A DNA stretch of 64,000 bases from Sedimenticola thiotaurini. Lineage in GTDB: Bacteria > Pseudomonadota > Gammaproteobacteria > Chromatiales > Chromatiaceae. Location of the stretch: NCBI RefSeq assembly GCF_001007875.1, contig NZ_CP011412.1:1116001-1180000 (forward strand), in the 5' to 3' direction. Below, piece by piece: positions 1 to 64,000 of this stretch; the stretch's first letter is position 1, and each line of letters begins with the position of its first letter. Under the pieces are notes generated by a model. The model was given only the letters and a program-made list of their open reading frames with translations. It had not been told where the DNA came from and searched no databases. Both the position numbers and the translations under genes were made by a program.

Positions 1-226
1 ATAACACATCTGCCAGCCAGGCTCCCACCAACCCACCGGCATTCTCGGCAAACTCCCGTGGACCAGCATAGGACCAGCCCGGGTCGTTGGGCGCGTAGGT
101 CACCAGCGAAAGCATCAGGTAGGCCGAAATGGCCACCAACAATACCAGCGCGCCCTCCCTGAGCCGCTGGCCGGCAACGCTTCCCACGTCACTGCGCAAC
201 TGTTCTGTTTGACTGGCTTGTGCCAC
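1..226 (-). CDS. ftsK: DNA translocase FtsK, N-terminal part (cut by window start)
   Basis: Septal DNA translocase that couples chromosome segregation to division; only the first ~75 residues lie in the window. The reverse-strand translation has a short hydrophilic start, a hydrophobic membrane segment (ALVLLVAISAYLMLSLVTY) and then APNDPGWSYAGP and NAGGLVGAWLADVL, which match the first membrane hairpin of the FtsK N-terminal domain. The start is uncertain: the GTG at 226 is preceded by a GGTGGA-like ribosome site, and another GTG lies at 235. ftsK next to trxB is a common gammaproteobacterial arrangement, although lrp, often between them, is absent here. The motor and gamma domains lie outside the window. 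Confidence 0.85.
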   Translation of the reverse strand, partial: MAQASQTEQLRSDVGSVAGQRLREGALVLLVAISAYLMLSLVTYAPNDPGWSYAGPREFAENAGGLVGAWLADVL

Positions 227-235
227 CGTATCCAC

Positions 236-1510
<1,275 letters not shown>

Positions 1511-1556
1511 CGAGACCGCGGATACCGGCCGGTAGCAGCCGTCCGGTGTCCGCCAT

Positions 1557-2225
1557 TCATTGATCCCCGGCCTTCAGCTGTAGCACACAGCTATTCAACA
1601 ACACCTCCTGTGTCCGATCGATTTTCAGATAAGAGACGCCACAGGCGTATCTGGTCTGTTCCCGGTCCAGTCTGTCACTGATCGCCGCGCGGTTGCAGAT
1701 CTCGGTGACCAGGGTCAACTGTTCGGGCTCACCGCACACCTCGATATCCAACTTCATCACCAGTTGTTCACCCGTTCGGCCCAGCGGCTCGATACTCTCA
1801 AGCCTTGCCCCCGTCATACTGAGGTCTTTCACCAACACCGGCTGCCAGGCATTCTCATCGTCCCCGTAACGGACATTTCTTACCAGGGCCGGCAGGTTGG
1901 TGGATACCCGTTCGGCATTTCGAATGGCAAGACTCTCGATCTCTTTCGGGTAACTCATGTGGAGATGGGGATAGGGCTTGCTGGAGGAGTGAGTAACTGT
2001 CACCACAAAGCCGAGCACTTTACTGCCGTGTAACAGGCGTACAGCGAAGCGCACACCCTCCTGGATCAGTTGCACCTTTTTCCGCACTACCGGTGTAGTC
2101 ACGATTATCCCCTGCCCCGGCAGGGAACCAATCAACATAACCGTAAACCGGTCATGCTTCTCGGGCGATATCCGCTGGAGCTGGATCATCTTGCCGACAT
2201 GGAGATTCAGAATATTTTCAGGCAT
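1557..2225 (-). CDS. YcgR-like flagellar brake / PilZ domain protein
   Basis: A 222-residue cytosolic protein with the two-domain plan of YcgR/DgrA c-di-GMP effectors: an N-terminal YcgR-type split-barrel region (about 1-98) and a C-terminal PilZ domain (about 100-215). The c-di-GMP binding signature is present: RNAER (102-106, the RxxxR motif) and DLSMTG (134-139, the DxSxxG motif). Such proteins usually slow flagellar rotation or alter motility when c-di-GMP rises. No flagellar or pilus genes are nearby, so the target here is inferred from family only. It is convergent with trxB and divergent from aat. Confidence 0.85.
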   Translation of the reverse strand: MPENILNLHVGKMIQLQRISPEKHDRFTVMLIGSLPGQGIIVTTPVVRKKVQLIQEGVRFAVRLLHGSKVLGFVVTVTHSSSKPYPHLHMSYPKEIESLAIRNAERVSTNLPALVRNVRYGDDENAWQPVLVKDLSMTGARLESIEPLGRTGEQLVMKLDIEVCGEPEQLTLVTEICNRAAISDRLDREQTRYACGVSYLKIDRTQEVLLNSCVLQLKAGDQ

Positions 2226-2297
2226 GGTATTTATTTCCAGATACCTATATTGTTTTCATATCGCAGAGATTAACCGAAAAGGCAAGCATTAGCGCCC

Positions 2298-3002
2298 ATG
2301 ATTTCATTGCTTGATCCGGATAACCCGGAGGAGCCATTCCCTCCGGTTGAACAGGCCGAACGGGAACCTGACGGACTGCTTGCAGTGGGTGGAGACCTCT
2401 CCCCTACGCGCCTGCTGAACGCCTACCGGCATGGCATCTTCCCCTGGTACTCGCTCGGCCAACCCATACTCTGGTGGGCACCAGATCCCAGAACCGTTCT
2501 GTTTCCAAAGCGCATAAAGGTTTCCAGAAGCCTGGCCAAAACCCTGCGCAATCGTGATTACCGCTTCACCTTCGATAGCGCCTTTGCCGACGTGATCGAC
2601 GCCTGCGCCACACCACAACCGGGCCGGGAAGAGACCTGGATAACAGCGGAGATGAAACAGGCCTATATCCGGCTACATCAGCTGGGGCACGCCCACTCTG
2701 TAGAGATCTGGGAACAGAACCGGCTGGTGGGCGGACTCTACGGCATTGCCATCGGCCGGGTGTTTTATGGTGAATCCATGTTCAGTCGGGTGCGTGACGC
2801 GTCAAAGATAGCCCTGGTCCACCTGGCCCGCTATCTGGACGACAAAGAATTCGGATTGATCGATTGCCAGGTCTATTCCGCCCACCTGATTTCCCTGGGA
2901 GCGGAAGAGATCCGGCGCCAGCAGTTTTGCGAATATCTGCAACACTTCTGTAATCAAGCGGGATTGACCGGCAGTTGGACCGAGACCCATGATAAATCGT
3001 GA
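2298..3002 (+). CDS. aat: Leucyl/phenylalanyl-tRNA--protein transferase
   Basis: Transfers Leu or Phe from aminoacyl-tRNA to N-terminal Arg or Lys of proteins, making N-degrons recognised by ClpS. At 234 residues it has the normal family length and the typical blocks: [20 protein letters not shown] near the N-terminus, [14 protein letters not shown], and the core [19 protein letters not shown]. It lies 13 bases before bpt, the second N-degron transferase, and close to clpA and clpS (4121-6795), so writer, adaptor and unfoldase genes are clustered. The start ATG at 2298 fits homologues that begin directly before the PxPPVEQA region. Confidence 0.96.
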
Positions 3003-3015
3003 CAACGGGCAATCG

Positions 3016-3723
3016 ATGACGGTACAACTCTATATATCACCGGAACAGGAGTGCCCCTACCTGGAGGGGAGACAGTCAAGAAGCCTGTTTGTAGACCCGT
3101 ACCGGACCCACTCGATGTCACTCTATGAAGCGTTGATCGATCAGGGATTTCGACGCAGCGGAGACAGCATCTACCGACCCGACTGCCACGCTTGCAATCA
3201 ATGTATTCCCATGCGTGTCCCGGTAAACGATTTCCGCCCCCGTCGAATACAGCGTCGGATATGGAACCGCCAGCAGTCGCTCTACCGGGTTATTGAACAA
3301 CCGGCTGCATTTGACCCGGCCCATTATGAGCTGTTTCAGCGATATATGCAGACACGCCACCCGGATGGCGGAATGGAAGCGACCAGTGCGGAGGGTTACC
3401 AACAGTTTATTGCCAGTAGTTGGTCCACCAGTCACAGCTATGCATTTTATCAGGGAGAGAAGCTGATTGCCGTGGCGGTCACTGACATTCTCCGGCAGGG
3501 CCTGTCCGCCGTCTATACCTTTTACGATCCGGAACTGGAACGGAACAGCCTGGGGGTTTTCTGCCTGCTCTGGCAAATAGAGATGTGTAAAAAACGCGGT
3601 CTACCCTGGCTCTATCTCGGCTACTGGATTCCGGGATGCAGAAAAATGTCCTATAAAAATCAGTATCTTCCTCACGAATTGCTTATCGATGACGCCTGGG
3701 TCCGGGTTTCAAAACGTCAATAA
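3016..3723 (+). CDS. bpt: Aspartate/glutamate leucyltransferase (Bpt)
   Basis: Bacterial protein transferase of the ATE1-like family that attaches Leu to N-terminal Asp or Glu, again producing a ClpS-readable degron. Homology is clear from YLEGRQSRSLFVDP, the GFRRSGDSIYRPDCHACNQC cysteine block (family N-terminal ATE domain) and the C-terminal YLGYWIPGCRKMSYKNQYLP block. I prefer the ATG at 3016 (235 residues, N-terminus MTVQLYISPEQ) because it matches family N-termini. An in-frame ATG at 2989 overlapping the end of aat would add nine residues. Probably co-transcribed with aat and perhaps infA. Confidence 0.93.
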   Translation: MTVQLYISPEQECPYLEGRQSRSLFVDPYRTHSMSLYEALIDQGFRRSGDSIYRPDCHACNQCIPMRVPVNDFRPRRIQRRIWNRQQSLYRVIEQPAAFDPAHYELFQRYMQTRHPDGGMEATSAEGYQQFIASSWSTSHSYAFYQGEKLIAVAVTDILRQGLSAVYTFYDPELERNSLGVFCLLWQIEMCKKRGLPWLYLGYWIPGCRKMSYKNQYLPHELLIDDAWVRVSKRQ

Positions 3724-3833
3724 AATAAAACCGTGAACCCTTCTCGGCCGCCTGAACTGGCCAAAATAGCCACAAATCACTTGCCTTCAAACCATTTTCA
3801 ATCATAATTGCGCCCTTATTATGATCGGCAATG

Positions 3834-3842
3834 TGTTATAAT
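3834..3842 (+). promoter_or_regulatory. Extended -10 promoter for infA
   Basis: TGTTATAAT is a perfect extended -10 element (TGn plus TATAAT) that would start transcription near 3849, giving a ~30-base leader to infA at 3879. No good -35 is seen at 16-18 bases upstream, which is usual for extended -10 promoters. Confidence 0.6.
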
Positions 3843-3878
3843 CCGCCGATTAAAACCCAGGTTAAACCAGGAGAACGA

Positions 3879-4097
3879 ATGGCAAAAGAAGACTTTATTG
3901 AGATGGACGGTACGGTTATAGAGACCCTCCCCAACACCATGTTCCGTGTTGAGCTGGAAAACGGTCACGTCGTTACAGCCCATATCTCAGGCAAGATGCG
4001 TAAACACTATATCCGCATACTCACCGGGGACACCGTCACCGTTCAGCTGACCCCTTACGATTTGAGCAAAGGCCGCATCACCTACCGCGCGCGCTAA
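3879..4097 (+). CDS. infA: Translation initiation factor IF-1
   Basis: Small S1/OB-fold protein that binds the ribosomal A site during initiation. The product is 72 residues, starts [13 protein letters not shown] and shows the conserved [28 protein letters not shown] and [12 protein letters not shown] blocks. The open frame continues upstream to 3831, but the ATG at 3879 is right: it follows CAGGAGAACGA, a strong ribosome site, and gives the family N-terminus. It is convergent with clpA (stop 4121), leaving only 23 bases between them and no visible terminator. Confidence 0.97.
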
Positions 4098-4120
4098 CCG
4101 AAATTGAACGAAACGCTGGG

Positions 4121-6379
4121 TTAGTGTATGGCACAGCCCTCCATCTCCAGCGTCAGCTCACCATCGACCACCGTCACTTTGATGTGACCGCCATCGGACA
4201 ACGCGCCAAACAACAGCTCCTCGGCCATTGGCTTCTTGATCTTTTCCTGGATCAGGCGCGCCATCGGGCGGGCGCCCATGCTTGAGTCATAGCCATGGGT
4301 TGCGAGCCACTCTTTGGCTGTATCGTCAACGGTCAGGGTTACGTGTTTCTCTTCCAGTTGCCCTTCGAGCTCGAAGATAAACTTGTCCACCACGTTCCCG
4401 ATCACATCCAGCGGCAACGGCCTGAATTGAACAATCGCGTCGAGCCGATTGCGGAATTCCGGTGAAAATATCTTTTTGATCGATTCCATGCCATCGCTGC
4501 TGTGATCCTGGGAGGTGAAGCCAATCGAGGCTCTGGCCATCTCCCCGGCGCCGGCGTTGGTGGTCATCACTATTACCACGTTTCTGAAGTCGGCCTTGCG
4601 ACCGTTATTGTCGGTCAAGGTGCCATGATCCATCACCTGCAGCAGCAGGTTAAACACATCCGGATGCGCCTTCTCAATCTCATCCAGGAGCAGAACCGAA
4701 TGGGGGTGTTTGGCGATCTCTTCGGTCAACAAGCCACCCTGGTCATAACCAACATAGCCCGGAGGGGCCCCGATCAGACGGGAGACAGTATGCCTCTCCA
4801 TGTATTCAGACATATCGAAGCGGATCAATTCGATACCCATGATACGAGCCAGCTGTCGTGTCACCTCGGTCTTACCCACGCCGGTCGGACCGGCGAACAG
4901 GAAGGAGCCAACCGGCTTTTGTTCGGTTCCCAGGCCTGAGCGACTCATCCGGATCGCTGATGTCAATGTGGAAATGGCCTCATCCTGGCCATACACCACC
5001 ATCTTCAGATCACGATCCAGGTTTTTCAACGCCTCCACATCGGAGACGGAGACACTCTTTGGCGGGATACGGGCCATTTTGGCAATGATATTCTCGATAT
5101 CCTCTACTTCAATCGACTGCTTGCGATTACCCGCATCCTGTAACTGGACACTGGCACCGGCCTCATCAATGACATCAATCGCCTTATCGGGCAGATGCCG
5201 ATCATTGATATAACGCTCCGCCAGCTCGGCTGCTGTCCGCAGAGCCTCATCGGAGTAACTGATTTGATGATGCTCCTCAAAGCGGCTCTTCAGGCCTTTC
5301 AATATGGCGACAGTCTCCTCCACGGAGGGCTCCTCCACATCGATCTTCTGGAAGCGGCGTGCCAGCGCCCGATCCTTCTCGAAAATTCCACGGAACTCCT
5401 GATAGGTGGTCGAACCGATACAGCGCAGCTCCCCAGAAGCCAGCACCGGCTTGATCAGGTTTGAAGCATCCATCACACCACCGGATGCCGCTCCGGCACC
5501 GATAACCGTGTGAATCTCGTCGATAAACAGGATGGTTTCGGGCTCCTTCTTCAGCTGAGCCAACACCGCCTTGAGTCGCTTCTCAAAGTCACCCCGATAC
5601 TTGGTGCCGGCCACCAGACTACCCAGATCGAGCGAATAGATCGTGCACCCAGAGAGAACCTCGGGCACCTCCTTATCCACGATCTTCTTGGCCAGCCCTT
5701 CTGCTATTGCCGTTTTCCCGACACCGGCCTCACCCACCAACAACGGATTATTTTTCCTGCGGCGACAGAGTATCTGGATAGTGCGCTCGATCTCATGATC
5801 CCGACCAATCAGTGGATCGATCTTGCCCAACCGGGCCTGCTCATTGAGATTGGTGGAAAAGTTGTCCATTGGGTTGGTGGATGGCGATTCCACCTCAATT
5901 TCATCGCTGCTGCGGCTGATTTCATCCCGCTGCTCCGACTCGCCATGCACCTTGGAAATACCGTGGGAGATGTAGTTAACCACATCCAGACGAGCAATAT
6001 CCTGTTGATGCAGAAAGAAAACCGCCTGGGACTCCTGTTCACTGAAAATAGCGACCAGCACATTGGCGCCGGTTACTTCATCCCGACCGGAAGACTGGAC
6101 GTGATAAACGGCGCGTTGCAGTACACGTTGAAAACCGAGGGTTGGTTGCGTCTCATGGTCCGTATCATCCGGCAGCAACGGGGTAGTCTCCTCGATAAAC
6201 TGATCGATATCGCGCCGCAACACCTCGGTATCCGCACCACACGCCCGCAATACATTAACTGCAGTTGGGTTATCCAACAGAGCCAACAACAGGTGCTCTA
6301 CCGTCATGTACTCATGATGCCGGTCCCGCGCCTCCATGAAGGCTTGGTTCAGGGTAAATTCGAGCTCTTTACTTAACAT
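4121..6379 (-). CDS. clpA: ATP-dependent Clp protease ATP-binding subunit ClpA
   Basis: Hexameric AAA+ unfoldase that feeds substrates to ClpP and takes N-degron substrates from ClpS. At 752 residues it has an N-terminal Clp repeat domain (about 1-145), a first AAA+ module with GEAGVGKT (216-223) and a second module with GPTGVGKT and the Walker [13 protein letters not shown]. The loop [10 protein letters not shown] matches the IGF/L loop used to dock on ClpP, so this is ClpA and not ClpB. It lies 95 bases downstream of clpS on the same strand and is probably co-transcribed. No clpP is in the window. Confidence 0.96.
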
Positions 6380-6474
6380 GGCAGACCTTGGCTTCCTGGT
6401 AACATTAAAGTGACTGGTGTAAGGGGCTATACCCTATTGACTACTGTTCGATCCATCGGTTCGATCGGAGGACG

Positions 6475-6795
6475 TCAAGCCTCCTCCAGCGCACAAAGTA
6501 ACGGGTGCTGGTGGCTGCGGGAAAACTCGTTCACCTGGGCTACTTTTGTCTCCGCCACATCCTTAGTGTAGACCCCACAAACACCAACGCCACGTGTATG
6601 TACATTCAGCATGATTTGAGTGGCTTTTTCATGATCCATCTTGAAAAACGTTTCCAGCACCAACACCACAAACTCCATGGGTGTGTAGTCGTCGTTCAAT
6701 AACAGCACCTTATACATGGGCGGCCGCTTGAGCTTCGGCTTGGAAGTCTCTACCGCAAGCCCGCCGTCATCATATGGGTTGGATTTATCCGTCAT
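6475..6795 (-). CDS. clpS: ATP-dependent Clp protease adaptor ClpS
   Basis: Adaptor that binds N-terminal Leu, Phe, Tyr or Trp and delivers the protein to ClpA. At 106 residues it has a flexible N-terminal tail (about 1-25, rich in K, P, D) used for ClpA engagement and a folded core with [17 protein letters not shown], the substrate-pocket region, and the conserved histidine in the [21 protein letters not shown] block. It is the first gene of a clpS-clpA pair and diverges from cspD across a 360-base gap. Confidence 0.95.
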
Positions 6796-7156
6796 AGCCT
6801 GATTCTAGTAAAAATTAATGTTGGGTAATATTTTCGGAAGCGTGTTAAGTGGAGGGAATCCCTCCCTGCTCCCATGAGTGTCCTACCCCTGATTATCCCC
6901 TATTTAACGACAAATTGATCCTTTTCAACTACCCTATTATTTAACGGTAAAATGGCTAATATTTGACCAACCGTTCCGAGTCGCTATACTAATTAGTTTG
7001 AGGGGGGTAGAAGTTTATTTTATGATTGGGTTGGGAATCCTACCCGCTTTACATTCGTAATCTGCATAACTCAACGGGCACCATTAATAATAATAGCCCT
7101 ACAATTTATGCAGTGACAAACTTGGTCTGTACTGGAGTATTGGAGGAGTACGCGTT
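6796..7156. other. Long intergenic region between clpS and cspD
   Basis: About 360 bases with no credible gene. It contains a small inverted repeat GGAGGGAATCCCTCC (6853-6867), the cspD promoter at 6963-6990 and a ~160-base cspD leader with a ribosome site (GGAGGAG) 8 bases before the ATG at 7157. Long leaders are typical of cold-shock genes. A promoter for clpS must lie in the left part but was not identified. Confidence 0.5.
6963..6990 (+). promoter_or_regulatory. Sigma-70 type promoter upstream of cspD
   Basis: TTGACC (6963-6968), a 16-base spacer and TATACT (6985-6990) form a near-consensus promoter. Transcription would begin near 6997, giving a leader of ~160 bases before cspD. Confidence 0.6.
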
Positions 7157-7369
7157 ATGGCAACGGGCACAGTTAAATGGTTCAACAACGCTAAAGGTTA
7201 TGGGTTTGTCACGCCTGATCAGGGCGAACAGGATATTTTCATCCATTTCTCGGCCATAAGTATGGATGGCTACAAGACACTCAAGGAGGGCCAGAAAGTT
7301 CAGTTTGAACTTGAAGAGGGGCCCAAGGGACTACACGCAGCCAATCTGCAGTCTATTTCCGACGCCTGA
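7157..7369 (+). CDS. cspD: Cold shock domain protein CspD-like
   Basis: A 70-residue single cold-shock (OB-fold) domain that binds single-stranded nucleic acid. RNP1-like KGYGFVTP and RNP2-like DIFIHFS motifs are clear, after the KWFNNAKG block. Its place beside clpS/clpA is that of cspD in Gammaproteobacteria, where the protein inhibits replication in stationary phase; function here is by position and family. A strong ribosome site (GGAGGAG) and a long leader precede it, and a bidirectional terminator follows at 7516-7551. Confidence 0.88.
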
Positions 7370-7515
7370 TTCCCAGGCGTACGTCCCGTACTACCCGCCC
7401 CCCATCCGGGTGGTGTAGAACGGTTCTGGCGTACAGCGAGTGTGCCAGTTAGCCACCGAATATCATTATTCGGAGACGTCGGGTTACGCGCTGCATCAAT
7501 CAGCAACCGGAAACT

Positions 7516-7551
7516 AAAAAAGCCCGTGGCCATCTGGCCACGGGCTTTTTT
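7516..7551. terminator. Bidirectional Rho-independent terminator between cspD and icd
   Basis: GCCCGTGGCC / GGCCACGGGC stem of 10 bp with loop ATCT, flanked by A6 on the left and T6 on the right, so it can serve cspD (plus) and icd (minus). Confidence 0.85.
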
Positions 7552-7575
7552 ACATTTCCATGTCTGACTGCCGAA

Positions 7576-8832
7576 TTACATATTGGCAATCATGGCATCG
7601 CCAAAGGCCGAACAACTCAGCAGTGTTGAACCTTCCATCAGGCGCTCGAAGTCATAGGTGACCGTCTTTGCCTTGATCGCACCAGACATCCCTTTGACGA
7701 CCAAATCAGCTGCTTCCACCCACCCCATATGGCGCAGCATCATCTCTGCTGAAAGAATCAACGAACCGGGGTTTACCTTATCCTGGCCGGCATACTTTGG
7801 CGCGGTGCCGTGAGTCGCCTCAAACATTGCCACCGTATCGGACAGGTTGGCGCCCGGCGCGATACCGATTCCACCGACCTGTGCCGCCAGCGCGTCTGAA
7901 ATGTAATCACCATTCAGATTCAGGGTCGCTATCACGTCGTACTCGGCCGGACGCAACAAGATCTGCTGCAGGAAGGCATCGGCAATCGAGTCCTTGACGA
8001 TAATCTCTTTACCGGTCTTCGGGTTTTTGAAGCTGCACCAGGGTCCCCCATCGATCTCAACTGCACCGAACTCTTCCTTGGCGATCTCGTAACCCCAGTT
8101 TTTGAATGCACCCTCGGTATACTTCATGATGTTACCCTTATGTACCAGGGTAACCGAGGCGCGATCGTTATCGATGGCATACTGCAACGCCTTGCGGACC
8201 AGGCGCCGGGTTCCATCACGGGAAACCGGCTTGACACCGATACCCGAGCACTCCGGGAAGCGGATCTTGGTGACGCCCATCTCATTCTGTAGGAAATCGA
8301 TCATTTTCTTGGCTTCAGCGGTGCCCTCTTCCCACTCGATGCCCGCATAGATGTCTTCCGAGTTCTCCCGGAAGATGACCATATCGGTCAGATCGGGACG
8401 TTTCAACGGGCTTGGGGTCCCTTCGTAATAACGAACCGGACGCAGACAGACGAAAAGATCCAGCACCTGGCGGAGCGCCACGTTGAGCGATCGCATGCCA
8501 CCACCAACTGGTGTGGTCAACGGTCCCTTGATGGATACCACGAACTCCCGAATCGCGTCATAGGTCTCTTCGGGCAACCAGGTATCTCCGCCATAAAGAT
8601 TGTTGGCTTTTTCCCCGGCAAAGATCTCCATCCAGGCAATACTGCGTTCTCCGCCATACGCCTTCTCCACCGAGGCATCGATCACCTTCAACATCACCGG
8701 GGTAATATCGACACCGATACCATCTCCCTCTATGTAGGGAATAATTGGGCGATTGGGAACACTGAGGGAGAAATCAGGATTAACGGTAATTTTTTCGCCG
8801 TCTGCCGGAACTTTAATCTTATCGTATGCCAT
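7576..8832 (-). CDS. icd: Isocitrate dehydrogenase, NADP-dependent
   Basis: TCA-cycle enzyme converting isocitrate to 2-oxoglutarate with reduction of NADP. The product is ~418 residues, full length for the homodimeric bacterial class. Recognisable are the [13 protein letters not shown] start, the substrate and phosphorylation loop [13 protein letters not shown] (the serine corresponds to the AceK target), and the NADP-binding [19 protein letters not shown]. The ATG at 8832 ([14 protein letters not shown]) matches the family N-terminus; an in-frame ATG four codons upstream at 8844 is possible. Single gene, with a terminator immediately downstream. Confidence 0.97.
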
Positions 8833-8923
8833 GCGTGTTTCCATCGTTGTCTAAAAAAGGTAATTTTAGCACTGGCCCCAGGGTTAGGCGAAATTTTTTT
8901 TCCGACCTTATAGGACAATTGTA

Positions 8924-9589
8924 CTATTTATTCAAATATTCACACTGGATAGCCAAGGTACAGCCATCACACTCCGGTCTGACCCGACATGCCACCTTGG
9001 CATGCTGTATGATCAGCGCGTGATACTCACCATAAACCGCGTCTGATGGAGCCAGCTCCTTTTCGAAGCGGGCTCTGAGCTGTTCGTAGCTTTCCGCACC
9101 GGATACTAGTCCTAATCTGGAAAAGATTCTGCGGGTATAGGCATCGATCACAAAAACCGGTCTGCGGAAAGCGTAGAGCAGGATGTCATCGGCGGTTTCC
9201 GGCCCCACCCCCTTCACCGACAGAAACTGTTCCCGCAACTCGGCAGTGGGCATCGCCTCCAGTTGCCGACAACTGACCCTGTCCAGAAAACGGCAAAGAT
9301 TTTTCAGACGACTTGCCTTGATATTGAAATAGCCTGCAGGTCGCAGCAGTTGGGCCAACTCCCCATCCGGGCAGGCCAGTATTCGTTCGGCGGCAAGCAG
9401 ATCTGCCTGCTTGAGGTTCCGAATCGCCAACTCCACATTACGCCAGGCGGTGTTCTGGGTCAGTATCGCACCGACCATCACCTCGAACTCTGTGTCTGCC
9501 GGCCACCAGTTTTGTGGGCCGTAGCGCTCCAGCAAACGGCAGTAGACTTGGTGGAGCTGGCCCGATGAATTGGCGCCAACGGCACTCAT
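8924..9589 (-). CDS. HhH-GPD DNA glycosylase, endonuclease III / MagIII-like
   Basis: A 221-residue base-excision repair protein of the helix-hairpin-helix GPD superfamily. The hairpin is GVGPETAD (127-134), the catalytic aspartate is in VIDAYTRR (Asp149), and four C-terminal cysteines (201, 207, 210, 216) form an Fe-S cluster loop. The position that is lysine in bifunctional endonuclease III is Glu131 here, so a monofunctional glycosylase is likely. The block resembles 3-methyladenine glycosylase III (MagIII), which has GIGKESAD, so alkylated bases are a plausible substrate. Its ATG overlaps the rluB stop by 4 bases (ATGA), indicating translational coupling. It is not typical Nth. Confidence 0.82.
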
Positions 9590-10443
9590 CGCCTGGATGT
9601 GGTCTTGTTCCGGGTGGATCGGGGCTTACCTTTCCTGCCTGGCCGGCGTTTTTTCGGAGCCGGCTCCGGCGCAGCTCCCGTGGCCAGCAGCAGCTCCTGC
9701 AACTCCTCTGCGGTCAATGGTCTGTGCCGTCCGATAGCCAGACTGCTATCCAGAAACAGCGGTCCAAAGCGGACCCGCTTGAGCCGGTTGACCTTCAGGT
9801 CGACCGCCTCCCACAGCCGCCGCACCTCCCGGTTGCGGCCCTCCATGATCACCACATGGAACCAGCGGTTGCGCCCTTCGCCCCCGGATTCGACGATATC
9901 CTCAAAGCGGGCGAAACCATCCTCCAGATTCACCCCGTTAACCAACTGCTCCAGCTTTTCGTTAGTGACATCACCATGAACCCGGACCGCATACTCCCGT
10001 TCGATCTGCTGGGACGGGTGCATCAGCTTGTTGGCCAGCTCGCCGTCCGTGGTAAAGATCATCAGACCGCTGGTATTGATATCCAGTCGGCCCACCGCAA
10101 TCCAGCGACTACCCACCAGTTTCGGCAAGCGGGAAAACACCGTGGGACGACCGGCAGGATCATCACGGGTGACCAGTTCACCTTCCGGTTTGTTATAGAC
10201 GATGACCTGGGTCTCTTGCTTTTTAAGCCGCCAGGCACCCACCTTGGTTCTACCGATGTAGATGGTATCTTCCGGCGTTACCCGATCACCGAGTTGGGCG
10301 GTTCTGCCATTGACCGAGACCTCGCCCGCCTCGATCTGTCGTTCGATTTCCCGCCGTGATCCGAAACCGGCGTTCGCCAGCACTTTCTGTAACCGTTCAC
10401 CTGGCCCGCGCTGTTGCGGTTTATTCTTCATCTTTTTTCCCAT
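9586..10443 (-). CDS. rluB: 23S rRNA pseudouridine(2605) synthase RluB
   Basis: Isomerises a uridine in 23S rRNA helix 93. It has an N-terminal S4 RNA-binding domain (about 15-62, [18 protein letters not shown]) and a RsuA-family catalytic domain with [17 protein letters not shown] (catalytic Asp121) and [11 protein letters not shown]. The basic C-terminal tail is rich in K, R and P. At 285 residues it fits RluB. Its start overlaps scpB by 23 bases (11 if the second Met at 10431 is used), and its stop overlaps the following glycosylase gene, so scpA, scpB, rluB and the glycosylase gene form one compact unit. Confidence 0.93.
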
Positions 10444-11230
10444 CGAGAGCAGCTGATTCGGAACTGCTATCGGTGTCCGATCCGGTCACTGACTCCAGTT
10501 CCGCCTCGGGAGCCTCGGCAGCGGCACTTTCCCCATGCAGGGGGATCACCTCCGCCAGCGGGTCATCGGCAGAGTCAGGCCCATCGGCCGGCTCAGCTTC
10601 AGCCCCTATCTCCTCGACGTAGTCAGGGTCTTCCCCATCGGCCATGGGGCTGTTTTCGGTCACTTCACTACCCGGTTCTGCCAGTTCCAGCTCCTGGTTA
10701 ATGGAGTCCAGATCGCGAATCTGCTGCAGGGTCGGCAACTCATCCAGGCTTTTCAGTCCAAAGTAGTTCAGAAACTCCCGGGTGGTGGCGTAGAGCGACG
10801 GTTTTCCCGGCACATCACGGGTCCCGACCACCCGCACCCACTCCCGCTCCAGAAGTGTTTTTACAATATTGCTGCTGACACTGACCCCGCGAATCTCTTC
10901 GATCTCACCACGGGTTATCGGTTGACGATAGGCGATCAGTGCCAGTGTCTCCAGTAAAGCACGGGAGTAGCGCGGTGCACGCTCTTCCCACAGCCGGGAG
11001 ACCCAAGGGGCATACTCTTCCCGTACATTGACCCGGAATCCACCGGCCACTTCGGCGATCTCGATCCCGCGACCGCGGTAATCTTCCGCCAGGGCGGCCA
11101 GCGCCTCGCGCACATCCTTCTTTTCCGGTCGCTCTTCCTCCAGGAACAGCTCCTGAAGATGGTCAACGGTCAGGGGACCACCCGCCGCCAACAAGGCAGC
11201 TTCCACAATCTGTTTCAGTTTATCCATCAT
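10421..11230 (-). CDS. scpB: Segregation and condensation protein B
   Basis: Subunit of the SMC-ScpA-ScpB complex that compacts and segregates the chromosome. The 269-residue protein has the two winged-helix domains of ScpB in the first ~185 residues ([58 protein letters not shown]) and then a long acidic, low-complexity tail rich in E, D, S and A (about 190-269). Such tails are common in proteobacterial ScpB. It follows scpA after 96 bases and overlaps rluB. No smc gene is in the window. Confidence 0.94.
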
Positions 11231-11326
11231 CGGCTTGTCGCTCAGTCCAGCCTTCCGTTATCCGGTTCGGCTCCCACTGAATGGTTGTAATTATCGGTTG
11301 AACCGGGTCCGGGCCAGTTCTCTGGT

Positions 11327-12166
11327 CTAATGTTCCGCCTGGGATACGGCTTTGACATGAATCGGACCAAAGCTCTCCGCCTGGATCAGATCAATCAGGG
11401 ATCCCTTGATCAGTTCCAGCACCGCCAGGAAGGTCACCACCACGCCCAACCGACCCTCTTCGGGATCAAACAGCTGGGTGAATTCGGTAAAGCTCTCCGC
11501 ATTGATCAGCTCCAGGATACCGGACATCTTTTCCCGTACCGACAGCGGTTCCATCTGAACCTGGTGATGGCTGAACATATCCACCCGGTGCATCACCTCT
11601 TTCAGGGCCAGCAGAATCTCCCGCAGATCCACATCCGGCGGCCGCCGCTGGATAATCCGGTCCGGCACATCGGCTGCGGCCTGAAACAGGTCCCGGCCCA
11701 TACGGGGCAGATTGTCGATATCCTCCGCCGCCTGTTTGTACCGTTCATACTCCTGTAGTCGCCTGATCAGCTCGGCCCGAGGATCACCCTCCTCTTCATC
11801 TTCCTCTTCCTGTCGAGGCAACAACATGCGGGACTTGATTTCCGCCAGCATGGCCGCCATTACCAGGTACTCCGCCGCCAACTCCAGACGGATATTCTTC
11901 ATCAGATCCACATACTCCATGTACTGGGTAGTGATCTCGGCAATGGGTATGTCCAGAATATCCAGGTTCTGTCGCTTGATCAGGTAGAGCAGCAGATCCA
12001 GCGGCCCCTCGAAGGCATCAAGAAACACCTCCAACGCATCCGGGGGAATGTAGAGATCCTTCGGTATCGTCGTCCAGGGAGCCCCCTGTACCACAGCAAA
12101 CGGCATCTCCTCCTGCTCCGGATGGGGATGGTTATGCAGCGGCAGATTGGTTTCCTTGTCTGACAT
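11327..12166 (-). CDS. scpA: Segregation and condensation protein A
   Basis: Kleisin partner of SMC. At 279 residues it has the conserved FEGPLDLLLYLIKRQNLDILDIPIAEIT block near residue 50, AAEYLVMAAMLAEIKSRMLLP, and a C-terminal winged-helix region (VVTFLAVLELIKGSLIDLIQAE). The first ~45 residues are a hydrophilic His/Glu/Pro extension. It lies between trpS and scpB on the same strand, with gaps of 89 and 96 bases. Confidence 0.94.
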   Translation of the reverse strand: MSDKETNLPLHNHPHPEQEEMPFAVVQGAPWTTIPKDLYIPPDALEVFLDAFEGPLDLLLYLIKRQNLDILDIPIAEITTQYMEYVDLMKNIRLELAAEYLVMAAMLAEIKSRMLLPRQEEEDEEEGDPRAELIRRLQEYERYKQAAEDIDNLPRMGRDLFQAAADVPDRIIQRRPPDVDLREILLALKEVMHRVDMFSHHQVQMEPLSVREKMSGILELINAESFTEFTQLFDPEEGRLGVVVTFLAVLELIKGSLIDLIQAESFGPIHVKAVSQAEH

Positions 12167-12255
12167 TTAATTCCTGATTGCAGGGTTTTGGCAAGCCATG
12201 ATAACCCCATTTAAGGGCTGCCAACACAACTATCATTGTCACTTATTACCGGAAA

Positions 12256-13473
12256 TTAGCGGTAGTTCATGGACATGGCGTGGCGTACCTCAACCATGGT
12301 GGACTGCGCCATGTCCCGGGCGGCTTCACACCCTTCCGCCAAAATAGAGCGAACCAGGTCGGGCTGGGCCTCGAATGATTTGGCACGCTCCTGGATCGGC
12401 TTCAGTTCCTGTAATACCGCATCAATGATCGGCTGTTTGCACTCGACACAACCGATTCCGGCACTCCGGCACCCCTCCTGTACCCAGGTCTTGACACCGT
12501 CACTGGAGTAGACCAGGTGGAACTGCCATACCGGACAGCGATCCGGATCACCCGGATCGGTACGACGCACCCGATTGGTATCGGTCGGCATGGTACGCAG
12601 GGACTTTTCGACCACTTCCGGGTCATCCCGCAGGGCGATGGTGTTACCGTAGGATTTGGACATCTTCTGTCCGTCCAATCCCGGCATCTTGGAGGCCTTG
12701 GTCAGCAGCGGCTGGGGTTCCGGCAGAATGACCCGACCACTCCCTTCCAGGTAACCAAACAGCCGGTCCCGGTCATTAACGGTGATATTCTGTTGGCTGT
12801 CCAGCAGTGCCCGGGCCGCATCCAGCGCCGACTGATCGCCCTGCTCCTGGTAGGCCTTGCGATAGCGGTTGTAGAGCTTGGCGCTCTTTTTACCCATCTT
12901 CTTGATCGCCTGCTCAGCCATCTCCTCAAACCCGGTCTCCCGGCCATAAATATGGTTGAAGCGACGGGCGACTTCCCGGGTGAACTCCACGTGGGACACC
13001 TGATCCTCACCTACCGGCACCAGTCCCGCCTTGTAAATCAGGATATCGGCCGCCTGCAGCAGCGGATAACCGAGAAAACCATAGGTAGCCAGATCCTTCT
13101 CTTTCAGCTTCTCCTGCTGATCCTTATAGGTCGGCACCCGCTCGAGCCAGCCGAGTGGGGTAATCATGGAGAGCAGCAGATGCAGCTCGGCATGCTCCGG
13201 CACCTGGGACTGGATAAAAATCTTCGCTTCGCCCTGATTCACGCCAACTGCCAGCCAATCAATCACCATCTCCATGACGCTATCGGGAATGGAACTGGGG
13301 TCGTCATAGAGCGTCGTCAGGGCATGCCAGTCGGCCACAAAAAAGAAACACTCATATTCGTGCTGGAGTTCAACCCAGTTTTTCAGAACACCGTGATAAT
13401 GACCCAGATGAAGACGGCCGGTCGGTCGCATGCCGGAAAGAATTCGGGCATGTTGCGCAGGAACAGAGTTCAA
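12256..13473 (-). CDS. trpS: Tryptophan--tRNA ligase (long form with insertion)
   Basis: Class I aminoacyl-tRNA synthetase for tryptophan. The HIGH-type motif HLGH is at 22-25 and KMSKS at 270-274. With 405 residues it is ~70 longer than the E. coli type; the extra part is a charged segment at about 185-250 placed before KMSKS, seen in a subset of proteobacterial TrpRS. Start choice: no suitable ATG exists; a TTG at 13473 follows GAGGT at a 7-base spacing and gives MNSVPAQHARILSG. It sits between the M50 protease and scpA on the minus strand. Confidence 0.93.
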   Translation of the reverse strand: MNSVPAQHARILSGMRPTGRLHLGHYHGVLKNWVELQHEYECFFFVADWHALTTLYDDPSSIPDSVMEMVIDWLAVGVNQGEAKIFIQSQVPEHAELHLLLSMITPLGWLERVPTYKDQQEKLKEKDLATYGFLGYPLLQAADILIYKAGLVPVGEDQVSHVEFTREVARRFNHIYGRETGFEEMAEQAIKKMGKKSAKLYNRYRKAYQEQGDQSALDAARALLDSQQNITVNDRDRLFGYLEGSGRVILPEPQPLLTKASKMPGLDGQKMSKSYGNTIALRDDPEVVEKSLRTMPTDTNRVRRTDPGDPDRCPVWQFHLVYSSDGVKTWVQEGCRSAGIGCVECKQPIIDAVLQELKPIQERAKSFEAQPDLVRSILAEGCEAARDMAQSTMVEVRHAMSMNYR

Positions 13474-13568
13474 GATTTCTACCTCAAGTTGGTGTTTGTA
13501 TTACAAAAGTATTTTTTAAAAAATTGGTCTGGATGTGGCATCGCACTGAGTTCAGATTAGCAAACTGT

Positions 13569-14225
13569 TCAATGCAAGCCCACTATCCAGGTGCTGAAAT
13601 TTTGTACCAGGCCCACACCAGGTTGCACCACGCTGCCCAGTAATCCACTGAACAGGAGCGCCATCACGATAATCAATCCCCAGGGTTCCAGCCGGGCGTA
13701 CTGCATCGCCAGTCGAGGCGGCAGCAGAGAAGCGACCACCCGCCCCCCATCCAGCGGCAGAATCGGGATCAGATTAAGCACCATCAGAAAGGCGTTAATC
13801 AGTATGCCTGCATAACCCATATAGATCATGGGCAGGGCAAACCAGGCATAGCTGTCGCCCAGAATCACTCCCAGGTGGATCATACCGGCCCAGAATATGG
13901 CCATGATCAGGTTGGCACCGGGACCCGCTACCGCCACCAGCGCCATATCCCGCCTGGGATGATGCAGATTTCGCCCATCCACCGGCACCGGTTTTGCCCA
14001 ACCAAACAGAAAGCCGGTCAGGGCAAACATCCCCAGGGGAACCAAGATAGTTCCAACCAGATCGATGTGGCGCAACGGGTTGAGGGTGACACGGCCCAAC
14101 AGGCTGGCAGTCTGATCCCCCAGTTTTTTTGCCATCCAGCCGTGCGCCGCCTCATGTACGGTGATGGCGAACAGTACCGGCAGAAACAGTACCGCTATTT
14201 TCTGAATTGTGGTTAAACCTTCCAT
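13569..14225 (-). CDS. Site-2 protease family (M50) membrane metalloprotease
   Basis: A 218-residue integral membrane protein with the zinc motif HEAAH (24-28) in the first membrane helix and a second metal-ligand block LNLIPILPLDGGR typical of compact M50 proteases. Several hydrophobic segments follow (GMFALTGFLFGWA, LIMAIFWAGMIHLGVIL, GLIIVMALLFSGLLG). It lacks PDZ and CBS domains. The gene sits between yciO and trpS, a conserved proteobacterial arrangement. The substrate is unknown. Confidence 0.9.
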   Translation of the reverse strand: MEGLTTIQKIAVLFLPVLFAITVHEAAHGWMAKKLGDQTASLLGRVTLNPLRHIDLVGTILVPLGMFALTGFLFGWAKPVPVDGRNLHHPRRDMALVAVAGPGANLIMAIFWAGMIHLGVILGDSYAWFALPMIYMGYAGILINAFLMVLNLIPILPLDGGRVVASLLPPRLAMQYARLEPWGLIIVMALLFSGLLGSVVQPGVGLVQNFSTWIVGLH

Positions 14226-14265
14226 CTATTTAGATATACCTGTCTAGTTATCCACGGCTCCCCGC

Positions 14266-14889
14266 TCAGGTCTCGAACAGGGAGGTATCGCCCTTGCCGG
14301 CACGTACCACAAAGGGCGTATCCCCTTCTATATCCACTACCGTACTATCCTCGAAGCCGCAATAACCGCCGTCGATCACCAGGTCCACCTGATGGCTGAG
14401 GATATCCCGCATTTCATAGGGATCGGTCAGTGGCATCTCCTCACCCGGCAGTATCAGGGTGGAACTCATTATGGGTTCATCCAGTTCCGCCAACAGCGCC
14501 CGGACGATGACATTATCGGGGACCCGGATGCCGATGGTCTTTTTCTTCGGATGCTGCAAACGCCGCGGCACCTGCTTGGTGGCCTTAGAAATAAAGGTAT
14601 AGGGGCCCGGAGTGAGATTTTTCAACATCCGGTAGTGGTGATTGTCGAGCTTCGCATAATTGGCGATTTCCGACAGATCCCGGCAGACCAGGGTAAAATT
14701 GTGCTTGTCATCCAACCGACGGATGGCGCGAATCCGTTCCATGGCCGCCTTGTCGCCGATATGGCAACCCAATGCGTAGCTGGAATCGGTGGGATAAACC
14801 ACCACGCCGCCCTGGCGAATAATATCCACCGCGCTGCGTATCAGTCGTAACTGTGGATTTTCGGGATGAATCTGAAAAAACTGTGCCAT
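14266..14889 (-). CDS. yciO: YciO-family threonylcarbamoyl-AMP synthase-like protein
   Basis: YrdC/Sua5 superfamily protein of 207 residues. It starts MAQFFQIHPENPQLRLI and carries GGVVVYPTDSSYALGC, HNFTLVCRDLSE, LTPGPYTFI and GIRVPDN, closer to E. coli YciO than to TsaC. TsaC-type enzymes make threonylcarbamoyl-AMP for tRNA t6A; YciO proteins share the fold but their activity is weaker or uncertain. Located 42 bases after rnm and 40 before the M50 gene, probably one operon. Confidence 0.92.
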   Translation of the reverse strand: MAQFFQIHPENPQLRLIRSAVDIIRQGGVVVYPTDSSYALGCHIGDKAAMERIRAIRRLDDKHNFTLVCRDLSEIANYAKLDNHHYRMLKNLTPGPYTFISKATKQVPRRLQHPKKKTIGIRVPDNVIVRALLAELDEPIMSSTLILPGEEMPLTDPYEMRDILSHQVDLVIDGGYCGFEDSTVVDIEGDTPFVVRAGKGDTSLFET

Positions 14890-14931
14890 GAGTGATGAAT
14901 CGAAAAGATAGATAAAAAGATCGGAATAATA

Positions 14932-15789
14932 TCAGGCCAGCGCCTGCGTCTTGGAGATGGACCAGTCGTGCCAGATAGGCACCGCATTGTCCGGAAGCGG
15001 CATGAGCCTGCCCAACTGGGCCCAGGGGGTTTCAGGTCCATGATAATCCGAGCCGACCGAGGCGCACAGAGAGAAATCGCGACTGTGTCGCGCCATAGTA
15101 AACACTTCATCCCGGCTGTGGCTGCCCGAAACCACTTCCAGCGCCGTACCACCCGCCTCCTGAAACTCGCCAATCAGCCGCCTCAGCCGGGTTCGGGTCA
15201 TACCGTACCGGGCCGGATGGGCGATCACCGCCTGACCGCCCGCATCCTTGATCCAACCAACCGCCTGGTCCAGTTCAGCCCACTCTCCGGCCACATGTCC
15301 CGGTTTGCCCCGGGTCAGAAACTGCTTGAACACTTTACGCATATCGGCGGAGTAGCCCTGTTCGACCAGGAAACGGGCGAAATGGGTTCGGCTGATCAGG
15401 TGGCCATTAGAGTATCCCCGGGCCCCTTCATAGGCACCGGGTATGCCGCTTTTAGCCAGTCGTCGACCGATCTCCTCGGCTCGCCAGTCGCGAAACCGGC
15501 GCAATCCGGCCAATCCAGCCTGTAGCGCCGGGTTACCGGGATCAAATCCCAGACCCACAATATGCACGACCTGTCCCGCCCAGGTGACAGAAATCTCCAC
15601 GCCAGTAACCAGGCAAAGCCCGGCGCTTCGGGCGGCCGCGATGGCCTCCGGCAAGCCCTCCGTGGTGTCGTGATCAGTCAACGCCAATACGTCCACCCCC
15701 GCCTCGGCCGCGCGGGCCACCAGTTGGACTGGTGTGAGGGTTCCATCCGAGGCTGTGGAGTGACAATGCAGGTCGTAACAGGCGTTCAT
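14932..15789 (-). CDS. rnm: PHP-domain 5'-3' exonuclease (RNase AM / YciV-like)
   Basis: A ~285-residue polymerase-and-histidinol-phosphatase domain protein. The metal-binding start YDLHCHSTASDGTLTP, ALTDHDTT, GVEISVTW, VIAHPARYG and SVGSDYHGP are visible. The E. coli relative trims 5' ends of rRNA and acts on 3',5'-nucleotides. I choose the ATG at 15789 (MNACYDLHCHS) over the in-frame 15807 because homologues begin shortly before YDLH. First gene of the minus-strand rnm-yciO-M50-trpS-scpA-scpB-rluB series; it diverges from yciB. Confidence 0.9.
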   Translation of the reverse strand: MNACYDLHCHSTASDGTLTPVQLVARAAEAGVDVLALTDHDTTEGLPEAIAAARSAGLCLVTGVEISVTWAGQVVHIVGLGFDPGNPALQAGLAGLRRFRDWRAEEIGRRLAKSGIPGAYEGARGYSNGHLISRTHFARFLVEQGYSADMRKVFKQFLTRGKPGHVAGEWAELDQAVGWIKDAGGQAVIAHPARYGMTRTRLRRLIGEFQEAGGTALEVVSGSHSRDEVFTMARHSRDFSLCASVGSDYHGPETPWAQLGRLMPLPDNAVPIWHDWSISKTQALA

Positions 15790-15939
15790 CCGGGCATTGT
15801 ACCCCAAAGCCGGGCAGATTGATTCACCGCCCGGCTCTACAGGTCATCCGGCCCGGAGGGAAATGGACAACCTCTCTGCCGGGACTGGGAATATTTGTGC
15901 TATCCTGCCAGCATCTATTACTAGAGCCATTGCATAACC

Positions 15940-16497
15940 ATGAAGTTTTTAAGCGACCTGTTTCCCGTCATACTCTTTTTTATTGCCTACAAAATGTATG
16001 ACTTTTATGTTGCGACAGCGGTCATCATTGTCGCCACCATCGTCCAGGTCGGTTACAACTGGTTTCGTTACCGGAAAGTGGAGAAGATGCACCTGGTGAC
16101 CCTGCTGCTGGTGCTGCTGTTTGGCGGCCTGACCCTCTATCTGCAGGATCCGCTGTTCCTCAAATGGAAGCCCACGGTGGTCAACTGGCTGTTCGCTATC
16201 GTATTTTTTGGCAGTCACTTTATCGGCAACCGGACCCTGGTCGAGAGAATGATGGGCAAGAGCGTGGCACTACCCGTGCCGGTCTGGAGCAGGCTCAACA
16301 TGGCCTGGACCCTGTTCTTTGTCGCCATGGGAGCCATCAATTTGTACGTGGCGTTCAGTTTTTCTGAAGACACCTGGGTCAATTTCAAACTGTTTGGGAT
16401 GATGGGGATGACCATCCTGTTTATCATCCTTCAGGCATTCTACCTGGCCAAATACATTAGCGAAGTAGAGCAGAAAACCACCCCGGAGGAGAGTTGA
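15940..16497 (+). CDS. yciB: Septation protein A / inner-membrane protein YciB
   Basis: A 185-residue polytopic membrane protein of the IspZ/YciB family. It starts MKFLSDLFPVILFFIAYKMYDFYVAT and shows five to six hydrophobic segments; WKPTVVNWLFAIVFFGSHFIG and the C-terminal FFVAMGAINLYVAF are typical. Involved in envelope maintenance and septation in enterics; biochemical activity is not known. Its TGA is followed directly by the yciI GTG, so the two are translationally linked. Confidence 0.94.
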   Translation: MKFLSDLFPVILFFIAYKMYDFYVATAVIIVATIVQVGYNWFRYRKVEKMHLVTLLLVLLFGGLTLYLQDPLFLKWKPTVVNWLFAIVFFGSHFIGNRTLVERMMGKSVALPVPVWSRLNMAWTLFFVAMGAINLYVAFSFSEDTWVNFKLFGMMGMTILFIILQAFYLAKYISEVEQKTTPEES

Positions 16498-16797
16498 GTG
16501 TTATACGCAATTATGGGTACGGATCGCGAAGACAGCCTGGAAGCCCGCCTGCAGGCGCGGCCTGAACACCTGGCGCGGCTCAAACAGTTACAGAGTGAAG
16601 GCCGTCTGCTGCTGGCCGGCCCGCACCCGTCAATCGACAGTGAAGATCCCGGGCCTGCCGGTTTCAGCGGCAGCCTGATCATTGCCGAGTTTGCCAGCCT
16701 GGAAGAGGCCAAGGCCTGGGCGGACGACGATCCCTACACCCAAACCGGTGTCTTTTCAGAGATCACGGTGAAACCCTTCCTGAAAGTTCTGCCCTGA
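16498..16797 (+). CDS. yciI: YciI-like protein
   Basis: A 99-residue ferredoxin-like fold (dimeric alpha/beta barrel) protein. Family features are the [18 protein letters not shown] start, [24 protein letters not shown] with the conserved histidine, and [20 protein letters not shown]. It begins with GTG immediately after the yciB stop. The cellular role is not established. A strong terminator follows at 16820-16844. Confidence 0.92.
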
Positions 16798-16819
16798 TCG
16801 AACATCAGCCCCACAAAAC

Positions 16820-16844
16820 AAACGCCCCCGAAACGGGGGCGTTT
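16820..16844. terminator. Terminator between yciI and moaA
   Basis: AAACGCCCCCG, loop AAA, CGGGGGCGTTT: an 11-bp perfect stem with short A/T flanks, usable in both directions between these convergent genes. Confidence 0.75.
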
Positions 16845-16885
16845 GTCTGTTCAGGTACAGTGATGGATTGGCGGCTGGCCAATCC

Positions 16886-17866
16886 CTACCCCCCGGTCAT
16901 GGACATGACCCGCACAACCTGGTCGGGATTGGTGTTGAACTCATGTTTTTCCGGTTTGCGCTGGATGGCCGCCAGGATCTCATCCTTGAGCTGCTCATCA
17001 GAAAGACCCTGTCTAATAAGCGGTTTTAACTCCAACTTATCCTGTTGCCCCAGGCAGAGATAGAGCGTGCCCTCGGACGACAACCGCACCCGGTTACAAT
17101 CCTCACAGAAGTGCTGCGACATGGGGGTAATGAAGCCGATCTTGATACGCTTGTCGACAATCTTGAAGTACTTGGCCGGACCGGCCCCCTTCATGCGGGC
17201 CGGTTCCAGCTTGAAGCGCTGTTCAAGAATTTCACGGACCTCATCCAACGGCACATAGCGATCCCGAGCCATCTGCCCGGCCGCGCCCACCGGCATGGTT
17301 TCAATAAACCGCAGGGTGAAGCGGTTTTCGATACAGAAATCCACCATATCACCCACTTCGTGGAGATTCAGGTCCCGCATCACCACCATATTGATCTTGA
17401 TGGGATAGAGGTCAACCCGCTTCGCCGCCATCAAGCCGTCGATCACCTTGCTCAGGTCGCCCTGGGTGATGTGGTGAAACACTTCCGGGTTCAGCGAGTC
17501 GAGGCTGACGTTGATGCGTCCTACCCCGGTATCCTTGAGCATCCGGGCGTGCTGCGCCAGATGGGAAGCGTTGGTGCTCATGGAGAAGTCCTCCACGTCC
17601 GGCAGCGCCGCAATGCCCCGGACCAACGGCTCAATATCCTTGTGGATCAGGGGCTCACCCCCGGTGAGGCGAATTTTGCTGACACCCAGTTCGCTGAATA
17701 CCCGGATTAACCGGATGAACTCATCCAGTTTCAGCCGATCCTCTACGTCGGTAAATCCTTTAAATCCCTTTGGTATACAGTAGAAACAGCGAAAATCGCA
17801 GCGATCCGTGACTGACAGTCGCAGATACTCGATTCTCCGGCCAAAACGATCAATGAGTTCGTTCAT
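16886..17866 (-). CDS. moaA: GTP 3',8-cyclase MoaA
   Basis: Radical SAM enzyme that starts molybdenum cofactor synthesis by cyclising GTP. The N-terminal SAM cluster cysteines are C23, C27, C30 (CDFRCFYC). A second C-terminal cluster is seen in FCEDCNRVRLS and the cysteine of TLYLCLG. The chain ends with the required Gly-Gly (MSMTGG). The ATG at 17866 gives MNELIDRFGRRIEYLRLSVT and 326 residues, the family length; the open frame upstream to 17923 is unlikely. It lies ~140 bases downstream of napC on the same strand; NapA needs molybdenum cofactor, so co-location makes sense. Confidence 0.95.
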   Translation of the reverse strand: MNELIDRFGRRIEYLRLSVTDRCDFRCFYCIPKGFKGFTDVEDRLKLDEFIRLIRVFSELGVSKIRLTGGEPLIHKDIEPLVRGIAALPDVEDFSMSTNASHLAQHARMLKDTGVGRINVSLDSLNPEVFHHITQGDLSKVIDGLMAAKRVDLYPIKINMVVMRDLNLHEVGDMVDFCIENRFTLRFIETMPVGAAGQMARDRYVPLDEVREILEQRFKLEPARMKGAGPAKYFKIVDKRIKIGFITPMSQHFCEDCNRVRLSSEGTLYLCLGQQDKLELKPLIRQGLSDEQLKDEILAAIQRKPEKHEFNTNPDQVVRVMSMTGG

Positions 17867-18007
17867 GATTATCAACCCAAAAAATTGAGCGGTAATTGTT
17901 TCTTGTTCTCGATTAAAACACAATAACCTGCCGTTCCTATTCGGTTGGCCACAGGCCCTTCAAGTTGGACTTTAGTTGATCCAGGCCAACTAATTCCAAC
18001 TGGCCGT

Positions 18008-18571
18008 TCATCCCTCCCCGGGAATGTCTTCTGTCGGGTCATATCCTTCCGGCAGCGAGTGGGCAATTCCTTTATGACAATCGATACAGGTGTAGCCTTT
18101 CTCGATCGCTTCGTCATGGGAGTCGGCGCTTCGCTCCTCCTGACGACTGAAGTCCATGGAATCAAAGTTGTGACAATTCCGGCACTCCCGGGAGTCGGTC
18201 GCCTGCATGGTGTTCCAGACATTCTGCGCCAGTTCCATGCGCTTGGCCTCGAACTTTTCAGGTGTATCGATAGTACCCATCAGCTTGTGATAGAGCTCGT
18301 TACTCGCCTTGACCTTGCGCACCACTTTGTGGACCCAGTCTTTTGGCACGTGGCAGTCGGGGCAGGTCGCACGTACACCGGTGCGGTTGCTGAAGTGTAT
18401 CGTGTCCTGCAACTCCTGATAGACATTCTCTTCCATCTCATGGCAAGAAATACAAAACTGTTCCGTGTTGGTTGCCTCCATGGCGGTATTGAATCCACCC
18501 CAGAGGATAATGCCCAGGAAAACACCCGTCACCAACAGTCCCCAAACGCCACGCTTAGTACCCTTAGTCAT
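18008..18571 (-). CDS. napC: Cytochrome c-type protein NapC (NapC/NirT family)
   Basis: Membrane-anchored tetrahaem quinol dehydrogenase that passes electrons to the periplasmic nitrate reductase. One N-terminal membrane anchor (about 8-30) is followed by four CxxCH haem sites at 40-44, 70-74, 130-134 and 162-166. The 187 residues fit the family. Last gene of the napFDAGHBC cluster, 95 bases after napB. Having both NapC and NapGH suggests two routes from quinol into NapAB. Confidence 0.95.
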   Translation of the reverse strand: MTKGTKRGVWGLLVTGVFLGIILWGGFNTAMEATNTEQFCISCHEMEENVYQELQDTIHFSNRTGVRATCPDCHVPKDWVHKVVRKVKASNELYHKLMGTIDTPEKFEAKRMELAQNVWNTMQATDSRECRNCHNFDSMDFSRQEERSADSHDEAIEKGYTCIDCHKGIAHSLPEGYDPTEDIPGEG

Positions 18572-18666
18572 CTCTACGACCCCACACTGTTCTCTACTAT
18601 AGTTGCCCGGAACACCCCAACTCCGTCCGTTTGAATCGGGATAACCTCAATATCCGGCATTTATTG

Positions 18667-19095
18667 TTATTTCGCGCCTTCAAACTGATTGTTAACAATC
18701 GGGTCAGCATTCAGCTGAGGTGCATGGCACTGGTTACAGAAATAACGGCGGGAGGAGACTGTATCCAGCACCTTTCCGTCCCGGCTCACATAGTGTGAAT
18801 CACCTGCCTTGGGTGCCTTTTTCTGTTTATAAGTCTTCTCTGAATGGCATTTCATACAGGTGTTTATTTTCAGATTGATCTTCTCCTTATCGATCTTGTG
18901 CGGAATCATTGGTGGCTGGATTTTGTAGCTTCGATCTACACCGCCCTGACTGATCACCTGTTTGCGCATCGGATATTTATCTGCCCCATCAGTCAAATCA
19001 CTATCGCCTCGCAACGAAGTGACACCGGCAATGGCACTACCGTTAAACATGAGTGTCATCAGGGTAACCATCAGGGTTACGATTACTTTTTTCAT
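18667..19095 (-). CDS. napB: Nitrate reductase cytochrome c-type subunit NapB
   Basis: Dihaem periplasmic electron-transfer subunit of nitrate reductase. From the ATG at 19095 the chain is 142 residues: signal peptide (about 1-23, MKKVIVTLMVTLMTLMFNGSAIAG), then the NapB hallmark SLRGDSDL, haem motif CMKCH (80-84) and CNQCH (120-124) ending with HAPQLNADPIVNNQFE. An upstream ATG at 19107 would add four residues to the signal peptide. It receives electrons from NapC and feeds NapA. Confidence 0.95.
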   Translation of the reverse strand: MKKVIVTLMVTLMTLMFNGSAIAGVTSLRGDSDLTDGADKYPMRKQVISQGGVDRSYKIQPPMIPHKIDKEKINLKINTCMKCHSEKTYKQKKAPKAGDSHYVSRDGKVLDTVSSRRYFCNQCHAPQLNADPIVNNQFEGAK

Positions 19096-19143
19096 GTCAA
19101 TCTCCATAAAACTTAAAATGATGATATCCAGCTGCCTGACAGC

Positions 19144-20067
19144 TCAGGTATTGTCTGTATGAACAGCAGCTCCTGTGCAGTCGTCAGCCTGTCTCACGGA
19201 TGCGTTCTCTATCGTGTTGTAAAAACGGGTACCAAACTGAAATACATCTTTCCCACACACATCAATACAGCGGCCACAATTTGTGCAGTTAGCAGAGAGT
19301 ATGACCGGCCCTGTTCCTTTATCCACACCTTGCAAGGCGGGTTTAATCACCTGACTCTCCGGACAGATCACGAAGCAATCCATGCAGTCATCACAGCTTT
19401 CCCTTCTGGCAGCAACCACCCTGATTACACTGCCAATACCCAGCAGGCCGTAAAATGCACCCACGGGACAGAGTCTTCCGCACCAACCATTCTTGGTTAT
19501 GAACAGATCAAACAGGAACACTCCCACAATCAGAACCCACGCCATGCCGATACCGAACACGATGCCGCGAAACAGCATCGACACCGGATTGAACAACTCC
19601 CACACCAGTGACCCGGTGATCAGCGGCAGGATCAGCGTCAGTAGCAACATCCAGTAGCGTGTCGATCGGGCCAGCGGGGACGCGGACCTGATGCCAAGCT
19701 TCCGACGTAACCAGGCAGCCCCATCTGTCACTATGTTTACCGGACAGACCCAGGAGCAGTAGACCCTTCCCCCCACCAGCAGATAGAAAGCGATCACGAT
19801 GATTGCCCCAACCACGGCGGACAACTCGGGCGACACGCCGGAAAGTACCGACTGCAACAGGACATGAGGGTCTGTCAGCGGTAGGGTATCCAGCGTCACA
19901 CTGGCCGCCAGGTTCCCTTTGACTATCCACAGGCCGACCAGGGGGCCAACCAGAAACAGACCCAGCACAGACAACTGACTGATCCGCCGGAGAATCAACC
20001 ACCGGTGGGCCTTAATCCAGCCCTTGCTGGTGATGGCGTCTGCACCCACGACACTTTTTTCAGCCAT
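19144..20067 (-). CDS. napH: Quinol dehydrogenase ferredoxin subunit NapH
   Basis: Inner-membrane Fe-S protein that with NapG carries electrons from quinol toward NapAB. The ~307-residue chain has four to five membrane segments, two cytoplasmic CxxxCP motifs (CSWVCPV, CGRLCPV) and two ferredoxin-type clusters at the C-terminal side (CDDCMDCFVICP, CTNCGRCIDVCG). Start choice: GGAGG stands seven bases before the ATG at 20067 and four before that at 20070; I prefer 20067. Both sit on the napG stop, so translation is coupled. Confidence 0.93.
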   Translation of the reverse strand: MAEKSVVGADAITSKGWIKAHRWLILRRISQLSVLGLFLVGPLVGLWIVKGNLAASVTLDTLPLTDPHVLLQSVLSGVSPELSAVVGAIIVIAFYLLVGGRVYCSWVCPVNIVTDGAAWLRRKLGIRSASPLARSTRYWMLLLTLILPLITGSLVWELFNPVSMLFRGIVFGIGMAWVLIVGVFLFDLFITKNGWCGRLCPVGAFYGLLGIGSVIRVVAARRESCDDCMDCFVICPESQVIKPALQGVDKGTGPVILSANCTNCGRCIDVCGKDVFQFGTRFYNTIENASVRQADDCTGAAVHTDNT

Positions 20068-20933
20068 CATTGATCCTCCAGTCCCTGATTCAGTCGTTTC
20101 AGCGGATCTGAAGGAAACGGTTCTGGTTGCTGATCCGCCGGTTCCACAATCAGACCTCGGCCCTGCAGGTCATAACGCACCCCTTCCGGCAGGTTGTATT
20201 GATGTTTTACATCCGGCGTTACCAGTGACTGTCCCGCTTTCTCTTTCTCTTCCCAACCGAGTCGATAATGTCCACCGATCTCCCCTTTCGCCAGATGAAT
20301 CGGGAACACTTTGATAGCCGCCTCTTCCAGAATGCAGGCTTTCTCACAGAGGCCACAGCCGGTACAGGCAGCGGAATGCACCACGGGCAGAAACCGCGCA
20401 TGTTTACCCGAACGCGTGTTGTGCTCGTACTCCAGTGAGATCGCCTTGCCCCGGATCGGACAAACATTGAAACAGACTTCACAGCGCAGCCCCTGAAAGG
20501 CGATACAGGTCTCCTGATCGACCAGTACAGCAAGACCCATGCGGGCATCAGTGATATCAGTCAACCCATGATCCAGTGCATTGGTCGGGCAAGCTGCCAC
20601 ACAGGGGATATCCTCACACATCTCGCAGGGATCCGTCCGGGCGTAAAAGTACGGGGTGCCGGCCGCCACGTCCCCGCCAAGCTGTCCGAGCGAGAGCATG
20701 TCATAGGGACAGTCCCGCACGCACAATCCACAGCGGATACAGGCCCCGAGAAACGCCTCCTCCGGAAGCGCACCCGGTGGCCTGATAGCCATCGCCGGTA
20801 ACGATTCCGCCTGCTTCGCATAAAAGCCGAGCCCCATACCAATCAGACCGACCCCGCAGGCAGTTTTGAGTGTTTGATTCAAAAACTGCCGGCGGTCTAT
20901 GCCTTTGCTTGTACCCCTACCTGAATCTGACAT
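20067..20933 (-). CDS. napG: Ferredoxin-type protein NapG
   Basis: Periplasmic Fe-S protein of 288 residues exported by the Tat pathway ([10 protein letters not shown], twin arginine at 14-15, followed by a hydrophobic stretch). Four cysteine clusters are visible: [35 protein letters not shown] and [11 protein letters not shown], matching the four [4Fe-4S] sites of NapG. It works with NapH as an alternative quinol-oxidising branch. It lies 88 bases after napA and its TGA overlaps the napH start. Confidence 0.94.
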
Positions 20934-21021
20934 CTCGTTGCCACTCTGCTATCGATCTGGTAACCACAACTTCAGTTTGATGGTCCGACCGGTTCCTGAT
21001 GGCCGGACCTTCAAACCGCCG

Positions 21022-23583
21022 TTACACCTTGACGATCTTCACCGCACACTTCTTGTAGTCGGTCTCCTTGGAGAGCGGGTCCGTCGCATCCAGGGTTAAC
21101 TTGTTGACCAGTCGGGTGGCATCAAACCAGGGGATAAATACCAGACCCTCCGGCGGGCGGTTCCGTCCCCGGGTCTCCACCCGTGCCACTATTTCTCCGC
21201 GACGGGTCTGTAACTTGGCCATCTGGCCATCCCGCAGCCGTCGCTTCTTGGCATCTTTCTTATGCATGAACACCACGGCATCAGGCACCGCACGATGCAG
21301 TTCCGGGACCCGCTGGGTCATGGAGCCGGAGTGCCAGTGCTCCAGTACCCGCCCGGTGCACAGCCAGAGATCGAATTCATCATCCGGACTCTCTGCGGCC
21401 GGCTCGTAAGGCGCGGTGATAATGTTGGCTCTGCCGTCCGGCTTACCGTAGAACCTGACACCCTCACCCTTCGCAACATGGGGGTCGTAACCTTCACGGA
21501 AGCGCCACAGGGTCTCCTTACCGTTCACCACCGGCCAGCGGATTCCGCGCGCTTTGTGATAGTCATCAAACGGGGCCATCTCATGGCCTTTCTTGATAAT
21601 ATTGTCGGCCGAGTTGAACATCCGGTACTCTTCAAAAAGCCCCTTCTGGGGATAGAATCCGAAGTGCGCCATTTCGTCATTTTCGTAGACGTTACCCTGA
21701 CTATCCCGCACTTCCTGAACCGGGTATTTGTCCACCTGGCCGTTGGCAAATAGCACGTCGAATAGGGTTTTGCCTTTGTACTCTGGCGCCTTGTCCAGTA
21801 ACTCCGCCGGCCAGACCTCTTCCATCTGGAAACGTTTCGAAAACTCCATCAGTTGCCACAGGTCGGATTTTGCTTCACCCGGCGCTTTTACCTGTTGACG
21901 CCAGAACTGGGTGCGTCGCTCCGCGTTACCATAGGCACCCTCTTTTTCAGCCCACATGGCGGTAGGTAGAATCAGGTCCGCCGCCATGGCCGAGACAGTG
22001 GGATAGGGATCAGAGACGGTGATGAAGTTGTCCGGGTTACGCCAGCCGGGATAGGACTCTTCATTTAGATTGGCGGCCGCCTGCATATTGTTGGTGCACA
22101 TCACCCAGAAAGTGTTCAGCTTGCTGTCTTTCAGCATGCGATGCATCAACACAGCGTGATAACCCACCTTGCCGTTCAGTGTGCCTTCAGGGAGTTTCCA
22201 CACCTGCTCGGAAAACTTGCGATGGGCCGGGTTGGGTACCACCAGATCCGCCGGCAGCCGGTGGCAGAAGGTGCCCACTTCCCGGGCTGTCCCACAGGCC
22301 GACGGTTGACCGGTCAGGGAGAACGGGCTGTTACCTGGTTCGGATATCTTGCCCATCAGCAGATGAATGTTATAGACCAGCCCATTGATCCAGACGCCCC
22401 GGGTATGCTGATTCATGCCCATGGTCCAGTAGGAGGAGACTTTCTTGTTCGGGTCGGCATAAACCTTTGCCAGCCGCTCCAGGTTTTTTACCGGCACCCC
22501 CGAAATCTCCGACGCCTTCTCCACGGTATAAGGCGCAACGGAGGCGGCATACTCTTCAAAACTGATTTTGCTCAGCTTGCCCTTGCCGGCGTTTTTCGCC
22601 GCCTTTTCGAGGGGGTGTTCAGGACGCAGCCCATACCCGATATCCGTAGGGGTCTTGGTGAAATTGACATGTTTGTCAATGAACTCCTTGTTGTACGCCT
22701 TGTTCTGAATAATGTAATTGGCGATGTAATTGGCGATGGCCAGATCCGACTGTGGATGGAATACCAGGCCATTATCGGCCAATTCGAAACAGCGATGCTC
22801 ATAGGTGGAGAGCACATGCACTTCGCAACCGGGTTTGGTCAGGCGGGTATCCGTCAGGCGGGACCAGAGTATGGGATGCATCTCAGCCATATTGGCGCCC
22901 CAGAGCACGAATACATCGGCGTGCTCCAGATCGTCGTAGCAACCCATCGGTTCATCGATTCCAAATGCGCGAATAAAGGCACCGACGGCAGAGGCCATGC
23001 AGTGACGGGCATTGGGATCCAGGTTGTTGGAACGGAGCCCTGCCTTCATCAGCTTGGATGCCGCATACCCTTCCCACACCGTCCATTGCCCTGATCCGAA
23101 CATACCGACCGAGGAGGTCATCTTGTCCACTGGCTTGCCGGTATTTCGCTCCATGTCCTTTTTCAGAGCGACTTTCCATTTGTCCGCCATCACATCAAAG
23201 GCCTCATCCCAGGAGACCGGTTCAAACTTGCCGTCTTTGGCGAACTGTCCGTTCTTCTTACGCAGCAGCGGCTGGGTAAGGCGATCCGCTCCATAGAGGA
23301 TCTTCGGCAGAAAATAGCCCTTGATACAGTTCAGCCCCTTGTTAACGGGGGCATCCGGATCGCCCTGGCTGGCTACCATTTTTCCATCCCGGGTGCCGAC
23401 CAGGACAGAGCAACCGGTACCACAGAAGCGGCAGGCTATTTTGTCCCAACGAATACCGTCAGCATCCATGCCATCGGCAGTAGTTGCCCGGGCCGCCTGA
23501 ATAGCTGGCAGTGTTACCCCCGCTGCCACGGCTGCTGCCGTGGCCGCATTACTCTTTATGAAATCACGCCTGGTTAATTTCAC
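21022..23583 (-). CDS. napA: Periplasmic nitrate reductase catalytic subunit NapA
   Basis: Molybdenum bis-MGD enzyme reducing nitrate to nitrite in the periplasm. It is 853 residues with a Tat signal (TRRDFIKS at 4-11), an N-terminal [4Fe-4S] site (C51, C54, C58, C86) and the molybdenum-ligand cysteine in [13 protein letters not shown]. The C-terminal molybdopterin dinucleotide-binding domain ends with [15 protein letters not shown]. The ATG overlaps the napD stop by 4 bases. The nap-type rather than nar-type enzyme suits nitrate respiration, redox balancing, or nitrate scavenging at low concentration. Confidence 0.97.
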
Positions 23584-23837
23584 TTCGATACCTCCTCGTC
23601 AGCAGATTCTTCCGCGCAATAGTGATAGATCATCACCGTATTGATTACACCGGTTACATCGTTAAATTCGGCCATGGTATCGGCCAATGCATCATCGTTT
23701 TCCCCCTCCAGGGTCACGATCAGCTTGCCCTCTTCAACCCCACCATGAATCTCCACTCCCGGGAATCGCTCTAAATCTGTTCGCACGACACCTGCCATTT
23801 CAGGCTTGGCATGTACAATGGCGCTGCAAATATTCAT
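23580..23837 (-). CDS. napD: Chaperone NapD
   Basis: An 85-residue cytosolic chaperone that binds the Tat signal of NapA so that export waits for cofactor insertion. The ferredoxin-like fold pattern is seen in [43 protein letters not shown]. It sits between napF (21 bases) and napA (4-base overlap), as usual. Confidence 0.93.
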
Positions 23838-23858
23838 TGTCGTGATGTACTCCTTGAG

Positions 23859-24395
23859 TTACGCGGCCTGGTTGCGCGGCTCGTTAGTTGAACTGAGAGT
23901 GACGGCTTGTATCGGGCAGACGGAAAAACAGGCACCGCAACCCGTGCATGAATCGGTAGATAACGATGGTCGGGCCACACCACCCGGTTCCGGCGTGAAC
24001 CGGATAGCCCGCTCATCACAGACTTCGCCACAGGAGCGGCAGATTACGGCCTGCAGGGAGAGACAACCCGGCTGGATCAATGCCTTGATCTTCCAGGGCA
24101 GCTGATCGGATTGAACAGCCTCTACCAGGGCACCGGTTTTACAGGCGGAAACGCAGGCCATGCAGAAATCACAACCACCCCGGGAAAAATCCATGCGGGG
24201 AAGCTTGCCGCGCCCGACCACGATGAGCTTGTCCGGACAAGCGGTGATGCAGTGACCACAGCCATCGCATAGATCAATAAAGTCAATTTCGGGAACAGAC
24301 CAGGGGGGGCGAAACGGCGAACTTCCGCTGTTTGGCAGGCCGCTGAGTAGCTGCGCACGACTGATGTTGTGTCCCATGGATTGACGCCCCGCCAC
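23859..24395 (-). CDS. napF: Ferredoxin-type protein NapF
   Basis: A 178-residue cytoplasmic Fe-S protein thought to help maturation of NapA. Ferredoxin-type clusters are CDGCGHCITACP, CDFCMACVSACK and CTGCGACFSVCP, plus an extra CRSCGEVC. First gene of napFDAGHBC. Two FNR-type boxes lie upstream, so the operon is most likely switched on by low oxygen. A napE gene is not present upstream. Confidence 0.93.
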   Translation of the reverse strand: MAGRQSMGHNISRAQLLSGLPNSGSSPFRPPWSVPEIDFIDLCDGCGHCITACPDKLIVVGRGKLPRMDFSRGGCDFCMACVSACKTGALVEAVQSDQLPWKIKALIQPGCLSLQAVICRSCGEVCDERAIRFTPEPGGVARPSLSTDSCTGCGACFSVCPIQAVTLSSTNEPRNQAA

Positions 24396-24447
24396 TATTT
24401 ACACAAATAATGAGTGGTTATTTAGGGGGGCGCTCCCCGGACCATCG

Positions 24448-24461
24448 TTGATCTAGATCAA
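24448..24461 (-). promoter_or_regulatory. FNR/ANR-type box 1 upstream of napF
   Basis: TTGATCTAGATCAA is a perfect match to the FNR consensus TTGAT-N4-ATCAA. Its centre (24454.5) is ~59 bases from the napF ATG. If it acts at -41.5, transcription starts near 24413 and TAAATA (24419-24424, minus strand) fits as the -10. The mfd start at 24615 on the other strand is more than 150 bases away. Confidence 0.8.
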
Positions 24462-24486
24462 ATCTGCCCGGTACCGGACTGTACTG

Positions 24487-24500
24487 TTGATCCATATCAA
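24487..24500 (-). promoter_or_regulatory. FNR/ANR-type box 2 upstream of napF
   Basis: TTGATCCATATCAA is a second perfect TTGAT-N4-ATCAA palindrome, 39 bases (centre to centre) upstream of box 1. Tandem boxes may strengthen or modulate nap expression; it could instead act on mfd, which begins 115 bases away on the plus strand. Confidence 0.72.
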
Positions 24501-24614
24501 CTAATCCACAGCTTTAATGCGCCGGCCCGGATTGAATAGTGGGGAAATATGCCTTCGATACACTGGCCAGCTGTGCGAGAATGCCCCGCCTGTTTTACCT
24601 GAATCTCTGGAACC

Positions 24615-27600
24615 ATGGCCGATTTGAAAACAACCAATCCTGCCCCGTTGCATGATCCGCTGAACGCCCCCATTCCGAATAAGCCGGATGAGCGCCTCCA
24701 GTGGGGACGGCTCTATGGCATGGGTGATGCGCTGGCCATTGCCTCGGCGGCCCGTACCTTTCCGGGCACCACCATGGTGGTCGCCGACGATGCCCAGACC
24801 GCCGCAAAGCTGGAGGATGGGCTGCGGTTTTTTCTGGCCGGTGAGTCCATCCCGGTTTTCGGCTTTCCCGACTGGGAGACCCTCCCCTACGATGTCTTCT
24901 CGCCCCTTCCCGAACTGGTATCCCAACGCCTGCTGACCCTGTACCGACTGGATCGTATGCAGCAGGCGGTGCTGATTCTTCCGGTCAGCACCCTGCTGCA
25001 ACGCCTGCCACCCAGGCAGTATCTGCAGGCCAACACCCTCATGCTGAAGCCCGGCGATCCGTTATCGCTGCAGGAGATGCGCCGCCAACTGGAACAGTCG
25101 GGCTACCAGTACGTCTCTCAGGTGGTGGAACACGGCGAATACACTATCCGCGGCTCCCTGCTGGACATCTTCCCCATGGGGAGTGGACTGCCCTACCGGA
25201 TAGACCTGTTTGACGAAGAGATCGAAACCATCCGGACCTTCGACCCGGAGACCCAGCGCACCCTGGATCGGGTCGAGGCAATCGAGATGCTCCCGGCGCG
25301 GGAGTATCCACTGGACGAAGCCGGCATCACCCATTTCAGACAGGCCTATCGCAACACCTTTGAGGGTGACCCCCAGCGCAGCCTGATCTACCGGGAGGTG
25401 TCCAACGGCAATGCCCCGGGTGGTCTGGAGTACTATCTGCCCCTGTTTTTTGAACAGACCGCTAGCCTGTTTGATTTTCTGCCCGGCCAGCTGTTGACCA
25501 TCCGCAGTACCGAAACCCGCGACTTTGCCGACCAGTTTCTGCAACAGGTCCAGGGGCGCTACGAGCAGCGCCGGCATGACCCGGAACGGCCACTGCTGCC
25601 CCCGGATCAGCTCTATCTGGATACCGATCACCTGATGGAAAGGCTGAATCGCGGCATGTCGATCCGGCTGCAGCGCAGCGAAGTGGAGTCCCGCAGCAAG
25701 GGTTACAGCGGGATCTGTAATTTCGCCACCCGGGTACCCGAACCAATCAGCCTGCAGCCACGGACCGAGCATCCCGCCGCCGCACTGCAGGCGTTCATCG
25801 ATCGATCGCCGGGCCGCATCCTGTTTATTGCCGAGAGTGCCGGCCGCCGGGAGATGCTGAAAGAGACCCTGGCTGGCTTTAACATTCGCCCGCGCCAGGT
25901 GACCGACTGGCGCTCATTTGTCGAGGATGAGCATCCCCTGATGATGACCGTGGCGCCTCTGGAGCAGGGGCTCTGGCTGGATCAGGCCGGCCTGGTGGTG
26001 ATCACCGAGAGCCAGCTGCTGGGAGAACGGGTCCGCCAGGACCGGCGCCGAAAAGCCAAACAGCGGGACGCCGATCAGATCGTCCGCAACCTGACCGAAC
26101 TGCACATCGGTGCACCGGTGGTCCACGAAGACCACGGTGTCGGCCGCTATCTTGGTCTGCAGGTGCTGGAAGTGGGTGGCATGACCACCGAATTCCTGAC
26201 CCTGGAGTATGCCCGGGGGGACAAACTCTATGTACCGGTCTCGTCGCTGCACCTGATCAGTCGCTATGCCGGCGCCTCGCCGGAGACAGCACCATTGCAT
26301 CGCCTGGGTGGCGACCAGTGGGAACGGGTAAAACGGAAAGCGGCGGAAAAGGCACGGGATGTGGCGGCAGAACTGCTGGAGATCTACGCCCGCCGGGCCG
26401 CCCACAAGGGGCACGCCTTCCCACCTCCGGGGGAAGAGTATGCTGCCTTCGCCGCCTCTTTCGAATTTGAAGAGACGCCTGACCAGCTCCAGGCGATCGA
26501 GTCGGTCATAGCCGACATGACTGCCCCGCATCCCATGGATCGGGTGGTCTGCGGCGACGTGGGCTTCGGCAAGACCGAAGTGGCCATGCGCGCTGCCTTC
26601 ATGGCAGTTCAGGGTGGTCGGCAGGTGGCCGTTCTGGTCCCCACCACCCTGCTGGCCCAGCAGCACTACGATAACTTTTCCGATCGCTTCGCCGACTGGC
26701 CGGTTAAAGTGGAGAGTCTGTCCCGTTTCCGCACCGCCAAACAGCAGAAGGCCATCACCGATGGACTGGCAGCGGGCACGGTGGATATCGTGGTGGGTAC
26801 CCATAAACTGCTCCAGGAGAACATTCAGTACAAAAACCTCGGCCTGGTGGTGATCGACGAGGAGCACCGCTTCGGCGTACGGCATAAGGAGCGACTCAAG
26901 GCACTGCGCAGTGAGGTGGATATGCTGACCCTGACTGCCACGCCGATCCCCAGAACCCTGAACATGGCCATGTCCGGGATGCGCGATCTCTCCATCATCG
27001 CCACCCCGCCGGCCGCCAGACATCCGATCAAGACCTTTATCAGCCAGTGGAACGACGCCCTGATCGTCGAGGCGTGCCAGCGCGAAATCAAGCGTGGTGG
27101 ACAGGTCTATTTCCTGCACAATGAAGTGAGCACCATCGAGAACACCGCCAACAAGCTGGAGAAGCTGTTACCCGGCGTGCGGGTTCAGGTGGCCCATGGC
27201 CAGATGCGCGAGCGGCAGCTGGAGGAGATCATGCGTGACTTCTACCACCAGCGCTTCAACATCCTGGTCTGTACCACCATTATTGAGAGTGGCATCGATG
27301 TCCCGAGTGCCAATACCATGATCATCAACCGGGCTGACAAGCTCGGTCTCGCCCAGCTGCACCAGCTGCGCGGACGGGTTGGACGCTCCCATCACCGGGC
27401 CTATACCTACCTGATAACGCCACCGCCCAAGACACTCACCGCTGACGCGAAGAAACGCCTGGAAGCTATTGAATCACTTGAAGATCTGGGTGCCGGATTC
27501 ACCCTGGCGACCCACGATCTGGAGATCCGTGGTGCAGGAGAGCTGCTGGGGGAAGGCCAGAGTGGCCAGATACACGAAGTCGGGTTCAGTCTTTACAGCG

Positions 27601-28106
27601 ACTTGCTGGAGCGGGCCGTCAAGGCGCTGAAAGCCGGAGAGCACCCCAACCTGGACCGGCCGCTGGACCATGGCGCCGAGATCGATCTGCAACTGCCCGC
27701 CCTGCTGCCGGAAGATTATCTGCCGGACGTCCACTCCCGTCTGGTGCTGTACAAACGGATCGCCAGCGCCGCATCCAAAGCGGAATTGCGGGAGCTGCAG
27801 GTGGAGATGATCGATCGGTTCGGCCTGTTACCGGAACCAGCCCAGAATCTGTTCGGTATCACCGAGTTGAAACTGAAGGCCAATCCCCTGGGAATTCGCA
27901 AGATCGAAGCCGGACCCGCGGGTGGTCGTATTCTGTTTGACGGCCAACCAAAAATCGATCCGGGACAGATCATCCGGCTGATCCAGACCCGTCCGCGGGA
28001 GTACAAACTGGATGGCGGCGAGAAACTGCGCTTCTTCAAGGATCTCAGTGACCGTCAGCGCCGCATTGAACTGGTGGGCAATATTCTGGATGAGATAAGC
28101 GGTTAA
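24615..28106 (+). CDS. mfd: Transcription-repair coupling factor Mfd
   Basis: ATP-dependent translocase that displaces stalled RNA polymerase and recruits UvrA. The 1163-residue chain has the UvrB-like N-terminal region (FPDWETLPYD, RGSLLDIFPMGSGLPYRIDLFDEEIE), the RNA-polymerase-interacting domain (VHEDHGVGRYLGL), then a RecG-like helicase motor with Walker A GDVGFGKTEVAM and DEEH box VVIDEEHRFG, and a C-terminal TRCF domain. All parts are intact. It is divergent from the nap operon. Confidence 0.97.
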   Translation: MADLKTTNPAPLHDPLNAPIPNKPDERLQWGRLYGMGDALAIASAARTFPGTTMVVADDAQTAAKLEDGLRFFLAGESIPVFGFPDWETLPYDVFSPLPELVSQRLLTLYRLDRMQQAVLILPVSTLLQRLPPRQYLQANTLMLKPGDPLSLQEMRRQLEQSGYQYVSQVVEHGEYTIRGSLLDIFPMGSGLPYRIDLFDEEIETIRTFDPETQRTLDRVEAIEMLPAREYPLDEAGITHFRQAYRNTFEGDPQRSLIYREVSNGNAPGGLEYYLPLFFEQTASLFDFLPGQLLTIRSTETRDFADQFLQQVQGRYEQRRHDPERPLLPPDQLYLDTDHLMERLNRGMSIRLQRSEVESRSKGYSGICNFATRVPEPISLQPRTEHPAAALQAFIDRSPGRILFIAESAGRREMLKETLAGFNIRPRQVTDWRSFVEDEHPLMMTVAPLEQGLWLDQAGLVVITESQLLGERVRQDRRRKAKQRDADQIVRNLTELHIGAPVVHEDHGVGRYLGLQVLEVGGMTTEFLTLEYARGDKLYVPVSSLHLISRYAGASPETAPLHRLGGDQWERVKRKAAEKARDVAAELLEIYARRAAHKGHAFPPPGEEYAAFAASFEFEETPDQLQAIESVIADMTAPHPMDRVVCGDVGFGKTEVAMRAAFMAVQGGRQVAVLVPTTLLAQQHYDNFSDRFADWPVKVESLSRFRTAKQQKAITDGLAAGTVDIVVGTHKLLQENIQYKNLGLVVIDEEHRFGVRHKERLKALRSEVDMLTLTATPIPRTLNMAMSGMRDLSIIATPPAARHPIKTFISQWNDALIVEACQREIKRGGQVYFLHNEVSTIENTANKLEKLLPGVRVQVAHGQMRERQLEEIMRDFYHQRFNILVCTTIIESGIDVPSANTMIINRADKLGLAQLHQLRGRVGRSHHRAYTYLITPPPKTLTADAKKRLEAIESLEDLGAGFTLATHDLEIRGAGELLGEGQSGQIHEVGFSLYSDLLERAVKALKAGEHPNLDRPLDHGAEIDLQLPALLPEDYLPDVHSRLVLYKRIASAASKAELRELQVEMIDRFGLLPEPAQNLFGITELKLKANPLGIRKIEAGPAGGRILFDGQPKIDPGQIIRLIQTRPREYKLDGGEKLRFFKDLSDRQRRIELVGNILDEISG

Positions 28107-28266
28107 ACCGGGGACCGCAGCAAGTATACTCTGCGGTCTGTTGCTGCACCGGCCCCGATGCGTCCTCCGGCCCGAATAGTGATATTACCCCTATACATTT
28201 TTTCCTGCGAAAGGGACAATCAACAGCTGTTATCCAAGCAGAGCTTTCGCCAAACAACTTAGTTTT

Positions 28267-29013
28267 ATGAAACTTTTCCGACTCTTTATTACACTCGCCC
28301 TGAGCTTATCCGTCCTGACAACCACTGTGCAGGCCGCAGATACGGCCCCCTGGTATGACGTGGAACTGATCCTGTTCAAACAGGGCCCGACCGGCAGTGG
28401 TGCCAGCGAAAACTGGCCCGGGGATCCGGGCAGCCCCGACTGGACCGGCGCGGTCACCCTGCAACCCCAGTCAGCGGCAGGCCAATCCTACGCTCTGCTG
28501 CCCAGGAGCGCCTGGCGACTGAATGCCCATTACAATACCCTGCGCCGCTCCCGGAACGGTTTCGAGCCGCTGTTTCACCAGGCCTGGCGGCAACAAGTTG
28601 CCACCAGCCGGTCTGCCAAGAGCATCTACCTGGGGCCCGACAGAACCCGCAGTGAAGGTACACCGCCCCCGCCGTTTGAAGGCCTGATCAAGATCAGCGT
28701 CAGCCGTTATCTGCATGTGGATCTGGACATTTTATTACGGGGCGCAAATGGCAATCACCCTCTGAATACCCCGGATCTCCTCGCCAGCCCATCCAGGGGC
28801 AGTATCCGGTTTCAGGCCAAACGGCGCATGCGCAGTGACGAACTGCACTATATCGACCACCCCAAAATGGGTGCCCTGATCATGATCAGCCGCGCCAGGA
28901 TTCCGCAACCGCCGGCCGCTCAGGAAAGTCCCGCAACGGACAGTGAGCCAGCCAGCGCCGAGTCGGAGCCCCAGGAGCCGGAGAAACCCGCCCCGGCTGC
29001 GGCAGCCAACTGA
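28267..29013 (+). CDS. csiV: CsiV-family periplasmic protein
   Basis: A 248-residue exported protein: signal peptide about 1-23 (LFITLALSLSVLTTTVQAA), then WYDVELILFKQ, the start pattern of the CsiV family, and a C-terminal region (SDELHYIDHPKMGALIMISR) shared by the family. The last ~35 residues are a Pro/Glu/Ala-rich tail. CsiV of Vibrio is a peptidoglycan-binding partner of the synthase regulator LpoA. Position directly after mfd is conserved in many Gammaproteobacteria. Function is by homology only. Confidence 0.8.
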   Translation: MKLFRLFITLALSLSVLTTTVQAADTAPWYDVELILFKQGPTGSGASENWPGDPGSPDWTGAVTLQPQSAAGQSYALLPRSAWRLNAHYNTLRRSRNGFEPLFHQAWRQQVATSRSAKSIYLGPDRTRSEGTPPPPFEGLIKISVSRYLHVDLDILLRGANGNHPLNTPDLLASPSRGSIRFQAKRRMRSDELHYIDHPKMGALIMISRARIPQPPAAQESPATDSEPASAESEPQEPEKPAPAAAAN

Positions 29014-29034
29014 TAGCCGGGCGGTCTATCCGGA

Positions 29035-29976
29035 ATGAGTGGATACTTTCTCCCAATCGGCCTGGTAGTGGCCTTTCTGATAGCCTGGTTTCTGCCAGAA
29101 CCCGGCAGCGCGCTGCAACAGATGGGGATCATACCCTGGATGGTGGTGACCATCTTTCTGGTCAACGGTTATCAGACGGTACTGAGCCAGATGCCCTTAT
29201 CGGGAAAACTCTGGACCACGGCTATCGTCGCCATCCTGATTAACCTGCTGATCAGTCCGTTTCTGGGTCTGGCGGCCGCCAGCCTGTTGGCGCTCCCGAG
29301 TGCGGCGGCGATCGGCTTGATCATCACTGCCACGGTGCCCTCGACCCTCTCCTCCGGCATAGTTCTCACCCAACTGGCGGGGGGCGATGGCATCAAGGCG
29401 CTGTTCCTCACCATCCTGCTCAATCTGGTGGGCATCTTTACGATTCCGTTCATACTGCCAGCCGTGCTGGATAATGTGGGCACACTGGACCTGTCACCCT
29501 GGCCGTTGCTGAAACAGCTGTTGCTGATCGTACTGCTGCCCTTTGTCATCGGAATGCTGGTCCGGCGGATGCTGCAGTTCTCACCCCGCCACTGGTTGAT
29601 CCGCTACCTGCCATCCAGCTGCGTCATCACCACGGTCTGGATATCCATCTCGGCATCCAGTGAAACGCTCCGGGAGATCAGCCTGCTGCTGATCGTGAAC
29701 ATCACCATCGCTGCCCTGTTGCTGCATGGCGCGTTGATCGCACTCTGCCTGGCATCGCGCCGGCTCTATCATCCGGATCGCGCAGAGTGGCTCGCGCTGC
29801 TGTTCACCGCGTCACAAAAAACCCTGCCGGTGGCCATCGGCATACTGGCCGCACTCAATCAACCGATCGGTGTGGCACTGGTGGCCTGTATCCTGTTTCA
29901 TTTCATGCAACTGCTGGTGGATTCCCTACTGGCTGCCCGCCTGGTTCGCAGTGCAGCTGAACCGGATACCGCTTAA
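29035..29976 (+). CDS. SBF-like (bile acid:sodium symporter superfamily) transporter
   Basis: A 313-residue integral membrane protein with about nine to ten hydrophobic helices. TATVPSTLSSGIVLTQLAGGD and the later LLFTASQKTLPVAIGILAAL match the two crossover regions of the SBF-like (solute carrier family 10, member 7 type) transporters. The substrate is unknown. It begins 21 bases after csiV, so the two may share a transcript. Confidence 0.82.
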   Translation: MSGYFLPIGLVVAFLIAWFLPEPGSALQQMGIIPWMVVTIFLVNGYQTVLSQMPLSGKLWTTAIVAILINLLISPFLGLAAASLLALPSAAAIGLIITATVPSTLSSGIVLTQLAGGDGIKALFLTILLNLVGIFTIPFILPAVLDNVGTLDLSPWPLLKQLLLIVLLPFVIGMLVRRMLQFSPRHWLIRYLPSSCVITTVWISISASSETLREISLLLIVNITIAALLLHGALIALCLASRRLYHPDRAEWLALLFTASQKTLPVAIGILAALNQPIGVALVACILFHFMQLLVDSLLAARLVRSAAEPDTA

Positions 29977-30106
29977 TCATGTATTTACCAAATAGGTATA
30001 ACCCGACAGTGAAGAGCAGCCTGCTCCGGAACTCTGGCAGCAACTCCCTGTCCGACCATAAACGACTCCCACACTCATCTGACTGACTAATCAGCAAGGA
30101 TATTCG

Positions 30107-31114
30107 ATGAAGCCAATCAAGTTATTTACACTCACTCTGGTTCTGCTTGCCAGCACCTCTTCACTCCAGGCTGCTCCAGATGCACTACTCACTGAAGAGA
30201 GCGTCATTGGCACTGTAGGCGGCAAAGAGATCCGCCTGTCGGATATCGAGGATCAGAAGATCAACGAACTGCGGATCGAGCTCCATGGTGCCCTCCAGGA
30301 GGCCTTTATCCGCCATGCGGTGACAACGTTGTCAAACAGCTCCGGGGATTACAAGCAGGAAGCGCCTAGCCCGGTCAGCGATGAGCAGGTGGAGAATTTT
30401 TACACGCAGAACAACCTGCAGAGCCGGGGCTCCCTGGAAGAGCTGAGCCCGATGATCAAGCAGTACATGGAGGGCATGGCCAAGGCCCAGAGCGATTTCA
30501 ACATCTACAAACTTGCCACCTCCCGGGGAGACATCACCAGCCGACTGGTAAAGCCCAAGGAGATGCTGCTCAACCTGGCGGTTGAAAGCGGTTTTGTACG
30601 GGGTAATCAGCAGGCCAAGGTGATGCTGATGGAGTTTTCCGACTATCAATGCCCCTTCTGCAGACGCGCCCAGGGTACGGTTAATGAACTGATGGAGCAG
30701 TATGGAGACCGGGTCGCCTTCGGCTACCGCCACTTCCCGCTCGCTTTCCACACTGAAGCGGACGATGCAGCCTATGCCGTGGAATGCGCACGCGATCAGG
30801 ATGGGTTTGAAGCCATGCATGAGATCCTTTTCAACGAGACCGATCTCTCCCGACCCAACTTAAAAAAGATAGCCGAAAAGGTCGGTCTGAAGGATCTGGC
30901 GCAGTTCAACAGCTGCCTGGATAAGGAGCAGTATGCGGAACGGGTCGCCAACGATATGGCGGCCGCTCAATCGGTTGGCATCTCCGGCACCCCCGGTTTC
31001 ATCGTCGGCTATTACGATCCGGACAAGGGTATCGTGGAGGGTGAACTGATCTCCGGCGCGCAACCGGCAAACGTCTTCGCCACCGCCCTTGAAAAATACC
31101 TGCAGGGACGTTAA
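30107..31114 (+). CDS. Exported DsbA/DsbG-like thiol:disulfide oxidoreductase with N-terminal extension
   Basis: A 335-residue secreted protein. Signal peptide about 1-22; residues ~33-140 form a helical, charged region whose start (IGTVGGKEIRLSDIEDQ) resembles the beginning of SurA/PpiD-type chaperone domains; residues ~155-335 are a thioredoxin-fold DsbA-type domain with active-site CPFC (182-185) and cis-proline loop GISGTPGF. Likely acts on disulfides in the periplasm. A good ribosome site (AAGGAT) precedes the ATG and a terminator follows. The partner oxidase is not in the window. Confidence 0.85.
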   Translation: MKPIKLFTLTLVLLASTSSLQAAPDALLTEESVIGTVGGKEIRLSDIEDQKINELRIELHGALQEAFIRHAVTTLSNSSGDYKQEAPSPVSDEQVENFYTQNNLQSRGSLEELSPMIKQYMEGMAKAQSDFNIYKLATSRGDITSRLVKPKEMLLNLAVESGFVRGNQQAKVMLMEFSDYQCPFCRRAQGTVNELMEQYGDRVAFGYRHFPLAFHTEADDAAYAVECARDQDGFEAMHEILFNETDLSRPNLKKIAEKVGLKDLAQFNSCLDKEQYAERVANDMAAAQSVGISGTPGFIVGYYDPDKGIVEGELISGAQPANVFATALEKYLQGR

Positions 31115-31156
31115 CAGCGGGGTGTCCGGACAAGCCCTGCCTGTCCGGCCATCAAC

Positions 31157-31191
31157 ATAAAAAACAGCCCGGCTATGCCGGGCTGTTCCTG
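31157..31191 (+). terminator. Rho-independent terminator after the DsbA-like gene
   Basis: AACAGCCCGGC, loop TAT, GCCGGGCTGTT: an 11-bp perfect stem with A- and T-rich flanks between convergent genes; may act for both strands. Confidence 0.75.
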
Positions 31192-31220
31192 TTATGGCCT
31201 GGGGTATTCTGACCGTCGGC

Positions 31221-32741
31221 TCAGAAGAATCCCAGTGGATTGACATCGTAGCTGACCAGCAGATTCTTGGTCTGCTGATAATGGTCCAGCATCATCTTGT
31301 GGTTCTCACGACCGACACCCGACTTCTTGTAACCCCCAAAAGCGGCATGGGCCGGATAGTGATGGTAACAGTTGGTCCAGACACGTCCTGCCTGAATACC
31401 GCGGCCCATGCGATAGGCCAGGTTCATATCCCGGGTCCAGACACCGGCACCCAGACCGAACTCGGTATCGTTGGCAATGGCCAGTGCCTCCGCCTCATCC
31501 TTAAAGGTGGTGACAGAAACCACGGGGCCAAAGATCTCCTCCTGGAAGACACGCATCTTGTTAGTACCTTTGAGCAGGGTCGGCTGGATATAGTAGCCAT
31601 CATTCAGTCCATCACCCAGGCTCTCCACATCGCCACCAATCAACACCTGGGCACCCTCTTTCCTGCCGATCTCCATATAGCTGAGAATCTTGTCGAACTG
31701 CTCCCGGGAAGCCTGGGCCCCAACCATGGTATCCGTATCCAGCGGATTACCACGTTTGATCTGCTTTGAACGTTCAATCACCCTGGCAATAAAATCTTCA
31801 TAGATATCTTCCTGTACCAACAATCGGGACGGACAGGTACAGACTTCACCCTGGTTGAAAAACGCCAGCACGGCCCCCTCTACACACTTGCTGACATACT
31901 CATCTTCCTGCTGCAGTACATCATTGAAGAAGATATTGGGAGACTTGCCACCCAACTCCACCGTAGAAGGAATGATGTTTTCCGCTGCACATTTGAGTAT
32001 GTGCGAACCGACCGGTGTGGAACCGGTGAAGGCGATCTTGGCAATGCGGGTACTGGTGGCCAGCGCCTGCCCCGCTTCCCGGCCGTAGCCGTTGACGATA
32101 TTGAGCACGCCGGCCGGCAGCAAATCTTCAATCAATTCAACAAACTTCAGGATTGACACCGGGGTCTGCTCGGCAGGTTTGAGCACCACACAGTTGCCTG
32201 CCGCCAGGGCCGGAGCCAGTTTCCAGGCGGCCATCAACAGCGGGAAGTTCCACGGGATGATCTGCCCCACCACACCCAGCGGCTCATGATAATGGTAGGC
32301 AACGGTATGTTGGTCAATCTCCCCGATCGACCCCTCCTGGGCACGGATACAACCGGCAAAATAGCGGAAGTGATCCGCTGCCAGGGGCACGTCTGCAGCC
32401 AGTGTCTCACGTACCGCCTTACCGTTGTCCCAGGTTTCCGCCACTGCCAGAAGTTCCAGGTTCTGCTCAATACGGTCGGCGATTTTTAGCAGCAGATTGG
32501 AGCGGTGAGTGACCGACATGGTTCCCCAGGCGGCCTTTGCCGCATGGGCGGCGTCCAGCGCCAGATCAATATCTTCTGCAGTGGATTGGGGTATTTCGCA
32601 AATTTTCTCACCGGTAACCGGTGTATGATTGTCAAAGTAGTTGCCTTTGACAGGCGCTACCCAAGTCCCACCGATAAAGTTCTCATAACGGGTCTTAAAC
32701 GAGACAACGGCGCCATCTTGCCCTGGTTGTGCAAATTTCAT
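31221..32741 (-). CDS. NAD(+)-dependent aldehyde dehydrogenase (ExaC/AldB type)
   Basis: A 506-residue soluble aldehyde dehydrogenase. The nucleotide-binding region has [23 protein letters not shown] and FTGSTPVG; the general base is Glu262 in VELGGKSP; the nucleophile is Cys301 in [11 protein letters not shown]. The GEVCTCPSR form is characteristic of ExaC/AldB-like acetaldehyde or aliphatic aldehyde dehydrogenases. It is divergent from an AraC-type regulator whose start lies 200 bases away, a probable control pair. The physiological aldehyde is not known; ethanol- or acetaldehyde-derived substrates are likely from the family. Confidence 0.92.
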
Positions 32742-32941
32742 ACATCCTCCTGGGGTATTTTCGAATAGTAATACGGATTATTAAGCTATCCTTGTTTCAG
32801 GAAGAAAACTTGCCTGGAATTCCAGATCACTTGACTCTGTGTCCAGTCACGCCGCATGCTAGCGAACCACAAAGGGGCACAAGACCCCTGAATCCGGAGT
32901 TGTTTGACTCTCTTTCATTGAACCAGAGCGAGGGGCTGAAA

Positions 32942-33859
32942 ATGCGTTCAGCAGCGTTAAGCAAGCGCAGAAAACCACGACAGTTGGTGGAGAATCGTGT
33001 CTGTTTTGCAGGTCCGGAAGCGGAATTGAGTGTCTACGACACCTACTACGCTGCATCCCGGGTGGGGCTGGATGCGGACCAATTGCTCTACTGTGGCATG
33101 ATCCAGGGGCGCAAGATCATGCATGACCTCCATCATCCCACCGAGCAGCTGTTTCTGCCCCACGAATCCTTTGTCATGGCGCCCGGCGAACATGTGGAAA
33201 TCGATTTTCCGGACGCCACGACCCAATCTCCGACCACCTGCCTGACTATCGAAATCTCCAAGGAGCGGGTGACCAAAATCTCCGATCGTCTGAGTGATAT
33301 ACATCCTATCGAAGCCGGACCGGAAGCCTGGCAGTTTGACAGCAATATCCTGCACACCCACCACACCACGGCCACGCAACACCTGTTAGCACGACTGGTC
33401 TCGTTCTTTACCGAAGACCATCCGGACCGGGATGTGTTAGTGGACCTGGGGGTTTCCGAACTGGTCATCCGCATGCTGCGCCACCAGGAACGGGAGTTTC
33501 TGCTGAACTACTGCCGGAATGCGCCGGATTCAAGTGGCCTGACTGCGGCCCTCCATCACCTTGAACAGCATCTGGCAGAACCACTGGATATCGAGCAGCT
33601 CTCCCGTATTGCCTGTATGAGCCGCAGTCGGCTGTACGCCGAATTCAAGAGTCAGCTTGACTGCTCTCCCTGTGAGCTACAGCAGCAGCTACGCCTCAAG
33701 GAAGCGGCCAGAAGACTCGACCGGGGAGAGACCGTCACACGGGTCTGTTACGACCTGGGATTCACCAACACCAGCCATTTCAGCAGACGCTTCCGCAGTT
33801 TCTTTGGCTGTGCTCCAAGGGATTATCAAAAACGCAGAACAGGCAAGGAGAGCAATTAA
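32942..33859 (+). CDS. AraC-family transcriptional regulator
   Basis: A ~305-residue regulator with an N-terminal effector or dimerisation domain (about 1-195) and a C-terminal AraC double helix-turn-helix (about 205-300: LDIEQLSRIACMSRSRLYAEFK, then VTRVCYDLGFTNTSHFSRRFRSFFG). The ATG at 32942 follows GAGCGAGGGG, a good ribosome site; the frame stays open back to 32729 but that stretch overlaps the aldehyde dehydrogenase start. Divergent position suggests it controls that gene. The inducer is unknown. Confidence 0.88.
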   Translation: MRSAALSKRRKPRQLVENRVCFAGPEAELSVYDTYYAASRVGLDADQLLYCGMIQGRKIMHDLHHPTEQLFLPHESFVMAPGEHVEIDFPDATTQSPTTCLTIEISKERVTKISDRLSDIHPIEAGPEAWQFDSNILHTHHTTATQHLLARLVSFFTEDHPDRDVLVDLGVSELVIRMLRHQEREFLLNYCRNAPDSSGLTAALHHLEQHLAEPLDIEQLSRIACMSRSRLYAEFKSQLDCSPCELQQQLRLKEAARRLDRGETVTRVCYDLGFTNTSHFSRRFRSFFGCAPRDYQKRRTGKESN

Positions 33860-33863
33860 CAGA

Positions 33864-33891
33864 AAAACGGCTGCCCAAGGGCAGCCGTTTT
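33864..33891. terminator. Terminator between the araC-type gene and tRNA-Glu
   Basis: AAAACGGCTGCCC, loop AA, GGGCAGCCGTTTT: a 13-bp perfect stem with T-run on either strand; serves the regulator gene and probably also the minus-strand tRNA transcript. Confidence 0.85.
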
Positions 33892-33977
33892 CAAGTGGGT
33901 ATCCAAACCTGCAATCCCCATGACAAGCGGTACCGAGCGGCTATCGCCGGATCCGGACTTTTCATGGAGATTTAAAG

Positions 33978-34053
33978 TGGCGTCCCCTAGGGGGTTCGAA
34001 CCCCTGTTACCGCCGTGAAAGGGCGGTGTCCTAGGCCTCTAGACGAAGGGGAC
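33978..34053 (-). tRNA. tRNA-Glu(UUC), copy 1
   Basis: 76 bases including an encoded CCA. Acceptor GTCCCCT/AGGGGAC, anticodon loop CTTTCAC with TTC, T-loop TTCGAAC. Identical in sequence to copy 2 at 34367-34442. Downstream member of the first Ala-Glu cassette. Confidence 0.97.
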
Positions 34054-34125
34054 TTAAACTGTTTCCGTTAGATGAACGATAGATGCTGGATATCGTTTCT
34101 GCGGGCGTCCTGCCCTTTATCTGTT

Positions 34126-34201
34126 TGGTGGAGCCAGGCGGGATCGAACCGCCGACCTCGACACTGCCAGTGTAGCGCTCTCCCAGCTGAGCTATGGCCC
34201 C
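34126..34201 (-). tRNA. tRNA-Ala(GGC), copy 1, with an anticodon-stem mismatch
   Basis: 76 bases with encoded CCA; acceptor GGGGCCA/TGGCTCC, anticodon loop CTGGCAG. The anticodon stem reads CTACA on the 5' side and TGTCG on the 3' side, so position 28 (T) faces 42 (C) and does not pair. Copy 2 has TGTAG and pairs fully. All other stems are intact. The upstream -10 (TACCAT) is also further from consensus than that of copy 2. Confidence 0.93.
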
Positions 34202-34215
34202 GTAACAAGGCGCGC

Positions 34216-34244
34216 ATGGTAAGGTATCCGGCACCGTTTGTCTA
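34216..34244 (-). promoter_or_regulatory. Promoter of tRNA cassette 1
   Basis: Read on the minus strand: TAGACA (34244-34239), 17-base spacer, TACCAT (34221-34216), then a GC-rich discriminator. It is the duplicate of the stronger promoter at 34599-34627. Confidence 0.55.
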
Positions 34245-34332
34245 GTTTTCAGTGGCAATTTTCAGGGCTTTTTTGGTCAGCTGACCGATCCCCCCGGCAT
34301 AACCCGGACAGCAGTTACCGAAACATAAAAAA

Positions 34333-34359
34333 GCCCGATTGCCGCAGTGGCAATCGGGC
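34333..34359 (-). terminator. Terminator between the two tRNA cassettes
   Basis: On the minus strand GCCCGATTGCC, loop ACTGC, GGCAATCGGGC followed by TTTTTT (34332-34327). It ends the transcript of cassette 2, so cassette 1 needs its own promoter. Confidence 0.85.
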
Positions 34360-34366
34360 TTTCAGA

Positions 34367-34442
34367 TGGCGTCCCCTAGGGGGTTCGAACCCCTGTTACC
34401 GCCGTGAAAGGGCGGTGTCCTAGGCCTCTAGACGAAGGGGAC
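34367..34442 (-). tRNA. tRNA-Glu(UUC), copy 2
   Basis: 76 bases including CCA; same sequence as copy 1. Follows tRNA-Ala copy 2 by 67 bases on the minus strand. Confidence 0.97.
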
Positions 34443-34509
34443 CTGGAACATTTCAATAACCCTGACTGAACTCGACTTCAATCAGCAAGGCGTCCTGCCT
34501 GATATTGTT

Positions 34510-34585
34510 TGGTGGAGCCAGGCGGGATCGAACCGCCGACCTCTACACTGCCAGTGTAGCGCTCTCCCAGCTGAGCTATGGCCCC
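34510..34585 (-). tRNA. tRNA-Ala(GGC), copy 2
   Basis: 76 bases including CCA, anticodon loop CTGGCAG (GGC), anticodon stem CTACA/TGTAG fully paired. First gene of cassette 2, directly behind a good promoter. Confidence 0.97.
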
Positions 34586-34598
34586 AAACGAGGCGCGA

Positions 34599-34627
34599 AT
34601 ATTAAGGTAAGCGATGGGCTTTGTCCA
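34599..34627 (-). promoter_or_regulatory. Promoter of tRNA cassette 2
   Basis: Minus strand: TGGACA (34627-34622), 17-base spacer, TAATAT (34604-34599), then the GC-rich discriminator CGCGCC typical of stringently controlled stable-RNA promoters. Confidence 0.65.
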
Positions 34628-34650
34628 GACCATCCGGACAATTTTTTCAC

Positions 34651-36339
34651 TCAGTCATTCTGCCCGGCGATCTTCGCCCAGGTATCCCGCAGGGTAACCG
34701 TACGATTGAACACCAGGTGGTCTGGACGACTATCCTTGTCCACACAGAAATAGCCTTCCCGCTCGAACTGGAAGCGGTCGCCCTCCACCGCCTGCCCCAG
34801 ACTCGGTTCCACTACCGCCTCAACCACCTGCAGGGAGTCAGGGTTGAGGTGCTCCAGGAACGAATCCACCGATTTGTCGCTGTCCGGCGCCGGATGATTA
34901 AACAGGCGGTCATAGAGCCGCACCTCGGCCCGCAGCCCATGGCTGGCCGATGCCCATTGAATCACCCCACGCACTTTGCGCCCCACCGGGTTGGCCCCCA
35001 GGGTATCGGGATCGTAGCTGCAGCGCAGCTCGACGATCTCACCGGAGTCGTCCTTGATCACCTGGTCACACCTGATCACGTAAGCGTTACGCAGGCGCAC
35101 TTCACCGCCGCTCACCAGACGCTTGTACTTCTTGCTGGCCTCCTCGCGGAAGTCGGCCCGATCGATATAGAGTTCGCGGGTGAAGGCAAGCTGGCGGCTG
35201 CCCATACTCTCATCCTTTGGATGGTTCGGGGCATCCAGCATCTCCACCTGCCCTTCCGGGTAGTTCTCGATCACCACCTTGAGCGGATTCAACACCACCA
35301 GGGCACGGCGGGCGTGCTGATCCAGATCCTCCCGGATACAGGCCTCCAGCATACCCATCTCCACCGAGTTGGCGGACTTGGTGACGCCAATACGATCACA
35401 GAAGGTGCGGATCGATGCCGGCGTATAACCGCGCCGGCGCAGGCCGGCAATGGTGGGCATACGCGGGTCATCCCAGCCGCTCATGAGCCCCTCGTCCACC
35501 AATTGGGTGAGCTTACGTTTGCTCATCACCGTGTACTCCAGATTGAGCCGGGAGAACTCGATCTGTTGCGGATGACAGTCGATGCTGATGTTATCCAGCA
35601 CCCAGTCATACAGCGGACGATGATCCTCGAACTCCAGGGTACAGAGCGAGTGGGTGATACCCTCCAGAGCATCGGAAATGGGATGGGTAAAGTCGTACAT
35701 CGGGTAGATGCACCACTCCTCGCCGGTCTGGTGATGGATCACGCCGTGGCGAATCCGGTACAGGGTCGGGTCACGCATGTTCATGTTGGGCGAGGCCATG
35801 TCTATCTTGGCCCGCAACACCCGGCTACCGTCGGGAAACTCACCCGCCCGGAAACGCTGAAACAAATCCAGGTTCTCTTCCACCGAGCGGTTACGATAGG
35901 GGCTCTCCCGGCCCGGTTCGGTGAGGGTGCCCCGGTACTCCCGGATCTCTTCAGCGCTCAGGTCACAGACGTAGGCCTTGCCCGCCTTGATCAGCTCCAC
36001 CGCATAGCCGTAGAGCTTTTCAAAATAGTCAGAGGCGTAGTAGAGCCGGTCCTGCCAATCAAAACCGAGCCAACGCACGTCTTCCTGGATCGCCTTGACG
36101 TAGTCAACGTTCTCCTTGTTCGGATTGGTATCGTCAAAGCGCAGATTACACAACCCGTTATAGTCCCGGGCCAGTCCGAAATTGAGACAGATCGACTTGG
36201 CATGTCCGATATGGAGAAAGCCGTTGGGCTCGGGCGGGAACCGGGTATGCACCCTGCCGCCATGCTTACCGGCCTCCAGGTCACGCTCGATGATCTGTCG
36301 AATAAAATGTGTCGGTGCGGTTTTTTCCTGGTTGCTCAT
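34651..36339 (-). CDS. glnS: Glutamine--tRNA ligase
   Basis: Class I synthetase that charges tRNA-Gln directly. 562 residues from the ATG at 36339 ([21 protein letters not shown]), which fits E. coli GlnS; an in-frame TTG at 36354 is less likely. The HIGH motif is in [16 protein letters not shown], the KMSKS equivalent is VMSKRKL, and two C-terminal beta-barrel anticodon domains follow. The adjacent gltX is a discriminating type by context, since a dedicated GlnRS is present. Confidence 0.96.
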
Positions 36340-36391
36340 AACCTGTAACGCCAAAGAGTTGCTGATATTCTGTTATCCAATTCGCCTCGAA

Positions 36392-37804
36392 TCAGGCGTT
36401 CGTTTCCCGCTTGCTGATGTAATCCAGCGCCCGGTCAATCCGACGCAGGCAGGCCGCCTGCCCCACCAGACTGAGGGTCACATCGATACCGGGCGAGGCC
36501 GCCCGTCCCACCACCGCCACGCGCAGGGGTTGGGCCACCTTGCCCATTTTTACCTCCAGTTCCGCCGATACATCCATCACCAGCTGGTGCAGTGCCTCCG
36601 GGGACCAGTCTGTCTGGACTTCCAAAGCGGTACGCATTCGCTCCAACGGCTCCCGGGCGACCGGGCGCAGGTGTTTTTTGGCCGCGTCGGCGTCAAACTC
36701 ATCAAAGTCCCGGTAGAAGAAGCTGCTGATCTCGGCCATCTCCACCAACGTGCGGGCCCGCTCCTGCTGCGCCTTGACCACTTCAACCAGATCCGGACCC
36801 TGGGACGGGTCAATGCCCAGCTTGCCCATATGGTAGCTCAACAGGTGGGCCAGATGGGCCGGATCGCCAGCCTTGATGTAGTGTTGATTCAGCCAGAGCA
36901 ACTTCTCTGTGTTGAAGGTGGAAGCGGCCTTGTTGACATCCGCAATATCAAACAGGCGGATCAGCTCATCGACCGAGAATATCTCCTGGTCACCGTGGGA
37001 CCAACCCAGTCGCACCAGGTAGTTGAGCAGCGCCTCCGGCAGAAAACCGTCTTCCTTGTACTGCATCACGCTGACCGCACCATGGCGCTTGGAGAGCTTG
37101 GTGCCATCATCACCCATGATCAGGGCCACGTGGGCGTACCGGGGCACGTCCCAACCCAGGGCCTTGAAAATATTGATCTGGCGCGAGGCGTTACGCTTGT
37201 GATCATCGCCCCGGATCACGTGGGTGATCCCCATATCATGGTCATCCACCACCACCGTCAGGTTATAGGTGGGCGAGCCATCAGTGCGGCGGATGATCAG
37301 ATCATCCAGCTCGGAATTGTGCACCACTACTTTGCCATGTACCTGGTCATCAAAGGCCACCACGCCGGTTTCCGGATTACGGAAGCGCACCACGTGTGGC
37401 TCATCGGGACTGACAAACTTATCCCGACAGTGGCCATCATAGCCGCGCATCCCGCCGCTCTTTTCAGCTGCGGCACGCAGACCGTCCAGGCGCTCCTTTG
37501 AACAGTTGCAACGGTAGGCGTGGCCACTGGCCAGCAGTTCATCAATCACTTCGTTATAGCGATCAAACCGATGGGTCTGGTAAAACGGCCCCTCTTCGTA
37601 CTCCAGGCCCAGCCAGGTCATCCCCTCCAGAATGGCGTTGACCGCCGCCTCGGTTGAACGTTCCAGGTCAGTGTCCTCGATGCGTAACACGAAGGCACCG
37701 CCATGGTGTCTGGCATAGAGCCAGGAGAAGAGTGCAGTACGGGCACCTCCCACATGGAGGTAACCGGTTGGACTGGGGGCAAAACGGGTACGGATGGTCG
37801 TCAT
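36392..37804 (-). CDS. gltX: Glutamate--tRNA ligase
   Basis: 470-residue class I synthetase. HIGH-type motif in [26 protein letters not shown] equivalent KLSKRHG; zinc-type cysteines in [10 protein letters not shown] region; C-terminal helical anticodon domain. It ends 52 bases before the glnS start, so gltX-glnS is probably one transcript. The tRNA-Val promoter at 37879-37907 lies on the other strand. Confidence 0.96.
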
Positions 37805-37878
37805 AACTCACTACCGGGCAGCCAATATCGGAAAGAGGCGCATTCTAGCAGATGTGTATGGTTCTGCGTATCGAGCAT

Positions 37879-37907
37879 TTGACCTGGGAGAAACAAATCA
37901 CTAGAAT
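37879..37907 (+). promoter_or_regulatory. Promoter of tRNA-Val
   Basis: TTGACC (37879-37884), 17-base spacer, TAGAAT (37902-37907), near-consensus; transcription would start about 12 bases before the mature tRNA. Confidence 0.75.
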
Positions 37908-37925
37908 TGCGCACCTCCACTTAGG

Positions 37926-38000
37926 GGGCGCGTAGCTCAGCGGGAGAGCACTACCTTCACACGGTAGGGGTCCCTGGTTCGATCCCAGGCGCGCCCACCA
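37926..38000 (+). tRNA. tRNA-Val(CAC), island attachment site
   Basis: 75 bases with encoded CCA. Acceptor GGGCGCG/CGCGCCC, anticodon stem CTACC/GGTAG, loop TTCACAC with anticodon CAC. Its last 47 bases (37954-38000) recur exactly at 40929-40975, which marks it as the target of a site-specific integration that left the tRNA intact. Confidence 0.96.
37954..38000 (+). repeat. 47-bp direct repeat, left copy (attL-like)
   Basis: The 3' part of tRNA-Val from the anticodon stem to CCA, identical to 40929-40975. Sequence diverges directly on both sides of the repeat. Left boundary of a ~3-kb island. Confidence 0.9.
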
Positions 38001-38098
38001 ATTAAAAACAATGGCTTAAGTTATTTTGCTAGAACTACGTGAGCAATAAAAAAGCCCTTGTAAATCCCCTGTAAAACCACTTTCTGAGAATTAAAGCA

Positions 38099-38129
38099 CA
38101 AAACCCCCGCCGGACTAGCCAAGCGAGGG
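38099..38129 (-). terminator. Possible terminator of the TAC operon
   Basis: On the minus strand CCCTCGC pairs with GCGGGGG (one G-U), loop of ~12 bases, followed by TTTTG. Located ~50 bases after the chaperone stop. Weak but correctly placed. Confidence 0.4.
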
Positions 38130-38179
38130 CAAGTGCCAGGGCGGCTTTACCGAGGCCTGCAACACCCTGGGCTAATGAT

Positions 38180-38632
38180 TCAGTCGGTATCCTGTTCGTT
38201 GGGCGCTTCCTGATCAGGGAAGGTAAAATTGATGGTCGCTGTGTTACATATGAAAGTAGCCCACGGACTGCGTGCCGTGATGGCCGCTAGATGCTCTCTA
38301 GCTGCACCCATTAAAATCTGTATAGCTACAGGCTCGACATTATCCAGGTAGCCTTGAAGTAACTCTTCAGACTCATCCGACTGCGGCTGAAATACACCGT
38401 AAGCACCAATCTTGTACTGATATGGAGGATTAACACTCGCCTCGTCATCGGTCTCGATAATGAGAGATACACCATGTCGAATCTGGTCGCCCTCTACTTT
38501 TTCGATATGATGAGAGACTTTCTGCTTAGTGCCGTGCAGTTCCCCTGCTGGGTCGTGGTTTTGTAGTGCTACTACATGAGTCTCAGGAAAGAAATACTGT
38601 TCAATCCGGACATTATGCGGCTTGCTGGTCAT
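38180..38632 (-). CDS. SecB-like chaperone of a toxin-antitoxin-chaperone system
   Basis: A 150-residue cytosolic protein of the SecB fold. The segment about 107-136 (LMGAAREHLAAITARSPWAT then FICNTATINF) lines up with the SecB signature around LFPYARECI...RGTFPQLNLAPVNF; the N-terminal half has the alternating beta-strand pattern of SecB. In TAC systems such a protein binds the antitoxin tail, lets it fold and protects it from proteolysis. The ATG at 38632 overlaps the end of the antitoxin gene by 20 bases and has AGG upstream, so translation is coupled; an in-frame ATG at 38665 is less likely. A housekeeping SecB elsewhere cannot be excluded. Assignment rests on the C-terminal motif plus context. 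Confidence 0.78.
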   Translation of the reverse strand: MTSKPHNVRIEQYFFPETHVVALQNHDPAGELHGTKQKVSHHIEKVEGDQIRHGVSLIIETDDEASVNPPYQYKIGAYGVFQPQSDESEELLQGYLDNVEPVAIQILMGAAREHLAAITARSPWATFICNTATINFTFPDQEAPNEQDTD

Positions 38633-39005
38633 AATTTGCCTGCTTAACCCAAATTGAAGTTGCATCTTTTTGTGCTGGAGTCATCCCCATAGACTGTCCA
38701 TTGGAAATAATCTTGAAAGATTTTATTTCGTGCTCCTTACGGCAACCCGTGATATGTAAATTACAGTCGATAGCATCAAGCAGCTTAGTCATACTGGAAA
38801 TAGTTAAGTTAGCATCACCGCGTAAAACTTTGGTGACATAAGGTGCACTCTTCCTGGTAAGCCGTGATAAATCAGCTTTGCTTATTCCTTGCTCCATCAT
38901 CAAGGTATTAATCAAAACAGCAAAATCATTTTTGTTCCGCTCACAAGCATATCCGACATCATTCTCTAAAGAATCATACCAATCTAAAGTCTCACTAATG
39001 CTCAT
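38613..39005 (-). CDS. higA: HigA-type antitoxin with C-terminal extension
   Basis: A 130-residue XRE-family helix-turn-helix protein. The DNA-binding domain is about 30-86 (LINTLMMEQGISKADLSRLTR, SAPYVTKVLRGDANLTISSM). Residues 88-130 form a polar extension containing Trp119 and Tyr125, in the place where TAC antitoxins carry a chaperone-addiction sequence. The ATG at 39005 is two bases after the toxin stop and is preceded by GGGGG within the toxin's last codons, so toxin and antitoxin are coupled. It is likely to neutralise the toxin and repress the operon through the palindrome at 39444-39459. The upstream in-frame ATG at 39044 lies within the toxin gene and is rejected. Confidence 0.85.
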   Translation of the reverse strand: MSISETLDWYDSLENDVGYACERNKNDFAVLINTLMMEQGISKADLSRLTRKSAPYVTKVLRGDANLTISSMTKLLDAIDCNLHITGCRKEHEIKSFKIISNGQSMGMTPAQKDATSIWVKQANYDQQAA

Positions 39006-39007
39006 TG

Positions 39008-39439
39008 CTACCCCCGCTGTTTTTCCATGAACTCCAACATACATTTAACTTTTGCATCTAAATAGGCTCTCTGTACTTTGATTGCCTTATTGACATCCTT
39101 ACGATTCGGTCTTTGGCCGCGCTTGATACCAGCATTGATCAGAACCACCATACCTTCGTCAATGGCGCAAAAAATCCTGACATCTCCTTTAATAAACTGG
39201 AAAATATCAGGATCATAATTCGCATGATGAAGTTGCTCCTCTGTAACCCCATCCGGTCTAAGTCTTCCATGCTCCGCATACTTCTTAAAAAGATCCGCAG
39301 CACCTTTTACAGATCCCGCATACCGCTTTCCTAGTCCTTTCATATCGTCGAAAACTGGAATGCAATCTTTTCCGGTAGAATCAGTGTCCACGTATGCAGT
39401 GACAGTGAAACGCCCCCTTTCGATAATTACTAGCTTCAC
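39008..39439 (-). CDS. higB: RelE/HigB-family (Gp49-like) toxin
   Basis: A 143-residue protein whose C-terminal half (about 78-130: DIFQFIKGDVRIFCAIDEGM, VVLINAGIKRGQRPNRKDVN) fits the phage-derived Gp49-like/HigB branch of the RelE superfamily, ribosome-dependent mRNA interferases. The N-terminal ~50 residues are longer than in most HigB. Start is a GTG at 39439; no good ribosome site is seen, so the start or a near-leaderless transcript is uncertain. First gene of the operon (toxin before antitoxin, as in higBA). The name higB is by family and context. Confidence 0.83.
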   Translation of the reverse strand: MKLVIIERGRFTVTAYVDTDSTGKDCIPVFDDMKGLGKRYAGSVKGAADLFKKYAEHGRLRPDGVTEEQLHHANYDPDIFQFIKGDVRIFCAIDEGMVVLINAGIKRGQRPNRKDVNKAIKVQRAYLDAKVKCMLEFMEKQRG

Positions 39440-39443
39440 AATA

Positions 39444-39459
39444 TTAACTTATAAGTTAA
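39444..39459. promoter_or_regulatory. 16-bp perfect palindrome, candidate operator of the TAC operon
   Basis: TTAACTTATAAGTTAA is a perfect inverted repeat, five bases upstream of the toxin GTG. Autorepression by the helix-turn-helix antitoxin at such a site is usual for higBA operons. Confidence 0.6.
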
Positions 39460-39594
39460 GTTCTAAACAATAGAATTTCAAGACAAATTCCCTATTTATT
39501 GGTTATCGTCCGATAATACCATTCTATTAGAGCGGATATGGGCATTTTCTGAATTATAAGAATAAATATCCCTCAAGCGAACCGGGCGGGGTGG

Positions 39595-39631
39595 GGTAAT
39601 CCCCCCATTTTTAATGACGCTCAAAAGTAGA
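39595..39631. repeat. IS inverted repeat, left end
   Basis: Outer GGTAATCCCCCC and inner AAGTAGA match the reverse complement of 40755-40792, with a diverged middle. Confidence 0.75.
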
Positions 39632-39633
39632 GG

Positions 39634-40434
39634 TCATGCAACCTGGGTTAACTTCTGAATCGGGGTTATTTCACCAAGTGCCATATTAGGCCGTTCGTTA
39701 TTGTAGCTCCAGAGCCATTTCGTTGCCGTATCCTGGGCGTGAGCAATGGACTCAAACAGATGCTGATCTAACCACTCATGCCTGACCGTCCGATTGAATC
39801 GTTCCACATAGGCATTCTGTTGTGGCTTGCCTGGCTGAATATACTGGAGCTGGGTACGCTGCTTGTCGGCCCATTCCACCAGTCGACCGCTCAGATATTC
39901 TGGACCATTGTCGCACCGGATCGCCTTGGGCTTTCCTCGCCATTCGATAATCTGCTCCAGGCTCCGGATGACTCGCAGCGCCGGGAGTGACAAATCCACT
40001 TCAATACCCAGCCCCTCCCGGTTGTAGTCATCGATCACATTGAAGGTGCGGAAGCTACGCCCATCTCTCAATTTGTCATGCATGAAGTCCATTGACCACA
40101 TATCATTGATCTGGCGTGGCACGGCCAGTTCATCCGGCCTATCCCGCCTCAAGCGCCGTTTTGGCTTGATTCGCAGGTTGAGTTCCAACTCCCGGTAGAC
40201 CCTGTACACACGCTTCTGATTGTAGCCATAGCCCTTCACATTGCGCAGATACAGAAAACAGAACCCGAAGCCCCAGGTCCGGTGAGTGGTCGTCAATCTC
40301 AGCAGCCAGTCCGCTATATGGGAATTTTCACCCGAAAGCTTGGCCTGGTATCGATAGCAGGTTTCACTGATACCGAACAGGCGGCAGGCCATACGGATCG
40401 AAATCTGTCGCTGTTCAACCGCTTGCCTGGCCAT
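39634..40434 (-). CDS. IS3-family transposase OrfB (DDE catalytic part)
   Basis: 266-residue rve integrase-core protein. Catalytic residues are seen in [11 protein letters not shown] (first Asp), IRCDNGPEY (second Asp) and [20 protein letters not shown] (Glu). The N-terminal HTH_21-like segment precedes it. It is normally made as an OrfAB fusion through a -1 frameshift at 40461-40467; after the shift the frame reads through [15 protein letters not shown]. The gene is full length and looks intact. Confidence 0.92.
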
Positions 40435-40457
40435 CTCCCTGCTTCGAGATGGCCTTA

Positions 40458-40721
40458 CTACTTTTTTTCAAGCGCTTCCTGGATGATCTCTGCCTTCAGC
40501 CGCTCTTCAGCGTATATCTTCTTCAGGCGACGGTTCTCTTCTTCCAGTTCTTTCATGCGCTTCATCATCGAGACATCCATGCCCCCGTATTTGGAGCGCC
40601 AATTATAGAAGGTGGCGTCGCTCATCCCGTGTTTTCGGCAGAGTTCGGCTACCGGTATGCCGTTCTCCGCCTCTTTGAGGATACTGATGATTTGGGGCTC
40701 ATTACAGCGGGATTTCTTCAC
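40458..40721 (-). CDS. IS3-family transposase OrfA
   Basis: 87-residue HTH_8 type protein ([20 protein letters not shown], then [21 protein letters not shown]) with a leucine-zipper-like C-terminus ([20 protein letters not shown]). It stops at TAG 40460-40458 immediately after the slippery run, so most ribosomes make OrfA and a fraction shift to give the transposase. Confidence 0.92.
40461..40467 (-). other. Programmed -1 frameshift site in the IS
   Basis: Minus-strand A-AAA-AAG heptamer in GAA AAA AAG TAG at the very end of orfA. Slipping back one base continues in the orfB frame without a stop. This is the classic IS3 arrangement. Confidence 0.85.
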
Positions 40722-40754
40722 GTAGATTCTCCTTCAATCTCTATATTGGAAAAT

Positions 40755-40792
40755 TCTACTTATAAACGCCACTATTTTTCGGGGGGATTACC
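40755..40792. repeat. IS inverted repeat, right end
   Basis: Reverse complement begins GGTAATCCCCCC and contains AAGTAGA, pairing with the left end. Confidence 0.75.
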
Positions 40793-40928
40793 TTTCTGCA
40801 TGGCAGTGGCCCTGATTTCAGAGTTTGTAAATCCTAGCCCTTTATAGCTGTCGATTCCACTTATTAGTGAATTCAATAAAATCAGAAGGTTATGACGCAA
40901 AGCATTGACTGAAAATGGCTTTTTTTCG

Positions 40929-40975
40929 CCTTCACACGGTAGGGGTCCCTGGTTCGATCCCAGGCGCGCCCACCA
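40929..40975 (+). repeat. 47-bp direct repeat, right copy (attR-like)
   Basis: Exact copy of the tRNA-Val 3' end (37954-38000) without the 5' half, so it is not a functional tRNA. Right boundary of the island; the core genome resumes with the NnrS-like gene. An open frame on the minus strand across this repeat (40772-40981) is an artefact of the junction. Confidence 0.9.
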
Positions 40976-41003
40976 TTTCAAACCGCACAGAACAGGCAGA
41001 TCA

Positions 41004-42128
41004 TCAGATATCCGGTGATGCCTCTCCCCTGTCCGGTACCGACCGTCCGGTCAAACCACGCCCGATACTCCAGAGCAGGGTCAGGATAAACAGCGCCAGG
41101 GTCAGGGCATTCAGGACAGCGCCCTGGATCAGGAAACCGGCATTGCCGCCGAGCCCACCGGCGATACGCAACAGTAGCGAGAGTTGCAGGAGAAGCATGG
41201 GGAAGTAGAACGCCGGCGAATAGGGAATCTTCAGCCGGGTCACTGCGGGGAAAATAATCAGGGCGTGACCGATGACCATGGAGAAGACAAAGCCGAGAAA
41301 AATCCCATGCAGGGCGGCGTCCCGACTGATACCACCCCATCCTACCCCCATCCCCAGAAAAAGGAGTGCTGCCAGCAACAACCAGCCGTAACCCGCCAGC
41401 ATGCAGACCGCGGTAAAACGGGTCAGGCCTTTCTGGCGTACGGTCCGCCGGGCAATATCGAACAGCAGCAGCCAACCCCCGATACCCACCAACCCGACGG
41501 CAAACAGGATCAAACCGAACGAGGGATAAAGCCCCTCGATGGCGGCACCAGCCAACGGGATCAGCGATAACAGGGCAAGCGCTACGCGTTTGCGCGGATC
41601 CCGGATCACCAGACGACTCAACTCCAGCCGTTCGCCGGCAATGGTCAGGACCAGAAAGGCGATCCACCAGTAGAGCACCTGGTTTACCGACTGACCGTTC
41701 AGTAGCAGTAGATTTCCGATAAACAGCCCGGCAACTCCACCCAGCAGAATCCAGTTGTGCACCGCCTGTTGGATATAGAGCACCTTGGCCGAAGCGATAA
41801 GAAACAGCAGACTACCGACCGTCAGTAGGCTCAGACCGGTAACCGGAGCGACACCCAACAGCAGCACAACGCCCCCAGAGCCGGTGAACAACGGGGCAGC
41901 ATAGGCCCAGCGCTGACCAATCGCCACCGCCCGCTCCAACCCGATCACGGTACCGAAAAAGGCTGGAATCATCAGTACACCGTGCAGAGCTACCTGCTGC
42001 AGAGCGATATGGGGAACCGCCACCCCCAATCTGCCCAGACCGGCCAGCACACCGATGAGCAGAGACAACATACCCAGCACCAGGATGGGATAGCGGTACA
42101 CCGGCTTAAGATCGCGCCACATCTTCAT
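41004..42128 (-). CDS. nnrS: NnrS-like multi-pass membrane protein
   Basis: 374 residues with about eleven to twelve hydrophobic helices and short loops. Conserved-looking histidines stand in VALHGVLMIPAFFGT, AVHNWILLGG, DAALHGIFLGFVFSMVIGHALIIFP, a pattern seen in NnrS haem-copper membrane proteins that lower nitrosative stress. The neighbours, an Fe-S assembly factor and nsrR, support an NO-related role. The exact subfamily is uncertain; a general DUF-type membrane protein is the alternative. Confidence 0.7.
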   Translation of the reverse strand: MKMWRDLKPVYRYPILVLGMLSLLIGVLAGLGRLGVAVPHIALQQVALHGVLMIPAFFGTVIGLERAVAIGQRWAYAAPLFTGSGGVVLLLGVAPVTGLSLLTVGSLLFLIASAKVLYIQQAVHNWILLGGVAGLFIGNLLLLNGQSVNQVLYWWIAFLVLTIAGERLELSRLVIRDPRKRVALALLSLIPLAGAAIEGLYPSFGLILFAVGLVGIGGWLLLFDIARRTVRQKGLTRFTAVCMLAGYGWLLLAALLFLGMGVGWGGISRDAALHGIFLGFVFSMVIGHALIIFPAVTRLKIPYSPAFYFPMLLLQLSLLLRIAGGLGGNAGFLIQGAVLNALTLALFILTLLWSIGRGLTGRSVPDRGEASPDI

Positions 42129-42183
42129 TACCTTGCATACAGTGGATTACTGTTAATCAGAGGACCTGTCCCCTGCTGCCGGA

Positions 42184-42519
42184 TCACTGCCAGCCCAATA
42201 GCTGCTTGGCCTCATCTGACATCATCTCCGGGCTCCAGGGCGGCTCCCAGGCCAGGCTGACCGCTACCGGTATCTGCGACCCCACTGCATCCGCCAGTAC
42301 CTGCCGGCACTCATCCGCGAGGTGGGCACCCATCGGGCAGGCGGGCGATGTCAGGGTCATAGTCACCTCAATCCGCTCACTCTGGACAAGCACGTCATAA
42401 ATCAGGCCCATGTCGACCACATTGACGCCCACTTCCGGATCAACAATCTCCCGCAGCAGGTTATAGACTCCCTCGGACGTAATGGCCTGATCGACAGCGT
42501 TATCTTTCATTCCAGACAA
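42184..42519 (-). CDS. MIP18/SufT-like (DUF59) metal-sulfur cluster assembly protein
   Basis: 111-residue protein with the DUF59 pattern: LLREIVDPEVGVNVVDMGLIYDV, the cysteine-containing loop TSPACPMGAHL, and LAWEPPWSPEMMSDEAKQLLGW. This family assists Fe-S cluster insertion or repair. It lies 55 bases upstream of nnrS on the same strand and diverges from nsrR, a pair often seen in NsrR regulons; repair of NO-damaged clusters is a reasonable inference. Confidence 0.88.
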   Translation of the reverse strand: MSGMKDNAVDQAITSEGVYNLLREIVDPEVGVNVVDMGLIYDVLVQSERIEVTMTLTSPACPMGAHLADECRQVLADAVGSQIPVAVSLAWEPPWSPEMMSDEAKQLLGWQ

Positions 42520-42573
42520 CCTATAAGCTATATATTATTTGCATGTTTAATCTAGCATGCCGATTTGAGAGAA

Positions 42574-42594
42574 TCAACATTTCAAATACATATT
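42574..42594. promoter_or_regulatory. Candidate NsrR operator
   Basis: In the divergent gap, ACATTTCAAATACATAT has the core ATTT-N-AAATACAT of the gammaproteobacterial NsrR motif; the right half is good, the left half weak. Suggests autoregulation. Low certainty. Confidence 0.35.
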
Positions 42595-42608
42595 AACAAC
42601 CAGCTTTC

Positions 42609-43046
42609 ATGCGTCTGACAACCTTTACCGATTACACCATCAGGGTACTCATCTATCTCGCCCAGAACCGGGAAAAACTGACCACCGTGGGGGAACTGGC
42701 CAACAGCTACAGGGTTTCTCGCAACCACTTGACCAAAGTGGTCCACTACCTGGGACAACAGGGCTATATCGAAACTCTCCGGGGCAAGGGTGGCGGCATA
42801 CAGCTGGCGTTGAGCCCGAATGCCATCAATATAGGTAAGCTGATCAGACAGACGGAGCGGAACAGTGTGCTGGTGGAGTGCTTCAAGAGCGAAAATTGCG
42901 GTTGCAAAATACGGCCCGTCTGCCGCCTGACAGGCGTGTTGGCGGAAGCCCAGGAAGCCTTTTACCAGGTACTGGAGGCGTACACCCTGGCTGATCTGGC
43001 AATCGACGCACCCGCCTTTGATCACCTGCTCTCCGACCAGGGGTGA
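42609..43046 (+). CDS. nsrR: Nitric-oxide-sensing transcriptional repressor NsrR
   Basis: A 145-residue Rrf2-family repressor. It starts MRLTTFTDYTIRVLIYLAQN as NsrR does, with a winged helix (VGELANSYRVSRNHLTKVVHYLGQQGYI, RGKGGGIQL) and cluster cysteines C91, C97 or C99, and C105 (CFKSENCGCKIRPVC). NO reacts with its Fe-S cluster and releases DNA. It is divergent from the sufT-like/nnrS pair, likely targets. It is distinct from IscR by its cysteine spacing and LADL C-terminus. Confidence 0.92.
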   Translation: MRLTTFTDYTIRVLIYLAQNREKLTTVGELANSYRVSRNHLTKVVHYLGQQGYIETLRGKGGGIQLALSPNAINIGKLIRQTERNSVLVECFKSENCGCKIRPVCRLTGVLAEAQEAFYQVLEAYTLADLAIDAPAFDHLLSDQG

Positions 43047-43136
43047 ATGATCTTCCGTACCCAGCATCGCAGACCGATTCCGTTGCCGCACCATCTGTTA
43101 TAATTGCCGCCCCGAATCCAGTAGTGGAGCATTGTC

Positions 43137-43703
43137 GTGCCGAAAGCGTGTGATTTAAAACGAGGCGTCATTGTGGAGATCAACGGCGCACCCCATGTGG
43201 TGAAACAGGTTGAAACCAAAAGCCCCTCATCCCGGGGCGCCGCCACCCTGTACAAGGTCCGTTTCACCAACCTGCAGACCCGGCAGAAACTGGACGAGTC
43301 CTACAAGGGCGACGATCTGCTGCAGGGTATCGACTGCCTGCGTCCTCAGGTGCAGTACTCCTACCTGGACGGCGACCAGTATGTCTTCATGGATATGGAG
43401 GATTACAGCCAGTACGCCATCAACCGGGAGGATATCGAGGACCAGGTCGGTTACCTGACCGAAGGGCTGGAAGGGATCACTGCTCTGCTGGTGGACGGCA
43501 AACTGCTGGGAATTGAGCTACCCCAGTCGGTCTCCCTCACTATTACCGATACCGCGCCCGGCATCAAAGGTGCCACCGCAACCGGACGCACAAAACCGGC
43601 CACCCTGACCACCGGACTGGAGATCCAGGTACCTGAATACCTGGAGCCCGGCGAGACCATCAAGATCAATACCGGTACCGGGAAGTTCATCTCCCGCGCC
43701 TGA
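43137..43703 (+). CDS. efpL: Elongation factor P-like protein EfpL (YeiP)
   Basis: 188-residue EF-P paralogue. It begins with GTG at 43137 (MPKACDLKRGVIVEINGAPH). The acceptor-arm loop is SPSSRG, carrying arginine where EF-P of the EpmA type has lysine, and the chain keeps GTATLYKVRF-type and YVFMDMEDY blocks and the TLTTGLEIQVPEYLEPGE end, which identify YeiP rather than EF-P. EfpL helps ribosomes stalled at proline and other motifs. Single gene. Confidence 0.93.
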   Translation: MPKACDLKRGVIVEINGAPHVVKQVETKSPSSRGAATLYKVRFTNLQTRQKLDESYKGDDLLQGIDCLRPQVQYSYLDGDQYVFMDMEDYSQYAINREDIEDQVGYLTEGLEGITALLVDGKLLGIELPQSVSLTITDTAPGIKGATATGRTKPATLTTGLEIQVPEYLEPGETIKINTGTGKFISRA

Positions 43704-43717
43704 GGCTTTGATCCGGC

Positions 43718-44371
43718 TTACTCCTCGATCAACTGCCCGTCCGGGGTGACAACGGGTAGTCCGAACACCTGCCATAACTGCATGCCACCGCGATAGTAGA
43801 GCAGCTTTCCGGCCGGATAACCGATACTCAGCAGGCCCTTGATGGCGGTCGGTGATTGACCGCACCAGGGGCCATTACACCAAAGTACCACCTGCTTTGC
43901 TTGGGAAAAATCCCAACCCTCATCCTGTTCCGTGACACCCAGCTGGCTCAGGGATTCACTCAGAGTAATATCATCCGCGCCCTGCGCCGGATTCAGTCTG
44001 GTAAACGGGATATTCACCGATCCGGGTATGGTGCCGCGGGCATGCCAGTCCGCTGTTCTGGCATCGATCAGGATGCCGCTGCCGTCCGCCAGTTGTCGAC
44101 GCATAAAGTCGACAAGTTCAACTTCACCAATGGTGGTGACGCCCTCCGCCACCTGCATCGGCTGGGCACAGAATGGTGGACAGGGCCGCGCAGTCAGGGA
44201 AAAGTCGGGCGCAATGGTCGATGTATGATCCTGCCGGCGCATGATCGTGATCTGCCGCGGCCCGTGGGTCACCTGGAACTGGCCCAGGTCTCGGGTGATA
44301 TTGACCTCCAGGGCGTTGGCTGCGGTGATGTTCATCAGCACCACCGTCAGCATTATCCATGCAGTTCTCAC
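43718..44371 (-). CDS. Exported rhodanese-like protein
   Basis: 217 residues with signal peptide (about 1-20, cleavage near ANA-LEV), then a region with CPPFC (64-68) and a rhodanese domain (about 80-215) whose active loop is CNGPWCGQS (Cys165). Periplasmic sulfur-transfer or thiol protein. A secreted rhodanese fits a sulfur-metabolising host but no sulfur genes are adjacent. Convergent with efpL. Confidence 0.85.
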   Translation of the reverse strand: MRTAWIMLTVVLMNITAANALEVNITRDLGQFQVTHGPRQITIMRRQDHTSTIAPDFSLTARPCPPFCAQPMQVAEGVTTIGEVELVDFMRRQLADGSGILIDARTADWHARGTIPGSVNIPFTRLNPAQGADDITLSESLSQLGVTEQDEGWDFSQAKQVVLWCNGPWCGQSPTAIKGLLSIGYPAGKLLYYRGGMQLWQVFGLPVVTPDGQLIEE

Positions 44372-44473
44372 TTTCCACCTCTCCTCATTAGCGCCAACAC
44401 AGGACAGGTGTTATTTACTGTATAGCCACTCTGCCCGCTTTAATTTTCCATCCAAATCCCCCACCAGCCATCA

Positions 44474-46267
44474 TCATTCCCCGGCTGCGGGCGACTCAAA
44501 CTTCTTATGCTTCGGTTTTTTACTGCGCTTTTTGGCCTTTTTAGGCTTCTCCGGCTGCGCCTTTACGCCAACCTGGCGTGCTTTCAAGGGCTTTAGTCGC
44601 AACGGCTGATTACAGACATAGACGCGTTGCAGATGCTTGTAGACATCACCCGGCATTCCCTCGGGAAGATCCACCAGGGTATGATCCTCTTCGATCCGGA
44701 CCTGCCCGATATAGGCGCCCTCCAGACCTGCTTCATTGGCCAGTGCCCCCACCACTTCACGGGGTGTCACACCGTGTTTTGAACCCACCTGCAGTCGATA
44801 GGTCTCCATCGGGACATCACTTTTGCCAGACCTCCGCTCGCCCTTGGGCTTACGCTTGCCCTTATCCGCCGGACCCTCAGGCCGGTAGGCCGCCGGCTCT
44901 TTCCGACCTCGGGCCTTGCTGCGACGGGCAGCGGTATCCACCACGTCCTTGACGATAAACGGCCGCTCCTTCTGTCCAAGGTAGGTGAGTGCGGCTGCGA
45001 TGTCCAGCTCACTCATCTCCTGCTCCCGGGTCATACGCTGGACCAGCCCGTAATAGTAATCGAGATCCTGCTGGGCCAGGGTTTCCCGGAGAAGGGTAGT
45101 AAAACGGTCGATCCGATGTTCGCTTAGATCATTGGCGGAAGGCAGTTCCATGACCGGAATCTGTTGCCGGATAGAGCGCTCGATGGCCTTCAGCAGGCGG
45201 CTCTCCCGGGGTTGTACAAACAGCAGCGCCTTGCCCTTACGCCCTGCCCGGCCGGTCCGCCCGATGCGATGTACATAAGACTCCGGGTCATTCGGGATGT
45301 CGTAATTGACCACGTGGCTGATGCGCTCCACATCCAGACCCCGGGCGGCCACATCGGTAGCCACCACAATATCCAGCTTGCCCCGCTTGAGTCGGTCGAT
45401 AGTGCGTTCCCGCATCGCCTGGTTCATATCCCCATTCAACGCTTCGGCGGCAAAACCGTGTGCCTCCAGTTTGTCCGCCACCTCCACCGTGGCCAGTTTG
45501 GTGCGCACGAACACAATCATGCCATCGAACTCTTCCACCTCAAGGATGCGGGTCATGGCGTCCATCTTGAGATCCCGGCTGACCACGTAGTGCACCTGGT
45601 CAATCGCCGTCACCGCCTCGCTTTTCGACTTGATCTTGATCTCAACCGGATTGCGCAGGTATTTCTTCGCCACCTTGCGGATGGAGTCGGGCATGGTGGC
45701 GGAAAACAGCGCCACCTGGCGCTGTTCTGGGGCCTGTTCGAAGATCCATTCGATCTCGTCGATAAAGCCCATCTTGAGCATCTCATCGGCCTCATCCAGC
45801 ACCAGGCTTTTTATATTTCCCAGCTTCAGAGTGCCCCGTTTGAGATGGTCGATGACCCTTCCTGGCGTGCCTACGATCACCTGGGCACCACGTTGCAACT
45901 GCCGTAGCTGGAGACTCATACCCTGACCGCCGTATACCGGCAGGACATGGAAACCCTTCAGATGTTTGGCATAACTTTGGCATGCCTCAGCCACTTGCAG
46001 CGCCAACTCCCGGGTCGGGGTGATAACCAGTACCTGGGGATCCCGTGAATTGAGTGTAATGTTGCTCAGCAATGGCAGGGCGAAGGCGGCGGTTTTACCT
46101 GTACCGGTCTGGGCCTGACCAAGCAGGTCGCGGTTGGCCAGCAGTTCGGGGATACAGGCCGCCTGGATGGGGGTCGGGATTTCGTAACCCTGATCCTGAA
46201 TAGCCTGGAGTACGGCCGGCGACAAACCAAATGTGTCGAAACCGGCGGGAGCGGGAGCGGAGTCCAT
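44474..46267 (-). CDS. deaD: DEAD-box ATP-dependent RNA helicase DeaD/CsdA
   Basis: Cold-shock and ribosome-assembly helicase. From the ATG at 46267 it has ~597 residues: Q motif (FDTFGLSPAVLQAIQDQGYEIPTPIQ), AQTGTGKT, LDEADEML, SAT, the C-terminal helicase domain ending HRIGRTGRAGRKG, then an RNA-binding DbpA/CsdA domain (about 480-560) and a Lys-rich tail (KPKKAKKRSKKPKHKK). Upstream in-frame ATGs reach 46318, but AGAGG stands at a suitable distance before 46267. Monocistronic. Confidence 0.93.
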   Translation of the reverse strand: MDSAPAPAGFDTFGLSPAVLQAIQDQGYEIPTPIQAACIPELLANRDLLGQAQTGTGKTAAFALPLLSNITLNSRDPQVLVITPTRELALQVAEACQSYAKHLKGFHVLPVYGGQGMSLQLRQLQRGAQVIVGTPGRVIDHLKRGTLKLGNIKSLVLDEADEMLKMGFIDEIEWIFEQAPEQRQVALFSATMPDSIRKVAKKYLRNPVEIKIKSKSEAVTAIDQVHYVVSRDLKMDAMTRILEVEEFDGMIVFVRTKLATVEVADKLEAHGFAAEALNGDMNQAMRERTIDRLKRGKLDIVVATDVAARGLDVERISHVVNYDIPNDPESYVHRIGRTGRAGRKGKALLFVQPRESRLLKAIERSIRQQIPVMELPSANDLSEHRIDRFTTLLRETLAQQDLDYYYGLVQRMTREQEMSELDIAAALTYLGQKERPFIVKDVVDTAARRSKARGRKEPAAYRPEGPADKGKRKPKGERRSGKSDVPMETYRLQVGSKHGVTPREVVGALANEAGLEGAYIGQVRIEEDHTLVDLPEGMPGDVYKHLQRVYVCNQPLRLKPLKARQVGVKAQPEKPKKAKKRSKKPKHKKFESPAAGE

Positions 46268-46420
46268 AATGATAACCTCTGGGGGGATGGTGCAAAATCC
46301 ACCGAAGGAGTTCATCAATGGAGTTGTACAGGAGTAAACCGATTAATCATACAGACTTAGCCAGAAGATGTGTACCATTTTCCCATTTAATATGACAATA
46401 CAGGGTTTTTCCGCTGCAAC

Positions 46421-46446
46421 TAAAACGGGGCCAAGCTGGCCCCGTC
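46421..46446 (-). terminator. Terminator after purA
   Basis: Minus strand ACGGGGCCA / TGGCCCCGT type hairpin followed by TTTTAG, ~30 bases after the purA stop. Confidence 0.7.
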
Positions 46447-46474
46447 GTCCTCTTTTCAGCACCGGCTGCTCTGG

Positions 46475-47794
<1,320 letters not shown>

Positions 47795-47814
47795 TCACGA
47801 GTTTGCCAGAGGCT

Positions 47815-48993
47815 TCAGAGCGCCTGAACAACCCAGTTATCACCCTGTTTTACCAGGGCCTCCCCACAACTCATCGCACTGGCGTCACCTCTTTGACCGG
47901 GTAACGCCATCACTACCCGACGCCCTTCGGCGCGCAGCTCATCCACCCGTTGCCGCAAAGCCGGGTCATTGTCTGCCGGGGCAAAAATTCCAGTCGCGTC
48001 GTTCAGGTTGGCCGCACTACCAAGACGCAACAGCATCTTCAGATCGGCACTGAAACCGCACGCAGGTCGCGCCCGCCCAAACAGCAGGCCGATATCATCA
48101 TAACGCCCGCCACGGGCGATCTCCTGACCGAGCTCTGGCACAAAGGCCGCAAATACAACCCCGGTATGATAGTGGTAACCGCGCAGTTCGGCCAGATCAA
48201 AATGCACCGGCACTTCCGGACACTGCTCTGCCAGCAGTGCCGCCAGCCGCTCCAGTTGCGCCAGGGCCGCCAGCACCGAAGCGCCAGCACCATCCAGCGA
48301 TTGTCGGGCACGCTTCAGTGCATCATCCCCGCTGAGACTGGCCAGCGAAGCCAACCGACTGCGGGCGGCCTGATCAATACTGCAGGCGTCTAACAGGGCC
48401 TCGATCTCCGGAACTGCCTTGCGCTGTAAGGCATCGAACAGCGCCAACTCCTGCTGTTTGTCCAGGCCGCTTTCTTCGGCCAGCGCACGAAAGATGCCCA
48501 CGTGCCCCAGATCGAGGTAGACATTACCGATGCCGGCACGCTCCAGCGTCTTCAGCATCAGGCTGAGTATCTCCTGGTCGCTCTCTTCCCCTGAATGACC
48601 GTACAGTTCCGCCCCAATCTGCACCGGGCAGCGTGAACCGGCGAAATCATCATTGCGTGTATTGAGCACTGTTCCCGCGTAACAGAGCCGGGTCGGCTCT
48701 TCACGCCGTAACTGGTGGGCGTCGATACGGGCGGCCTGGGGGGTTATATCAGCCCGGATACCGAGGGTTCTTCCGGTGATCTGATCGGTCAGCTTGAAGG
48801 TGCGCAGATCCAGATCACCACCGGTACCGGTCAGCAGAGATTCCAGGTATTCAATCAGGGGTGGCTGTACCAGGTCATATCCCCAACTGTGGAACAGGTC
48901 CAGAAGGTCCCGACGTACCCTCTCCAGTTGAAGCGCCTGGGGAGGAAGGAGTTCATCAATCCCCTCCGGCAACAACCAATGCGCATTGTTCAT
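47815..48993 (-). CDS. hisZ: ATP phosphoribosyltransferase regulatory subunit HisZ
   Basis: 392-residue HisRS-like protein without synthetase activity; binds short-form HisG and supports the first step of histidine synthesis. Class II-like blocks are WLLPEGIDELLPPQALQLERVRRDLLDLFHSWGYDLVQPPLIEYLE and TFKLTDQITGRTLGIRADITPQAARID; the C-terminal GGRYDDIGLLFGRARPACGFSADL corresponds to motif 3. The hisZ-purA pairing downstream of hflC is common in Gammaproteobacteria. hisG is not in the window. Confidence 0.93.
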   Translation of the reverse strand: MNNAHWLLPEGIDELLPPQALQLERVRRDLLDLFHSWGYDLVQPPLIEYLESLLTGTGGDLDLRTFKLTDQITGRTLGIRADITPQAARIDAHQLRREEPTRLCYAGTVLNTRNDDFAGSRCPVQIGAELYGHSGEESDQEILSLMLKTLERAGIGNVYLDLGHVGIFRALAEESGLDKQQELALFDALQRKAVPEIEALLDACSIDQAARSRLASLASLSGDDALKRARQSLDGAGASVLAALAQLERLAALLAEQCPEVPVHFDLAELRGYHYHTGVVFAAFVPELGQEIARGGRYDDIGLLFGRARPACGFSADLKMLLRLGSAANLNDATGIFAPADNDPALRQRVDELRAEGRRVVMALPGQRGDASAMSCGEALVKQGDNWVVQAL

Positions 48994-49005
48994 CGTTTTC
49001 TCAAT

Positions 49006-49191
49006 CTAATTTACAAGGTAGAGTGCCAGCACACCTAGGACCATGCTGATCAATCCACTGATTCGCAGGGATTTATCATCCATCTTAACAATAGCCAGCA
49101 CCATCTGTTTGGTAGTGCCCGGACTTAAAAAGGGAATTATACCTTCAATCACCATCACCAGCGCTAAGGCAACCCATAAGTCATGCCACAT
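49006..49191 (-). CDS. yjeT: DUF2065 family membrane protein (YjeT)
   Basis: 61-residue protein with two hydrophobic segments: LWVALALVMVIEGIIPFLSP and ISGLISMVLGVLALYLVN. The family sits between hflC and purA in Gammaproteobacteria; its function is not known. 12 bases before hisZ. Confidence 0.88.
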   Translation of the reverse strand: MWHDLWVALALVMVIEGIIPFLSPGTTKQMVLAIVKMDDKSLRISGLISMVLGVLALYLVN

Positions 49192-49257
49192 ATCAGAGTC
49201 CGGTCATGCTCTCGACTTCCCTGTGCTTCGCTGTATAAGTCCATGCCTGGACAAAAA

Positions 49258-49282
49258 TAAGGCCGGGCTGATAACCCGGCCA
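49258..49282 (-). terminator. Terminator after hflC
   Basis: Minus strand GGCCGGGTTATCAGCCCGGCC followed by TTATTTTT, ~100 bases past the hflC stop. It separates hfq-hflXKC from yjeT-hisZ-purA. Confidence 0.75.
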
Positions 49283-49384
49283 GCACATTCTGGTTTTATG
49301 GACAGCGGCGCCGATTCTGCCAAACCGGGCCGGAATTGTCCATTTCTCCGCCTCCCGCCCCCACTGGGGCGGGAAGTGTCCGCT

Positions 49385-50260
49385 TTAGGGGGTACCTTCT
49401 GCGTTCTTGAAGTAGCGGAAGAATTCGGAGTCGGGATCCAACACCATCATATTCCCGCTGCTGTTGAACGTTTTACCGTAGGCATTAAGGCTACGATAGA
49501 AGGCGTAAAACTCTTTGTTTTGCTGGAATGCATTGGCGTAGATCTCAGCTGACAGCGCATCGCCCTCGCCTCGGGTCTCCTCGGAGAGTTTGTAGGCATT
49601 GGCCATAATCACCACCCGCTGTGCATCGGCGTTGGCCCGAATCGTTTCAGCCGCCTCGGCACCCTGAGCACGCAGTTCAGCGGCAACCCGCTCACGTTCA
49701 GCACGCATACGGTCATAGACAGACTGACTCACCTCCATCGGCAGGTCGATCTGCTTCACTCGCACGTCAAGCACCTCTATACCCAGTTCAGCTGCTTTTT
49801 CGTCAGCATCCTTGGTCAGCAAGGCCATGATTTCCGCCCGCTCTCCGGAGATTACTTCCTGAATTGTGCGTTTACCGAACTCGTCACGCAGACTGGTATT
49901 GATCCGTTCCGACAGCAACCGGGTTGCATTGGCCACATTGTCGCCGGTAGAACGGAAATACTGGGCTGCATTGGTAATACGCCACTTGGCGTATGAGTTG
50001 ACGATCACGTCTTTCTTTTCAATGGTCAGGAAACGCTCGGGATTCGAGTCCATGGTCTGGATACGGCCATCGAACTTCCGCACATTCTGGATAAGTGGAA
50101 TCTTGAAATGCAGACCGGGTTCGTAGTCGGAATCGACTATCTTACCGAACTGCAGCTTGATAGCCATCTCCCACTGGTTCACCACAAACAGGGATGAGAG
50201 TAACAATCCGGCCAGCAGGATTACACCTACGAAAAAAATACTAATCTTTCCGTTATTCAT
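49385..50260 (-). CDS. hflC: Protease modulator HflC
   Basis: 291-residue stomatin/prohibitin-family protein anchored by one N-terminal helix (ISIFFVGVILLAGLLLSSLFVV) with a periplasmic SPFH domain. With HflK it forms a large cage that regulates the FtsH protease. Typical parts: NQWEMAIKLQFGKI, FDGRIQTMDSNPERFLT, KKDVIVNSYAKWRI, and a coiled-coil end (RMRAERERVAAELRAQGAEA). Its ATG shares one base with the hflK stop (TAATG). Confidence 0.95.
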   Translation of the reverse strand: MNNGKISIFFVGVILLAGLLLSSLFVVNQWEMAIKLQFGKIVDSDYEPGLHFKIPLIQNVRKFDGRIQTMDSNPERFLTIEKKDVIVNSYAKWRITNAAQYFRSTGDNVANATRLLSERINTSLRDEFGKRTIQEVISGERAEIMALLTKDADEKAAELGIEVLDVRVKQIDLPMEVSQSVYDRMRAERERVAAELRAQGAEAAETIRANADAQRVVIMANAYKLSEETRGEGDALSAEIYANAFQQNKEFYAFYRSLNAYGKTFNSSGNMMVLDPDSEFFRYFKNAEGTP

Positions 50261-51408
50261 TAACGTACCCTCCTGCTGCGGGTATCTTCACGCAGCAAGT
50301 CCTGCACCGGCTCGGTTACTTTTGTCTGAGAATTGGTGCTGCCACGCATAATCGATTCGGGCTTCGCCTCGATCAACTTGTCCAGGGGCAGATACATCAG
50401 GCTGTTGCCGGATTTCACGTCCATTATCACCTTGTTGGTATTGCCCATCACCTGCTCGAGCGTCTCCAGATAGAGTCGCTGACGGGTGACAACAGGCGCC
50501 TTTTCATACTCTTTCATGACCGCCAGAAAACGTGAGGATTCACCTTCAGCTTCTGCGATAACCTGCTCTTTATAAGCCTTGGCGGCAGCAATCACGCGCG
50601 CCGCCGCACCCCGCGCTCTGGGTACAACATCATTGGCATAGGCTTCCGCCTGGTTTTCCTGCCTGGCTTTGTCCTCACGGGCCTTGATGGCATCATCAAA
50701 GGCGCTCTTGACAGCCTCGGGCGGCTTAGCCGGCTGGGTGTTCACACTGGTCACTTCCAGACCAGTCTTATAGAAGCTGATCAGCTCCTGTATACGCAGT
50801 TTGATATCGTTGGCAATCGAACTACGCCCTTCGGTCAGGATAAAATCAAGATTGCTCTTACCGATCGTTTCCCGCAGGGCTGTCTCGGTTACATCCCGGA
50901 TCGTCTTGTCAGGATCGCGGTCCTGGAACAGGTAATCAACCGGGTCCTGTACCCGGAACTGGACGGTCAACTCGATATCAACAATATTCTCATCCTTGGT
51001 CAGCATGGTTTCCTTGGATGGGAATGTGGAGATCTGGTCGACGTTCACCTTGATGACATCATCAACCACCGGAATAAGGAAGTTGAGGCCGGGCTGGGTC
51101 ACTTCATGGTAAGCACCGAAACGCAATACCACGCCGCGTTCTGCCGGCTCAACCGTATAGAAGCTCTTGAACGCAAGCAGTACAATCAGCCCAACTGCTA
51201 CCAGGCCAATTATGCCTTTGGTTCCGGCGGGTCCTGCACCCGAACCGCCACCTGAGCGGCTACCACCACTGCCGCCCTTTCCGCCAAACAGGCCTCCCAG
51301 CCTGTCCTGCATCTTTTTGACCACTTCATCCAAGTCTGGTGGGCCTTGTTCGCCCCCTTTACCACTCCAGGGATCTTTATTGTCTCCCCCCGGTTCATTC
51401 CAGGCCAT
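50260..51408 (-). CDS. hflK: FtsH protease activity modulator HflK
   Basis: 382-residue partner of HflC. The cytosolic N-terminus is glycine-rich (GGLFGGKGGSGG region), followed by one membrane helix (about 64-84) and an SPFH domain (VEPAERGVVLRFGAYHEVTQPGLNF; TKDENIVDIELTVQFRV), then a coiled coil. Overlaps hflC by one base. 123 bases after hflX. Confidence 0.95.
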   Translation of the reverse strand: MAWNEPGGDNKDPWSGKGGEQGPPDLDEVVKKMQDRLGGLFGGKGGSGGSRSGGGSGAGPAGTKGIIGLVAVGLIVLLAFKSFYTVEPAERGVVLRFGAYHEVTQPGLNFLIPVVDDVIKVNVDQISTFPSKETMLTKDENIVDIELTVQFRVQDPVDYLFQDRDPDKTIRDVTETALRETIGKSNLDFILTEGRSSIANDIKLRIQELISFYKTGLEVTSVNTQPAKPPEAVKSAFDDAIKAREDKARQENQAEAYANDVVPRARGAAARVIAAAKAYKEQVIAEAEGESSRFLAVMKEYEKAPVVTRQRLYLETLEQVMGNTNKVIMDVKSGNSLMYLPLDKLIEAKPESIMRGSTNSQTKVTEPVQDLLREDTRSRRVR

Positions 51409-51531
51409 CGATAACTCCAGTGCTTTCTAGTAAGTAAATAATATACCCGGAGGATACTGCACAATCATCCGGGCAGCTAATTTTTCCTAACTTAACATTA
51501 GTTAGGACTAACGGCGAATCAGTTTATCTGT

Positions 51532-52818
51532 TTATCCACCCACCAAGCGGCTTTCGAGTACCAGTTCCTGCTGCAACAGTCGCTCATAAGCGACCCTGGG
51601 CAGGTCAATCTCCATATCCCATCCACCGGATTCGGTAACTGTTTCGGAGATGACCCCCCCCAACTCAAACAATCGAGCTCGCAATCGGCCATCTGCCGGT
51701 TGCAGCTGCAGTAGCTTGTGTACATGCTCCTGATGGTAAAACTCCGCCAATGCCTGCTTGAGCAGGTCGATACCATCGCCTGTCAGGGCCGACAACCAGA
51801 TTCGTTTGACCAGTCCATCCTCGTCACGTTCAATCCGGGGACCTTCGGTCTCAGTCAGATCGATTTTGTTGTAGATTTCGATCTGTGGAATCTTGTCCGC
51901 CCCGATCTGCTTCAGTACATCGTTTACCTCCGCGATACAGACTGCCCGCTGGGGACTTGCCGCATCTATCACATGGAGCAGCAGGGATGCTTCTGATGTC
52001 TCCTGAAGGGTGGATCTGAAGGCGGCGACCAGGGCATGGGGGAGATTAGAAATGAAACCCACTGTGTCGGCCACAACACAGGCGCCTTCCCCCGGAAGAT
52101 CCAGCCGGCGCAGCGTCGGATCCAGGGTCGCGAACAGCTGATCCTTCGCATACACCTCTGCATCAGTTAACCTGTTGAACAGGGTCGACTTTCCCGCATT
52201 GGTATAACCGACCAGCGAGACCGTCGGGATCTCCGCCTTGCTGCGTGCTTTGCGACCCTGATTACGCTGGCTATCGACTTTCTCCAGCCGGCGCCGAATC
52301 TGGGCAATACGGTGATTCAGCAGTCGGCGGTCTGTTTCAAGCTGGGTTTCACCCGGACCACGCAGACCGATACCACCCTTCTGACGTTCCAGATGGGTCC
52401 AGCCTCGAACCAGGCGGGTCGACAAGTGCCGTAATTGCGCCAGTTCCACCTGGAGCTTACCCTCGAAAGAGCGTGCCCGTTGGGCAAAAATATCCAGAAT
52501 CAACCCGGTTCGGTCGACTACCCGGCACTGAAACTCCCGCTCAAGATTACGCTCCTGACTGGGAGAGAGCGCGTGGTTGAATATCACCAACTCAGCCTCT
52601 TCCATGCGGATCAGGTCGCGGATCTCATCTGCCTTGCCGCTGCCGATAAACAGTCGTGGATCAGGAGATCTGCGACTCCCAGTCACCATGCCTACCGGCA
52701 TTGCACCGGCGGAGACCACCAGTTCCCTGAATTCATCAATCTCATCCGAATCCGCCCTGGCATCCATGTCCACATGGACCAGTATGGCTTTTTCACCGAT
52801 CTTGGGACGTTCAAACAC
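51532..52818 (-). CDS. hflX: Ribosome-associated GTPase HflX
   Basis: 428-residue TRAFAC GTPase that binds 50S subunits and rescues stalled or heat-damaged ribosomes. N-terminal HflX domain (SRRSPDPRLFIGSGKADEI, HALSPSQERNLEREFQCRVVDRTGLILDIFAQRA), glycine-rich linker (KGGIGLRGPGETQLETDRR), G1 VGYTNAGKST, G3 DTVGF, NKIDL. In E. coli it follows hfq closely; here 345 bases separate them. Confidence 0.95.
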   Translation of the reverse strand: MFERPKIGEKAILVHVDMDARADSDEIDEFRELVVSAGAMPVGMVTGSRRSPDPRLFIGSGKADEIRDLIRMEEAELVIFNHALSPSQERNLEREFQCRVVDRTGLILDIFAQRARSFEGKLQVELAQLRHLSTRLVRGWTHLERQKGGIGLRGPGETQLETDRRLLNHRIAQIRRRLEKVDSQRNQGRKARSKAEIPTVSLVGYTNAGKSTLFNRLTDAEVYAKDQLFATLDPTLRRLDLPGEGACVVADTVGFISNLPHALVAAFRSTLQETSEASLLLHVIDAASPQRAVCIAEVNDVLKQIGADKIPQIEIYNKIDLTETEGPRIERDEDGLVKRIWLSALTGDGIDLLKQALAEFYHQEHVHKLLQLQPADGRLRARLFELGGVISETVTESGGWDMEIDLPRVAYERLLQQELVLESRLVGG

Positions 52819-53163
52819 GCTGAATCCTGCCGGACGGTAGCACGCTCATCAGATCTTCCGGGCAAGCGTCCAAACCATAGTCAGAACACAGAACTTGAAC
52901 TCTCAAAGGTATCATATCTTGGGATAAGGGAGTGAAGATGGGGTTTTTACTGCCTGGGGCATAAAGGTCGGCATCTATCTGTGAAATATGGAATAACAAA
53001 AACCTACGTAAGCCACCCTGGCCTGCCCATTATCAGGAGCAGGTTTGGGGCAGCCTGTGGACAAGCATCATCGCCAACCGTGCCATCGGAGACGATCCGC
53101 TTGCAAAATCTGCCAGTCTCCCCTGGGGCGGAGCAGCTGACCAGTACCTCTAATCCGCTTTGT
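52819..53163. other. Long hfq-hflX spacer
   Basis: 345 bases without a convincing gene on either strand. Short open frames on both strands (for example 52981-53325 plus) overlap hfq antisense and show no family likeness. It may hold a terminator or promoter for hflX or simply be a lineage-specific insertion. Confidence 0.5.
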
Positions 53164-53418
53164 TCAGCTATTGCCGAGTTCGGTGGCGTCATCACTACCC
53201 GGCATCTGCAACCGCACATTCCTCGCGGGAACCACAGTGGAAATGGCATGTTTATATACCATTTGACTGACCGTATTTTTCAGCAATACCACAAACTGAT
53301 CAAACGATTCAATCTGCCCCTGTAGCTTGATTCCATTCACCAGGAAGATCGATACGGGAATACGCTCTTTTCGAAGCGTGTTGAGGAAAGGGTCCTGTAG
53401 ACTTTGCCCCTTAGACAT
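53164..53418 (-). CDS. hfq: RNA chaperone Hfq
   Basis: 84-residue Sm-like protein that pairs small RNAs with mRNAs. Sm1 motif: [42 protein letters not shown]; Sm2: [12 protein letters not shown], with the YKHA pocket. The C-terminal tail is short (~17 residues), as in many non-enteric species. Lies 115 bases after miaA. Confidence 0.97.
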
Positions 53419-53533
53419 CAGAGTTCTCCTTATTGTAATATCGCGTCAGTATTTAAAAAATAGGCTATGGTACAAGCTTCTACCAGAAAAAAGTCCAATA
53501 ATTTACAGGTTTTTTCATACACAGCTCACACTG

Positions 53534-54496
53534 TCATTCTAAGCTGAGGCCGGCACGGACAATTTTCAAGGCTTGTTGCAAAATATCTCCCTGCTCTTCG
53601 TCCAGCCAGTGTACATCCGGATAGGAACGCAACCAGGTGAACTGCCGCTTGGCCAGTTGCCGGGTTGCAATAATACCCCGTTCCACCATGGTTTTCCGGT
53701 CCCAATCGCCCTGCAGATAACGAATCATCTGGCGATATCCCACCGATCTCATGGATGGCAAATCGGGCGTCAGGTCACCTCGCTCCAGCAGGCCCCGGAC
53801 TTCCGCTTCAAAACCCTGTGCCAACATCTGATGAAAACGATCAGCGATCCGCTGGTGCAGTTCTGCTCTGTCACGGGGAGCCCGGGCCAGTTTGATCAGG
53901 CGATAGGGCAACGGGTCCTGATTAGACTCAAGTTGCAAACGTGACATGGGTTGTCCGGTTAATCGATAGACTTCCAGAGCCCGCTGTATTCTCTGGGGAT
54001 CGTTGGGATGAATTCTGGCTGCTGCTTCAGGATCAACTGTTTTAAGCTGACCATGCATCTTCGGCCATCCTGATAAAACGGCTTCACGCTCCAACTCCAG
54101 CCGAATTTCCGGATCTGCATCCGGCAACCGGGAGAGCCCATACTCCAGCGCCCTGAAATAGAGCATGGTACCCCCCACCAGCAGTGGAATATGTCCGGCC
54201 GCACTGATTTCAGTCATCGCGGCCAGGGCATCCTCCCGGAAGCGGGCCGCAGAATAGGCCTCGCTCGGATCACAGATATCAATCAATCGATGGGGCGCCT
54301 TAGCCAGTTCCGCCGCATCCGGCTTGGCCGTGCCGATATCCATACCCCGGTAAACCAGCGCGGAATCGACACTGATGATCTCACAGGGCAGTTTTTCTAC
54401 CAGTTCCATGGCCAACGCAGTTTTGCCTGAGGCCGTCGGCCCCATCAGGAATATGGCGGGGGGCAGCGCCGCCTGTGATGCGCTCTCCTGATCCAC
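53534..54496 (-). CDS. miaA: tRNA dimethylallyltransferase MiaA
   Basis: Adds a dimethylallyl group to A37 of tRNAs reading U-starting codons. P-loop [60 protein letters not shown] and the C-terminal [12 protein letters not shown] are all present. I choose the GTG at 54496, whose first base is the last base of the mutL stop (TAGTG) and which follows GGGGGC; this gives 320 residues and matches family N-termini. An upstream ATG at 54571 inside mutL would add 25 residues. Confidence 0.94.
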
Positions 54497-56289
54497 TACT
54501 GCCCCCGGAGAAACAGCTTGTCCAGGCGGGTCATATCCATCTGCACCCAAGTCGGTCGCCCGTGATTGCACTGATCACTGCGCTCGGTCCGCTCCATGTC
54601 CCGCAACAGGGCGTTCATCTCTTCAATGGTCAGGCGCCGATTAGCCCTGACCGAACCATGGCAGGCCATGGTGGCGAGCACCTGGTTTATCTCATCCCGG
54701 ATCCGTTCACTACTGCCATGCACCACAATATCGGACAAAACATCCCGCAGTAGTTTCTCTCCATCAGCCCCCTGTAACAGCACCGGTATAGCCCGTACAA
54801 CCAGGGTCTCCGCTCCCAGGCGGTCAACTTCCAGGCCCAGTTCCCGGAACAATGCCTGTTGTGACTCCGCCAGGTCGGCCTCCCGGGAGCTCACAGATAC
54901 CGATACCGGGACCAGCAATGGCTGGCGACTGATCCCCCCGTCCACCACCGCCTGTTTGAAACGCTCATAAGTGATCCGCTCATGGGCGGCGTGCATATCC
55001 ACCAGAACCAGTCCGGTGGCATTCTCGGCCAGAATGTAAACCCCTTTCAGTTGTGCCAGAGCGAAACCGAGCGGCGGAATGTCATCCTCTTCCCGAGCCC
55101 CTTCCCGTGCCGCCGGGGTCGGCAGCGGTTGCTGCATATCAAAACTGGGCTGATAAGTGGCCGGACGCTCCTGAACCTGGAATCCCAGCGGTCTTTGGTA
55201 GGCATTCGAGCCGCTCACCGGAGTTACAGGCCGCTGTTCCGCCTCCACCAGCCGAATCTCTCCGGTGGAGCGATCAACCTCCTGTCCGGGCCGGGTATCG
55301 GCCAGTACCTGATGCAGAGTGCGATAGATAAATCCATGCACCATCCGACCATCACGGAAGCGCACTTCATGTTTGGCGGGATGGACATTCACGTCCACCT
55401 GCAACGGATCCAGATCCAGGTAGAGTACATAGGCCGGATGGCGACCGTGGAACAGTACATCCTGGAACGCCTGCCGTACCGCATGGGTGACCAGCTTGTC
55501 CCTGACCATGCGCCCGTTGACGTAGAAATACTGCATATCGGCCTGGCTGCGGGAGAAAACCGGCCGGGCAACCCAGCCACGCAGGGCGAGGCCCGCCTGC
55601 TCCCGATCCAGATGAATGGTCTGTTCCAGGAATCCGGAACCGAGCAGACCGGCCAGCCGGCGCTCCTGCTCCATTACCTGGTCAGCAAGTGGCAGGGTAA
55701 ACACCTCTTTGCGGTTATGGGAGAGACTGAAGGAGACATCAAACCGACTCAAGGCCAGCCGCTTCAACTGGGTTTCGATATGACCGAATTCGGTCTTTTC
55801 GGTACGCATGAACTTGCGGCGCGCCGGGGTATTGTAGAACAGGTCCCGCACCTCCACCGTGGTGCCCTGGGGGTGGGCGCTGGGTGCCGGATCAGCAAAC
55901 CGGTCGCCACCATCGCTACTGACAATCCAGCCACTCTCCTGACCGGTTGCGCGGGAAGCGATACTCAGGCGGGAAACGGAAGCGATACTGGGCAGGGCCT
56001 CACCGCGAAACCCCATGCTGCTGACCCGCTCCAGCTCTTCCAGCGTGGTGATCTTGCTGGTGGCATGACGGGACAGCGCCAACCGCAGATCTTCCGGATG
56101 GATGCCAGCGCCGTTATCACGCACCCGAATCAACTTCGCACCGCCCTGTTCAATGTCCACCTCGATCCGGCTGGCACCGGCGTCCAGGCTGTTTTCCACC
56201 AGTTCCTTGAGTACGGATGCAGGGCGCTCCACCACCTCGCCGGCCGCGATCTGATTGATCAATTGTGCTGGAAGCGCCTGTATTCGCAT
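54496..56289 (-). CDS. mutL: DNA mismatch repair protein MutL
   Basis: 597-residue GHKL ATPase linking MutS mismatch recognition to strand cleavage. It begins [20 protein letters not shown], with [22 protein letters not shown] and [18 protein letters not shown]. The middle ~345-395 is a proline/glutamine-rich linker; the C-terminal dimerisation domain ([32 protein letters not shown]) lacks the DQHA(X)2E(X)4E endonuclease motif (reads DMHAAHERI), which fits MutH-dependent-type MutL. One-base overlap with miaA. Confidence 0.95.
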
Positions 56290-56556
56290 CTGGACAGTAC
56301 CGAAATAGCGGCGGGAGCAACGCTCGCAGGAAACGTCTCCCCGGATTGAGTGAGCGGGTAAAGGTCAGAATTATAACCGGGAATGGCCGCCGGCGTGAGT
56401 CGGCAGGGGTATATTTTTAACGATCCGACCGGACAGAAATGGATATCCGGTAATCCGGATCAATAGTAACCAGGAGAGGCGGCTTGAGCCGCGGGTCGAA
56501 CCGGTCGAATGCCGAGGTTTGGTCCCGATAAACCGCTTAAGACGCCACGGAATGGA

Positions 56557-57858
56557 TCAGGTTTCCGGAATCACCAGTACCTGCCCGACCCGGATTACAT
56601 CACCGGAAATACCGTTGGCCGACTTCAGGCTCGCAAGACTGATGTTGTAACGGTTGGCGATAGCCCCGAGCGTGTCACCCCGGGCGATGGTATGTTGCCG
56701 TGACTTCAGTTGAGCCAACAGGGTCCCGGGTGGCGGACTATTGCGGAAATAGCTGCGCAGACCACTCATGATGGCGCTGGCCATTTTCTGCTGGTGCGCC
56801 GAACTCACCAGTTTGCGCTCCTCGTCCGGATTGGAGATAAACGCTGTCTCCACCAGGATCGAGGGGACATCAGGTGACTTGAGTACCGCGAACCCGGCAT
56901 GCTGTACAGAACTCTTGTGGGTTCGCCCAACCCGTTTGAGCTGAGTCAGCACTTTGCTGGCTACTTCGTGACTTGCCTGCCCGGTACCGGTCTGGGAGAG
57001 ATCCAGCAACACCGAGGCCAATACATCGTCCTTGTCTTCCAGTTTCACACCACCGATCAAGTCGGCACTGTTCTCACTCTCCGCCAACCAGCGTGCCGCT
57101 TCACTTGAAGCGCCGCGCTTGGAGAGGATGTAAACCGATGAACCGCGAGCCCGGGAATCACGAAATGAATCGGCGTGAATAGAGATAAACAGATCCGCAC
57201 GATGGGATCGGGCCAGGTCCATGCGCTTGCGCAGAGGCAGGTAGTAATCTCCATCCCGGGTCAAAACCGCTTTCATACCGCGCTCTTTTTGCACCAGCGC
57301 AGCCAGCTTACGGGCAATGGAGAGCACCACATTCTTTTCATAGGTTCCCCGCCGACCTACGGCACCGGGGTCCTCGCCGCCATGACCGGCATCGATGGCG
57401 ATCACCACGTCGCGCATACCGTCGGTTTGTACCTGCTTGACCGGTTTTTGTACCGTTTTCCCTCCGGCGGGCTCGTCTTCACCGAACAGATCCACCACCA
57501 GCCGGTGGCCATATTTGCTGTTTGGCCGCAGCACAAAACTTTTCGGGTGAGTCGGGTTATGCAGATCCAGCACAACCCGCAGGGTACCGTCTTTGCGCTG
57601 GGCACTACGGACCCGTTTGATCAGGGGATTGTCATTCACCACCGGCATGGTACCGGTCAGGCGGGCACTGTTGATATCGATGACCAGCCGATCCGGCTGT
57701 TTCAAGGTAAAGAGTTTGTGCTGCACCGGACCACTGGTATCAAAGACCAGGCGAGTGTGATCTGGCGCTGCCCAGAGACGAAGATTATCGACCACTGTCT
57801 GCCCGGCCAACAACGGCCAACAGACCAACATCAGCAGGATTGCGGTTAACTTCTTCAT
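56557..57858 (-). CDS. N-acetylmuramoyl-L-alanine amidase (AmiB/AmiC type) with LysM
   Basis: Periplasmic zinc amidase that splits septal peptidoglycan. From the ATG at 57858 it has 433 residues: signal peptide (KKLTAILLMLVCWPLLAGQ), AMIN targeting domain (about 20-120), catalytic Amidase_3 domain with VIAIDAGHGGEDPGA, HADSF and LVETAFISNPDEE (catalytic Glu), and a C-terminal LysM (about 388-431: HTIARGDTLGAIANRYNISLASLK). The frame is open to 57987 but that overlaps tsaE and lacks a signal peptide. In the same order as E. coli amiB-mutL. Confidence 0.92.
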   Translation of the reverse strand: MKKLTAILLMLVCWPLLAGQTVVDNLRLWAAPDHTRLVFDTSGPVQHKLFTLKQPDRLVIDINSARLTGTMPVVNDNPLIKRVRSAQRKDGTLRVVLDLHNPTHPKSFVLRPNSKYGHRLVVDLFGEDEPAGGKTVQKPVKQVQTDGMRDVVIAIDAGHGGEDPGAVGRRGTYEKNVVLSIARKLAALVQKERGMKAVLTRDGDYYLPLRKRMDLARSHRADLFISIHADSFRDSRARGSSVYILSKRGASSEAARWLAESENSADLIGGVKLEDKDDVLASVLLDLSQTGTGQASHEVASKVLTQLKRVGRTHKSSVQHAGFAVLKSPDVPSILVETAFISNPDEERKLVSSAHQQKMASAIMSGLRSYFRNSPPPGTLLAQLKSRQHTIARGDTLGAIANRYNISLASLKSANGISGDVIRVGQVLVIPET

Positions 57859-57967
57859 ATTCTGTGTCGCTTCAATTACCGGACCGGATGATGTGATGCT
57901 ATTAAACGATAGCATGCAAATCCAATAAATTCCAGAAATATCTAAAGGATAGCAAGCTAACCTACAT

Positions 57968-58447
57968 TTAACTCTTAACTCCTTCACCTAACTCCTGCTG
58001 CAGCGCTTTCAGCACCCGAACGCCCTGTTCAGTCGCCGCACTCAGGGTCAGCTCCCGGCCCTGGTCGAGATAGCCGATATGGATCATCAGGTCGGGATCG
58101 GGCAGCGCACCGGCGCCCTGCTCCGGCCACTCCACCAGCATGATCGCGTCCTCCTCCAGCATGTCCCGCAACCCCAGGTATTCAATCTCATCCGGATCGG
58201 CGAGACGGTAGAGATCCAGGTGATAACAGCGCTGGTCACCAATCTCATAGGGCTCTATCAGGGTGTAGGTGGGACTTTTCACCGCACCGCGGTACCCCAG
58301 ACCGCGCAACAGGCCACGGGTCAGGGTGGTCTTGCCGGCCCCCAGGTCTCCGGTCAGGTAGATAAGACAACGGGCCGGAGCAACCCGGGCGAGCCGTTCG
58401 CCAATCCTCTCCTGCGCCTGCTCACTACTGGCCTCCAGCCGCACCAT
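57968..58447 (-). CDS. tsaE: tRNA threonylcarbamoyladenosine biosynthesis protein TsaE
   Basis: 159-residue P-loop ATPase needed to recycle TsaBD in t6A synthesis. Walker A GDLGAGKTTLTRGLLRGLG, SPTYTLIEPYE, HLDLYRLADPDEIEYLGL and MLVEWPEQG are present. Its start follows the nnr stop directly, so the two are coupled. Confidence 0.95.
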   Translation of the reverse strand: MVRLEASSEQAQERIGERLARVAPARCLIYLTGDLGAGKTTLTRGLLRGLGYRGAVKSPTYTLIEPYEIGDQRCYHLDLYRLADPDEIEYLGLRDMLEEDAIMLVEWPEQGAGALPDPDLMIHIGYLDQGRELTLSAATEQGVRVLKALQQELGEGVKS

Positions 58448-59953
58448 TCAGTTCACCTCCGGATTGATCAACCGACGAATCTCCGGCAACAGATCGGTCG
58501 CCAGCATGCCCCGCTCGCCGGCTCTCGCGGCCAGATCCCCGGCAGCCCCGTGCAGGCAGGCACCCATCGCTGCAGCCGTCTCCAGCGTACTGCCCTGTAC
58601 CAGCAGACTACCGATAATGCCGGTCAACAGGTCACCCATTCCGCCGCTGGCCATGCCCGGATTGCCTTCGCAACAGACGCCGACTGGCTGGTCCGGCCCA
58701 CCGCTGATCAATGTACCGGCCCCTTTCAGCAGCACCACGCCGGCGAAGCGCTGCTGTATCTGTACCACGGCACCGAACCGATCCGCCTGAATCTCTGTCG
58801 TGGCACAACCCAACAACCGAGCCGCCTCGCCCGGATGGGGGGTCAGAATCCAGTTCGCTCTCTGGGCAGGCTCCTGGGCCAGCAGATTGAGCCCATCCGC
58901 ATCCACCACCAGGGGCAGACCGCTCTGTAACACCTGGCCCAGCATGTCCTGCCCCCAGGACGACTTACCCAGGCCCGGTCCTATGGCCACCGCATCAGCC
59001 CGGGCCATGAGCGGCAGCAGCGCCTCCGGCTGCTCAATCCCGTGACACATCAGTTCCGGACGTTGACTGCTGATCAGTGCTGCGTGCTCAGCCCGGGTGG
59101 CAATGGAGACCAGCCCTGCCCCGGTTCGCAACGCCGCCTCACCCGCCATGCGAATCGCCCCGGAGAAGCCCCGGTCACCACCAACCAGCAGCAGATGGCC
59201 GCACTGCCCCTTGTGCAGAGTGCGTACCCGTGGCACCAACTGTTCCGCGAAGGTTTGCCAACGCAACAGATGGGCCGTTGCATCGATGCTCTGATAGACA
59301 CCGCCCGGCACCGCCAGATCATCCAGGGCAATCGATCCGCAACAGGCCGGACCCTGGCCGGTAAACAGCCCCCGCTTGAGTCCGATAAAGGTGATGGTCG
59401 CCTCTGCCCGGATGGCGCAACCCAGGATGCGACCACTATCGGCATGGAGTCCGGAGGGGATATCCAGGGCCAGAATTGGCGCCGGATGACGGTTGGCGGC
59501 CAACAGGGCGGTTTCCCAATCACCGGTGACCGGCCGCTCCAGGCCGGTACCCAATACGCCATCCACAATCAGGTCGGTGGAGAAATCCAGCTCACTAAAG
59601 GATTCGATACGTCCCCCTGCCTGACGAAATTTGTCGGCGCTGGTCAGTGCGTCTCCCCGGAGTTTTGCACTGTCTCCCAGTAGCAGCAGACGCACCGTCA
59701 GCCCCGCCTGTATCGCCAGACGGGCCACCACGAAACCGTCTCCGCCGTTATTACCGGGCCCACACAGCACAGTGATGTGCCGTGCGGCGGGCCAACGTGT
59801 CCGGATCAGGTCGAAAGCGGCGTCACCAGCGCGCTCCATCAGGGTCAGGCCGGGAATACCAAACGTCTCAATGGCACAACGATCCAGGCTTCGTACCTGT
59901 TCAGCCTGGTAGAGTCGGCACGGGAACTGTGATTGATCGGTAATCAGTGTCAT
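58448..59953 (-). CDS. nnr: Bifunctional NAD(P)H-hydrate epimerase/dehydratase Nnr
   Basis: Repairs hydrated NAD(P)H. ~501 residues: N-terminal YjeF_N epimerase domain (VLCGPGNNGGDGFVVARLA; DGVLGTGL) and C-terminal carbohydrate-kinase-like ADP/ATP-dependent dehydratase (AIGPGLGKSSWGQD; ILTPHPGEAARLLG; LKGAGTLI; GNPGMASGGMGDLLTGIIG). The ATG at 59953 is preferred over the in-frame TTG at 59962. First gene of the nnr-tsaE-amidase-mutL-miaA-hfq run and divergent from queG. Confidence 0.95.
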   Translation of the reverse strand: MTLITDQSQFPCRLYQAEQVRSLDRCAIETFGIPGLTLMERAGDAAFDLIRTRWPAARHITVLCGPGNNGGDGFVVARLAIQAGLTVRLLLLGDSAKLRGDALTSADKFRQAGGRIESFSELDFSTDLIVDGVLGTGLERPVTGDWETALLAANRHPAPILALDIPSGLHADSGRILGCAIRAEATITFIGLKRGLFTGQGPACCGSIALDDLAVPGGVYQSIDATAHLLRWQTFAEQLVPRVRTLHKGQCGHLLLVGGDRGFSGAIRMAGEAALRTGAGLVSIATRAEHAALISSQRPELMCHGIEQPEALLPLMARADAVAIGPGLGKSSWGQDMLGQVLQSGLPLVVDADGLNLLAQEPAQRANWILTPHPGEAARLLGCATTEIQADRFGAVVQIQQRFAGVVLLKGAGTLISGGPDQPVGVCCEGNPGMASGGMGDLLTGIIGSLLVQGSTLETAAAMGACLHGAAGDLAARAGERGMLATDLLPEIRRLINPEVN

Positions 59954-60065
59954 GGGGCTCAATCCGCAACAGTTGTTTCGCCTATTGTAGGGTCTTGACC
60001 AGGGATTTGTCCCGCCCCTCCGGCACTATCCCGAGCTGGAATAGATGCTATGATCCCGGCTCACC

Positions 60066-61127
60066 ATGTCACAGCAACCATCGACAGATTATCAGGCCCT
60101 GGCCGAGCAGATCCGGCACTGGGGTGCCGAACTCGGTTTCCAGCAGGTCGGCTTTGCCGATACCGACCTGACCCTGGCCGAGCAGCACCTGCACCAGTGG
60201 CTGGATCGCGGCATGCACGGCAGCATGACCTACATGGCCAGCCATGGGGTGAAGCGTTCCCGTCCGGCCGAGTTGGTGCCGGGCACTCTGCGCATCATCT
60301 CGGTACGCATGGACTACCTGCCACCCGACGATGATCCCCGGGCAGCCCTCGCTGATCCCCAACGTGCCTTTATCTCCCGCTACGCCCTGGGCCGGGACTA
60401 TCACAAGCTAATGCGGAATCGACTGCAGAAACTGGCCAACCGGATTGAAACCGCTGTCGGCCCGTTTGGCTACCGCGCCTTCGTCGATTCCGCACCGGTG
60501 CTGGAGCGAGCCCTGGCCGAGAAGGCGGGACTGGGCTGGATCGGGAAACATAGCAACATGGTCAATCGGCAGGCCGGCTCCTGGTTTTTTCTGGGCGAAC
60601 TCTACACCACTTTGCCACTTCCGACAGACCGGCCGGAGGCGGATCACTGCGGTCGTTGCAGCGCCTGTATCGACATCTGTCCCACCCAGGCCATTGTCGC
60701 ACCCTATCAGGTGGATGCCCGGCGCTGCATCTCCTACCTGACCATCGAGCTGGATGGCCCCATACCGGAGCCGCTGCGCCCGCTGATGGGCAACCGTATC
60801 TATGGCTGTGACGACTGCCTGATGGCCTGCCCCTGGAACCGTTTCGCCAAGGCGACAAAGGAGGCCGACTTCCACCCCCGCAACGGTCTGGACAGCGCCA
60901 CCCTGTGTGCCCTGTTTGCCTGGGAGGAAGAGACATTCCTGAAACGCCTGGAGGGATCCCCCATCCGCCGCATCGGCCATCAGCGCTGGTTACGGAATAT
61001 TGCCGTTGCCCTGGGCAATGGGGAGACCACAGCGGAGACACTGGAGGCGCTTAACAGCCGCCGCAATGACCCATCGGAACTGGTTCGGGAACATGTCCAA
61101 TGGGCGCTTGCACAGCATCTGGATTGA
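60066..61127 (+). CDS. queG: Epoxyqueuosine reductase QueG
   Basis: Cobalamin- and Fe-S-dependent enzyme finishing queuosine in tRNA. 353 residues; catalytic region FVDSAPVLERALAEKAGLGWIGKHSN, cluster motifs CGRCSACIDICPTQAI and CDDCLMACPWN, and a C-terminal HEAT-like repeat (RRIGHQRWLRNIAVALGNG). Divergent from nnr with ~110 bases between, as in E. coli (yjeS-yjeF). Confidence 0.95.
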   Translation: MSQQPSTDYQALAEQIRHWGAELGFQQVGFADTDLTLAEQHLHQWLDRGMHGSMTYMASHGVKRSRPAELVPGTLRIISVRMDYLPPDDDPRAALADPQRAFISRYALGRDYHKLMRNRLQKLANRIETAVGPFGYRAFVDSAPVLERALAEKAGLGWIGKHSNMVNRQAGSWFFLGELYTTLPLPTDRPEADHCGRCSACIDICPTQAIVAPYQVDARRCISYLTIELDGPIPEPLRPLMGNRIYGCDDCLMACPWNRFAKATKEADFHPRNGLDSATLCALFAWEEETFLKRLEGSPIRRIGHQRWLRNIAVALGNGETTAETLEALNSRRNDPSELVREHVQWALAQHLD

Positions 61128-61207
61128 GGGCAGCCGCCTTTGAACGGGACATCTGTGCGGAGTAGACTATGCTTATTGCATGCCTCTCATGAGTGACAGT
61201 GACCGCC

Positions 61208-61831
61208 ATGGAGATACATTCAATCACCCCCGCATACCGCTACACAGCTCCCGCCTCGGGCGGGCCGGGGACAGACCGTACCCAAGGGAACAGTCTGATC
61301 ACGGCACCTGAGCCGGCGTCAGCCACCAGACCGAGCGACAGGACGGACAGCCCCACTGAAACGGACAGTGCCGATTATCAGGCTCTGCGGGCTCTGCAGC
61401 AGCGGGATCGGGAAGTGCGCGCCCATGAGCAGGCCCATCTCAGTGCAGCGGGACGCTTCGCCGTCAGCGGTGCCAACTTTGATTTCCAGCGGGGGCCGGA
61501 TGGCCGGCTCTACGCCGTGGGTGGAGATGTGCGGATCGACGCCAGCCCGGTCCCGGGCGATCCCCAGGCCACACTGGAGAAGGCCGAGGCGCTGCACCGG
61601 GCCGCGCTGGCTCCCAGCGAGCCTTCCGCCCAGGACAGGCGCGTAGCGGCACAGGCGAGCCGAATGGCGGCAGCGGCCAGAGCGGAGATACAGCAGGCCG
61701 CCCGGGAGAACCTGGCAACGACCGGTCCGGCCGATGAAACCGGCACCACCCGCCTGGAGAATCGACTGGCCAGCAGTGGCGCGGTGTCGCTCAAATCGGA
61801 ATCCATCGAGGAACTCGACCTGCTGATCTGA
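61208..61831 (+). CDS. SprA-related putative metalloprotease
   Basis: ~207-residue protein with a low-complexity Ser/Thr/Pro/Ala N-terminus (about 1-55) and a conserved core: LQQRDREVRAHEQAHLSAAGRFA with the zinc-type HEQAH (73-77), GPDGRLYAVGGDVRIDASPVPGDP, and an Ala-rich helical end. This is the pattern of the SprA-related or putative metalloprotease CJM1_0395 family. The catalytic role is inferred. The ATG at 61208 is preferred to the GTG at 61193. No signal peptide is visible. Confidence 0.78.
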   Translation: MEIHSITPAYRYTAPASGGPGTDRTQGNSLITAPEPASATRPSDRTDSPTETDSADYQALRALQQRDREVRAHEQAHLSAAGRFAVSGANFDFQRGPDGRLYAVGGDVRIDASPVPGDPQATLEKAEALHRAALAPSEPSAQDRRVAAQASRMAAAARAEIQQAARENLATTGPADETGTTRLENRLASSGAVSLKSESIEELDLLI

Positions 61832-61846
61832 GTGCCGATCGAAAGC

Positions 61847-62407
61847 TTAGGCCGGCTCTTCCGGCAGGCGCAGGAAGTGGTCGCGATAGTGTCGTAGCTC
61901 GTTGATCGAATCCACGATGTCATCCATCGCCAGATGCCGACCACTCTTCACCACCCCTTTCGCGATAGCCGGTGCCCACCGTTTGGCCAGCTCCTTGAGT
62001 GTGCTCACGTCCAGGTTCCGGTAATGGAAATAGGCCTCCAGCTCCGGCATGTAGCGAGCCAGAAACCGACGATCCTGACAGATGCTGTTGCCACAGATCG
62101 GCGATACACCCTGGGGCACGTACTGACGTAGAAAGGCCAGGGTCTCCTGCTCCGCCTGCGCTTCGCTCACTTCACTGGCCAGTACCCGTTCAGTGAGGCC
62201 CGATTTACCATGCTGGTTGGTATTCCACTCATCCATCGCCGCCATCACCTCGGGAGCCTGATGGATGGCGATCATCGGCCCCTCGGCCAGCACATTCAGA
62301 TCACCATCGGTAACGATGGTGGCGATCTCAATAATGCGATCATTTTCCGGATCGAGGCCGGTCATTTCCAGATCGATCCAGATCAGGTTGGTTGATTCCT
62401 GCGCCAT
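61847..62407 (-). CDS. orn: Oligoribonuclease
   Basis: 186-residue DEDDh 3'-5' exonuclease that degrades di- and oligoribonucleotides, including pGpG from c-di-GMP. Exo motifs: [51 protein letters not shown], and [19 protein letters not shown]. Intact. Convergent with the SprA-like gene and divergent from the M48 gene. Confidence 0.97.
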
Positions 62408-62485
62408 CTCATCTCCCGTGGCTGGTTGTGTCTGCTTAGCTGCCGCATTCTAGCAGAAGCACCGGGATCGCTGTATCCTGTAGGG

Positions 62486-63760
62486 ATGCAACTATTTACC
62501 CTTTTATTCATTGCCGCTGTCGCTATTGGACTGTTCCTGGAACTCTGGTTGATGCAGCGTCAGCTGCGGCACGTGGCCGCCCACCGGAACCAGGTGCCAT
62601 CGGCCTTTGCCGCCCAGGTAACGTTGCCAGAGCACCAGAAGGCCGCCGACTACACCCGTGCAAAACTGGATATCGGTCAGATCAGCCTGTTTATCGGTAC
62701 CGGCCTGCTGCTGGTCTGGACCCTGGGTGGAGGGATCGACTTCCTTAACCGGCAGTGGCAGCTGTTGTCGGGCGATCCGCTCTGGAGCGGCATCGGCCTG
62801 ATCTTTTCCGTCTCCCTCATCTCCGCCCTGGTGGAACTGCCGCTAGGTGTCTGGAACACCTTCGTGGTGGAAGCGCGTTTCGGCTTCAATCGCACCACGC
62901 CACGCCGTTTCCTGGGCGACCTGCTACTGCAGTTGTTACTGGCGCTGCTGCTGGGCACCCCCCTGCTGTGGGTAATCCTGTGGCTGATGGAGCGTGCGGG
63001 TGACAACTGGTGGCTGGCCGCCTGGGCGGTCTGGATGGGTTTCATGCTGCTGATGTTGTGGATCTATCCCACCCTGATCGCGCCCGTATTCAATAAGTTC
63101 ACCCCCCTGGAAGAGGGGCCGCTGAAACAGCGCATCCAGGGCCTGCTGGAGCGCTGTGGCTTCACCAGTAATGGCATCTTCATCATGGATGGTTCAAAGC
63201 GCTCCGGGCACGGTAACGCCTACTTTACCGGTTTCGGTAAAAACAAGCGTATCGTTTTTTACGATACGCTGGCGAATAGCCTGGAAGGGAGCGAGATGGA
63301 GGCGGTGCTGGCCCACGAACTGGGGCATTTCAAACGTCGCCATGTGTTCAAACAGCTGCTGCTTTCCACTCTCCTGTCGCTGCTGGGCTTTGCCCTGCTC
63401 GGCTGGCTGGCCGGACAGAGCTGGTTCTACCACTCACTGGGGGTAAATGCCCAGAGCAACGCACTGGCACTGCTGCTGTTTATGCTCACGCTGCCCGTAT
63501 TCACCCAATTCCTGCAACCGGTGATGGCGATCCTGTCGCGGAAACACGAATTCGAAGCCGATGATTTCGCCGTGCAGCAGACCGGGGCTGAGCCGATGAT
63601 CCGTGCGCTGGTCAAGCTCTACCGGGAAAATGCCAATACCCTGACCCCAGACCCGCTCTATTCGGCATTCCATGACAGTCATCCACCGGCACCGGTACGG
63701 GTCGCACATTTATCGGCTAAAATAGAGTCTGTCCCAACTACGGAAGAGATCACTGAATGA
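62486..63760 (+). CDS. M48 family membrane metallopeptidase (Ste24-like)
   Basis: ~424-residue integral membrane zinc protease. N-terminal CAAX-protease-like region with several helices (1-200), then FNKFTPLEEGPLKQRI, MDGSKRSGHGNAYFTGFGKNKRIVFYDTL, zinc motif HELGH (277-281) and the downstream ligand region RKHEFEADDFAVQQTG. Homologous to CAAX prenyl protease 1 (Ste24); bacterial members probably take part in membrane-protein quality control. The ATG at 62486 (MQLFTLLFIAAV) is chosen; frame is open back to 62426. Its stop overlaps the next gene by 4 bases. Confidence 0.9.
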   Translation: MQLFTLLFIAAVAIGLFLELWLMQRQLRHVAAHRNQVPSAFAAQVTLPEHQKAADYTRAKLDIGQISLFIGTGLLLVWTLGGGIDFLNRQWQLLSGDPLWSGIGLIFSVSLISALVELPLGVWNTFVVEARFGFNRTTPRRFLGDLLLQLLLALLLGTPLLWVILWLMERAGDNWWLAAWAVWMGFMLLMLWIYPTLIAPVFNKFTPLEEGPLKQRIQGLLERCGFTSNGIFIMDGSKRSGHGNAYFTGFGKNKRIVFYDTLANSLEGSEMEAVLAHELGHFKRRHVFKQLLLSTLLSLLGFALLGWLAGQSWFYHSLGVNAQSNALALLLFMLTLPVFTQFLQPVMAILSRKHEFEADDFAVQQTGAEPMIRALVKLYRENANTLTPDPLYSAFHDSHPPAPVRVAHLSAKIESVPTTEEITE

Positions 63761-64000
63761 AAAACCTGACTACATTTATCGCCACAACCTGTCTGATGGG
63801 ACTCACCATTGGCCAGGCTAATGCCTTCGATATACAGGCAGGAAAATCACAGGTGACGGAAAACTGCACCTCCTGCCACGGCAGTGAACTGTATACCCGG
63901 AAAGACCGAATGGTGACCAGCCGCAAAGGCCTCACCGCCCAGGTACAGCGCTGTCAGCTGGCACTCAATCTGAACTGGTTTGATGACGAGGTGGAGAACA
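63757..64000 (+). CDS. Periplasmic c-type cytochrome (partial, runs off window)
   Basis: First ~81 residues only. Signal peptide (MKNLTTFIATTCLMGLTIGQANA), then a haem motif CTSCH and SRKGLTAQVQRCQLALNLNWFDDEVEN, a pattern seen in small soluble cytochromes c that follow the M48 gene in related genomes. The ATG overlaps the M48 stop (ATGA). A further haem or methionine ligand would be outside the window. Confidence 0.85.
   Translation, partial: MKNLTTFIATTCLMGLTIGQANAFDIQAGKSQVTENCTSCHGSELYTRKDRMVTSRKGLTAQVQRCQLALNLNWFDDEVEN

Follow-up and report, generated by a model that had tools for sequence, protein, structure and literature searches.

Few toxin-antitoxin-chaperone (TAC) systems have been studied so far, and the mechanism of those that have is set out in five reports (PMC5105189, PMC6377645, PMC9098466, PMC11618068, PMC11980606). 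HigB1-HigA1-SecB(TA) of M. tuberculosis (Rv1955-Rv1957) is described as having the gene order, W-x-[KR] tail motifs and toxin residues that we also see in the locus considered here, and as having an operator, ATATAGG(N6)CCTATAT, that is unlike the palindrome we find (PMC8669151). Glov-TAC of Geobacter lovleyi, from the HigBA family, likewise joins HigBA to a SecB-like chaperone and has been reported to be chaperone-dependent (PMC5105189). In E. coli HigBAC (C496 / O112ab:H26), a Gp49-type HigB, a HigA and a SecB-like chaperone act in abortive-infection defence, the reported trigger being a lambda tail protein that draws off the chaperone (PMC11980606). We compared these last two systems with our locus by description. 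Because HigBAC has been studied as a defence system (PMC11980606), HigBA-SecB TACs in Gammaproteobacteria were already known. CmdTAC and MqsRAC are also described as phage defence systems in which a SecB-like chaperone guards the antitoxin, and in CmdTAC the T4 capsid protein is reported to draw the chaperone off (PMC11618068). Unlike the toxin described below, CmdT is an mRNA ADP-ribosyltransferase, and MqsR and MqsA belong to toxin and antitoxin families other than those at our locus.

The window analysed here is a stretch of 64,000 nucleotides from the 3.96-Mb genome of Sedimenticola thiotaurini. We consider it probable, at roughly 80%, that it carries a TAC operon of the HigBA-SecB type on a small tRNA-Val island (Table 1). 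This reading draws on features visible in the DNA itself, namely co-inherited genes, a SecB-family protein, an antitoxin tail, a conserved palindrome, the island borders and an empty site, while the function we assign to this new member of the HigBA-SecB TACs is argued by analogy. In the open reading frame list of the window all three frames are intact on the minus strand, and the tight coupling claimed in the original prediction agrees with the coordinates: +2 nt separate toxin and antitoxin, and antitoxin and third gene overlap by 20 nt. At the level of gene layout, this places toxin, antitoxin and putative chaperone genes side by side in an operon-like array. Longer in-frame ATGs lie at 39044 for the antitoxin and at 38665 for the third gene; the shorter starts were chosen by comparison with relatives. 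The G+C content of the operon is 43.7%, versus 56.1% for the window.

Table 1. Features of the TAC locus and its island, in window coordinates.
Feature	Position	Strand	Details
tRNA-Val (CAC), integration target	37926..38000	+	
Left attachment repeat, 54 nt	37954..38007	+	includes tRNA 3' half
SecB-family chaperone gene (predicted)	38180..38632	-	150 aa from ATG at 38632; profile matches to SecB and tree
Antitoxin gene, XRE/HTH_3	38613..39005	-	130 aa from ATG at 39005; HTH_3 match and family alignment
Antitoxin C-terminal tail, candidate chaperone-addiction region	38616..38717	-	codons 97-130 (34 residues); W119, K121, Y125
Toxin gene, Gp49/HigB-type	39008..39439	-	143 aa, GTG start; open reading frame list
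16-bp palindrome TTAACTTATAAGTTAA, candidate operator	39444..39459	.	ends 4 nt before toxin start
IS3-family insertion within island	39595..40792	-	transposase ORFs 39634-40434 and 40458-40721
Right attachment repeat	40929..40982	+	96% identical to left

To ask how well the arrangement is conserved, we scanned species genomes with the antitoxin alignment alone. Seventeen loci were retrieved, and in 16 of them all three genes are present with order and strand unchanged, in keeping with the TAC layout first proposed for the window. Four of the 17 (L058, L064, L065, L067) are contigs that had already been used for the profiles; among the new loci, 12 of 13 are complete. Judged by record titles and tree labels, the loci belong to Thermodesulfobacteriota and to Pseudomonadota, several of them in genera of gamma or beta type. 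Distances among the loci, computed for each protein in turn, are correlated across the three proteins (r 0.87-0.92, with none of 2000 permutations as high), although shared host history could add to this value. Taken together, the common gene order and the correlated distances indicate that the three-gene arrangement is more than chance. Antitoxin and chaperone frames overlap by 8-50 nt in all 17 systems. At L061:3878-4282, a family antitoxin stands with no toxin or chaperone matches nearby.

The same antitoxin scan of viral contigs gave 14 loci, of which 11 are complete, two of these (L081 and L082) being near copies of one another. The incomplete loci are L087, which is cut by the contig end, L089, which has no chaperone match, and L092, which has the antitoxin only. 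When viral relatives served as queries against phages, plasmids and E. coli genomes, the only match was a partial one on a plasmid (H2); two of these relatives, run as DNA against E. coli genomes, gave none. In five viral contigs (L079, L083, L085, L144 and L169), a gene lying directly upstream of the TAC operon on the same strand encodes a CI-type phage repressor; the upstream genes were picked by eye, and all five match phage CI-type repressors. Such neighbours fit carriage by prophages in these five cases.

The toxin had been predicted to be of RelE/HigB type, and the family bears this out. Alone, the window protein matches Pfam Gp49 at E 0.006, under the curated cut-off, while in the family as a whole Gp49 is matched by 16 of 17 members with E values no higher than 0.01 (best 7.6e-17). 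A five-row toxin profile found, at E 7.4e-9, the solved HigB 6af3, which we take to be that of S. pneumoniae; this search gave 20 further rows, all at E 0.03 or worse and all either CAP-type regulators or designed proteins. Neither R88 nor K106 varies among the 17 aligned members, and their counterparts in S. pneumoniae HigB are R73 and K92, residues that have been paired with R77 and K95 in the toxin of the M. tuberculosis TAC (PMC9098466). Q109 and R110 are located where Q98 and K99 of the M. tuberculosis toxin are expected. A departure from the catalytic residues of the HigB/RelE superfamily is in the R68 column, catalytic in studied HigB toxins, where the window toxin has no basic residue and K84 adjoins. 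By analogy, we infer that the protein cleaves mRNA as a ribosome-dependent endonuclease. The N-terminus, which had been described as longer than usual, is not: at 143 aa, the toxin falls within the 131-145 aa of its 16 relatives.

The antitoxin matches HTH_3 at E 4.3e-6, over the cut-off, as expected from its earlier description as a HigA-type HTH protein. It also matches the PADLOC candidate models PDC-M64B/C (best E 9.6e-8), and PADLOC named none of the three proteins as a TAC component. By sequence, this is an XRE antitoxin with a C-terminal extension of aromatic and basic character that could serve as a chaperone-addiction (ChAD) region. A Trp is present in the tail of 16/17 aligned antitoxins, the exception being L064, and W-x-[KR] occurs in six of the 17 tails (by eye). 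We base these counts on the 17 aligned rows and set aside a wider tally, in which 27 of 30 tails had a Trp, because the tail was cut wrongly for L091 and L144, and in L086 and L142 the Trp sits right on the tail boundary. The chaperone-binding tail of M. tuberculosis HigA1 is reported to make contacts through W108, R110 and Y114 (motif W108-x-R110-x3-Y114), and a second stretch begins W137-A-R (PMC5105189, PMC6377645). In the window, W119, K121 and Y125 have spacing identical to that of the HigA1 contacts (by eye). Since a Tyr at this spacing is absent from the tails of the 16 relatives, we regard the likeness to the HigA1 motif as suggestive only.

The third protein is harder to place. As a single sequence, it has no match in Pfam, NCBIfam, PADLOC, PDB or PHROGs, it does not reach the curated cut-off of the Pfam SecB export chaperone model (PF02556; 0 families), and it retrieves nothing from plasmids, phages, viral contigs or genome contigs. 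Among 190 whole genomes its only matches were its own gene and the relative L003. We rejected a second, weak match in its own genome (L002, E 0.018), the ORFs of at least 100 aa there showing nothing SecB-like. Even among the 17 members of its family, only four match Pfam SecB at E 0.01. The family profile, in turn, gave three rows at E 1 or better against the PDB, all of them SecB chains and found in both profile searches; Rv1957 was not among the matches of this PDB search. Aligned by hhalign with 13 chromosomal SecBs, the family scored 96.2% (E 2.3e-9, 126 columns), versus 0.1% for the toxin profile used as a control. The homology to SecB is thus detected by the family profile and not by the single sequence, and the original prediction of a SecB-like third gene stands at the sequence level. 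On these profile comparisons, the third protein is a member of the SecB family.

A two-row profile of the third protein found matches in 50 of the 369 genomes scanned from the class. Besides the two inputs, the five strongest loci (L007-L011) have TAC-like neighbourhoods, that of L011 being of the MqsRA type (by eye), and each of 23 weaker loci (L012-L034) has a SecB-like ORF; among this SecB-like set, the Pfam model was run on the gene of the window's own genome only. A 46-row tree sets all 13 chromosomal SecBs apart on a 100/100 branch and makes the window protein sister to L057 (99/99). Genome-borne and virus-borne TAC chaperones interleave, with many inner forks unsupported, and three MqsRA-type rows are placed among HigBA-type rows. 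Three side observations were made: L007 (G204) is decayed, with the chaperone and the HTH part of the antitoxin left and no intact toxin seen; on plasmid NZ_CP020372.1 (L035), an MqsA-type antitoxin and a SecB-like gene adjoin the DISARM gene drmA; and ~14 kb separate a chromosomal SecB from a TAC operon (2022-2489 and 16482-17746) on a single contig, L051 (G048).

A 16-bp palindrome of the form TTAACYTATARGTTAA lies at the toxin start in this lineage. Its end falls 0-10 nt ahead of that start in all 17 systems, and at every one of the 17 loci it outscores all other matches, with 0-4 mismatches; the loci that supplied the pattern are these 17 themselves, and the start codon of one was reassigned. 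In a held-out test, TTAACYTATARGTTAA was the best match in 12/12 viral loci tested from the antitoxin scan, with 0-2 mismatches and 1-24 nt before the start. The held-out set omits L082, a near copy, and L092, which has no toxin match. In the window's own genome, the palindrome occurs once at up to one mismatch. The pattern alone, run over viral contigs, marks at least 120 stretches; of 80 loci among these, three (L142, L144, L169) have a complete TAC directly after the palindrome, L160 has toxin and antitoxin, and the other 76 have none. Because P. aeruginosa HigA is reported to bind a TTAAC/GTTAA palindrome (PMC6987408), it is likely, by analogy, that the window antitoxin binds this one. The best promoter-like pair has its -10 hexamer inside the palindrome in the window and in L068, L070, L071, L072 and L073, though not in most rows, and as a guess the toxin mRNA may be near-leaderless. 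We found no report in the open literature of a TTAACYTATARGTTAA operator in a TAC, and within the literature searched the palindrome appears to be new as a putative operator of a TAC lineage. This HigBA-SecB lineage escapes single-sequence family searches, and its short putative DNA operator offers a handle for finding members; both the operator and the tail motif are directly testable.

Based on the studied TACs, we propose the following mechanism. The tail would keep the antitoxin unfolded until the chaperone, made from the frame that overlaps the antitoxin gene, binds it. The folded antitoxin would then neutralise the toxin and repress the promoter at the palindrome. Loss of the chaperone to another partner, for which the studied E. 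coli TACs make a phage structural protein the likeliest candidate, would lead to degradation of the antitoxin and free the toxin, and growth would stop. This arrest would abort infection and would also favour keeping the island. Each of these activities, from mRNA cleavage and chaperone-dependent antitoxin folding to autorepression and toxin release on chaperone loss, is what we would infer from the homologous systems.

The genomic setting bears on what the operon is for. The prediction of a small tRNA island is confirmed by 54-nt direct repeats, 96% identical, that enclose 2,975 bp between copies of the tRNA-Val 3' half, and by an empty site in two same-genus genomes (G003 and G001), in which the flanks meet at one repeat copy. 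Border repeats of a tRNA 3' end together with an empty site in relatives are what is expected of a tRNA-site island. Third-protein relatives were found in none of the eight same-genus genomes searched, two of which are 65% and 78% complete. At the same tRNA-Val in G006 (L049:4729-5312), we observed a different two-gene toxin-antitoxin module (phrog_2523 and phrog_2339), with no second repeat found; modules of this kind may therefore have a hotspot here. These observations raise the possibility that the operon is a true TAC whose main role is addiction, stabilising the island here and prophages in relatives, with phage defence incidental. The attachment repeats, the absence of chaperone relatives from 8/8 same-genus genomes, the second module in G006 and the relatives in viral contigs all speak for it; against it, the TACs studied in E. 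coli are reported to defend against phages, though these are other systems. We consider addiction as the main role plausible and somewhat less likely than not to be correct.

The related operons that share the control site, some of them in phage genomes, hint at phage defence, and their prophage setting links chaperone-gated toxins to competition between phages. It is tempting to speculate that this HigBA-SecB lineage, which is widespread and carries the TTAACYTATARGTTAA operator at the toxin start, serves phages as a mobile immunity cassette. In prophages the cassette would ride next to the repressor gene; in the window it would take the form of a minimal island (~1.8 kb without the insertion sequence) using a phage-type integrase in trans. 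The cell would be halted once a structural protein of a rival phage takes the chaperone from the antitoxin. We regard this larger picture, taken as a whole, as doubtful.

It is improbable that the third gene encodes a SecB-like protein for export or general folding that lies by chance behind a self-sufficient HigBA pair. Three acidic positions that are invariant in 25/25 chromosomal SecBs, and which we take to be SecA contacts, are Asp/Glu in only four, two and one of the 17 TAC proteins. The host genome encodes a separate chromosomal SecB, over the curated Pfam SecB cut-off, and the three-way co-inheritance and frame overlap also argue against a chance neighbour. In favour of such a role, overproduced TAC chaperones from four systems are reported to have been able to stand in for SecB in E. 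coli (PMC5105189).

That the operon is a remnant, silent or in decay, of an island now defunct, as the lack of an integrase in the island ORF list, the IS3 copy and the toxin-less L007 might suggest, is similarly improbable given that all three frames and the palindrome are intact and that the IS3 element begins 155 nt upstream of the toxin start.

Returning to the TAC island itself, the IS3 transposase is clear (NCBIfam transpos_IS3, E 9e-61), and the genome holds three further full copies of the element at 94-97%. The window copy is without target duplication, as are two of the three others (by eye). In the ORF list, five ORFs of which were run against Pfam and NCBIfam, the TAC genes and the IS3 transposase ORFs were all that stood out in the island, and no integrase was seen; one guess is that the IS3 insertion removed one. 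In G002 (L047:2025-2167), ~90 nt of the left end of the island are in common with window positions 38000-38096, including short repeats like TGTAAATCC, and the content beyond differs; these common ends are perhaps remnants of one integrase type. Elsewhere in the window (33978-34585), two consecutive tRNA-Glu/tRNA-Ala pairs likely reflect a tandem duplication.
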